Positions 1 to 45,875 of a stretch of 45,875 bases of DNA are shown here, piece after piece. Position 1 is the stretch's first letter, and every line of letters begins with the position of its first letter. A program made the position numbers and the translations under genes. Origin of the DNA: Hyphomicrobiales bacterium (GTDB lineage: Bacteria > Pseudomonadota > Alphaproteobacteria > Rhizobiales > JAJFHB01); assembly GCA_021775615.1 (NCBI GenBank), contig JAJFHL010000243.1:1-45875 (forward strand), given 5' to 3'. The notes beneath the pieces are model-generated. The model searched no databases, had not been told where the DNA came from, and was given only the letters and a program-made list of their open reading frames with translations.

Positions 1-1
1 T

Positions 2-2311
2 GTCGAACTCGACATGCCGGACATCGTGCGGCCCAACCAGCCGCTCGACGTGCTGGTCAAGGTGCCCAATGTAAAGCCCGGCGAGACCGCCATGGTGACC
101 GTGGCCGCCGTCGATGTCGGCATTCTCAATCTCACCCGCTACAAGCCGCCGATGCCAGAGGCCTGGTATTACGGCCAGCGCGCCCTCGGCGTCGAATTCC
201 GTGACCTTTACGGCCATCTGATCGACGGCATGCAGGGGGTCAGGGGCCGCATCCGCTCCGGCTCCGGCGAGTTCGGCATGAGCACCAAGGGCAGCCCGCC
301 GGCCCAGAAACCGGTCTCGCTGTTCTCCGGTATCGTCGAGACCGACGATGAGGGCCGCGCCACGGTCACGTTCGACGTGCCTGAGTTCAACGGCACACTG
401 CGCCTGATGGCCGTGGCCTGGACGAAAGACGGTGTCGGCAGCGGAACGCAGGACGTCACGGTGCGCGATCCGGTGGTGGTCACGGCAAGCCTGCCGCGCT
501 TCCTGGCGCCCGGTGATGTGTCGCGTGTTCGCCTTGAGATCGACAACACCGAAGGCCCCGAAGGCGACTATCGCCTGACATTCGAAGACGACTCTCACAT
601 CAAGGTCACCCAGGACGTTCTCACGGTGACCCTGGCGCAGGGTGAGCGCAAGGCGATGCATGTGCCGGTCACCGGCACCATGACCGGCGACGGCATGGTT
701 TCGTTCCGGCTCAGCCACGAGAGCGGACTGCATGTGAAGCAGAGTTTCGCGCTCGCGGTCAGACCGGCGCAACCGCCGATGAGCGAGCGTCAGGTCGTTA
801 CCCTGGATGCGGGATCGAGCCTGACCCTCTCAACCGACCGGCTTGCCGGGCTGCTGCCCGGAACGGCAAGCATTTCGCTCGCCATCACGCGGGCCGGCGC
901 CATCGACGTGCCGTCCCTGCTCTATTCGCTCGACCGCTATCCTTACGGTTGCGCCGAGCAGACCACCAGCCGCGCGCTGCCGCTGCTCTATCTCTCCGAG
1001 CTCGCGACCCAGAGCGGCCTTGGCGACGAGCCTGCGATCAAGGAACGCATCCAGAAGGCGATCTATCACGTGCTCGCCAACCAGTCCTCCATCGGCAGTT
1101 TCGGCCTTTGGGCGCCGGGCTCGGGAGACATGTGGCTGAACGCCTATGTGTCCGACTTCCTCACCAGGGCCCGCGAGCAGGGCTACAAGGTGCCGGAACT
1201 GGCGCTGACCCAGGCGCTCGACAATCTGCAGAACGCCATCGGCGTTTCCCCCGATCCCAAGACGGCCGGCTCCGGCATCGCTTACGGGCTCTACGTGCTG
1301 GCCCGCAACAAGCGCGCTTCGCTGGGCGATCTGCGTTACTACGCGGACACCAAGTTGAGGGAATTCGCAACCTCGCTGGCCAAGGCACAACTAGGCGCCG
1401 CATTGGCGCTTTATGGCGAGACGCTGCGGGCGACCGAGGCGTTCCAGGCGGCGACCAACCAGCTGCTCAACACGGCGAGTTCAACGAAGCAGACACGCAC
1501 CGACTATGGTTCGCTCCTGCGCGACGCGGCGGCCACGTTGTCGCTGGCTGCGGAGACCAAACCGGCCCCGGCGCCTATCGCCGCCCTGGTCGATTTCGTC
1601 TCGAGCGTTCGCGCCAAGACGGCCTACACCTCCACCCAGGAGAACGCCTGGATGCTGCTTGCAGCCCGTGCCTTGCTTGAGAACACCGGAGACATTGATC
1701 TGACGGTCAATGGCATCGAGCATTCCGGCAACCTGCTCCAGCGCCTGATGGAAGACGATCTGGCGATCAGGCCATATACGGTTCTCAACCGGTCGGCCGA
1801 TCCGCTTGAGGCGGTTCTCACCGTCACCGGCGTTCCCGACGGGCCGCGCCCGGCGGGTGGCGAGGGCTTCACCATCGAGCGCACCTATTTCACGCTCGAC
1901 GGCAAGCCGGTGTCGACGCAGGAGCTCGGCCAGAACGAACGCTTCGTGGTGGTGCTCAAGGTGCGTGAAACGAACGTCTGGGCCTCGCGCATCGTGGTCG
2001 CCGATCTCCTGCCCGCGGGCTTTGAGATCGACAACCCCCGCCTCATCGGCAGCGCCGATCTTGGAACCTATCCGTGGCTCAATACCTCGTCCGGCGTTGC
2101 GCATCTCGAGTTCCGCGACGACCGGTTCGTGGCGGCTCTTGACCGCCGGTCGAGCGACAACCGCGAGTTCACGCTCGCCTATGTGGTGCGCGCGGTGACG
2201 CCGGGCACCTATGCCCTGCCCCCCGCCATAGTCGAGGACATGTACCGTCCGCACCTCAATGCGCGCACCGGCATGGGCACAATCGACGTGATCGGAGCCA
2301 CCCCGCAATGA
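2..2311 (+). CDS. yfhM: alpha-2-macroglobulin family protein, C-terminal part (5' truncated by window)
   Basis: The frame is open from the first bases, so the gene starts upstream and about 769 residues of a usual 1,600 or more are visible. Bacterial alpha-2-macroglobulins are periplasmic, usually lipid-anchored, protease-trapping proteins. Visible blocks are a macroglobulin/bait-adjacent region containing DLYGHLIDG, a beta-sandwich part with FNGTLRLMAVAWTKD, then the thioester domain with YPYGCAEQTTS; the thioester cysteine codon is at 950-952 and the glutamine lies three residues later. The usual GCGEQ is GCAEQ here, a common variant in the bacterial YfhM type. A C-terminal beta-rich region follows. 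The stop overlaps the pbpC start (ATGA), the classic yfhM-pbpC pairing, in which the trap is thought to protect the periplasm when PBP1C repairs peptidoglycan. The molecular family is clear; the role is inferred from the family. Confidence 0.93.
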   Translation, partial: VELDMPDIVRPNQPLDVLVKVPNVKPGETAMVTVAAVDVGILNLTRYKPPMPEAWYYGQRALGVEFRDLYGHLIDGMQGVRGRIRSGSGEFGMSTKGSPPAQKPVSLFSGIVETDDEGRATVTFDVPEFNGTLRLMAVAWTKDGVGSGTQDVTVRDPVVVTASLPRFLAPGDVSRVRLEIDNTEGPEGDYRLTFEDDSHIKVTQDVLTVTLAQGERKAMHVPVTGTMTGDGMVSFRLSHESGLHVKQSFALAVRPAQPPMSERQVVTLDAGSSLTLSTDRLAGLLPGTASISLAITRAGAIDVPSLLYSLDRYPYGCAEQTTSRALPLLYLSELATQSGLGDEPAIKERIQKAIYHVLANQSSIGSFGLWAPGSGDMWLNAYVSDFLTRAREQGYKVPELALTQALDNLQNAIGVSPDPKTAGSGIAYGLYVLARNKRASLGDLRYYADTKLREFATSLAKAQLGAALALYGETLRATEAFQAATNQLLNTASSTKQTRTDYGSLLRDAAATLSLAAETKPAPAPIAALVDFVSSVRAKTAYTSTQENAWMLLAARALLENTGDIDLTVNGIEHSGNLLQRLMEDDLAIRPYTVLNRSADPLEAVLTVTGVPDGPRPAGGEGFTIERTYFTLDGKPVSTQELGQNERFVVVLKVRETNVWASRIVVADLLPAGFEIDNPRLIGSADLGTYPWLNTSSGVAHLEFRDDRFVAALDRRSSDNREFTLAYVVRAVTPGTYALPPAIVEDMYRPHLNARTGMGTIDVIGATPQ

Positions 2312-4458
2312 TGCAGGCGCTTCGGCACACAGCGCAACGGATCCTGCGCGCATCCACTGGCCCGGCGGCCCGGATGCGCGCGGGCCAGACCTTTTGGTGT
2401 ATGGCGGCGGCGGCACTCCTGACCGCCTCCACCTGGCTCACCGTGTCGGCGCTCGACATCCGCTATCCACCGCCCCTGTCGGCGGGCCGCGAGGTCTCAC
2501 AGGTGGTGGTGGACCGCTCCGGCGCCCTTTTGCGCGCCTTCACCATAGATGACGGCCGCTGGCGCCTGCCGGTGCAGCTTGCAGATGTCGACCCGAACTT
2601 CGTTGCAATGCTCATCGCCTATGAAGACAAGCGCTTCAACGAGCATAACGGCATCGACCCTCTGGCCATGTGCCGGTCGGCCTGGCAGTTGCTCAGCAAC
2701 GGCCGCATCGTCTCTGGCGGATCGACCCTTTCGATGCAGCTGGCAAGGCTGCTCGAGCCGCGGACCGAGCGCTCTTTCGCCGCCAAGGCGAAACAGATCC
2801 TGCGGGCGCTTCAGATCGAACGGCGGCTGTCAAAACGTGAGATCCTTGAATATTACCTGACGCTGGCGCCCTATGGCGGCAACCTGGAGGGCATTCGCGC
2901 GGCGGCTCTCGCGTACTTCGGCAAACCGCCACGCAAGTTGACGGTCGACGAGGCGGCGCTCCTGATCGCCCTGCCGCAATTGCCTGAAGCACGCCGCCCC
3001 GACCGCAATCCCAAGGCCGCGGTCCGCGCCCGCAACCGGGTGCTGACCCGCATGGTCGGCGCCGGCATCATCCCGCAGTTCGATGCCGAGATGGCTGCGG
3101 CCCGCGCGGTGCCGAAGTCACGCCATGAATTGCCGGCATTCGCCGCCCATCTGTCCGAACGGCTGCGCGCCCGCGAACCGCAACGCCCCCTCTATCGCGT
3201 GACACTCGACCGTTCCGTGCAGTCAGGCCTTGAGGCGCTGGCCCGCCAGCGCGCCGAACGGCTTGGGACCAGACTCTCCGTCGCCATCATCGTCGCCGAC
3301 GCCCGCACCGGTGAGATCCGCGCCCGCATCGGTTCGCCGGACTATTTCTCCGAAGCGCGGGACGGCGCCGTCGACATGTCCCGGGCGGTGCGCTCGCCCG
3401 GCTCCACCCTGAAGCCGTTCATTTACGGCCTGGCCTTCGACGCCGGCCTCGCCCGGCCGGAGTCCCTGATCGAGGACGCACCCGCCGACTTCAGCGGCTA
3501 CGCGCCGGAGAATTTCGACAGGTCGTTTCAGGGCACCGTCACCGTGCGCGAGGCACTGCAGCTCTCCCTCAACATTCCCGCCGTGGCGATGCTGGAGGCG
3601 GTCGGCCCGCTGCGTTTGATGTCCCTGTTCAAGCGGGCCGGCATGGCGCCGCAGCTGCCGCGCGACAGGCCTCCGAGCCTTGCCATCGGCCTCGGCGGCA
3701 TCGGCATGACGCTGGAGGATCTGGTCGGGCTCTACACCGCCTTCCCGGGACTGGGCCAGATGCGGCCCCTGAGCGACGCACCGCCGATCGACCCCGGCGG
3801 CGAAGACGAAACCGCGCACCTGCTCAGCCCGCAGGCAAGCTGGTACGTCAACACGATCCTCGCCGGCACCCCGCCCCCAGAACATGCCGCCATGGACGGC
3901 ATCGCCTTCAAGACCGGAACCTCCTACGGATACCGCGACGCCTGGGCCATCGGCTATGACGGCGCCCATGTCATGGGGGTCTGGGTCGGCCGGCCCGATG
4001 GCGCGTCGGTGCCGGGACTGACCGGACGCACCGTGGCGGCGCCGCTCCTGTTCGAAGGGTTCCGCCGCATCGCGTCCGAGCGCGCCGGCCTACCGGAAGC
4101 GCCCGATGGCGCGGTTCTCATGTCCACGTCGGACCTGCCGCCGAACCTGCGCCATGTCGGCCGCGGCACACTGCCGACCCCCGACAACACGCTCGCACAG
4201 GCCGCAGTGACGATCAGCTACCCGCCCGACGGCGCCCGCGTGGAAAGGCCGCTGGGCGCCACCAGCGCGCCGAGGCCCGTGGTCCTCAAGGTACGCGGCG
4301 GCGCGGCGCCCTTCAGCTGGTTCGCCAACGGCGCGCCGCTCGCCACAAAGGCCCGCCGGCGCCAGACCACCTGGACCCCGGACGGCACCGGCTTTTCGAC
4401 ACTGACGGTGATCGATGCCGAAGGCCGCTCCGACCGGGTAACAATTTTCCTGAAATAG
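2308..4458 (+). CDS. pbpC: penicillin-binding protein 1C (bifunctional transglycosylase/transpeptidase)
   Basis: 716 aa. A hydrophobic N-terminal anchor lies at about residues 31-50. The family-51 glycosyltransferase domain follows, with the catalytic Glu106 in EDKRF and the GGSTLSMQL block. The transpeptidase domain has SxxK as S366-TL-K369, SLN at 420-422 and KTGTS at 535-539, so both active sites look intact. The last 90 or so residues form a beta-rich tail typical of PBP1C (BiPBP_C). The enzyme polymerises and crosslinks peptidoglycan on the periplasmic face of the inner membrane. ATG 2308 overlaps the alpha-2-macroglobulin stop by 4 nt, so the two are translationally coupled. A long minus-strand open frame over the 3' end is a high-GC shadow. 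Confidence 0.96.
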   Translation: MMQALRHTAQRILRASTGPAARMRAGQTFWCMAAAALLTASTWLTVSALDIRYPPPLSAGREVSQVVVDRSGALLRAFTIDDGRWRLPVQLADVDPNFVAMLIAYEDKRFNEHNGIDPLAMCRSAWQLLSNGRIVSGGSTLSMQLARLLEPRTERSFAAKAKQILRALQIERRLSKREILEYYLTLAPYGGNLEGIRAAALAYFGKPPRKLTVDEAALLIALPQLPEARRPDRNPKAAVRARNRVLTRMVGAGIIPQFDAEMAAARAVPKSRHELPAFAAHLSERLRAREPQRPLYRVTLDRSVQSGLEALARQRAERLGTRLSVAIIVADARTGEIRARIGSPDYFSEARDGAVDMSRAVRSPGSTLKPFIYGLAFDAGLARPESLIEDAPADFSGYAPENFDRSFQGTVTVREALQLSLNIPAVAMLEAVGPLRLMSLFKRAGMAPQLPRDRPPSLAIGLGGIGMTLEDLVGLYTAFPGLGQMRPLSDAPPIDPGGEDETAHLLSPQASWYVNTILAGTPPPEHAAMDGIAFKTGTSYGYRDAWAIGYDGAHVMGVWVGRPDGASVPGLTGRTVAAPLLFEGFRRIASERAGLPEAPDGAVLMSTSDLPPNLRHVGRGTLPTPDNTLAQAAVTISYPPDGARVERPLGATSAPRPVVLKVRGGAAPFSWFANGAPLATKARRRQTTWTPDGTGFSTLTVIDAEGRSDRVTIFLK

Positions 4459-4486
4459 GGCCTGGAGCAGACGCCCAGCGTGGTCC

Positions 4487-4504
4487 GGCCCCCGAGCCGG
4501 GGCC
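4487..4504. repeat. GC-rich hairpin downstream of pbpC
   Basis: GGCCCC (4487-4492) pairs with GGGGCC (4499-4504) around CGAGCC. It sits 28 bp after the pbpC stop and is the first of two hairpins in the convergent pbpC/ytoQ gap. It has no T-run, so on its own it is not a standard terminator; it may belong to a REP-like repeat pair with the next hairpin. Confidence 0.5.
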
Positions 4505-4541
4505 CGGGGCAACACTTCAGGACCGTGCTGTGTCGCCCTGG

Positions 4542-4575
4542 GTCCCGCATCAAGTGCGGGACGCGGCATTTTTTT
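4542..4575 (+). terminator. hairpin plus T-run between convergent pbpC and ytoQ
   Basis: GTCCCGCA (4542-4549) and TGCGGGAC (4555-4562) form a perfect 8-bp stem with loop TCAAG. A run of seven T follows at 4569-4575, separated from the stem by GCGGCA. It lies between two converging genes and would plausibly stop pbpC transcription. The hairpin text also resembles dispersed alphaproteobacterial palindromes of the type GTCCCGCATCAAGTGCGGGA, so it may be a repeat doing terminator duty. Confidence 0.6.
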
Positions 4576-4587
4576 GTTCTTCAGGCC

Positions 4588-5049
4588 TCAGGCCACCGAC
4601 AGCTCGCTGCGGATCACATAGGCCAGCATCTCGACGATCTGCGCAGGCGTCTCGGCCACCGCGAGCGCCGCGGCATCCACTTCCTTCAGCGGATGGGTCA
4701 GCTCTGCGTCGTGCATGACGATGAGCGGTTTGCCCAGCGCCGACGCGAAGCCGGCATCGAAGGCCGCGTTCCACTGCTTGTACTTGTCGCCGAAGCGCAC
4801 GATCACGATATCGGCGCGCTCGATCAGGGTGCGGGTTCGGATGGCGTTCAGCTTGGCGCCTTTATGGTCTTTCCAGAAGGGTTTTTCTTCCTGACCGAGG
4901 ATGGCGACGCCGCAATCGTCGCTGAACTCATGGTTGGTGACGGGCGCGGCAAAATCGACCGGCAGGCCGGCCGCCCGGGTACCCTGTTCGATCTGTTCGC
5001 GCCAGTCGGTGTGAATTTCTCCTGAGAGATATACAAGCCAGTTGTCCAT
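4588..5049 (-). CDS. ytoQ: YtoQ family protein (nucleoside deoxyribosyltransferase-like)
   Basis: 153 aa, full length for the small YtoQ family. The N-terminus reads WLVYLSGEIHTDWR, with an SGE motif like that of nucleoside 2-deoxyribosyltransferases, followed by RADIVIVRFGDKYKQWNAAFDAG, where the fold's usual D..IVRFG strand and a helix with a conserved acidic residue occur. The family is conserved but its substrate is not established; a nucleotide-sugar or deoxyribosyl-transfer role is only suggested by fold. It is monocistronic, converging on pbpC. Upstream lies a 9-bp inverted repeat (5074-5115) and then the large RNA on the other strand. ATG 5049 gives the family N-terminus. Confidence 0.85.
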   Translation of the reverse strand: MDNWLVYLSGEIHTDWREQIEQGTRAAGLPVDFAAPVTNHEFSDDCGVAILGQEEKPFWKDHKGAKLNAIRTRTLIERADIVIVRFGDKYKQWNAAFDAGFASALGKPLIVMHDAELTHPLKEVDAAALAVAETPAQIVEMLAYVIRSELSVA

Positions 5050-5073
5050 GGGATGCTCCGCGTATTCGCTTGA

Positions 5074-5115
5074 AATCGGGGGTTCACGCCTGTTTTACAC
5101 CAAGCGCCCCCGATT
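5074..5115. repeat. 9-bp inverted repeat upstream of ytoQ
   Basis: AATCGGGGG (5074-5082) and CCCCCGATT (5107-5115) are exact inverted repeats separated by 24 bp. They lie 25-66 bp upstream of the ytoQ start. The repeat could be a ytoQ leader hairpin, an operator, or part of the 5' region of the structured RNA that follows on the plus strand; the sequence alone does not decide. Confidence 0.5.
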
Positions 5116-5168
5116 GCGACATCTCTCTCCCGGCAAATTTCCATCTCGAAAAACTTTCGTCGCACCCC

Positions 5169-5197
5169 TTGATGTTGCAGTGCAGCATATCCATATG
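5169..5197 (+). promoter_or_regulatory. possible promoter of the large structured RNA
   Basis: TTGATG (5169-5174), a 17-bp spacer, and CATATG (5192-5197) form a weak sigma-70-like pair. Transcription would then begin at about 5204, at the base of the first hairpin (CCCCGC, 5204-5209). The -10 match is poor, so the 5' end of the RNA is uncertain by 100 bp or more. Confidence 0.3.
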
Positions 5198-5665
5198 CGC
5201 TACCCCCGCCACGGCGGGGAGACGGCATGGCGTCTTCGGGATAACCGCAGCGATGCGGCCAAAGGTGGGAACTCCTACGCACCACCGCCAGAGATGGTCC
5301 GCCCATGCAAGCCCAGATCTGTAAGCTTCGTTTCCGCGGAGCTATGCTGGACATCCGGGCATCGGTCCGCGCCAAGCGGATAAGGCCTCCCGACGCGATG
5401 AGCGGGGAGGGCATAAGCGGCCGCAACCGCACCGATGCATGCAAACCGGATCAGAGCCGAGATCCAAGGGTGGTCGGCAGGTTCGAGGTGGACAGCCAAG
5501 GGCGGCCGGCAGCATGAAGGGTTGTGGGACGGGCAGTACCCAGGTACAGCGCCGTCACATGGTCCTGAAAGGCTCCCGAGTAGTGTCAGCGAAAGGGATG
5601 CGACGTGTTGTATTGGCATGCCCAAAAGGCATGGCAGCAACTGGGACAGCGCGTTGTGGTAGGTT

Positions 5666-5740
5666 TGCGAAGTAGCTCAGTGGAAGAGCGTGTGAATGCC
5701 AATCACAGGGTCGCCGGTTCAACTCCGGCTTTCGTGCCCA
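5666..5740 (+). tRNA. tRNA-like cloverleaf, anticodon GCC (Gly), encoded CCA, atypical acceptor
   Basis: The sequence forms every arm. Acceptor TGCGAAG (5666-5672) pairs with TTTCGTG (5730-5736); D-stem GCTC/GAGC with GG in the loop; anticodon stem TGTGA/TCACA with loop ATGCCAA, putting GCC at 5698-5700 after T33; T-stem GCCGG/CCGGC with loop TTCAACT; then C73 and CCA (5738-5740). Conserved T8, A14, GG, T33, TTC and A58 are present. The acceptor stem is odd: pairs 1-72, 2-71 and 7-66 are G-U wobbles and the discriminator is C. Bacterial tRNA-Gly normally has G1-C72, C2-G71 and U73, so charging by the normal glycyl-tRNA synthetase looks doubtful. The cloverleaf sits on a 12-bp helix of the surrounding RNA, so it is probably a domain of that RNA rather than a free tRNA gene. 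It could also be a decayed tRNA. Confidence 0.72.
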
Positions 5741-6015
5741 AAAACGCAAAGACTGTCCCGGTTGTATGGACGAAAAATGTCTAAGCCTCGGGCCTTCGGG
5801 CAACCGAGGTGCTTGAACGGCCGCAAGCCGCTTGAGCATTGGTAGGAAAACGATCGTTTGGCGTAGCCGTCATTAACTGCCCGCGAGGCAGACGGGAGCG
5901 GAACTGCCGAGGACATGCAGCGACGGGTGACAAGCCACACCCCAAAAAAGGCGACATTGGACTTCTACCTGAGACTTCAGGTGGATGATACGGGAACCCA
6001 TAATCCGCGAAGGAA

Positions 6016-6101
6016 GTTCACCAGGAGGGCTGTAGTCTCAGGCCCTCTTTATTTTTCTGCCGTCTCCAGATCCACTGCCTTTGTCACGATCAGTTTAGAC
6101 C
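6016..6101 (+). repeat. left copy of repeat flanking the ArsR/SRPBCC/GST cassette
   Basis: This stretch, which contains the RNA terminator, matches 7591-7681 in the same orientation. Shared blocks include TGTAGTCTCA, GCCCTCT, an AT-rich tract, CTGCCG, CTC-AGATC and, more weakly, a trailing part ending in GACCG. The first 50-60 bp align clearly and identity then falls. The match is too long and ordered to be chance similarity of two terminators. Confidence 0.6.
6023..6056 (+). terminator. intrinsic terminator of the large structured RNA
   Basis: AGGAGGGC (6023-6030) pairs with GCCCTCTT (6042-6049), including one G-U pair, around an 11-nt loop. The U-rich tail TTTATTTTT overlaps the distal stem bases and ends at 6056. 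It fixes the 3' end and plus-strand orientation of the RNA. A related copy of this segment occurs at 7591-7650. Confidence 0.8.
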
Positions 6102-6583
6102 GTGCTCCCATCCGGCCCACTGAACGCTCCGACCAGTTTGCGCAGGGCGCCGGACCATCCGAACGTCGCAAGCTCGGCATATGCGCTGTGCAGTTCCGCA
6201 TGGGTCACGACGACTTCGGTCTGTGAACCGCGCGCCAGAAAGTCCACAGTCACAATGGACGGTTCCAGTTGCGGCTCGACACCATCGGGCAGGTTCGCGT
6301 TGCAGTGCTCGGTAAACTCCATCACCAGGCGATCCGGGCGCACGATTTCACGGTAGAAACCGGCGGTTGAACTCACGGTGCCGTCCGATGCCGTCATCTC
6401 GAAGACGAACCGCCCTCCTTCTCTCAGGTCCAGCTCGCGAACTCGGGCGGTGAACCCTTCCGGCCCCCACCACGCTTCGATCAGTTTGGGCATGACCCAT
6501 GCGTCGAACACCTCGCCCGGCGAAGCGTCGATCGTGTGGCGGGCCTCCACGGACCGCACGTTAAGCGCTTCGGCAATGCTCAT
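6095..6583 (-). CDS. SRPBCC/AHSA1-type domain protein
   Basis: 162 aa from ATG 6583, which has a strong Shine-Dalgarno (GGGAGGAAG) and overlaps the stop of the upstream ArsR gene as ATGA; a longer frame to 6661 would run into arsR and is rejected. The protein has the START-like AHSA1 signature: DASPGEVFDAWV, then WWGPEGF at residues 38-44, RF.FEM, and a C-terminal helix with GWSGALRKLV. This fold binds hydrophobic ligands in a cavity; no catalytic residues are implied. ArsR plus AHSA1 pairs are common, and the AHSA1 protein is thought to bind or process the regulator's inducer. It is translationally coupled to the regulator. Its ligand is unknown. Confidence 0.88.
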   Translation of the reverse strand: MSIAEALNVRSVEARHTIDASPGEVFDAWVMPKLIEAWWGPEGFTARVRELDLREGGRFVFEMTASDGTVSSTAGFYREIVRPDRLVMEFTEHCNANLPDGVEPQLEPSIVTVDFLARGSQTEVVVTHAELHSAYAELATFGWSGALRKLVGAFSGPDGSTV

Positions 6584-6894
6584 GATTTCTTCCTCCCGAT
6601 CACAACCTTGTCGAGCCGTTTCAGGCCTTCCTGCCAATAAGTCCGGTAACGCTCCATCCACTCATCCACTTCCGCCAGAGGCTCGGCGCGCAACGCGCAG
6701 ATCCGCCGCTGCCCGTCCCGCCGCCGCTCGATCAGGCTGGCATGCTCCAGCACGTTCAAATGCCGCGACACCGCCGATTGCGTGATCGAGAACTGGTCGA
6801 CAAGTTCGCCGACGGAGAGCTCGTTTTCCGCCAGCAGCCCGAGGATGGCGCGCCGCGTCGGATCGGCCAGGGCAGCGAAAGTGTTGTCCAACAT
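6580..6894 (-). CDS. ArsR/SmtB-family winged-helix regulator
   Basis: 104 aa. It opens with FAALADPTRRAILGLLAE, the family's N-terminal helix, then a winged helix at about residues 26-66 with recognition helix SAVSRHLNVLEHASLI and wing RRRDGQRR. It lacks the CxC metal motif of arsenic/cadmium sensors, so it probably senses an organic ligand or is an autorepressor of the SdpR kind. Shine-Dalgarno AGGTG precedes ATG 6894. It heads a two-gene operon with the AHSA1 gene and is divergent from the GST gene; the 75-bp gap is AT-rich and holds promoters for both sides, so this protein likely controls all three genes. Confidence 0.92.
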   Translation of the reverse strand: MLDNTFAALADPTRRAILGLLAENELSVGELVDQFSITQSAVSRHLNVLEHASLIERRRDGQRRICALRAEPLAEVDEWMERYRTYWQEGLKRLDKVVIGRKKS

Positions 6895-6904
6895 TTATCA
6901 CCTA

Positions 6905-6936
6905 TTGAGCATATGTTGATTATACGATATATTATA
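6905..6936 (+). promoter_or_regulatory. divergent promoter region of arsR-like and GST genes
   Basis: On the plus strand TTGAGC (6905-6910), 17 bp, TATATT (6928-6933) form a good sigma-70 promoter for the GST gene. On the minus strand two exact TATAAT hexamers lie at 6919-6924 and 6931-6936, facing the ArsR gene, though without a convincing -35. The overlap means a bound ArsR dimer could block both directions. Confidence 0.55.
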
Positions 6937-6969
6937 GCGCAAGTGAGTCAACCAGGCGAGGCCCGACTT

Positions 6970-7578
6970 ATGAAATTTTACAATGCCGCAGCCCCAAGCC
7001 CCCGGCGCGTGCGAATCTTCCTGGCCGAGAAGGGCGTCAAGCTTCCGCGCGAAGACCTCGACCTGCAAGAGGGTGCGACCCGCACTCCCGAATTCCTGGC
7101 GAAGAATTCCCTCGGCGGCACCCCCGTCCTGGAACTCGACGATGGCACGGTCCTCACCGAAAGCATGGCCATCTGCCGTTACATCGAGAGCTTGCATCCA
7201 GAGCCGGCACTCTTGGGCACCGACGATCTGGATGCGGCCAAAGTCGAGATGTGGAACCGCCGCATGGAGATCGAGATCTTCTCGACCCTCGGCAGCATCG
7301 CCCAGCATTCGTTCGAATTCTTCGCCGACAAAGTGGAGCAGGTCCCGGCCTTTGCCGAGGTGCAGAAACGCACAGCCGTCCGCAAGTGGCAGTGGCTCGA
7401 CGGCGAGCTTGCGGACGGGCGGCCTTACATTGCGGGCGACCGGTTTTCCGTCGCCGACATCACCGGCATGGCGGCCCTGATGGTCGGCGACTTCGTCGGG
7501 GTAGAGATCCCCGCCACCTTCAGCCACGTCAACAGATGGAACGACGGCATGCGGTCACGGGCCAGTTGGAGCGCTTAG
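6970..7578 (+). CDS. glutathione S-transferase family protein
   Basis: 202 aa from ATG 6970, preceded by GGCGAGG; a longer frame back to 6742 crosses the divergent ArsR gene and its promoter and is rejected. Residues 1-80 are a thioredoxin-like domain: MKFYNAAAPSPRRVRIFLAE, the cis-proline TPVLELDDG, and the glutathione-binding E64-S65 in TESMAICRYI. Residues 90-200 are the helical domain, with FSVADITGMAAL, the usual N-capping motif. It is cytosolic and conjugates or reduces electrophiles with glutathione; the substrate cannot be read from the sequence. Placement opposite an ArsR regulator suggests inducible detoxification. The gene is followed directly by the right copy of the flanking repeat. 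Confidence 0.92.
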   Translation: MKFYNAAAPSPRRVRIFLAEKGVKLPREDLDLQEGATRTPEFLAKNSLGGTPVLELDDGTVLTESMAICRYIESLHPEPALLGTDDLDAAKVEMWNRRMEIEIFSTLGSIAQHSFEFFADKVEQVPAFAEVQKRTAVRKWQWLDGELADGRPYIAGDRFSVADITGMAALMVGDFVGVEIPATFSHVNRWNDGMRSRASWSA

Positions 7579-7590
7579 GTGCTGCCGGTT

Positions 7591-7681
7591 CGTTTCCGGG
7601 AAGGTTGTAGTCTCAAGCCCTCTCAATTTCTTTCTGCCGCGCTCTAGATCGCTTCACGTTCACACGGAATCGCTTTGACCG
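7591..7681 (+). repeat. right copy of the flanking repeat, downstream of GST
   Basis: This segment is homologous to 6016-6101 in direct orientation and starts 12 bp after the GST stop. TGTAGTCTCA (7606-7615) and GCCCTCT are shared exactly. The hairpin here is weaker than in the left copy (GGTT against AAGCC) but a T-rich tail is kept. Its right part runs into the left arm of the inverted-repeat element at 7639. Confidence 0.6.
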
Positions 7682-7918
7682 GGACTTCGCGTCTACTGGC
7701 GAGGCACGGCTCCCGCCGTGGACTTGCCGTCCACAAGGTGGCCGTAACGCAGTCCAGAAGGCGCGAAATCCCGGCCTTCGGTGGGCCAAATCGGTCCTCC
7801 AGTCACGTTGCGGCGCTTGCCCGATGCATCACATCGCGCTGCGCACCGCGCCTTACCGGACGAACCGATTTGGCGCCATCAAACGTTTCCGTATGAACAT
7901 GAAACGCTCAAGTAGCGC
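7639..7918 (-). ncRNA. candidate branched structured RNA or fold-back element downstream of lexA
   Basis: Arms of about 43 bp (7639-7680 and 7876-7918) are imperfect inverted repeats. Inside are a 12-bp stem (7680-7691 with 7762-7773) enclosing a GTGGAC/GTCCAC hairpin (7718-7734), and an exact 11-bp stem (7785-7795 with 7864-7874). Together they make a three-way junction. Most of the mismatches are C opposite A as written on the plus strand, which become G-U wobbles on the minus strand, so the fold is much better as minus-strand RNA. Its end lies 22 bp beyond the lexA stop, so it may be the lexA 3' untranslated region. It may equally be a dispersed MITE-like repeat. I see no reading frame in 7579-7940. 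Confidence 0.6.
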
Positions 7919-7940
7919 AGTCCGGCACCTGCAGAGGCAG

Positions 7941-8645
7941 TCAGTAGCGGCGGATCAACCCGACAAGCCGGCCTTGAACCTGGACCCGGTCCGGTCCGAA
8001 GATGCGGGTCTCGTAAGCCGGGTTGGCCGCCTCGAGCGCGATCGACGCGCCCTTGCGGCGCAGCCTCTTCAAGGTCGCTTCCTCGTCATCGACAAGGGCG
8101 ACTATGATCTCGCCGCTATTGGCGTTGTCCGCCTTCTGGATAACCACCGTATCGCCATCCAAAATGCCGGCATCGATCATCGAATCGCCGGTCACCTCGA
8201 GGGCAAAATGTTCGCCCGACGACAACAGTTCCGGTGGAACGGAGACATTGTGCGTGTGGTCCTGAATGGCCGAGATCGGTACGCCGGCGGCAATCCGGCC
8301 CATGACGGGTATTGTGGCGTTGGGCGCTTGGCCGTCGTCGGTCTCGGGCTTCGGACGCACCTTGCCCAAATTGCCCTCGATGACACTGGGATGGAAGCCC
8401 CGGGCAGGTGACGCAAGGCCAGGCGCCACGGAATCGGGCAGGCGCACGATCTCCAGGGCCCGGGCGCGATGCGGCAGGCGGCGCACGAAGCCGCGTTCTT
8501 CAAGTGCGGTGATGAGACGGTGGATGCCGGATTTGGAGCGCAGGTCCAGCGCCTCCTTCATTTCTTCGAACGAAGGGGGAACACCGGTCTCCTTGAGACG
8601 CTCGTGAATGAACATCAGAAGATCATATTGTTTACGCGTGAGCAT
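7941..8645 (-). CDS. lexA: LexA repressor, SOS regulator
   Basis: 234 aa, normal for alphaproteobacterial LexA. The N-terminal winged helix covers residues 1-65 ([17 protein letters not shown], then [17 protein letters not shown]). A linker follows, then the S24 autoprotease domain with cleavage site A120-G121, nucleophile Ser155 in GDSMIDAG and Lys193 in TLKRL, so self-cleavage should be intact. It represses DNA-damage genes until RecA filaments trigger cleavage. Its own promoter carries a perfect alphaproteobacterial box GTTC-N7-GTTC and a second near-match, showing autoregulation. It lies last in the minus-strand run after moeA, but with a 122-bp gap and its own promoter. Confidence 0.97.
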
Positions 8646-8694
8646 AAGGCCCGCCTCTCAAGCAGGTGTCACAGGACGTGAAACACCATATGTG

Positions 8695-8739
8695 GAACAA
8701 ACTAGAAACATCTATACATGTTCTAGTTATGTTCGGCAA
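8695..8739 (-). promoter_or_regulatory. lexA promoter with two SOS boxes
   Basis: Read on the minus strand, -35 TTGCCG (8734-8739), 17 bp, -10 TATAGA (8711-8716). A perfect GAAC-N7-GAAC box (8720-8734) fills the spacer. A second box, GTTT-N7-GTTC with one mismatch (8695-8709), lies just downstream of the -10. LexA bound at either would block RNA polymerase. Confidence 0.85.
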
Positions 8740-8767
8740 GCCTTAAGAACGGGTAAAGACCGGGCAA

Positions 8768-9979
8768 TCAAAAATCGCTGCGCATTATCTCCACGGTTTC
8801 GCCGGAGCGGCGGGCTTTGTCGAATGGCGGCCTGACGATGAAGCCGTTGGCCGCGGCGAGGGTGCGCAGCATCGAGCTGTCCTGCTTGGGAAAGGGAGTG
8901 GCAACACATGTGCCGTCAGCTGCCCACTCCAGGGTGGCGCGCATATAGTCCTGGCGTTCGTCGTTTTCCTTGACGTCGGCGCCCAAGGTGGCGGTGACGT
9001 TCGTACTGTCCGGCGTTCTGCCGAGCAGGGTGCCCAGCAGCGGGCGCAGGAATATCGCGGCGCAGACGAATGTCGATACCGGATTGCCCGGGAATCCGAG
9101 TACCCGCGTCGCCCCCAGCATGCCGAAGATGAGAGGCTTTCCCGGCCGCATGGCAATTTTCCAGAAGTTGAGGGCCATGCCGGCGTCGGTGAGGGCCTGC
9201 TGCACCAGATCGTGTTTGCCCACCGAAGCGCCGCCGAGGGTGATCAGAATGTCGGCGTTCCGCGCGTCCTGCAGTGCCTGGCTTAACGCCTGAACTGTAT
9301 CGCTGACGACACCCAGGTCGACCGCTTCGCCGCCATAGCGTTCGACGAATGCGGCCATGCCGTAGTTGTTCGAGGAGATGATCTGATCGGGTGCCGGAGT
9401 GCCACCCGGGGCGATCAGTTCGTCACCGGTCGGGAGAATAACCACCCGTGGTTTTCGGTGGACGGTGAGGGCAGGGTGGTTCATGGCGGCGGCGAGGGCA
9501 ATTTCGCGGCTGCCGAGCCGGGTGCCGGCGCTCAACAGGACTTCGCCTTCAGCAAAATCAAGTCCGCGCGGGCGGACGAACTGCCCGGCGTTGGGTGCAA
9601 CAAGCACCGCGACGTCCGCACCCGATGTTTCGGTGTTTTCCTGGATGACGATGGTGTTGGCGCCTGAGGGTACCGGTGCGCCGGTGAAGATGCGAACCGC
9701 TTGCCCGGGCCCGACTTCGCCGTCGAATGCGGCTCCGGCCGGCGCCTCGCCAATGACCTTGAGCGTGGCCGGGATTTCAATGACATCTTCGGCGCGGACC
9801 GCATAGCCGTCCATCGCAGAGGCATCGAAGGGCGGTTGCGTGATGCGGGCCCTGACGTCATCAGCCAGGACGCGGCCGAATGCGGCGCTCAGCTCCACCC
9901 GCTCCGCTTCGGTCGGCGTGACACCATCGAGAATCCTCGCCTTCGCCTGTTCAACCGGCAGCAGGCCCATCTTGCTCAT
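8768..9979 (-). CDS. moeA: molybdopterin molybdenumtransferase MoeA
   Basis: 403 aa, full length. It inserts molybdate into adenylylated molybdopterin, the last step of molybdenum cofactor synthesis, in the cytosol. Motifs in order are MDGYAV (56-61), TGDEL (184-188) and GGASVG (249-254) of the MoCF domain, MRPGKP (277-282) and GFPGNPVS (295-302), then the beta-barrel C-terminal domain. ATG 9979 overlaps the moaC stop by 4 nt, so moaC and moeA are coupled. The order trpC-moaC-moeA-lexA is a familiar alphaproteobacterial arrangement. Confidence 0.96.
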
Positions 9980-10458
9980 TCCGCCTTGAAGGTGCCGGAC
10001 TTGCCGCCGGACTTCTCCACCAGTCGCAGGTCGGAAATGCGGATGCCCCGGTCGACCGCCTTGACCATGTCATAGACGGTGAGGCAGGCGACGGAGGCTG
10101 CGGTCAGGGCCTCCATTTCAACGCCGGTCGGGCCGGTGACCTTGACGGTCGCAGTCACCTTAATCGCGGGCCCCTGCGGATCGGCTTCCAGGTCAATCGT
10201 CACATTCGACAGGGCAAGCGGGTGGCACAGCGGGATCAGTTCATGGGTGCGTTTGGCCGCCATGATGCCGGCGATGCGCGCGGTGCCCAGGACATCGCCC
10301 TTCTTTGCCGTGCCGGCGACTATGAGCTCCAGAGTTTCAGGCTGCATAAACACGTTCGCCCTGGCGACCGCGATGCGTTCGGTCTGCGCCTTGGCCGAGA
10401 CATCGACCATGTGCGCTTCGCCCTTTTCGTTGATGTGGGTGAGTTTCTTTTCGGCCAT
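9976..10458 (-). CDS. moaC: cyclic pyranopterin monophosphate synthase MoaC
   Basis: 160 aa from ATG 10458 (MAEKKLTHI); an open frame continues back to 10536 but that would intrude into trpC, and the family N-terminus matches the shorter form. MoaC turns the MoaA product into cyclic pyranopterin monophosphate. LCHPL (77-81), GVEMEALTA (112-120) and the YDMVK segment with Asp130 and Lys133 form the active site. The protein works as a hexamer in the cytosol. It follows trpC by 10 nt and overlaps moeA by 4 nt. Confidence 0.95.
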
Positions 10459-10468
10459 TGCGGATGCG

Positions 10469-11290
10469 TCAGGCGCCGGCCACGGTCGCGGCGGAGCGTT
10501 CGCGCCGAAGAATGTTGGCGGTTGCGGCCTCGACATCGTCCTGGCGCATCAGGCTCTCGCCGATCAGAAACGTGTTGATGCCGGATCTGGACAGGCGTTC
10601 GAGATCCTGCGGCGCGGCCAGTCCGCTCTCACCAACCAGAAGATAGCCTTCCGGTACCAGCGGGGCGAGCCGTTCGCTGGTTTCAAGGGATGTCTCGAAG
10701 GTCTTGAGATTGCGGTTGTTGATGCCGATGAAGGTGCTTTCGAGCTTCAGGGCGCGGGCGAGCTCGGCTTCGTCATGGACTTCGATGAGCGCGTCCATGC
10801 CCCATTCGGCCGCGGCGGCCTCGAGTTCGCGGGCCAGTTCGTCTCCGATCATGGCCATGATGATCAAGATGCAATCGGCGCCCCAGCTGCGGGCCTCGGC
10901 CACCTGGTAGGGGTCGATCATGAAATCCTTGCGCAGGGCGGGCAGGGCGGTTGCGTCGCGTGCGGCGGTGAGATATTCGGGCCGGCCGTCAAACGAGGGC
11001 GTGTCGGTGAGCACCGAGAGACAGGCCGCTCCGCCGGCCTCATAGGCCCTGGCGAGGCTGGGAGGGTCGAAGTCTTCGCGGATCAGCCCCTTGGACGGAC
11101 TGGCGCGCTTGATCTCGGCGACAAGGCCGAACGCGCCGCGGCCAACACGGTCCCGCAATGCCGCCGCGAACGGTCTGACCGGCGCAGCCTGCCGCGCCAT
11201 CCGCTCCAGGTCGCCGATGGGCAGCGCCTGCCTGGCCGCGGTGACTTCGTCACGTTTGTAGGCGGCGATTTTGTCCAGTATGGTTGCCAT
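10469..11290 (-). CDS. trpC: indole-3-glycerol phosphate synthase TrpC
   Basis: 273 aa TIM-barrel enzyme that closes the indole ring in tryptophan synthesis. Catalytic lysine Lys61 is in [10 protein letters not shown], Lys121 in KDFMID, Glu170 in IEVHDE, then NNRNLKTF (191-198) and VGESGL for phosphate binding. It is monofunctional, without a fused TrpF. ATG 11290 lies 3 bp after the trpD stop, so trpD and trpC are tightly coupled. trpF, trpB and trpA are not in this window, as expected for the split trp genes of this class. Confidence 0.96.
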
Positions 11291-11293
11291 CAG

Positions 11294-12322
11294 TCAGTCG
11301 GTGTTCGAGACATCGACGAGTGTGTCGAGCGCGGACTTCGCCTTGCCGCTGTCGATGGCTTCAAATGCTGCTGTTGCGCCCTGTTTGAGGTCTGCTGCCT
11401 CGCCGGCCACAACCAGAGCCGCGGCGGTGGTCAGCGCGACGATATCACGGAACGCACCGCTGGCGCCGCCGAGCACATCGCGAACCGCCTGGGCGTTGGT
11501 TTCCGCATCGCCGCCTTTCAGGTCTTGCAGTTTTGCAACCGCGATGCCGGCGTCCTGCGGCGACACTTCGAATGAAGTGACCTTGCCGTCCTTGAGCTCC
11601 GCAACGAAACTCGGGCCCGTTGTGGTCAGTTCGTCAAGACCGTCCGAACCATGGACGACCCATACCCGGTCTGCGCCAAGATTGTTGAACACATGCGCCA
11701 TCGGTTCGACCCAGTCACGTGAGAAAACGCCAACCACCTGGCGGGTTGTGCCGGCTGGATTGGAGATCGGGCCGAGCAGGTTGAAGACCGTCCTGGTGCC
11801 GAGCTCGACCCGCGAGGGGCCGACATGGCGCATGGCGGCATGATGCGCGGGGGCAAACATGAAGCCGACGCCGGCCTGTTCGATGCAGGCGGAAATCTTC
11901 TCTGGGGGAATTTCGATATTGACGCCCAGCGCCATCAGCGTGTCGGCGGCTCCTGCCTTGGAAGAGAGGGCCCGATTGCCGTGCTTGGCGACTTTCAGCC
12001 CGGCGCCCGCCGCAACAATCGCGGCGCATGTCGAGACGTTGTAGGTTCCGGCCCCGTCACCTCCGGTGCCGACGATATCGATCGCGCCTTCTGGAGCATC
12101 GACCCGCTTCATCTTGGAGCGCATGGTGCGGACGGCGCCGGTGATTTCTTCAACGGACTCGCCGCGCACCCGCAAAGCCATCAGAAAACCGCCGATCTGC
12201 GACGGCGTCGAATCGCCCGACATCATGATGTCGAACGCTGTCTGCGCTTCTGTCTCGGTGAGGCTTTCTCCGCCGGCGACTTTAGCAATGAGCGGTTTGA
12301 ATTCTGCCATTTTCTTCGACAT
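11294..12322 (-). CDS. trpD: anthranilate phosphoribosyltransferase TrpD
   Basis: 342 aa from ATG 12322 (MSKKMAEFK), preceded by AGAGAA; ATG 12310 and an upstream ATG at 12337 are alternatives. It transfers phosphoribose from PRPP to anthranilate. GTGGD (85-89) binds PRPP, followed by NVSTCAA and KHGNR (113-117), and a second acidic metal-binding segment occurs later in [10 protein letters not shown]. The N-terminal helical domain carries [17 protein letters not shown]. It works with TrpE and TrpG, encoded just upstream. Confidence 0.96.
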
Positions 12323-12346
12323 TGGTTCTCTGCACAAAGTTTGAAA

Positions 12347-12964
12347 CTACACCGAAGCGCTGGCGCTTGCCATGTCCTCGTGAGGTGCCGGAGTAATGCC
12401 CGCCAACTCCAGGAAGTTCCGCAGAAGCTGATGGCCGTGTTCGGATGCGATGCTCTCAGGATGGAACTGGACACCGTAGACCGGAGCCGATGTGTGGGCA
12501 ACGCCCATGATGGTGCCGTCTTGTGTCCTCGCGGTCACCTTGAGGCAGTCGGGCATCGAGCCGGGCTCGGCGGTCAGCGAATGATAGCGTGTTGCGGCAA
12601 ACGGATTTGCCAGGCCCTTGAAAATGTCAGTTCCGGAATGATGGACGTCGGACAGCTTGCCATGCATCAGGGTATCGGCCCGGATGATGCGCCCGCCATA
12701 CGCCTGAATGATGGACTGATGCCCGAGACAGACCCCGAGTATCGGGACGGATCCGTCCGCCTTTTCGATCAGTTCGAGACATATGCCGGCTTCGTTCGGG
12801 GTGCAGGGGCCAGGAGAGAGGACGATGGCCTCGGGGGTCTGGGCCAGAATGTCCTCGACCGAGATCTGGTCGTTGCGATGAACCGTTGTCCGGGCGCCGA
12901 TCTCGCCGAGATAGTGCACCAGATTGTAGGTGAAACTGTCGTAGTTATCGATCAGGAGTATCAT
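12347..12964 (-). CDS. trpG: anthranilate synthase glutamine amidotransferase subunit TrpG
   Basis: 205 aa from ATG 12964 ([16 protein letters not shown]); the frame is open back to 13057 but that overlaps trpE and lacks family sequence. It is a class I glutamine amidotransferase with nucleophile Cys79 in GVCLGHQ and the His168/Glu170 pair in FHPES, supplying ammonia to TrpE. Many rhizobia fuse trpE and trpG; here they are separate genes 11 bp apart. A dual role in folate synthesis (PabA) is possible but cannot be judged here. Confidence 0.95.
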
Positions 12965-12975
12965 GACGCTTGTTC

Positions 12976-14496
12976 CTACTGACCGCGGCCGGGCTGCTCG
13001 GCGAAGCGCACCGCTTCTTCGGCGGCGCGGAACAGGGCTTTCGCCTTGTTGATGCATTCCACGTGTTCATTCTCCGGCACCGAATCGGCGACGACGCCGG
13101 CGCCCGCCTGGACGTGCATTACGCCATCCTTGACGATGGCGGTGCGCAGGACGATGCAGGTGTCCATGTCGCCATTGGCGGAGAAGTAGCCGACACAGCC
13201 GGCGTAGATGCCGCGCTTTTCGCTTTCCAGCTCGTCGATGATTTCCATCGCACGCACCTTCGGGGCGCCGGAAACGGTGCCGGCCGGGAAGCCCGCCACC
13301 AGAGCCGAAATGGCGTCGTGCGCAGGATCAAGGTCGCCTTCGACATTTGAAACGATGTGCATGACCTGGCTGTAGAATTCCAGAATGAATTGATCGGTGA
13401 CCGTGACCGAGCCGATCTTCGAAACTCTGCCGATATCGTTGCGCCCGAGATCAAGCAGCATCAGATGCTCGGCGCGCTCCTTGGGGTCGGCGAGCAGATC
13501 TTCGGCCAGTGCGCGGTCCTCGATCGGGGTTGCCCCGCGTGGCCGGGTGCCGGCGATGGGCCGGATGGTGACGCGGCCGCCACGCACGCGCACCAGAATT
13601 TCCGGGCTGGAGCCGATGACCGAGAAGCCGCCAAAGTTCAGGTAATAGAGAAACGGTGACGGATTGATCCGGCGCAGCGAGCGGTAGAGCGAGAACGGTG
13701 GCAGCGGGAAGGGGGCCGAAAACCGCTGGCTGAGAACCGTCTGGAATATGTCGCCTGCCGTGATGTACTCCTTGGCGCGTCGCACCATGGCCTTGTATTC
13801 GTCCGGCGTCGTATTCGAGACCGGGTCTTCCAGGTCGAGTTCCGGCGGTTGCGTGCTGGTGGTGTGATCAAGCGGCCGTTCCAGCGCATCGATGACCGTT
13901 GAAATGCGGTCAAGCGCTCTCGAATAGGCGGCATCGGCGGTGAGGTCATCGCGCGGGTAGACGGGAGTGATCACCGTCACCTCGTCTTTGACCGCGTCGA
14001 AGATCGCCATCAGCGTGGGCCTGATGAGGGTTGCGTCGGCGAACCCGAGTGTGTCCGGATTGGGATCGGGAAGGCGCTCCATCAGGCGCACCATGTCGTA
14101 TCCCATATAGCCGAACACCCCGGCGGCCATGGGAGGCAGGTCCTCGGGCAGGTCTATGCGCGATTCCTCGAGCACCCGGCGCAATGCTTCAAGCGGTGTT
14201 CCGGGACAGGGCTCAAAGGCTCCCTCGGGATCGTGCACCGCCTTGCGGTTGATGCTGGATGTGGCGCCGTCGGCGCGCCAGATCAGGTCTGGCTTGAGGC
14301 CAATGATCGAATAGCGGCCGCGCACCGCGCCGCCTTCGACCGACTCCAGAAGAAAACTGTAGGGCTCGCGGTGGGCGAGTTTGAGCATCGCGGAAACCGG
14401 CGTCTCAAGATCAGCCACGAGCCTCGACCACACCACCTGCGCGCGTTGCCCCGCATAGGCCTGCGTGAAGCTCTCAATCGTCGGCTCGATCACCAT
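12976..14496 (-). CDS. trpE: anthranilate synthase component I TrpE
   Basis: 506 aa, usual length. It converts chorismate to anthranilate with ammonia from TrpG. The N-terminal domain holds the tryptophan feedback motif LLES (49-52). The C-terminal chorismate-binding domain has the [11 protein letters not shown] stretch, then [11 protein letters not shown] and the late [16 protein letters not shown] block. It lies 63 bp after ppiD on the same strand. That gap is too short for a typical rhizobial trp attenuator with a Trp-rich leader peptide, and I see none, so transcription probably enters from ppiD or from a promoter inside its 3' end. Confidence 0.96.
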
Positions 14497-14559
14497 CGCG
14501 GTTGTACCGGTTGTCTGTCTGGATGCTCTTGGGGTTCGGGAGAAAACGTGCGCGGCGTC

Positions 14560-16461
14560 TCAGTATCGGGCTTGTTCGTCGCCTTGCAGGCTTTCCCAAA
14601 GCTGTTCGTTGATCTGGATCCCCAGCGAATCCTGCAATCCGGCGATGTAGATCTCGAACAGGTCACGGCCGACGCCGTTCTTCAGCTGCGTATTGATGGT
14701 CTTGGCTTCCGCGCTCTCCGGATCGAATGCCGGGGTATCGACCTTGTCGACGGAGAAGATAACAAGGCTCAGTCCTTCGGCCGCCTGGGCCAGCCCGGAA
14801 TTGCCTTCCGAGCTGCGGAAGAGCGCGGCCACGGCCGCGGGCCCGAAGGCATCGGCGTTGTCACGCCGTTTAAGCGCTCCGGTCTCGATGACGGTCTTCT
14901 GCAGGCCTTCGGCAAGGGTTTCAATCGCTGTTCCCGCTTTCGCCTGGGACACAAGCTCGTCAGCCTTTGCGATCAGCAACTCCCGTGTCTTGTCGGCCTT
15001 CCAAAGATCGGTGATCTCCTGCCTGACGTCGTCGATCGGCTTGATGGCGGACGGGGTTATCTCCGTGACATCCACCCAGACGAAGCCTTCCGCGGTGGTG
15101 TCGAGCGGGTCGTTTTCGATGCCTATGTCGCTTTCAAACGCCATCCGCACGACCGATGCGGACGCGGGAATTTCCGTCAAGGGGTTGCCTTCCGGGCCGT
15201 TACCGCTCTGGTCCACGGCATCGATCTGTATTACCGGCAGGTCAAACTTCTGTCCGATTTCGCCTAACGGCGCACCTTCCGCACGGGCGTCCTCGACCGC
15301 GTCGTGAAGGTTGAGAATCTCCTCTTGAGCACGTTCAAGGCTGAGTTGCTTCTTGAGATCCTCCTTGACGCTTTCAAAGGATTTTTTCACTTCCGGCTTT
15401 ATCGCCAGAACGCGGATCAGGACGACCGACAGTTTGCTTTCAATCGGCTCGCTCACTTCACCCTCGGGCAGGGAGAACGCTGCCTCGGCAAGCGTCTGGT
15501 CAGTGACTTCGGTGCGTTGCAGGTCGCCAAGATTGTAGTCGATCGGCTTCATGCCGCGTTCTTTGGCGATCTCAAGAAAGTCGGTGCCGGCCACGATCCG
15601 TTCACGGGCCTTGCGGGCGTCGTCGACGTTGTCGAAGGCGATCTGCTGAATTTCCCGCGTCTCGGGGGTGGTGTAGTCGCTGATGCGCTGATCATAGAGC
15701 TGGCGAACGTCCGCGTCCGTCACGTCAATGGTTTCGGCAACATCCTCCGGCTCGAGGCGCAATATGGTCAAAGTGCGGAATTCGGGCGCGGTAAAAGACC
15801 GTTTGTTCTGGTCGTAATAGGTCTGCTGTTCCGAGGCGCTCGGCTCGGGAACCGCTCCCGCATCGTTCTCGTCAAGCAGGAAGTACTTCGCCGCCCGGGT
15901 TTCGTTCTGTTGCCGGACGATGGCGCTGACCATCGTCCGCGGCACCTCGAGCGACTGATCGATGAGGCCCGCCACGTTGCGTCGCAGAATGGCTTCCTGC
16001 TGCAGGGCGATGAAGAGCGCTTCCGACAGCCCGTTTTGGTTCAGCATGCTCTGAAAGCGCTGGCGATCGAACTGTCCCTGCGCGTTCTGGAATGCCGGAT
16101 TGTCGGCAATCTGCTGGGCGATTGCCGTCTCCGTTACGGCGAGACCGAGGCGGTTGATCTGGCTGTCCAGTGCGGCGTCCCGGATCAGTTCGCCCAGAAC
16201 CTGACGATCGATGTTCAGATCCCGCGCCTGGGCCGTGGTGAGCTGTTGGCCGAGCTGTCCCGACAGTGCATTGACACGCCGGATAAAGGCGTTCTGGAAT
16301 TCCTGAGCCGACACTTCTTCTTCGCCGACGACAACCAGCGCATCGCCACGATAGCCGGTGAAGACATCATTGATACCCCACACCGCGAAACTGAGGGCGA
16401 GCACTCCAATGAAAATCTTGGCGACCCAACCGCCGACACTGTCACGCAATACAGATAGCAT
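14560..16461 (-). CDS. ppiD: membrane-anchored periplasmic foldase, PpiD/SurA-like
   Basis: 633 aa. A single N-terminal membrane segment at about residues 12-30 (AKIFIGVLALSFAVWGI) is preceded by a short cytoplasmic tail, so the bulk is periplasmic. A SurA-like N-terminal chaperone region (about 40-200) comes before a degenerate parvulin PPIase domain at about 265-355 (TREIQQIAFDN, then LPEGEVSEPIESKLSVVLIRV), and a long helical tail. It helps fold exported proteins near the Sec translocon. It is divergent from tpiA and is the first gene of the run that leads into trpE; the pairing with trp genes is common in alphaproteobacteria and has no obvious functional meaning. Confidence 0.92.
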   Translation of the reverse strand: MLSVLRDSVGGWVAKIFIGVLALSFAVWGINDVFTGYRGDALVVVGEEEVSAQEFQNAFIRRVNALSGQLGQQLTTAQARDLNIDRQVLGELIRDAALDSQINRLGLAVTETAIAQQIADNPAFQNAQGQFDRQRFQSMLNQNGLSEALFIALQQEAILRRNVAGLIDQSLEVPRTMVSAIVRQQNETRAAKYFLLDENDAGAVPEPSASEQQTYYDQNKRSFTAPEFRTLTILRLEPEDVAETIDVTDADVRQLYDQRISDYTTPETREIQQIAFDNVDDARKARERIVAGTDFLEIAKERGMKPIDYNLGDLQRTEVTDQTLAEAAFSLPEGEVSEPIESKLSVVLIRVLAIKPEVKKSFESVKEDLKKQLSLERAQEEILNLHDAVEDARAEGAPLGEIGQKFDLPVIQIDAVDQSGNGPEGNPLTEIPASASVVRMAFESDIGIENDPLDTTAEGFVWVDVTEITPSAIKPIDDVRQEITDLWKADKTRELLIAKADELVSQAKAGTAIETLAEGLQKTVIETGALKRRDNADAFGPAAVAALFRSSEGNSGLAQAAEGLSLVIFSVDKVDTPAFDPESAEAKTINTQLKNGVGRDLFEIYIAGLQDSLGIQINEQLWESLQGDEQARY

Positions 16462-16568
16462 GGTGTGTATTCAATCCATTCGTTGTCGAAGGAACTTAGC
16501 ACTTTACCAAGGCGCCGTTGGTGATCAGGTCGCCGTACGGTTAAAACACGAAATATAGCTTTTCGCAG

Positions 16569-16610
16569 TGCATCATAAGGGCCCGGAGGCGTGCGGGCAA
16601 GTATGATGCA
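16569..16610. promoter_or_regulatory. inverted repeat between divergent ppiD and tpiA
   Basis: TGCATCATA (16569-16577) and TATGATGCA (16602-16610) are an exact 9-bp inverted repeat with a 24-bp GC-rich spacer, in the 275-bp gap between the two starts. It could be a regulator site or a leader hairpin. I do not find convincing -35/-10 pairs here for either gene; TTGAGC-17-TTTGAT at 16693-16721 before tpiA is only a weak candidate. Confidence 0.4.
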
Positions 16611-16736
16611 TTTGCCGAAACAGGGGCTGTGATCGTGCATCTGCGCGGTGCGATGGCGGTTGCCGGTTAGCACATTCGGGAATCTCTGCTATTGAGCGTG
16701 CCGGACGGCAAATCTTTGATAAAGGGAACGGCCAAG

Positions 16737-17504
16737 ATGAAAAGGCAGGCACGACGGGCGCTGGTGGCCGGAAACTGGAAAATGAACGGCCTCAAAGGTT
16801 CAAGGCGCGAAGTTTCCGCTCTGGCGCGCCGGCTCGGCGCCGCCGCGTTCAATCCCAAATGCGATGTTATGGTCTGCCCGCCGGCAACGCTGGTGACGCT
16901 CTTGCGGGAGAGCGCAAAAGGGTCGCGGGTCAAGATCGGGGCGCAGGACTGCCATTGGAATCCGACGGGGGCGCATACCGGGGATGTGTCCGCGGAAATG
17001 CTGAAAGATGCCGGAGCGGTGTCGGTCATTGTCGGTCATTCTGAGCGCCGCAGCGATCACGGTGAGACCGATGGAATGGTCAACGCCAAGGCGCAGGCCG
17101 CCTATCGCGCCGGCCTCGGTGCGATTATCTGTGTCGGGGAAACCGAAGCCGAGCGCAAGGCGGGGCGGACCCTGCGTGTTATCGGCGGTCAGCTGAAGGG
17201 ATCGCTCCCCGAAAACGCCGACGCGCGCAACACGGTGATCGCCTATGAACCGGTCTGGGCGATCGGTACCGGCCTCACCCCAACCACCGACGATGTTGCC
17301 GAAGTCCACAAATACATCAGAAAGCGTGTTGCGGCCCTGCTCAGTGACGAGACCGCTTCAAAGATGCGTATCCTCTATGGCGGATCGGTAAAGCCCGCGA
17401 ATGCGGATGAGCTGATGGCAATCGACAATGTCGATGGCGCATTGGTCGGTGGCGCAAGCCTCAAGGCTGCCGATTTCCTCGGCATCATCGCGGCCTATTT
17501 GTGA
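16737..17504 (+). CDS. tpiA: triosephosphate isomerase
   Basis: 255 aa from ATG 16737, with GGGAACGG upstream; a longer frame from 16692 has no family sequence. It interconverts dihydroxyacetone phosphate and glyceraldehyde 3-phosphate. Lys15 is in AGNWKMNG, catalytic His101 in VGHSERR, base Glu171 in [11 protein letters not shown], and the phosphate-binding YGGSVKP follows. All catalytic residues are present. Its stop overlaps the GTG start of the transporter gene by 4 nt. Confidence 0.97.
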
Positions 17505-18418
17505 GCGGCGCTGCAACAGATCCTAATGACAGACCGCGTGAGGGCGTTTGCTGGGCACTTGTTGCGGTACTGACCGCCAGTATGATCCTGGCGCTGCCGA
17601 AATGGGTCGGCGGAGACCTCTCGCCCTATCAGATCACTCTGCTGCGTTACCTGAGCGGTTTTGCGATAATTGCGCCGTTTTTCGTCTATTCCGGCGTGGT
17701 GGGCGTTGCCGGGGATGCGGCACCTGCGTCCCGGCGCACATTCGTCCTGCACGGGGTGCGTGCCCTTCTGGCGGTAACCCGCATCTCGTGTTTTTTCTAT
17801 GCCGTGACGCATATGCCATTCGCCAATGCCCAGGCAATAATCCTCACCAACGGTGTGTTCATGATTGTCTTTGCCGCGCTGCTGCTGCGCGAGAGCGTCC
17901 GGCCGATGACGCTTGTTGCGGCGGGGTTCTGTTTTGTCGGTGCGATTGTCGCCGCCGAGCCGGACTGGCAGTCGGGCGGGTTCCTGTCCTACGGCGCCGG
18001 CGCCGCCCTGGCGGGCGCGGCGCTGTGGGGCATCGAGGCGGTGATCATCAGGTATACCGCCGTCAGAGACAGCGCGGTGCGCATCGTGTTCGCGGTCAAT
18101 CTGATCGCACTGTTGCTGGTGCTGGTTCCCGGCATGCTGGTCTGGACGCCGCTCACCGCCGCGCAGTGGCTGCCACTGCTTCTCATCGGTCCGCTGGCGA
18201 TCATGACCCAGATGTCCAATGTCATGGCCTTTCGCGTCGCCAATGCCCATTTGCTGGCGCCGTTCCGCTATGCTTCGGTTGTTTTCGCCCTTGTGATCGG
18301 CTGGTTCGTGTTCGGCGAATGGCCAACCGTGTGGGGCCTTGTTGGCATTTCGATCATCATTGTCAGCGGGATTATTCTGACCGTTAATGTGGGCAATGCG
18401 CCGCGCCGGCTTGCATGA
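17501..18418 (+). CDS. DMT-superfamily transporter, EamA type
   Basis: 305 aa with about ten hydrophobic segments arranged as two EamA repeats (about residues 18-145 and 165-297). It is an inner-membrane carrier of the drug/metabolite family; members export amino acids, purines or other small metabolites, and nothing here fixes the substrate. The start is GTG 17501, overlapping the tpiA stop as GTGA, so expression is tied to tpiA. A frame covering much of the same DNA in another phase is a shadow without membrane character. Confidence 0.88.
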
Positions 18419-18470
18419 TCCGGTCGCCTGCCGCGAAACCGGCCAAATTGTTTGCTTTTTGTCTGATTTG

Positions 18471-18500
18471 TTGTAAAAGCCCGTCACGAACTCTTATATG
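18471..18500 (+). promoter_or_regulatory. possible secG promoter
   Basis: TTGTAA (18471-18476) is followed after 17-18 bp by TTATAT/TATATG (18494-18500). The element lies about 55 bp before the secG ATG in an AT-richer stretch. The fit to sigma-70 is moderate. Confidence 0.4.
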
Positions 18501-18554
18501 ATTGTTTTTGGCGAAGAGAGTTCCTGCTCACTCGCAAATCGGGTCTGAAATTCC

Positions 18555-18944
18555 ATGACGTCTGTCGTGCTCATCATTCATTTGATTATCGCCCTGGCGC
18601 TTGTCGCGCTTGTCCTGCTGCAGCGTTCCGAAGGCGGTGCGCTGGGCATTGGGGGCGGCGGCGGTGGAGGCGGCGGTCTGTTCACGGGCCGTGGCGCCGC
18701 GAACATGCTGACCCGGTCGACTGCGGTTCTGGCAGGCGTGTTTTTCGCCACGTCGATACTTCTGACCATCCTGGCGCGCCAGGAGCTGGCGCCGACATCG
18801 GCTTTTGACGGCGTGCAAACGGTTCCGGGGCAGCAGACCCCCGGCGAACAGCCGTCCGATACGCCTGGCGACGTCAAGTTGCCCGATATCGGAAACATCC
18901 AGAGCGATGAGCCTTCCGAGCCGCAGGTTCCGGTTTCCGAGTAG
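18555..18944 (+). CDS. secG: preprotein translocase subunit SecG
   Basis: 129 aa. Two membrane segments, about residues 3-22 and 54-73, flank a cytoplasmic loop with VLLQRSEGGALGIG, typical of SecG; the loop then has nine glycines in a row (33-41). The tail after residue 80 is Pro/Glu-rich and acidic, as in other alphaproteobacterial SecG. SecG joins SecYE and aids SecA-driven export. tpiA-secG-pyrG is a conserved order in this class; here a DMT transporter gene sits between tpiA and secG. Confidence 0.94.
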   Translation: MTSVVLIIHLIIALALVALVLLQRSEGGALGIGGGGGGGGGLFTGRGAANMLTRSTAVLAGVFFATSILLTILARQELAPTSAFDGVQTVPGQQTPGEQPSDTPGDVKLPDIGNIQSDEPSEPQVPVSE

Positions 18945-19079
18945 GGCGCGGCGAAGGGCGTAACGGCGGTCTGCCGTGAACGGCTGTCGCAAACGGTCTT
19001 TGAGCTGTCGTGCAATGTTCCATGCTCTGGTGCCGGTGAAATCTCCTGCGGAAATCGTGACCGGCGACAACAATCCCTC

Positions 19080-19107
19080 TTTCCACCCAAACCGACTCGT
19101 GTATAAC
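19080..19107 (+). promoter_or_regulatory. possible pyrG promoter close to the start codon
   Basis: TTTCCA (19080-19085), 16 bp, TATAAC (19102-19107). The -10 differs from consensus at one base. A transcript starting about 7 bp later would have only a few untranslated bases before ATG 19117, so it would be nearly leaderless. This is a reading of the sequence only. Confidence 0.35.
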
Positions 19108-19110
19108 TGA

Positions 19111-20745
<1,635 letters not shown>

Positions 20746-20844
20746 CGCTTTCACCGGCGGGTTGCCGAACGGATTGGTCTTGCGCGACCAATGTCGTAAA
20801 AGCGGGCGCGCTAATCGGCTTTTCAAGAACCGGAGTGTTTGAAG

Positions 20845-23310
20845 GTGCATTCGCCTTTTTCTGAAACGGCCAGACCTGCGTATCGAATTGCGGTTTTTGC
20901 CGCGCTGGCGACCGTGTTTTTCGTCTTGTTCGCTTCGAGCTTTGAGGCAAGGGCCCAGGTCGAGCGCAAGCTCGAAGAGTGGAAAGCGGAGATCAGCGAG
21001 ACGGAAGCCAAGCTCATCCGTCCGGATCTGTCGGACAGTGACATCGATAAACTGCGCAACCGGCTGGAGGAAATCCGAGCTGCCGCGCTGCAGACAATCG
21101 AGGGCCTGAAGCCGGAACTGCAAAATTTTGAAAGCCGGGCGGAACAGCTCAAGCGACCGGAAGACGGTCCTGAGGAGGCCCAGAGCCTCGTTGAGGAGCG
21201 CGCCGAGGTTGAAGCGAAGCTCGCGACGCTGAAGTCCGTCATCAAGCAGTTCGAGGTTCTGGCGCTGGTGGCGAGCCAGGTGTCGGGACGCGCCGCCGAA
21301 CTGCAGCGTACACGCTTCTTGCAGCGGATCTTTGAACCGGGCCCCTCCATCGTCGGCCCGCGGTTCTGGATCGAAGGCCTCGGACACTCGACGGCCCTCT
21401 ATGAGACGCTCCAGTTCATCGTAAAGAACTGGTTTCGCGACACCTCCGAAACGCAGACGTTCTATGGCTGGTTGATACGTATCGCGCTTCTGGCTCTGGC
21501 CTGGGCGCTCATCTGGCCGGTGCGGTTACGGGTCCAGAGGCTGATCGGTCCCAATCTTCGAGACAGCGAACCCAGCCTCCTGGACCGCTTGTGGCGCGCC
21601 GTCTATCTGCCTCTTACAAACAGTATATTCGTGGCTCTTGCCTTTGGAATCATCATTGTCATCGCGGACCGTTTTACCGATGTCCTCTCACTGCGCATCG
21701 GGCAGCTCGCCGCCGTCGCCATGGCCGCGTTTTTGTGGTTCGTTTTCCTCTCATCGATGAGCCGGGGCGTGCTCGCTCCCGGCGCGCCGCCGTGGCGGCT
21801 TCCGACGATGGGCGACCAGCTGGCGATCAAGCTGAACCGGCTGCTGACACTGATGGCCGCCGTATTCGCGATCAACGTATTCATGAGCCAGCTCAGCTCG
21901 CTGCTCAACCTGCCGGTCGCGTTCACTGCCATGCAGGCAGGGGTCTTGAGTGCGCTGGTGACCGCGGTGCTCGCCGCCATGCTGTTCACCGTCGGGCGAG
22001 GGTCGCTGAATGAAGACGGTGAACCCGTGGCGCCGGTGGTGCTTGCGGAGCCCGGACTGTTCACCTGGATCGCACGCCTCCGGTGGCTTTTGTGGCTGGT
22101 CGTGTTCGTCAATGTCGGCGCTCTGTTCCTGGGCTATATTGCCCTTGCGTCATTCCTGAGCGAGCAGGTCATCATCACAGGGGTGCTGTTTGCGGGCGCC
22201 TACCTTCTGCATCTGCTGGCCGACGAAGCCCTGACTTCTGGGTTGGCCAAGGACCTGGTGCTCGGCCGGTTCCTCCGGCGGACCTTTTCAATGAGCACCC
22301 GGGCGGTGGAGCGGCTTGGTCTCGTATTGATCACCGTTGCCGATGTCGTGCTGCTGCTTTTGGTTGCCCCCCTCGTTGTGTTGCAATGGACAGTGACGTG
22401 GATCGACCTCAAGAGCTGGCTCACGGTGGCGTTCTTCGGCTTCCGCGTCGGCGATGTCACCATTTCACCATCGTCGATCCTGATTGCGGTTGCGGTCTTC
22501 GGCCTGGTGTTCCTGATGACGCGGCTCATCGTGCGCTGGCTCGACCAGAGGATGCTGCGGCGCACGAAACTTGACCGCGGCATCAGGGATTCGATTCGAA
22601 CGGCGGCCAGCTATGCCGGCGTGATCATTGCCGCGCTGATTGCGGCGTCCTACGCCGGGCTGGACTTTACCAATCTCGCGATCGTTGCCGGCGCCTTGTC
22701 GGTCGGCATCGGTTTCGGCCTGCAGAGCATCGTCAATAATTTCGTGTCCGGCCTGATCCTGCTGGCCGAGCGTCCAATTCGCGTCGGCGACTGGATTATT
22801 GTGGGCGGTGATGAGGGAACGGTGCGCAAGATCAATGTCCGGTCCACTGAGATCGAAACCTTCGACCGCTCAACGGTGATCGTACCGAATTCGACGCTGA
22901 TCACCAGTTCGGTCCATAACTGGACGCACCGCGACAAGATGGGCCGACTGAGGATTCCGCTCGGTGTTGCCTATGATTCAGACCCGGAACGGGTCGAGGA
23001 AATCCTCCTTGAGATCGCCGAGGCAGAGAGTATGGTGCTGCGGTCGCCGGGACCATATGTCTATTTCAAGGATTTCGGCGCCAGCTCGCTGGACTTCGAA
23101 CTGCGGTGCTACATCTTCGATGTCGACGAGATGCTCACCGTCCTGAGCAAGCTGCGCTTCGCCATTTTCAGACGCCTGAAAGAGGAGGGTATTGAAATCC
23201 CGTTCCCGCAGCAGGACGTGCACTTCAAGGATATGGAGCGGTTTGAGAAGGCGATGGTGTCCGCGACGCCGGCCCGAACCACCACCAGGCGCACTCGGGA
23301 GAAACCGTAG
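20845..23310 (+). CDS. MscS-family mechanosensitive channel with DUF3772-like N-terminus
   Basis: 821 aa from GTG 20845, chosen because GGAG (20832-20835) lies 9 bp upstream; the in-frame TTG at 20839 is too close to it. A signal peptide ends near SFEARAQ. A periplasmic coiled-coil region (about residues 35-150, rich in Glu, Lys and Leu, DUF3772-like) follows, then about eight to eleven membrane helices, and the MscS core with GLQSIVNNFVSGLILLAERP, the beta domain (GDWIIVGGDEGTVRKI) and VPNSTLI. This is the large MscK-like type. It would open on membrane tension to release solutes during osmotic downshift. Its stop overlaps the next gene by one base. Confidence 0.9.
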   Translation: MHSPFSETARPAYRIAVFAALATVFFVLFASSFEARAQVERKLEEWKAEISETEAKLIRPDLSDSDIDKLRNRLEEIRAAALQTIEGLKPELQNFESRAEQLKRPEDGPEEAQSLVEERAEVEAKLATLKSVIKQFEVLALVASQVSGRAAELQRTRFLQRIFEPGPSIVGPRFWIEGLGHSTALYETLQFIVKNWFRDTSETQTFYGWLIRIALLALAWALIWPVRLRVQRLIGPNLRDSEPSLLDRLWRAVYLPLTNSIFVALAFGIIIVIADRFTDVLSLRIGQLAAVAMAAFLWFVFLSSMSRGVLAPGAPPWRLPTMGDQLAIKLNRLLTLMAAVFAINVFMSQLSSLLNLPVAFTAMQAGVLSALVTAVLAAMLFTVGRGSLNEDGEPVAPVVLAEPGLFTWIARLRWLLWLVVFVNVGALFLGYIALASFLSEQVIITGVLFAGAYLLHLLADEALTSGLAKDLVLGRFLRRTFSMSTRAVERLGLVLITVADVVLLLLVAPLVVLQWTVTWIDLKSWLTVAFFGFRVGDVTISPSSILIAVAVFGLVFLMTRLIVRWLDQRMLRRTKLDRGIRDSIRTAASYAGVIIAALIAASYAGLDFTNLAIVAGALSVGIGFGLQSIVNNFVSGLILLAERPIRVGDWIIVGGDEGTVRKINVRSTEIETFDRSTVIVPNSTLITSSVHNWTHRDKMGRLRIPLGVAYDSDPERVEEILLEIAEAESMVLRSPGPYVYFKDFGASSLDFELRCYIFDVDEMLTVLSKLRFAIFRRLKEEGIEIPFPQQDVHFKDMERFEKAMVSATPARTTTRRTREKP

Positions 23311-24179
23311 TGAACCGCGGCATCGATCACCTGGTGCTGTGCGTCAACGATCTGGAACGGGCGCGGGCGTTTTATGCGGGGCTCGGGTTTACCCTGACAC
23401 CGCCGGCGCAACACCCGTTCGGCACGGCGAACAGTCTGGTGCAGATGGATGGCAACTTCATTGAACTTCTCAGTGTTGCGGATGCATCCATCATCACGCC
23501 GCCGGCGCCGGGACATTTCAGTTTCGCCCATCACAACAAGGCCTATCTCGAGGCCGGTGAAGGCTGCTCGATGATTGTCTTCGAGGGTCATGACGCGCGT
23601 TCCGACCAGGCGGAGTTCAAGCTCAAGCAACTTGACACTTATGAGCCGTTCGATTTCTCGCGCACTGCAAAGCTACCCGGCGGAGAAGAGGTAACGGTCG
23701 GCTTTTCACTCGCCTTTGTGACCCACCGCGATATGCCAGGCACCGCGTTCTTCACCTGCCAGCAGCATGCGCCGCAGTATTTCTGGAAGGCGGAGTATCA
23801 GACCCATGCAAACACGGCACGGATCATTCGGGCGGCGGTCATGGTGGCGGACGACCCGCACCACTATGCGGAGTTCTACCGCGCCCTGCTGGGAACCGAT
23901 GCTGTGACGGAAACGCCTTACGGCCTGCGGGCGGCGACCGCTCGAGGCGAGGTTCGGGTGATGTCGCCGGATGCTTATCTGAATGCGTTTGGCGCAAGCA
24001 GTGTCCCCGGGCCCGGGGCGGACGCAAGGTTTTGCGCGATGGTTATCGAGGTAACAGACCTCGGCGCCGCGATGCGCAGCACTCAGGCAGGTGGAATGGT
24101 TGCGGAACAGTCCTCGGGGGTGGTCCGCATTCCCGCTTCGCACGCCTTCGGCGTTGATATTGAGTTTGTCGAGCCGTAG
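23310..24179 (+). CDS. VOC family protein (glyoxalase-like, Glyoxalase_3 type)
   Basis: 289 aa from GTG 23310, which shares a base with the preceding TAG stop. It starts RGIDHLVLCVNDLERARAFYAGLGF, the beta-alpha-beta-beta-beta unit with metal-ligand-like His7, followed by a long middle part with FFTCQQHAPQYFW, and a second module after residue 170 (ADDPHHYAEFYRALLG). This resembles the glyoxalase-like domain proteins of alphaproteobacteria whose reaction is unknown. A metal-dependent dioxygenase, isomerase or lyase is possible. It is probably in one operon with the channel gene before it and the thioesterase after it. Confidence 0.85.
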   Translation: MNRGIDHLVLCVNDLERARAFYAGLGFTLTPPAQHPFGTANSLVQMDGNFIELLSVADASIITPPAPGHFSFAHHNKAYLEAGEGCSMIVFEGHDARSDQAEFKLKQLDTYEPFDFSRTAKLPGGEEVTVGFSLAFVTHRDMPGTAFFTCQQHAPQYFWKAEYQTHANTARIIRAAVMVADDPHHYAEFYRALLGTDAVTETPYGLRAATARGEVRVMSPDAYLNAFGASSVPGPGADARFCAMVIEVTDLGAAMRSTQAGGMVAEQSSGVVRIPASHAFGVDIEFVEP

Positions 24180-24206
24180 CTGCTCGAAGAAGCCCGGAGT
24201 TGTGCG

Positions 24207-24653
24207 ATGGATGGCGAGCATCTGAGCGGAGTGGACCGGTTGCGCGCCATTATCGATGGCCGCCGTTCTGCACCTTATGGCGCCCTGGTCGGGTTTCGGC
24301 CCGTGGAAGTCGGCGAGGGCAGGGTGGTATTCGAGGGCGTGCCCGGCGAGCAGCACTACAACCCGCAAGGCATTGTCCACGGAGGATATGCGGCATCGAT
24401 CCTCGACAGCTGCATGGGATGCGCGGTCGAGACCATGCTGGAGGCTGGCGTCAGCTACACCACCGTCGAGCTCAAGGTGAATTTCGTGCGTGCGATGACT
24501 GCGGCAACCGGCACCGTGCGTGCGATCGGCACGTCCATTCATACCGGCCGCAGGATGGCGACCTCCGAGGGGCGATTGCTCGACGGCGACGGCCGTCTGC
24601 TCGCTCACGGATCCACCACGTGCATGGTCATGCAGATGTCCCGTTCGGGATAA
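24207..24653 (+). CDS. PaaI-type hotdog thioesterase
   Basis: 148 aa. The hotdog fold signature includes YNPQGIVHGGYAASILDSCMG with the HGG loop at 58-60 and a following acidic residue, Asp67, as in PaaI-type acyl-CoA thioesterases, then SYTTVELKVNFVRA. It hydrolyses acyl- or aryl-CoA thioesters in the cytosol; the substrate is unknown. It lies 27 bp after the VOC gene and 16 bp before the ureohydrolase-like gene, so these are likely co-transcribed. Confidence 0.9.
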   Translation: MDGEHLSGVDRLRAIIDGRRSAPYGALVGFRPVEVGEGRVVFEGVPGEQHYNPQGIVHGGYAASILDSCMGCAVETMLEAGVSYTTVELKVNFVRAMTAATGTVRAIGTSIHTGRRMATSEGRLLDGDGRLLAHGSTTCMVMQMSRSG

Positions 24654-24669
24654 GTCAGGAGTTCGGGCA

Positions 24670-25620
24670 ATGGCTGAAACAACACATCTCGACAGCGCGT
24701 ACTTCACCCCGGTGCGTGGTTTCCTGGACCTTCCGAACAGTATGGTGCTTGACGGAGCGCGTGCAGCACTCGTCGGCGTTCCGTTCGACATGGGAGTGGC
24801 CCGAGTGCGGGTTGGCTCGCGTCTCGGGCCCGGTGCAATCCGCGAGCACAGCGAGATCCTGGATTTATTCGATCCCATGCAGCCGAAACTGGATATCCGT
24901 GAGGCGCTCGGGCTAATCGACTGCGGTGACGTTGTTGTCTGGCCCGGCGAGCGCGAGAAATCATGGGAGGCCATCGAAACGGCGTTCGGGCAGATCACCG
25001 GTGCCGGCACCGTGCCCGTCAGCTTCGGTGGCGACGGCTCGGTGTCCTTTCCCCAGGCACGCGCCGTTGCGAAGCGTCATGACGGCCTGGTGCTCCTGCA
25101 TTTCGACGCCCACACGGATGCTTACCCGCCTCCCGAACAGGGCGCTCACACCACAGGGACCACATTCACCTATGCGGCGGCACAAGGCGTCTTCGATACC
25201 GAACGCAGCTTTCACATTGGAGCACGAGGCCCGGTGTCCACACCGAGCGTGTTCGAGCACACCAGATCACTCGGGTACCGGCTCATTCCCGATGGCGAAA
25301 TGCGCGCCCGGGGTTTCGACGAGGTGATTGCGGAGGTCAAATCGGTGATCGGCGGCCAGCCGGTCTATCTGTGCTGGGATATGGACTTCTATGATCCGTC
25401 CTGCGCGCCGGCGGTATGCAACCCCACCTGGGGCGGCATCTCGGCGCGGGAGGGATTCGAGATTATCCGCGCTCTTGAAGGCTTGAACATCGTTGCGGTG
25501 GACATCAACACGGTAAGCCCGCCGCATGATGCAAACGGCATGACGGCGATGCTTGCCGGCCAGACGGCGCTTGAGTGCCTTTACGTTCTTGCGCGCACCA
25601 TTGGCGGGTCGGCAGACTAA
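24670..25620 (+). CDS. ureohydrolase (arginase/agmatinase) family protein with altered metal and substrate sites
   Basis: 316 aa from ATG 24670, with AGGAG 9 bp upstream; an open frame extends back to 24520 inside the thioesterase gene. The fold is clear: [24 protein letters not shown] (146-150) and DMDFYDP (237-243) keep the central aspartates and histidine of the binuclear manganese site. Two usual residues are changed: the first metal ligand in GGDHS is glycine (GGDGS, 120-124), and the late DVVEVNP stretch reads DINTVSP with Thr281 where substrate-binding Glu is expected. The protein could use a single metal, act on a different guanidino or amide substrate, or be inactive. Calling it agmatinase would be premature. 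It converges with queF, overlapping by 4 bp. Confidence 0.85.
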
Positions 25621-26078
25621 CCGCGGCCGCGATATGGCGGTACGCCGGTGTCGGGCAGCCAGATGTCTTTCGGTGGAGCGCCGGTTTGCCAGAAGACATC
25701 GATCGGCATGCCGCCGCGCGGGTACCAGTAACCACCGATGCGAAGCCAGTGCGGCTCGAGAAGGCCATTCAGACGCCTGCCGATGCCCACCGTGCAGTCC
25801 TCGTGAAAGGCGCCGTGATTGCGGAATGCGCCGAGGTAGAGCTTCAGCGACTTCGATTCAACCAGCCATTCATGCGGCACGTAATCGATCACAAGGTGGG
25901 CGAAGTCAGGCTGGCCGGTCACCGGGCACAATGACGTGAACTCGGGGCAGGTGAAGCGGGTCACATACTGACTATCGGCATGAGGGTTCGCCACGCGCTC
26001 GAGAATCGCTTCTTCCGGAGATGCGGGCAGGGCGGTGTGTTCGCCCAGTTGCTTGAGGTCGCTGGTGTCCATTGTCAT
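25617..26078 (-). CDS. queF: NADPH-dependent 7-cyano-7-deazaguanine reductase QueF
   Basis: 153 aa, the short unimodular type. It reduces preQ0 to preQ1 in queuosine tRNA modification. Nucleophile Cys51 in [12 protein letters not shown] and Asp58 are present, followed by the QueF motif ESKSLKLY (74-81) and FHEDC with the glutamate. ATG 26078 gives two extra residues relative to ATG 26072; either is possible. No preQ1 riboswitch is visible in the 97 bp upstream, and the other queuosine genes are not in the window. Confidence 0.95.
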
Positions 26079-26175
26079 GGGTGGGCTGATAGCTGCCTGG
26101 ACGCCTCAGCGCAAGCCCTCTGCACGTCCCGAATGTGGCATGTGTCCCGCCTGATCGGGATCGACAGCCTCGGAC

Positions 26176-27888
26176 TCAGCCTTGCGACGACCTGGCATCG
26201 ATCATTGCGGCCCGCGAAGGAGAGGCTTGTCCGCCTGGATTTGTGCCGGCCCTTGCGCCCGTGGCCGCGCGGCCGCCTGCGGCGGGCCGGCCAACGGTCT
26301 TTTCAAGCTCATCGGCCAATCGCAGTGCGAGCGCCAGTATGGTCAAGGTGGGGTTGGCCCAACCACCGGTCGGGAACACCGAACTGCCGGCGACGTACAG
26401 GTTGTTCAGGCCGTGCACCCGGCAGTGGGCGTCCACCACGCCGTGACGCGGGCTCGACGCCATGCGTGTTGTACCGATGTGGTGATAGCCGCCAATCGGA
26501 TGGTTGCTGATAAGCGGATCCGTCTCCCAGACCGGGCCGCCATCCGACAGCCATGGGCTGGTTTCAAGGTGTCCAAGATCGCAGCGGCGCAGTTCCTGGT
26601 CAAAAACCGACATCAGGGTCGACACGGTGCGCTTGTCGACATCGCTGAAACGCCAGTCGAGCGCCAGCCTGGGCATTCCCAGGGCATCGGTCTCCCCGGT
26701 CAGGGTGACGCGGCTGTCCGGATTGGGCGCCTGCTCGGCCCGGACGACAACGTAAACATTGTCATGGTTGCGGTTCACAGAGTTCCAGCGATACAGGTGC
26801 TTGAAACGCTCGCGGGCCCGCACGGAACCCTGTCGGACCAGAAGCCACAGCGACCGGCCGAGCCGGTTGGGCGGCAGCCGTTCCTTGAGTGTGCGATAGA
26901 CGCGTTTGTGCAGAACCAGCCTGTCGTCGGCGTGCTGGCGGACCGACAGGCTGAGGGAGGTGTTGAGAAGGCCTGCGCGTTCCTGCAAAGCCTCCGAGCC
27001 GCGCAGCAGTGCGGCATAGCGGTGACCTCCGTGGCGCTGGAGCCGCGGGAACATGTCGAGCAGCTGTCCGATCCTCTGCGAGCGAACATGGGCGCCGCGT
27101 GCGCGTGGGTGTTCCATAAAGAAGCGGCCGACCAGATCGTTCGTGTTTCCCAGCCCGTTCTTCTGGACATCGTTGGATGAAAGCAGGAGGCGTGGATTTT
27201 CCATTCCACCCGCTGCCAGCACGTAAGCCTTGGCCGCAATGGTTCCGCGCCCGCCGCGCAGATTGGCGATCCTGACCCCTTCGATTGCCGTTCCGGCGGG
27301 ATTCGACTGGATGTTGACGACGGTCGCATGCAACAGGATCCTGGCATTCGGCGCGTTGACCAGATCTGCGCACCGACGGATCGTGAAACGCTCGGACTGT
27401 TCGTCGAACTGCCAGAATGCGGCGCGCAGCAAACGTGAATCGAACGGCTCGGAGTGATGGCCCAGTTGTTCCGCCATATTGTCAGAACCGTATATTTCGG
27501 CGACATCCAGCTGACGCTGCGCGCGCGCATAATATGGTGCGAGGGCTGATTTCTCGAACGGCCAGCCCGAGTGCGGTATCCAGCTGCGACGGTCAAAGTC
27601 GATGCGGTCGAGTTGAGCGACACGGCCGCCCCAGATCGATGTCGTGCCGCCAAAAAAGCGCAATCTGGAATCGACAAGCGGGTAATAAGGGTAACCGATG
27701 GAGGTTCCCTCCGCCATGTCCTGGACCGTGGACTCATAGTCGGTGCCGCCGCTTTCCAGCACGCAGACTTCAATTCCGGCAGCCACCATTTGACGGGCGA
27801 GAGTGATTCCCGCCGCACCGGCACCGATGATGCAAACTTCCGTTTCGACGGAGATGCCTTCGTTGCAGGTGTCGAAGTCTTCAAGCAT
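26176..27888 (-). CDS. GMC-family FAD-dependent oxidoreductase
   Basis: 570 aa. The N-terminal FAD fold has GAGAAG (22-27) and VCVLESGGTD ending the second strand with Glu45. The C-terminal GMC domain has HHIGTTRM, with the conserved His pair region, and YVAGSSVFPTGGWANPTLT. There is no signal peptide, so the enzyme is cytosolic or peripherally membrane-bound. The family oxidises alcohols, sugars or sterols; the substrate is not readable. The polysaccharide flippase gene across a 600-bp gap hints at a sugar link but is on the other strand. A large plus-strand frame over the 3' half is a shadow. Confidence 0.9.
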   Translation of the reverse strand: MLEDFDTCNEGISVETEVCIIGAGAAGITLARQMVAAGIEVCVLESGGTDYESTVQDMAEGTSIGYPYYPLVDSRLRFFGGTTSIWGGRVAQLDRIDFDRRSWIPHSGWPFEKSALAPYYARAQRQLDVAEIYGSDNMAEQLGHHSEPFDSRLLRAAFWQFDEQSERFTIRRCADLVNAPNARILLHATVVNIQSNPAGTAIEGVRIANLRGGRGTIAAKAYVLAAGGMENPRLLLSSNDVQKNGLGNTNDLVGRFFMEHPRARGAHVRSQRIGQLLDMFPRLQRHGGHRYAALLRGSEALQERAGLLNTSLSLSVRQHADDRLVLHKRVYRTLKERLPPNRLGRSLWLLVRQGSVRARERFKHLYRWNSVNRNHDNVYVVVRAEQAPNPDSRVTLTGETDALGMPRLALDWRFSDVDKRTVSTLMSVFDQELRRCDLGHLETSPWLSDGGPVWETDPLISNHPIGGYHHIGTTRMASSPRHGVVDAHCRVHGLNNLYVAGSSVFPTGGWANPTLTILALALRLADELEKTVGRPAAGGRAATGARAGTNPGGQASPSRAAMIDARSSQG

Positions 27889-28488
27889 CCGTGGGCCCGT
27901 CCTGATATACCTCTGAGACTGAGCGGTCGTGTGCGCTTACGGTCAACTGCATGAACATCATACGGTTTTGAATGCCCTGTGGTTTTGATCCAAGTGACAT
28001 ATTCTGCGGTGTGTGACTTGTCCTCCAGAGTGTCATTTTATCTGAAATTCGCCGGCACGGTGCGCCGGTGGTGGAATTTGAGTTAATCATAAAGAGCATT
28101 GCGGCAACTGCCGGGCAGGCATACGTCTGTCGCATCTCCATACATACCGTTTGCAATAGGGTCCCCGGTGGCTGGAGGTATCGACATGGTCGTGCGACGG
28201 CCAGCATACTTTGCGACGCGCACATGAGTTCTCGGACTAGGTTCTGCGGTCATCATCATGATGATGACCGCAGAACCTAGTTGGGGAGACGCGCCGCATG
28301 CGGCAATTCACGGTTTTTCAATTCTGTCATCATCCGCGTGAGTTTCTCTCGCCGTGCCTCCGGTTGCCGTGCGATGTGAACGGGGATTGTAAGTCAGGTG
28401 CTGCATCGCATACATAGATGCAGGTGGGCGCTGTTTGGTTACGCGTTGCGGTGCCACGGTCGCGTAAGCTTCCAAAGACGGGCAACTG
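27889..28488. other. 600-bp non-coding gap between divergent GMC and flippase genes
   Basis: No credible protein gene lies here; short frames have no recognisable content or ribosome sites. It holds a small hairpin CCGGC/GCCGG (28052-28068) and the perfect palindrome listed separately. It is more AT-rich than its neighbours and must contain the promoters of both flanking genes, but I cannot pick -35/-10 pairs with confidence. Confidence 0.6.
28236..28281. repeat. perfect 46-bp palindrome
   Basis: The left arm begins ACTAGGTTCTGCGGTCATC at 28236 and the right arm ends CCGCAGAACCTAGT at 28281. The two 23-bp arms match exactly with no spacer, centred on CATCATCATGATGATG. No T-run follows, so it is not a plain terminator. 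It lies about 350 bp from the GMC start and 207 bp before the flippase start. Confidence 0.9.
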
Positions 28489-31207
<2,719 letters not shown>

Positions 31208-31296
31208 GCGATCGCCAGACAGAGGCGGCCGTAAGGGAATATTTACCCGCAGCCGTTTAGCTGGTGAGATCACACTGAAAGCACCGGCAAGCCGCA

Positions 31297-31596
31297 ATGC
31301 GTCGCATACGCACCCAGCTTTTTGCAATGTTTCTGAGCCTGATGCTGCTTGGCTATTTCGGCTATCACGGGATCCACGGCAAGCATGGACTGAACGCATC
31401 GCATCGCGTGAATGCGGAGCTTGTGTCGCTTCGCGCAGAACTCGAAGCGCTGGAGCGCGAAAAGGCGGCGCTGGAGCATCGGATCTCGCTCATGCTGCCG
31501 GAAAGCCTCGATCCCGATATGCTGGACGAGAGTGCCCGCTCGTCGCTGAATTTCGCCCATCCGAACGATTTGGTGATTTTGCGGCCCGCGGACTGA
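31297..31596 (+). CDS. ftsB: FtsB/DivIC-like septum formation initiator
   Basis: 99 aa. There is one membrane helix at about residues 6-24 and a coiled coil at about 40-66 (AELVSLRAELEALEREKAALEHR), then a short tail. This is the FtsB build: a bitopic division protein that works with FtsL and FtsQ. Its place between eno and pdhA is the normal alphaproteobacterial location. It lies 89 bp after eno and 166 bp before pdhA, where the DNA turns AT-rich. Confidence 0.88.
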   Translation: MRRIRTQLFAMFLSLMLLGYFGYHGIHGKHGLNASHRVNAELVSLRAELEALEREKAALEHRISLMLPESLDPDMLDESARSSLNFAHPNDLVILRPAD

Positions 31597-31762
31597 GCGT
31601 CAAAGCCGGAACGTGGCATTTATAGCTTTATTTAAGTTAAGACGTATTTTCTCTTTGTAAATCATATCTTTAACAGAGCTTTTCTACCGCCGTATCGACT
31701 GGTGTTCGGTTCCCTGTTCCGGTATTGTGATTTTTGCAGTTATTGTTCCGGGAAAGAACCTT

Positions 31763-32827
31763 ATGGCCACAACCAAAAAGGCGGGCGCCGATAAAACGGC
31801 CTCAGCCACCGCCAAATCGGGTACATCCAAAAAAGCCAAATCCAGCGCTGCCGTTCCCGACTTCACCGCGGAAGAAGAGCGCGAAGCCTACAATCAGATG
31901 CTGTTGATCCGCCGGTTCGAGGAAAAGGCCGGTCAATTGTACGGCATGGGCGTGATCGGTGGTTTCTGCCACCTCTATATCGGCCAGGAAGCGGTTGTGG
32001 TCGGCATGCAGATGGCCATCGGCGAAGGCGATCAGGTCATCACATCCTACCGCGATCACGGTCACATGCTGGCCTGCGGGATGGATCCCAAGGGGGTGAT
32101 GGCGGAGTTGACCGGGCGTCGCGGCGGCTATTCCAGGGGCAAGGGCGGCTCGATGCATATGTTCAGCCGTGAGAAGAACTTCTATGGCGGGCACGGTATC
32201 GTCGCCGCTCAGGTTCCGCTCGGGACGGGACTGGCCTTCTCCAACAAACTGCGTGGCACCGACCGGGTCAGTCTTACCTATTTCGGTGAGGGTGCAACGA
32301 ACCAGGGGCAAGTCTACGAGAGTTTCAACATGGCGTCCCTGTGGGGGCTGCCGGTGATCTACATCATCGAAAACAACCGCTATGCCATGGGCACATCGGT
32401 TGCCCGGGCCGCGGCAAAGTCGGAAGAACTCTATAACCGGGGCTCGGTCTACGGAATTCCCGGCGAACAGGTCGACGGTATGGATGTCCGCGCCGTCAAG
32501 GCCGCCGGCGACCGGGCGGTTGCCCATTGCCGGGCCGGCAAGGGGCCGATGATCCTGGAGATGATGACCTACCGCTACCGCGGCCATTCGATGTCCGATC
32601 CCGCCAAGTACCGCACCAAGGAAGAGGTGCAGAAGATGCGCCAGGAGCATGACCCGATCGAGCAAGTGCGCCAACGTCTTTTGGCAAGCGGCGATATGGG
32701 TGAGGACGCGCTCAAGGACATTGACAAGGGCATCCGGGCAGTCGTGGCCGAGGCCGCCGAGTTTGCGCAGGTCGATCCGGAGCCCGATCCGTCCGAACTG
32801 TGGACCGACATTCTTGTAGACGCGTAA
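31763..32827 (+). CDS. pdhA: pyruvate dehydrogenase E1 component, alpha subunit
   Basis: 354 aa from ATG 31763, after GGGAAAGAA; the frame extends to 31727 without support. An N-terminal Lys/Ala/Ser-rich extension (1-30) comes before the E1-alpha domain. The thiamine diphosphate motif is YFGEGATNQGQ (173-183) with NN at 204-205; the usual aspartate of GDG is Glu176. YRYRGHSMSDPAKYR forms the active-site loop. With PdhB it decarboxylates pyruvate and loads acetyl onto E2 lipoyl groups. It is first in the pdhABC-esterase-lpd cluster. Confidence 0.96.
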   Translation: MATTKKAGADKTASATAKSGTSKKAKSSAAVPDFTAEEEREAYNQMLLIRRFEEKAGQLYGMGVIGGFCHLYIGQEAVVVGMQMAIGEGDQVITSYRDHGHMLACGMDPKGVMAELTGRRGGYSRGKGGSMHMFSREKNFYGGHGIVAAQVPLGTGLAFSNKLRGTDRVSLTYFGEGATNQGQVYESFNMASLWGLPVIYIIENNRYAMGTSVARAAAKSEELYNRGSVYGIPGEQVDGMDVRAVKAAGDRAVAHCRAGKGPMILEMMTYRYRGHSMSDPAKYRTKEEVQKMRQEHDPIEQVRQRLLASGDMGEDALKDIDKGIRAVVAEAAEFAQVDPEPDPSELWTDILVDA

Positions 32828-32842
32828 GGGGGAGGGGATCGC

Positions 32843-34231
32843 ATGCCGACTCAGATACTCATGCCAGCGCTTTCTCCGACCATGGAAGAAGGCAAGCTTG
32901 CAAAATGGCTGGTCAAGGAAGGTGACAATGTGACGTCCGGAGACGTCATAGCGGAAATCGAGACCGACAAGGCGACCATGGAGGTCGAAGCGGTCGACGA
33001 GGGGCGCATCGGCAGAATCCTGATCGAAGAAGGCACCGAAAACGTCAAGGTCAACGTGCCGATAGCGGTGCTGCTGGAAGATGGCGAAGACGCGTCGTCG
33101 ATTGATGCGGCCGCTGCTCCTGCAGCCGCACCGCCAGCACCGGCAGCCGCCGAAACGGCCACGCCGGAACCGAGCGGCGGCGCGCCCGCGCCGGCAGCCC
33201 CCGCGGTCATAACGGTTCCCTCAGACACTGAAGTGCCGGAAGGCACAGAACTGGTATCGACCACTGTGCGCGACGCCCTGCGCGACGCCATGGCTGAGGA
33301 AATGCGGCGCGACGATGCCGTGTTCGTCATGGGCGAGGAAGTCGCCGAGTACCAGGGCGCCTACAAGGTGACCCAGGGACTGCTCGACGAATTCGGCGGC
33401 AAGCGGGTGATCGATACGCCGATTACCGAACACGGCTTTGCCGGCGTCGGGGTCGGTGCCGCCTTCGGCGGCATGCGGCCGGTGGTCGAGTTCATGACCT
33501 TCAACTTCGCCATGCAGGCGATGGATCACATCATCAATTCCGCTGCCAAGACACTCTATATGTCCGGCGGCCAGATGGGATGCCCGATTGTGTTCCGTGG
33601 GCCGAACGGGGCGGCGGCAAGGGTCGGCGCGCAGCACAGCCAGGACTATTCTGCCTGGTACAGTTCGGTTCCGGGTCTGAAGGTGATCGCACCCTATTCC
33701 GCCGCCGACGCAAAGGGTCTCCTGAAGTCGGCGATCCGCGATGCCAATCCGGTTATCTGCCTGGAGAACGAAATCCTTTACGGGCATTCCTTCGATGTGC
33801 CCCAGATGGATGACTGGCTGGTTCCGCTCGGCAAGGCGAAAGTGCTGCGGGAAGGCGCAGATGTCACCATGGTGTCTTTTTCGCACGGCCTGTCCTACAC
33901 GCTGGCGGCGGCAGACGCGCTGGCAGGGGAGGGCATTTCGGCAGAAGTGATCGATTTGCGGACCCTGCGCCCGATGGACACGGACACGATTATCGCCTCG
34001 GTACGGAAAACCAACCGGCTGGTGACCATCGAAGAGGGCTGGAGCGTTTGCGGTATCGGAGCCGAGATTGCCGCCGTTGTCATGGATCAGGCCTTCGACG
34101 ATCTCGATGCACCGGTGCAGAGGGTTTCGGGCAAGGACGTGCCGATGCCCTATGCGGCCAACCTTGAAAAACTGGCACTGCCAAGTGTCCAGGACGTGGT
34201 CGATGCGGCCAAACGTGTCCTCTATGTGTGA
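32843..34231 (+). CDS. pdhB: pyruvate dehydrogenase E1 beta subunit with N-terminal lipoyl domain
   Basis: 462 aa. Residues 1-80 are a lipoyl domain with the lipoylation lysine Lys43 in [10 protein letters not shown]. An Ala/Pro linker (about 90-135) leads to a full transketolase-type E1-beta domain ([51 protein letters not shown]). A lipoyl domain on E1-beta is a feature of alphaproteobacterial complexes. It lies 15 bp after pdhA and 12 bp before pdhC. Confidence 0.97.
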
Positions 34232-34243
34232 GGGAGCCAGCCG

Positions 34244-35572
34244 ATGACCACACAGATACTCATGCCCGCGCTGTCTCCCACAATGGAATCGGGAACGCTT
34301 GCCAAGTGGCACGTCAAGGAAGGAGACACGGTGACATCCGGCGATGTTATCGCCGAGATTGAAACCGACAAGGCGACCATGGAGGTTGAGTCCATCGACG
34401 AGGGTGTCGTGGGCAAGATCCTGGTTGCCGAAGGCACCGAGGACGTCAAGGTCAATGCCCTGATCGCGGTGCTGCTCGACGAAGGCGAGGATGCTTCCGC
34501 CATCGATGCCGCGTCCCTGTCGGCAACGCCAGCCCCCGCAGCCGCCGATGCACCGCAGGCCGCGTCTGCTGCTGCCGCCCCTGCAACGGCGCCGGCGCCC
34601 GCCGCAGCGCCTGCGCAAGCCGCGCCGGCAAAGGCAAACGGCCAGGGCGGCCGCGTGATCGCCAGCCCGCTCGCCAAACGGCTGGCGCAGCAGAACGGTA
34701 TCGATCTCGGGCTGTTGTCCGGTTCGGGCCCGCGCGGACGCATCGTCAAGCGCGATATCGAAAAAGCGCTTGTTGACGGCGTGCCGAAGGCGGCAGCGGC
34801 TCCGGCCGCGTCCGCGCCGGTGGCCATGGCGCCGTCGGACGAGCAGATCGCGGCGATGTTCGAGGCGGGTACCTACGAGGTGGCTCCGCATGACGGCATG
34901 CGCAAGATCATTGCCGAACGCCTGCAGCTTTCGAAACAGACCATTCCGCATTTCTACCTCACCGTCGAATGCGCGCTGGACAGCCTTCTTTCGCTTCGGG
35001 CCGGGCTTAACGACCGCGCACCGAAGGATGCCGACGGCAAGCCGACGTACAAGCTGTCGGTCAATGACTTCATCATCAAGGCTCTGGCGCAGGCGTTGCA
35101 GCGCGTGCCGGACGCCAATGTGACCTGGACGGGCAGCGGTATGCTCAAGCACGCGCACTCTGATGTCGGTGTCGCGGTGGCGGTCGAAGGCGGGTTGTTT
35201 ACGCCGGTGATCCGGGCAGCTGAAACCAAGGGGCTCGCAGAGATCTCAAACGAGATGAAGGATCTGGCGGGGCGCGCGCGCAAGCGCCGCCTGGCGCCGC
35301 ATGAGTATCAGGGCGGCACGACGGCGGTCTCCAATCTCGGCATGTTCGGCATCAGCCACTTCTCCGCGGTCATCAACCCGCCGCACGCAACGATCATCGC
35401 CGTGGGGGCAGGGGTGAAGAAACCCGTCGTCGTCGGCAATGACATCGTGGTGCGCACGATGATGTCGGCCACTCTGTCGTGCGATCACCGGGCGGTCGAC
35501 GGTGCTCTTGGCGCGCAGTTGCTAGATGCCTTCAAAGGGTTCGTCGAAGAACCCGGCATGATGCTGGTCTAG
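34244..35572 (+). CDS. pdhC: dihydrolipoamide acetyltransferase (pyruvate dehydrogenase E2)
   Basis: 442 aa. The order is one lipoyl domain (1-80, Lys43), an Ala/Pro linker, the peripheral-subunit-binding domain (about 138-172, IASPLAKRLAQQNGIDL), a second linker, and the catalytic core ending with SCDHRAVDGA, where His415 and Asp419 are the active-site pair. It forms the core of the complex and passes acetyl to coenzyme A. Its lipoyl domain is very similar to that of PdhB. Confidence 0.97.
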   Translation: MTTQILMPALSPTMESGTLAKWHVKEGDTVTSGDVIAEIETDKATMEVESIDEGVVGKILVAEGTEDVKVNALIAVLLDEGEDASAIDAASLSATPAPAAADAPQAASAAAAPATAPAPAAAPAQAAPAKANGQGGRVIASPLAKRLAQQNGIDLGLLSGSGPRGRIVKRDIEKALVDGVPKAAAAPAASAPVAMAPSDEQIAAMFEAGTYEVAPHDGMRKIIAERLQLSKQTIPHFYLTVECALDSLLSLRAGLNDRAPKDADGKPTYKLSVNDFIIKALAQALQRVPDANVTWTGSGMLKHAHSDVGVAVAVEGGLFTPVIRAAETKGLAEISNEMKDLAGRARKRRLAPHEYQGGTTAVSNLGMFGISHFSAVINPPHATIIAVGAGVKKPVVVGNDIVVRTMMSATLSCDHRAVDGALGAQLLDAFKGFVEEPGMMLV

Positions 35573-35606
35573 GGTTGCCGGTTTTGCTTTTGTTGGGTCA
35601 GGCGTC

Positions 35607-36251
35607 ATGAAAACAGTGCTGGCGTTTGGAGACAGTCTGACCTGGGGCGCGGTGCCGGGGAGCGATGACAGGCACGCTTTCGAGGACCGCTGGCCGAATG
35701 TACTGGAACGGGAACTGGGTGATGGCGTGCGGGTCATCGAGAATGGCCTCAACGGCCGCACGACCGTGCACGACGACCGGTTCTCGCCGCACCGGAACGG
35801 CGCCGATCATCTGCCGGGATTGCTGGAAGCCCATACGCCGCTGGACCTTGTGATCATCATGCTTGGCACCAACGATCTCAATTTCTGTTACGGCGGGCGC
35901 GCCTTCGAGGCGATGCTCGGGATCGACCGCCTGGTCGAAATCGTTCAGCACCATCCCTATACCCGTGGAGCGCGGAGCCCGGATGTGCTGCTTGTGGCGC
36001 CGCCGCATCTGCGCGAAGCGGAGAATGAGCCCGACTATGGGGAGTATTTCGGCGCCGCGATAGCAGAGTCCAAAAAACTCAGTGGTCTCTATGAGCGTGT
36101 CGCAACCGAGCGCGGATGCATCAGCGCCGATGCAGCGCCCCTGGCGCAGGCAAGTCCCATAGATGGTTGTCATCTGGATGCGGAGAGCACGCGGGCGCTT
36201 GGCGCAGGCCTTGCCCCCGCGGTGCGCTCCCTATTGAACCCTGGAACCTGA
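35607..36251 (+). CDS. SGNH/GDSL-family esterase within the pdh cluster
   Basis: 214 aa with all SGNH blocks: nucleophile Ser10 in FGDSLTWG, Gly in ENGLNGRT (block II), GTND at 87-90 (block III), and D186-x-x-H189 (block V). It resembles small bacterial arylesterases/acyltransferases. No signal peptide, so it is cytosolic. It is 34 bp after pdhC and 12 bp before lpd, so it is co-transcribed with the complex. A housekeeping role in removing wrong acyl groups is conceivable but is my inference. Confidence 0.92.
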   Translation: MKTVLAFGDSLTWGAVPGSDDRHAFEDRWPNVLERELGDGVRVIENGLNGRTTVHDDRFSPHRNGADHLPGLLEAHTPLDLVIIMLGTNDLNFCYGGRAFEAMLGIDRLVEIVQHHPYTRGARSPDVLLVAPPHLREAENEPDYGEYFGAAIAESKKLSGLYERVATERGCISADAAPLAQASPIDGCHLDAESTRALGAGLAPAVRSLLNPGT

Positions 36252-36263
36252 AGGCGATTTCTC

Positions 36264-37664
36264 ATGGCCGATACTTCTTTTGATGTCCTTATCGTTGGCG
36301 CGGGACCCGGCGGCTACGTCACCGCGATCAGGGCGGCGCAACTCGGCATGAAGACGGCTATCGTCGAGGAAAAGCATCTCGGCGGCATATGCCTGAACTG
36401 GGGCTGTATTCCAACCAAGGCGCTTTTGCGCACGTCCGAGATCTACCACTACATGCAGAACGCCGGTGACTACGGCCTGACTGTTGAAAATCCGGGATTC
36501 GATCTCGCCGCCGTCGTAAAGCGATCACGCCAGGTTTCAGGCCGGCTCAACCAGGGCGTCGGGCACCTGCTCAAAAAGAACAAGGTGACGGTGATCGACG
36601 GGCGCGGAAAGCTCGCCGGCCCCGGCAAGGTCGACGTGACTAAGGACGGCGCGGCGGTCGGAACCTTCACGGCAAAACATGTGATTGTCGCGACCGGAGC
36701 GCGGCCGCGGGCGCTGCCCGGCATCGAGCCGGACGGCAAGCTGATCTGGACCTACTTCGAGGCGCTTGTGCCCGAGACCATGCCGAAATCGCTGCTGGTG
36801 ATCGGGTCGGGCGCCATTGGCATCGAGTTTGCCTCGTTCTTCCTCACCATGGGGGCGGAGGTGACGGTTGTCGAAGTGCTTGACCGGATCATGCCGGTGG
36901 AAGACGCGGAAATCTCAAAACTTGCCGGCAAGCAGATGGAAAAGCAGGGCATGAAAATCCTGACCGGCGCCAAGGTGACCGGCGTCAAGAAGGCAGCTGA
37001 CGCGGTGACCGCAACCATCGAGACCGCCAAGGGCGAGACACAGGAGATCACTGCCGACCGGGTCATCTCGGCTGTCGGCGTCCAGGGCAATATCGAAGAC
37101 ATCGGCCTGGAGAGCACCAGAATCAAGACCGACCGAGGCACCATCGTCACGGACGGTTTCGGACGCACCGACGAGCCCGGGGTCTACGCCATCGGCGATG
37201 TTGCCGGTCCGCCCATGCTGGCGCATAAGGCGGAACACGAAGGTGTGGTGTGTATCGAAAAGATCGCCGGACTCGATTCGCATCCGCTCGATGCCCTGAA
37301 GATCCCTGGCTGCACTTACTGCCATCCGCAGGTGGCAAGTGTCGGGCTCTCCGAGGCGACCGCCAAGGCGGCCGGGCACGAGGTGAAGGTCGGCAAGTTT
37401 CCCTTTGTCGGCAACGGCAAGGCGATTGCACTCGGCGAACCGGACGGCCTGGTCAAGACCGTGTTCGATGCCAAGACCGGCCAGCTGCTGGGGGCGCATA
37501 TGGTCGGCGCGGAAGTCACCGAGCTCATCCAGGGTTTCGTGGTGGCCATGGGGCTTGAGACCACCGAAGAGGACCTCATGCACACGATCTTCCCACACCC
37601 GACCTTATCTGAGATGATGCATGAGTCGGTACTTGACGCCTATGGCCGGGTCATCCACTTCTAG
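36264..37664 (+). CDS. lpd: dihydrolipoyl dehydrogenase (E3)
   Basis: 466 aa. FAD-binding GAGPGG (12-17), redox disulfide Cys43/Cys48 in GGICLNWGCIPTK, NAD-binding GSGAIGIEF, and the C-terminal HTIFPHPTLSEMM with the His-Glu pair of the dimer partner's active site. It reoxidises dihydrolipoamide with NAD. Adjacent position marks it as the pyruvate dehydrogenase E3. Confidence 0.97.
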   Translation: MADTSFDVLIVGAGPGGYVTAIRAAQLGMKTAIVEEKHLGGICLNWGCIPTKALLRTSEIYHYMQNAGDYGLTVENPGFDLAAVVKRSRQVSGRLNQGVGHLLKKNKVTVIDGRGKLAGPGKVDVTKDGAAVGTFTAKHVIVATGARPRALPGIEPDGKLIWTYFEALVPETMPKSLLVIGSGAIGIEFASFFLTMGAEVTVVEVLDRIMPVEDAEISKLAGKQMEKQGMKILTGAKVTGVKKAADAVTATIETAKGETQEITADRVISAVGVQGNIEDIGLESTRIKTDRGTIVTDGFGRTDEPGVYAIGDVAGPPMLAHKAEHEGVVCIEKIAGLDSHPLDALKIPGCTYCHPQVASVGLSEATAKAAGHEVKVGKFPFVGNGKAIALGEPDGLVKTVFDAKTGQLLGAHMVGAEVTELIQGFVVAMGLETTEEDLMHTIFPHPTLSEMMHESVLDAYGRVIHF

Positions 37665-37740
37665 GGAACGGTCCGTTGAAGTCGCAGGCCAAGGACCTGA
37701 TTGAGAACTCCATAGCGCGGTGGAGAGGAGATAGGACACG

Positions 37741-37980
37741 ATGGGCATCATTTACTGGATCATAATCGGCCTTGTTGCCGGCTTTATCGCGGCGCAGATC
37801 ATGGGCTCCAAAAGCGATCTCCTGACAAATCTCATAGTGGGCGTTGTCGGCGCGGTGATCGGCGGCTTTCTTGCCGGGTTGCTTGGTATTGCCGCCTATG
37901 GCCTGATCGGCCAGCTGGTGGTGGCGACAGTCGGGGCCGTGGTGCTCATCTGGGGCCTTCGGTTCATCAAAAGCAGATAG
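37741..37980 (+). CDS. GlsB/YeaQ/YmgE-family small membrane protein
   Basis: 79 aa, nearly all hydrophobic, with three membrane segments rich in glycine (IIIGLVAGFIAAQIMG, LIVGVVGAVIGGFLAGLLG, LVVATVGAVVLIWGL). This is the transglycosylase-associated/GlsB family, stress-linked but of unknown function. The ATG follows AGGAG closely. It lies between lpd and lipA, 15 bp before lipA, and is probably co-transcribed. Confidence 0.88.
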   Translation: MGIIYWIIIGLVAGFIAAQIMGSKSDLLTNLIVGVVGAVIGGFLAGLLGIAAYGLIGQLVVATVGAVVLIWGLRFIKSR

Positions 37981-37995
37981 GCGAAAAGACGCTTC

Positions 37996-38946
37996 ATGGT
38001 CACCGTTCTCGACAGCGCCGCGCGGCCGCGGCATCCCGAAAAGGCGCACCGGCCGGATACACCGGTGCTGCGCAAGCCCGATTGGATTCGCGTCAAGGCG
38101 CCCGGCTCGCCGGTCTATAACGAGACCCGCAAGATCGTCCGCGACAACGGTCTGGTGACGGTGTGCGAGGAGGCCGGCTGCCCGAATATCGGGGAATGCT
38201 GGTCTAAGCGGCACGCGACTTTCATGATCATGGGTGATACGTGCACCCGCGCCTGCGCCTTCTGCAATGTGCGCACCGGCCTGCCCGAAGCGCTCGATGG
38301 CGGGGAACCCGAGAAGGTCGCTTCGGCGGTGGCCCAGCTCAAGCTCAACCATGTGGTGATCACTTCGGTTGACAGGGACGATCTCGCCGATGGCGGAGCC
38401 CGGCATTTCGCCGAGGTGATCGGTTCAATCAGGGCCCGCACGCCGCAGACAACCATCGAGGTGCTGACACCTGACTTCCTGCGCAAGGATGGTGCGGTGG
38501 AAACGGTGGTTGCGGCGAAGCCGGACGTTTTCAACCACAACCTCGAAACCGTTCCAGGGCTCTATCTGTCGGTCAGGCCCGGCGCGCGCTATTTCCATTC
38601 CCTTCGCCTGTTGCAGAAGGTCAAGGAACTCGACGCCGCCATGTTCACGAAATCGGGCATGATGGTGGGCCTTGGCGAGACCCGTGAGCAGGTGCTTCAG
38701 GTGATGGATGACATGCGTGCCGCATCGGTCGATTTCCTGACCATCGGCCAGTATCTCCAGCCGTCTCGTAAGCATCATCCGATTGACCGCTTCGTCACGC
38801 CTGAGGAATTCAAGTCCTACGAAACGATTGCTTATTCAAAGGGGTTCTTGCTGGTGTCCTCGAGCCCGTTGACCAGGTCGTCCCATCATGCTGGGGACGA
38901 TTTCCAGCGCCTGCGTGCCGCGCGTCTGGCGAAACTTGGAAGCTGA
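37996..38946 (+). CDS. lipA: lipoyl synthase
   Basis: 316 aa radical SAM enzyme that inserts two sulfurs into octanoyl groups on lipoyl domains. The auxiliary cluster cysteines are C57, C62 and C68 ([12 protein letters not shown]), the radical SAM cysteines C83, C87 and C90 (CTRACAFC), and the late serine motif is [13 protein letters not shown]. It sits downstream of the genes for the lipoyl-bearing subunits it modifies, a coherent pathway cluster. Confidence 0.97.
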
Positions 38947-38959
38947 CCGCCGTCGCCAC

Positions 38960-39475
38960 ATGAACAGCTACAAGACCACCGAACGGCTGCCTTACTCAGC
39001 GCAGCAGATGTTTGATCTGGTCGCGGATGTCGAAAGCTACCGCGAGTTCATGCCGCTCTGCGAGCGCTCCGTGGTGACAGGCCGGCGGGACTTGGAAGAC
39101 GGGCGCGAAGAACTGACGGCGACAGTGGAAGTGCTCCACCCCAGAACCGGTCTGGGCGGCACATTCGAAAGCCTGGTCCATATCGACCGGGAGAAGTTGG
39201 CCATCTCCGCGAGGTCGGAGACCGGGCCGGTTCGCCAGCTTGCAAACCTCTGGGAGTTTCAGGAGGCCGATGGAGGCAGATGCGACGTCCTGTTCTCAAT
39301 CGAGTATGAGATGCGCCACTGGCCTCTGCAGGTGGTCATGAACCGGGTCTACAAACGGGTTTTCGAGAAGCTCGCGGCGGCCTTCCGCCAGCGCGCCGCC
39401 GACGTCTACGGTCCGTCTCGGGTTAGGCCAGGGCGGAGACCCCGAGCTGCCGGAGCGCCAGCTTCAACGCGCTGA
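38960..39475 (+). CDS. RatA/Coq10-like START-domain protein
   Basis: 171 aa from ATG 38960, 13 bp after lipA; the frame opens earlier at 38888 inside lipA. It has the polyketide-cyclase/Coq10 fold: LPYSAQQMFDLVADVESYREFMPLCERS at the start and VMNRVYKRVFEKLAAAF at the end. Family members bind ubiquinone (Coq10) or are annotated as RatA toxins; a quinone-binding role is more likely in this context. Its last 53 bp overlap the 3' end of the convergent cinA gene, and the C-terminal residues in the overlap are Arg/Pro/Ala-rich filler. Confidence 0.88.
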   Translation: MNSYKTTERLPYSAQQMFDLVADVESYREFMPLCERSVVTGRRDLEDGREELTATVEVLHPRTGLGGTFESLVHIDREKLAISARSETGPVRQLANLWEFQEADGGRCDVLFSIEYEMRHWPLQVVMNRVYKRVFEKLAAAFRQRAADVYGPSRVRPGRRPRAAGAPASTR

Positions 39476-39929
39476 GAACGGTCAGTTCTCTCACCTTGCC
39501 GCGGCTCCGGTCTGCGAACAGGCAGCGCTCATGCAACGTGGGGTGTCCCGACCGGGCGCAGGCCATGTGCACGAGGCCGGCCGGCTTTTCCGCGCTGCCG
39601 CCGCCTGGACCGGCGATGCCGGTCACCGAAATTGCGATGTCCGCGCCGGCGCGCTCAAGGGCGCCTTCGGCCATGGCGCGGGCGACCTGTTCGCTGACGG
39701 CGCCATTCACATCAAGCATGTCGGCGGGCACGTTCAGAAGATCCATCTTCGCAACGTTCGAATACGTGACAAACCCGTATCCGAATGCGTCGGACGATCC
39801 GGCGATTTCGGTAAGGCAGCCGGCGATCAGTCCGCCGGTGCAGGACTCCGCGGTCGTCAAGTACAGTCCGAGATCGCGGCAGCGGTCGAGAACGTCTGTC
39901 GCCAGAGAACTGAGTTCGTCGGAAAACAT
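39423..39929 (-). CDS. pncC: CinA-family nicotinamide-nucleotide amidohydrolase (PncC type)
   Basis: 168 aa from ATG 39929 (MFSDELSSLATDVL); longer starts run into ispDF. It is the C-terminal CinA domain alone: TAESCTGGLIAG with the catalytic serine, then VTGIAGPGGGS. It deamidates nicotinamide mononucleotide in pyridine nucleotide recycling. It follows ispDF by 19 bp on the same strand, a common alphaproteobacterial pairing, and overlaps the facing gene by 53 bp. Confidence 0.93.
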   Translation of the reverse strand: MFSDELSSLATDVLDRCRDLGLYLTTAESCTGGLIAGCLTEIAGSSDAFGYGFVTYSNVAKMDLLNVPADMLDVNGAVSEQVARAMAEGALERAGADIAISVTGIAGPGGGSAEKPAGLVHMACARSGHPTLHERCLFADRSRGKVRELTVLSALKLALRQLGVSALA

Positions 39930-39948
39930 TGCGTAGGGGCTCCCGGCG

Positions 39949-41121
39949 TTACAGGGGCAGGCGAATGGTGGCCGTCGCGTAAGCGGCAATGCCCTCGCGA
40001 CGGCCGGTGAAACCAAGCTGTTCGCTGGTGGTCGCCTTGACGCTGATCCGGTCCATGGAAAGGTCCAGGATCTTTGCGACCGACGCCCGCATGGCCTGGG
40101 CGTGCGGGCCTATCTTGGGGGCCTCGCAGACCAGGGTCACGTCGACATTGGCGATCGCACCGGAACGTTTCGCGACTTCGGCGCCCGCGGCTTTCAGAAA
40201 GATATCGGACGCGGCGCCCTTCCATTGCGGATCGCTCGGCGGGAAATGCTGCCCGATGTCGCCGTCTCCAAGCGCCCCGAATATGGCGTCGGTCAGGGCA
40301 TGGAGGCCGACATCGGCGTCCGAGTGGCCTTTGAGTTTCGCTTCATGTGGCACCTTCACGCCGCACAGTATGACGTGGTTGCCCGGTTCGAAGGCATGCA
40401 CGTCGTAGCCGTGTCCGACGCGAATGTCGGTCTGGTTCGCCGCATTGCCGGTGTTCATTCTGCGCTGTGCCTCCTCGATGTCGGCGGATGTGGTGAGTTT
40501 GCGGTTTTCGGCGCTGCCGTCCACGATCGCAACCCGCAGGTCGCTCCATTCGGCGACCGCGGCATCGTCGGTGAGATCGTTCCGCCCGGCGTCGCGTGCC
40601 TTTGCATGTGAGGCCATGATGGCGTCGTAGCGAAAGCCCTGCGGGGTCTGCGCCGCCCATAGACCGGTTCTGTCAACGGTGTCCGAGATGTGTCCGTTCT
40701 CGGCCCGCTTCAGTGTGTCCGCTACGGGCAGCGCCGGTATGGCGCCATCGGACTGGCCAAGAGCCCCGATGACCCGGTCAATGGTGCCGGCGTCTACGAA
40801 GGGCCTGGCGGCGTCATGTATCAGAACGTATTGCGGGCTATGAACTTCCAGGGCCGAAAGGCCGGCCATCACCGATTCCTGACGTGTTTCGCCGCCCGGT
40901 ACCGGGGGCAAGATGGCGGTGTCGGCGCAGGCGCGGGCAAAAGCCATTTCGTCGTCGCGGTGGATCACCACCTGCACATGGTCGACCGCCGGATGGTTCG
41001 CGAAGGCCGCCACCGTGTGCGCAAGCACCGCCTTGCCATTGAGATCGGCATATTGTTTCGGCACGTCTCCACCGGCGCGGGTTCCGCGCCCGGCGGCAAC
41101 GATGACTGCTGCTGTAACCAT
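39949..41121 (-). CDS. ispDF: bifunctional IspD/IspF isoprenoid enzyme
   Basis: 390 aa from ATG 41121 (MVTAAVIVAAGRGTRAGG); GTG 41157 would add 12 residues, and neither has a strong ribosome site. The N-terminal IspD part (about 1-225, AAGRGTRAGGDVPKQY) makes CDP-methylerythritol. The C-terminal IspF part begins IRVGHGYDVHAFEPG with its zinc ligands DVH, has GHSDADVGLHA, and forms the cyclic diphosphate. The fusion is typical of alphaproteobacteria, in the MEP pathway. It is divergent from dusB. Confidence 0.95.
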   Translation of the reverse strand: MVTAAVIVAAGRGTRAGGDVPKQYADLNGKAVLAHTVAAFANHPAVDHVQVVIHRDDEMAFARACADTAILPPVPGGETRQESVMAGLSALEVHSPQYVLIHDAARPFVDAGTIDRVIGALGQSDGAIPALPVADTLKRAENGHISDTVDRTGLWAAQTPQGFRYDAIMASHAKARDAGRNDLTDDAAVAEWSDLRVAIVDGSAENRKLTTSADIEEAQRRMNTGNAANQTDIRVGHGYDVHAFEPGNHVILCGVKVPHEAKLKGHSDADVGLHALTDAIFGALGDGDIGQHFPPSDPQWKGAASDIFLKAAGAEVAKRSGAIANVDVTLVCEAPKIGPHAQAMRASVAKILDLSMDRISVKATTSEQLGFTGRREGIAAYATATIRLPL

Positions 41122-41275
41122 TGTGTGCAAGGCTTTTTTGGAGGGCTGTTGTGCCACGCGATCAGAGCTTTATCAGCATCTCCCCAAGCGCGGCAAGGGA
41201 CAAAAGGGGTTGATCGGTGCGGTCGGTTGGGGCAAGTTGCACTTTCTTTGGGCTAGTCTGGAAGTTGCTTAAAAA

Positions 41276-42286
41276 ATGAGCATACGAGTAGGCGACCTCG
41301 AGATCAGCGACCGCGTCTTTCTGGCTCCGATGTCGGGGGTCACGGATGCGCCGTTCCGAAAGCTCGCGGCGCGGTCCGGTGCCGGCCTCGTGGTTACGGA
41401 AATGGTGGCAAGCGCAGATCTGGTGGGTCGGCGTGAGGATGTCGTGCGCCGCGCGAAATGCGCGGCCTCGGTGTTTCCGTTCGTCGTTCAACTGGCGGGC
41501 CGCGAAGCGCACTGGATGGCGGAAGCCGCGCGCATGGCCGAAGCCATGGGGGCTGACATTGTCGACATCAATATGGGATGTCCGGCCAAGCAGGTGACCG
41601 GCAGTCTGTCCGGTTCCGCGCTGATGCGTGATCTCGATCATGCCCTGAAACTCATTGAAGCGACCGTTGCGGCCGTGACCGTGCCGGTCACGCTGAAGAT
41701 GCGTCTGGGTTGGGACGAAACGTCCCTCAATGCGGACGAACTCGCGTGCCGTGCCGAGATGGCAGGGGTGCGGATGGTGACGGTGCATGGCCGGACCCGC
41801 TGTCAGTTCTTTACCGGAAATGCGGACTGGGCGGCAATTTCCAGGGTGAAGCGGGCGGTTTCCATTCCCGTCATCGCAAATGGAGATGTGCGTTGCCTCC
41901 ATGACGCCGAAACGATGCTGGCCAGGTCCGGCGCCGATGGTGTCATGGTCGGAAGAGGGGCCTACGGCAGGCCGTGGTTGCCGGGGGTTCTGTCGGCAGG
42001 GCTGAAATGCCAGCCCGCAGAGACGCCGGAGTTGGCGGCACAACGCGATCTGGTGCAGGAGCACTACGAAGAGATGCTCCTGCATTATGGGTGCGAGCTC
42101 GGTGTTCGCTGCGCGCGCAAGCATCTGGGCTGGTATGTCGAGCAGGCGGCGGACGCAGGTGCGCGGCTTTCAGCCGAAGATATTCGCACGTGGCGCCGGC
42201 GCCTGTGTCAGCAAGATGATGTGGCCGAAGTCCGGCGCGGCATAGACGACTTTTACCGCTTCGCGGGCGAGCAGATGGCGGCATGA
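41276..42286 (+). CDS. dusB: tRNA-dihydrouridine synthase B
   Basis: 336 aa FMN-dependent TIM-barrel enzyme that reduces uridine in the D-loop of tRNA. It has [13 protein letters not shown], catalytic Cys102 in [18 protein letters not shown], and [12 protein letters not shown]. As in many alphaproteobacteria and in the fis region of enterics, it heads a regulatory operon, here ntrBC. The stop overlaps the ntrB start (ATGA). Confidence 0.96.
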
Positions 42287-43455
42287 TGGCCAAGGTTGCA
42301 TCGGACATTCACACATCAGCCGGGTCGATGCGGTCGGACGCTATTTTGAACGCGCTGCCCAATCCGGTGGTGATGATCGACGCCCTGAACGCGATCTGTT
42401 TTGCAAATGTCGCCGCGGAGGTGTTTTTTCAGACCGGCGCGTCTGTCCTCCTGAGGACGAAGCTCGATGATCTGGTGCCGTTCTCAAGCCCGCTCCTGAC
42501 GCTGGTGTGGCAGACCCGGCAGAATGAGACGCCGATCAATGAGTATTCGGTGGATGTCGGAACGCCGCGGACCGGAGGCAGGCGCACCGTCGATCTTCAG
42601 GTGGCGCCGGTGCCGGAAGTGACTGGCGGGATCCTGATCATGTTCCAGCCGCGGTCCATGGCGCATACGATTGACCGTCAACTGTCTCACCGCGGAGCCG
42701 CCCGGTCGGTTTCCGGTATGGCGTCGATGCTGGCGCACGAGATCAAGAATCCGTTGTCCGGCATTCGCGGCGCGGCGCAGTTGCTCGAAGGCTCGGCGTC
42801 CGATGAGGACCGCGAGTTGACGCGCCTGATCTGCGACGAGTCGGATCGTATCTGTGCGCTTGTGGATCAGATGGAAGTGTTTTCCGACGAGCGGCCGTTG
42901 GCGGTCGAACCGGTCAATATCCACGTGGTGCTCAACCGCGTGAAATCCATTGCGGCCACCGGGTTTGCGAAGTCGATCAAGTTGACCGAAAACTACGACC
43001 CCTCTTTGCCACCGGTTCCAGGTAGCCGTGACCTGTTGATCCAGTTGTTCTTGAACCTGGTCAAGAATGCCGCCGAAGCCATAGAGGCTGCCGGGGGGGA
43101 TGGAGAGATTGTCCTGTCGACGGCATTCCGGCGCGGCATCAGAATGACGGCGCCGGGGTCGAGCGAACGGGTGTCATTGCCGCTGGAGTGCTGTGTTCGC
43201 GACAATGGTCCGGGAATTTCCGACGACCTCAGGCAGCATTTGTTTGAACCTTTCGTATCGACCAAGGCCGCGGGCAAGGGACTAGGCCTGGCTCTGGTCG
43301 CCAAGGTGGTCCGGGACCATGGCGGTGTCATCGAATGTGAAGTGGAAGGGGAGTGGACGACGTTCCGGATCCTTCTGCCAATGTATCAGGGCGCAGCCGC
43401 TGGAAACGATCATGAAGACGATGGCGACCTGGCGCTGAAGGCGGTTGCCACATGA
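42283..43455 (+). CDS. ntrB: nitrogen-regulation sensor kinase NtrB
   Basis: 390 aa soluble kinase. A PAS domain covers about residues 18-130. The H-box has His152 in [19 protein letters not shown]. The ATPase domain has the N-box in [24 protein letters not shown] and [13 protein letters not shown]. It phosphorylates or dephosphorylates NtrC under control of PII. ATG 42283 overlaps dusB by 4 nt; the stop overlaps ntrC by 4 nt. Confidence 0.96.
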
Positions 43456-44897
43456 CCGGACAAACCATCCTTATTGCCGACGATGACGCCGCGATACGTA
43501 CGGTGCTGGGCCAGGCCCTGACCCGTCTTGGTTACACGGTGCGCTCAACCGGCACCGCCGCCACCTTGTGGCACTGGATTGCGGACGGATCCGGCGACCT
43601 GGTCATTTCCGATGTGGTCATGCCGGACGAGAACGCATTCGACCTTTTGCCACGCATCAAGAAACTGCGGTCCGACCTGCCGGTCATTGTGATGAGTGCG
43701 CAAAACACCATTATGACCGCAATCACGGCGGCGGAACGGGGGGCCTATGAATATTTGCCCAAGCCGTTTGACCTGAACGAGCTCACCGCGGTGGTGGCGC
43801 GGGCGCTTGACCAGTCGAAGCGGCGGGTGCGCGCGCCGGGCGTTGACGACGAGGCGGAACGCCTGCCGCTGATTGGCCGTTCTGCAGCGATGCAGGATGT
43901 CTACCGCATCATGGCGCGCCTGATGCAGACCGATTTGACCGTCATTATCACGGGCGAGTCCGGCACCGGGAAAGAACTCGTTGCCCGGGCGCTGCACGAC
44001 TACGGCAAGCGTCGCAGTGGCCCATTCGTGGCGCTCAACATGGCTGCGATTCCGCGCGATCTGATTGAATCGGAATTGTTTGGTCACGAAAAAGGAGCTT
44101 TCACCGGCGCGGCGTCACGCAGCATCGGAAAGTTCGAGCAGGCCGAGGGCGGCACGCTGTTTCTGGACGAGATCGGCGACATGCCGATGGACGCGCAAAC
44201 ACGGCTTTTGCGGGTGCTTCAGGAGGGCGAGTTTGCGCGGGTCGGCGGAATAGCGGCCGTCCGTGCCAATGTACGCATTGTCGCGGCGACGCACCGTGAC
44301 CTGCACCAGCACATAGCGCAGGGCCTGTTCCGTGAGGATCTCTATTACCGTTTGAACGTTGTGCCCATCAGACTGCCGCCGTTGCGCGAAAGGTCAGAGG
44401 ATATTGCTGACCTGGTGCGGTTCTTCCTCGATGCCTGCCAGGAGGAGGGGCTTCCCGCGAAGCTGTTCGAAACGCCAGCAATGCAGCGCCTGAGAGATCA
44501 CAAGTGGCCGGGCAACGTGCGCGAACTTGAGAACCTGGTGCGCAGGCTGGCGGCTCTTTACTCCGACGAAGCGATCAGCCTTGCAATGGTCGAGGCCGAG
44601 TTGTCGGAGGCACCGGAGTTCGAAAACGTGGCGACATCGGCAGGGTCGCTGGGCGATTATACGGAAAGCTATCTGTCTGAATATTTTGTCGGCTTTGGTG
44701 ACGACCTGCCGCCGCCGGGATTGTACAACCGGGTGTTGGCCCAGGTTGAGGTTCCCCTGATCAACGCGGCTCTGGCTGCGACGGCAGGCAACCAGATTCG
44801 CGCGGCGGAACTCCTGGGAATCAACCGAAATACGCTCAGAAAGAAAATCCGCGACCACAATATTACGGTGGTCAGGGGACTTACGCTGAATTCCTAG
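43452..44897 (+). CDS. ntrC: nitrogen-regulation response regulator NtrC
   Basis: 481 aa. The receiver domain (1-120) has phosphoacceptor Asp54 in ISDVVMPDE and Lys104. The sigma-54 activator AAA+ domain has Walker A GESGTGKE (168-175), the sigma-54-contacting GAFTGA (215-220), and Walker [10 protein letters not shown]. The Fis-type helix-turn-helix is at the end ([21 protein letters not shown]). It activates sigma-54 promoters of nitrogen-scavenging genes. Confidence 0.97.
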
Positions 44898-44898
44898 A

Positions 44899-44919
44899 GG
44901 CGGCGTTAACCGCGCCGCC
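44899..44919 (+). terminator. hairpin after ntrC
   Basis: GGCGGCG (44899-44905) pairs perfectly with CGCCGCC (44913-44919) around TTAACCG, starting 2 bp after the ntrC stop. Five T follow only from about 44931, so it is a terminator or attenuator of moderate quality that could separate ntrBC from ntrYX transcription. Confidence 0.6.
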
Positions 44920-45111
44920 GGATTGTCTCATTTTTGCAACATTGTTGTTGATTCTGTGCAACCGTACTTGCAATATGACGGCGGCCGGGCAGGCTGTGAT
45001 GCCGTTATAGACGCTGCACCATTCACCGACTGTTGTGGGCGCGCTCAAGCGCATTATGTTGACAGTTAAAGACGGTTTTGACTGGAACGGCCCCTAGCAA
45101 ATCGAGAAAGC

Positions 45112-45875
45112 ATGAATGCGACTTTAGACACCGCGCAGGATGTTTCCGGCCCTTCTGTCGATGAGGCAGGTGTCAGTGAGGCACGCGTCAGTGAGGCAAG
45201 TCCCTACGACGTCCGGATTCCCGCGTCTGTCGGCATAACGGTCGTCGCACTTGCGCTTGGCATTGGCCTGGTCACATTCACGATCCTGACCGGTCTGACG
45301 TCGATCACGCCGTCGCGCAACACCATCATCGGTCTGCTCATCGTCAATTCAGTGCTTGTCATGGCGATGATTGGCATGATCGCCTGGCAGGTCGTGCTTC
45401 TGGTGCGGGCCCGCAGGCGCAAGATCGCCGGTGCGCGCCTGCATGTGCGTATCGTGTCACTGTTCAGCATCATTGCGGCGCTGCCGGCAATCGTCGTTGC
45501 CCTGTTTGCCAGCGTGACGCTGGACCGCGGACTGGACGCGTGGTTCTCAACGCGCACCCGTTCGATTGTCGATACCGCCGTTGTCGTCGCCCAGGCCTAT
45601 GTGCGCGAGCATGGCAACGTCATTCGAAACGATGCGTCCGCCATGGCGAACGACCTGGGCCAGAGCCAGGTGAGGACTGCCTTTGACGAGAACCGCCCTG
45701 TTTTCGACAGGTTCTTCATTACACAGACCGCCTTGCGGGGATTGCATGCGTCTTTCCTGATCGACAGAGCCGGCAAAGCCAGTACGAGGGCGGTTATCGA
45801 CGCAAAAATTACCTTCACCAATCCGCCTGAGTGGGCGTTCGATCAGGCTGACAAGAATGAGGCTGTGGTCCTGAA
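45112..45875 (+). CDS. ntrY: NtrY sensor kinase, N-terminal part (3' truncated by window)
   Basis: 254 residues are visible and the frame runs off the window. A cytoplasmic acidic start with a short VSEA repeat comes before three hydrophobic segments (about 41-63, 71-96 and 108-132) and an extracytoplasmic stretch (LDRGLDAWFSTRTRSIVDTA), matching the NtrY build before its HAMP, PAS and kinase domains. NtrY with NtrX senses nitrogen or redox state. The gene lies 214 bp after ntrC. ATG 45112 follows CGAGAAAG. Confidence 0.92.
   Translation, partial: MNATLDTAQDVSGPSVDEAGVSEARVSEASPYDVRIPASVGITVVALALGIGLVTFTILTGLTSITPSRNTIIGLLIVNSVLVMAMIGMIAWQVVLLVRARRRKIAGARLHVRIVSLFSIIAALPAIVVALFASVTLDRGLDAWFSTRTRSIVDTAVVVAQAYVREHGNVIRNDASAMANDLGQSQVRTAFDENRPVFDRFFITQTALRGLHASFLIDRAGKASTRAVIDAKITFTNPPEWAFDQADKNEAVVL

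Follow-up and report, generated by a model that had tools for sequence, protein, structure and literature searches.

A chromosomal GOLLD RNA in a genus of Hyphomicrobiales, with a tRNA-like fold in its linker and a candidate PhaR operator at its promoter

GOLLD is a giant cage-forming RNA, in many cases longer than 800 nt, that has been studied mostly in phages. One member, env-38, was seen by cryo-EM as a 14-mer cage with the linkers inside (PDB 9MEE; PMC12286853), tRNAs in the GOLLD linker have already been described (PMC12286853), and ribosomes have been mentioned in GOLLD pull-downs (Kretsch et al.). A chromosomal GOLLD with an internal pseudo-tRNA is known from mycobacteria (PMC6582537). 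ROOL is another giant phage RNA that forms cages and is often found near tRNA islands (PMC12286853). In Sinorhizobium meliloti, the small RNA MmgR is repressed by PhaR (PMC12542648).

The DNA analysed here (the window, 45,875 nt) is one contig of a 6.26-Mb Hyphomicrobiales genome. The RNA that it encodes resembles GOLLD as described (RF02032; PMC12286853) in having a conserved 3′ domain that covers the whole model, a weaker 5′ domain, a length of about 850 nt and a variable linker at the same place, in which a tRNA is found here as in some other members. It differs in lying in a core chromosomal region and not in a phage, a prophage or a tRNA array, and in having a host-type promoter with a PhaR motif. 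The mycobacterial GOLLD is likewise chromosomal with a degenerate tRNA inside, but it is part of a cluster of 32 tRNA genes gained by horizontal transfer, whereas the present one is solitary among core genes. The nearest named relatives are the GOLLDs of the Caulobacter phiCbK-group phages and of Mesorhizobium phage Cp1R7A-A1, each scoring 165-193 bits against RF02032. They too have a tRNA embedded at this position of the linker, with 68-69% identity around it, but lie in phage genomes with adjoining tRNA or tmRNA genes. No Rfam match to ROOL was found in the window, even at E values up to 1. MmgR is also a non-coding RNA with a PhaR site in its promoter, but it is a different RNA, and shared regulation is deduced here from the motif alone.

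Identity, fold and ends of the RNA

The main features of the locus were located as follows.

5204-6057, plus strand: full-length GOLLD RNA, its start inferred from the promoter and its end from the T-run
5204-5577, plus strand: GOLLD 5′ domain, 88.4% identical to the sibling copy, with a three-sequence consensus fold
5600-6046, plus strand: GOLLD 3′ domain, which RF02032 models (cmscan)
5638-5649, plus strand: 5′ strand of the linker helix, pairing with 5753-5764
5666-5740, plus strand: tRNA-like domain (ARAGORN, Rfam tRNA, arm covariation, acceptor analysis)
Parts of this domain, plus strand: acceptor 5666-5672/5730-5736; D arm 5675-5689; anticodon arm 5691-5707 (GCC); T arm 5713-5729; C73 5737; CCA 5738-5740
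5753-5764, plus strand: 3′ strand of the linker helix, pairing with 5638-5649
6026-6056, plus strand: 3′-terminal GOLLD hairpin (6026-6031/6043-6048) followed by a T-run, a likely intrinsic terminator read from the sequence

The cmscan result showed that 5600-6046 on the plus strand matches the Rfam family GOLLD (RF02032) over model positions 1-416 of 416, with an E value of 9e-44 and a score of 162.1 bits, only 12 bits above the gathering cut-off of 150 bits. The copy in a sibling species (Hyphomicrobiales bacterium OFTM302, JAJFHM010000160.1) scored 166.9 bits, posterior probabilities were high across the full-length match in the window and the sibling alike, and 14 control genomes gave no match. 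These results demonstrate that the segment is a GOLLD RNA, that is, a member of a known family and a real RNA gene candidate, not a new class. The original prediction had left open whether it was a distant chromosomal relative of such giant RNAs or a new class, and had named beforehand an Rfam search whose hit to a known family would remove the novelty. That search, run over 5000-6200 at E values up to 1, returned GOLLD and tRNA only, and no ROOL, tmRNA, RNase P RNA or group I or II intron. The first alternative is borne out by the RF02032 match and the chromosomal setting, and the second is refuted because the match lies above the cut-off. A new giant RNA class that merely resembles GOLLD might be argued from the narrow margin over the cut-off and from the blastn relatives, which are tRNA-bearing phages only, at 65-82% identity and partly via the tRNA; the full-length match in both species, its absence from all 14 controls and the scores of the phage relatives to the same model reduce the probability of such a class to practically nil.

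GOLLD-type architecture is present, with about 850 nt in total (both ends being inferred) and an additional, less conserved 5′ domain. The boundaries originally proposed for the whole RNA, 5200-6057, were about right. The 5′ domain is also partly conserved in phage GOLLDs. Its consensus fold for the window, the sibling and the Mesorhizobium phage was 7.7 SD better than those of column shuffles, and 26 of its 103 pairs were altered on both sides, a figure that is indicative since it comes from three sequences only. The plus-strand fold of the segment had a z score of -4.1 against dinucleotide shuffles, none of 20 being as good, compared with -1.9 for the minus strand. Open reading frames in the segment are all short with coding-poor codon composition, and a protein-coding origin was dismissed for this reason. 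The segment had indeed been described as structured and without a credible gene.

In RF02032 the tRNA aligns to an unconserved linker stretch of the model. An alignment of 51 distinct linkers (the window, the sibling, three phages and 46 viral contigs) showed that the proposed 12-bp helix of 5638-5649 with 5753-5764 is present and covarying: 98.2% of its cells were paired, and five of the ten pairs that could be tested, out of twelve, were altered on both sides. In the same 51 linkers the D, anticodon and T arms were 98-99.6% paired. The linker helix and these three arms had a covariation score of 0.578; shuffling lowered it to 0.161 and sliding to 0.09 or less. These data demonstrate structural constraint on the linker and its tRNA-like fold. 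The helix is the conserved linker helix of GOLLD. The 5-bp inner helix proposed at 5651-5655/5743-5747 can form in the window and the sibling, but it is not conserved; in the alignment 44.7% of its cells were paired, with no covariation, the same as in shuffles.

The terminator expected at 6023-6056 is real in having a G+C stem and a T-run, and it is the same element as the conserved last hairpin of GOLLD. Its loop of 11 nt is longer than a consensus terminator scan permits, and it coincides with the 3′-terminal hairpin of RF02032, which has a GUAaUCUCA loop in the Rfam alignment.

The tRNA-like domain and permuted tRNAs in GOLLD linkers

A complete tRNA cloverleaf within the helix had been predicted, and it was found both by ARAGORN (tRNA-Gly GCC, 5666-5740) and by the Rfam tRNA model (53.2 bits). 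The proposed tRNA mounted on a long helix does exist; its novelty is not upheld, as linker tRNAs have already been described and the helix is GOLLD's own. In the window the acceptor can form seven pairs, of which three are wobbles (U1-G72, G2-U71 and G7-U66), followed by C73 and an encoded CCA. The sibling element has U1/U72, lacks CCA and carries the anticodon ACC instead of GCC. Identity between the two species is 78.7% in the tRNA stretch versus 88-94% around it, and the fold is kept despite this faster divergence.

Acceptor pairing was then compared between linker tRNAs and free tRNAs of the same loci. Among 46 linkers with an automatically placed cloverleaf, acceptor pairs 1, 2 and 3 were formed in 50, 39 and 57%, where random letters give an expectation of 37.5%, and pairs 4-7 in 87-96%, figures lowered by four linkers in which the T arm was placed one base off. 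A CCA followed the acceptor in two of the 46, one of them the window. Free tRNAs (n = 508) were 93-98% paired at all seven acceptor positions, and 494 of them had CCA. The linker element is more convincingly explained as a structural domain resembling a tRNA than as a tRNA gene, because the linker tRNAs of the clade mostly lack acceptor pairs 1-3 and CCA while free tRNAs have both; the window copy, with its seven possible pairs and its CCA, might by itself still be functional. The pattern fits selection for a tethered cloverleaf and not for a charged tRNA. Loss of the acceptor end across a phage clade looks new; it is in line with the mycobacterial pseudo-tRNA report and extends it to a clade. 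The related GOLLD linkers of viral contigs L208 and L217 contain no tRNA, indicating that the module is not essential in general and is optional in phages.

The linker tRNAs of the phiCbK-group phages and Cp1R7A-A1 differ from that of the window in their anticodons (Lys CTT, Gly TCC and Leu CAG), in having three or four contiguous acceptor pairs and in lacking CCA. In the phage records L048, L049 and L050 they carry the annotation of an ordinary tRNA (tRNA-Lys, tRNA-Gly or tRNA-Leu), with no annotation of the GOLLD around them. ARAGORN also reported a permuted tmRNA in the phiCbK-group phages L048 and L049 (594-1033, minus strand), about 500 nt upstream of the GOLLD 3′ domain and on the opposite strand, which is missing from the annotation.

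Two further phage linkers were found to contain circularly permuted tRNAs, one in viral contig L215 (7607-7713, plus strand) and one in L250 (about 4755-4865, plus strand), the latter also present with identical sequence on the minus strand of L257. In these linkers the tRNA begins with the T arm, followed by the acceptor 3′ strand with A-CCA, and after a loop of 8-9 nt come the acceptor 5′ strand, the D arm and the anticodon arm, so that the tRNA joins GOLLD via the variable loop and the full acceptor is kept. When the halves were rejoined, ARAGORN read tRNAs with perfect acceptors of seven pairs, one with the anticodon GAT and the other with CTT. When the linker was doubled, no tRNA was reported in L215, where the joined variable loop is too long; shorter variable loops gave a clean tRNA. 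Outside GOLLD linkers no such arrangement was found among all loci fetched, and the sole other candidate was a normal tRNA. Permuted tRNA genes are known in algae and archaea from the literature searched, and none of bacteria or phages was found in that literature, which covered few subscription journals. Within that scope, permuted tRNAs would here be seen for the first time in bacteria or their viruses. Their occurrence in two phage lineages also favours shape-based attachment, with the tRNA covalently held and its acceptor end free.

Chromosomal setting and promoter

Pfam scanning showed that the neighbours of the GOLLD gene are housekeeping genes (alpha-2-macroglobulin, PBP1C, YtoQ-type deoxyribosyltransferase, AHSA1, GST, LexA, MoeA, TrpE, triosephosphate isomerase, CTP synthase, enolase and others). 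No phage genes were found among the neighbours scanned, and a prophage setting was dismissed for this reason; the window contains no other tRNA gene besides the linker element. GOLLDs usually lie in phages or prophages, in many cases close to tRNA genes; that context is absent here, and it does not define the family.

In the sibling species GOLLD lies at the same locus, after PBP1C and ytoQ, and the two GOLLDs are 87-88% identical. The gene was most likely in place before the two species diverged, because both have it at the same locus. The RNA around the tRNA stretch is 88-94% identical between them versus 71-81% for the aligned flanking coding DNA, and compensatory changes were found in the tRNA stems and the linker helix. 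GOLLD was present in 2 of 397 genomes of an order sample, 1 of 385 of a class sample and 1 of 398 of a phylum sample, all of one genus; these Pseudomonadota samples (1,180 in all) overlap, with stricter filters applied. No chromosomal GOLLD was found outside the genus in them, a pattern scan of genome contigs matched only the sibling contig, and no plasmid relatives of the segment were found. Phage origin followed by chromosomal residence is probable as the simplest history, and a solitary, vertically kept chromosomal GOLLD looks new. The sibling copy has an interspersed repeat of about 260 nt inserted between the two GOLLD domains, which may be tolerated at the domain junction or may be a sign of decay.

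Two elements were recognized upstream of the RNA.

5169-5197, plus strand: candidate promoter with TTGATG (5169-5174), a 17-nt spacer and CATATG (5192-5197), read from the sequence
5170-5190, plus strand: candidate PhaR operator TGATGTTGCAGTGCAGCATAT, overlapping the promoter, an exact 21-nt motif match

A strict consensus promoter scan did not list 5169-5197; the stretch TTGATGTTGCAGTGCAGCAT of this candidate promoter is identical in the sibling amid diverged upstream DNA. The sequence TGATGTTGCAGTGCAGCATAT matches exactly the published S. meliloti PhaR motif WNWDDNYGCRNYGCRNHHWNW (PMC12542648). In the sibling the core of the PhaR site is identical, with one mismatch in a flank. The motif was spotted after the promoter had been inspected and is post hoc in this sense; a chance match anywhere in a 40-bp promoter is expected at a few in 10,000, an estimate of our own from base composition alone. 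Both genomes encode PhaR, as judged by the PhaR N-terminal domain (PF07879); the two marks sought for a PhaR regulon member, the regulator itself and an operator motif at the promoter, are present at the level of sequence. The only other PhaR motif in the window (22919) is inside an ORF. Elsewhere in the host genome, PhaR-type motifs were found before a Phasin_2 gene (two, L306 about 1498-1537) and upstream of a gene whose product is a zinc-binding dehydrogenase of 428 aa (L301 1498-1518). These findings tip the balance slightly towards PhaR control of the GOLLD promoter, and a GOLLD promoter with an exact match to the PhaR operator in a PhaR-encoding host looks new. A further PhaR-type motif (L303 1498-1518) has no clear target.

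SOS control was considered and dismissed, since no LexA-type box lies at the promoter; such boxes were found at 4835, inside ytoQ, and at 8720. The latter (8720-8734) has the alphaproteobacterial LexA-box pattern GTTC-N7-GTTC and stands just before lexA (7941-8645, minus strand), as autoregulation predicts.

Proposed role and competing explanations

Our preferred explanation, to which we give a probability of roughly 0.6, is that the locus is a full-length GOLLD of probable phage origin that has become a resident chromosomal gene, is regulated by PhaR, forms cages and carries tRNA mimics in its linkers. Transcription would start from the RNA's own promoter (about 5169-5197) and end at the GOLLD 3′ hairpin; the host regulator PhaR, which senses PHB, would repress it, and PHB accumulation would relieve the repression. 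The RNA would then self-assemble into a homo-oligomeric cage of the GOLLD type with its linkers pointing inside, a step that is likely by analogy with the cage already seen. Each linker would present a cloverleaf tethered to the 5638-5649/5753-5764 helix by its acceptor. The module would be a tRNA mimic and not a tRNA gene, concentrating tRNA elbows and anticodon arms inside the cage, and could serve, in storage or under stress growth, to hold a partner that binds tRNA (the ribosome, a synthetase or a tRNA enzyme). The ribosome is one candidate because of its mention in GOLLD pull-downs. Binding of a partner by the module is the weakest step, and we regard it as rather unlikely.

Two other explanations bear on the role of the module and of the gene. 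The linker tRNA-Gly might be a cargo that is excised from the GOLLD transcript and used in translation, and both the calls by ARAGORN and Rfam and the seven possible acceptor pairs and encoded CCA of the window element speak for it. Bacterial glycyl-tRNA synthetase reads G1-C72, C2-G71 and U73; the window element has U1-G72, C73 and wobbles instead, the sibling has U1/U72, the anticodon ACC and no CCA, and acceptor pairs 1-3 and CCA are lost clade-wide. The host, moreover, already has its own normal tRNA-Gly(GCC), and no separate product was seen for the pseudo-tRNA inside a mycobacterial GOLLD (PMC6582537). Excision for translation is improbable on this evidence.

The gene as a whole might instead be a relic, left after loss of the phage and drifting without function in the genus. 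Confinement to one genus, the repeat inserted in the sibling copy and the diverged tRNA stretch (78.7% identity, with the anticodon changed from GCC to ACC) are what such drift would leave. Drift is opposed by the compensating changes in the tRNA and linker-helix stems between the species, by an RNA that is 88-94% identical versus 71-81% for aligned flanking coding DNA, and by an intact promoter core, motifs and terminator. We consider a relic unlikely and a functional host gene quite likely.

If the preferred explanation of a resident, PhaR-regulated cage RNA is true, an RNA cage would be a host device that displays many tRNA-like modules inside. Its broader meaning, that a phage cage RNA was domesticated by bringing GOLLD into the PhaR (carbon-storage) regulon of the host, with tRNA mimics inside the cage and a linker slot that in phages also takes permuted tRNAs, is put forward tentatively, with the odds against it. 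A copy that stands alone in the chromosome under a predicted host regulator offers a setting free of confounding phage genes, and the clade-wide loss of the acceptor end makes the role of the linker tRNA testable, as a cloverleaf attached for its shape and not for release and charging.

Two minor observations concern the genomes of the genus. The repeat of about 260 nt has terminal inverted repeats and at least 40 copies per genome; the copy that interrupts GOLLD in the sibling lies at L003 2591-2856, and the window has a partial copy close to lexA (7743-7879, minus strand). The host genome also contains five clustered tRNA matches of 31-57 bits (G000:C373:1881-2558), possibly a small array with degenerate tRNAs.
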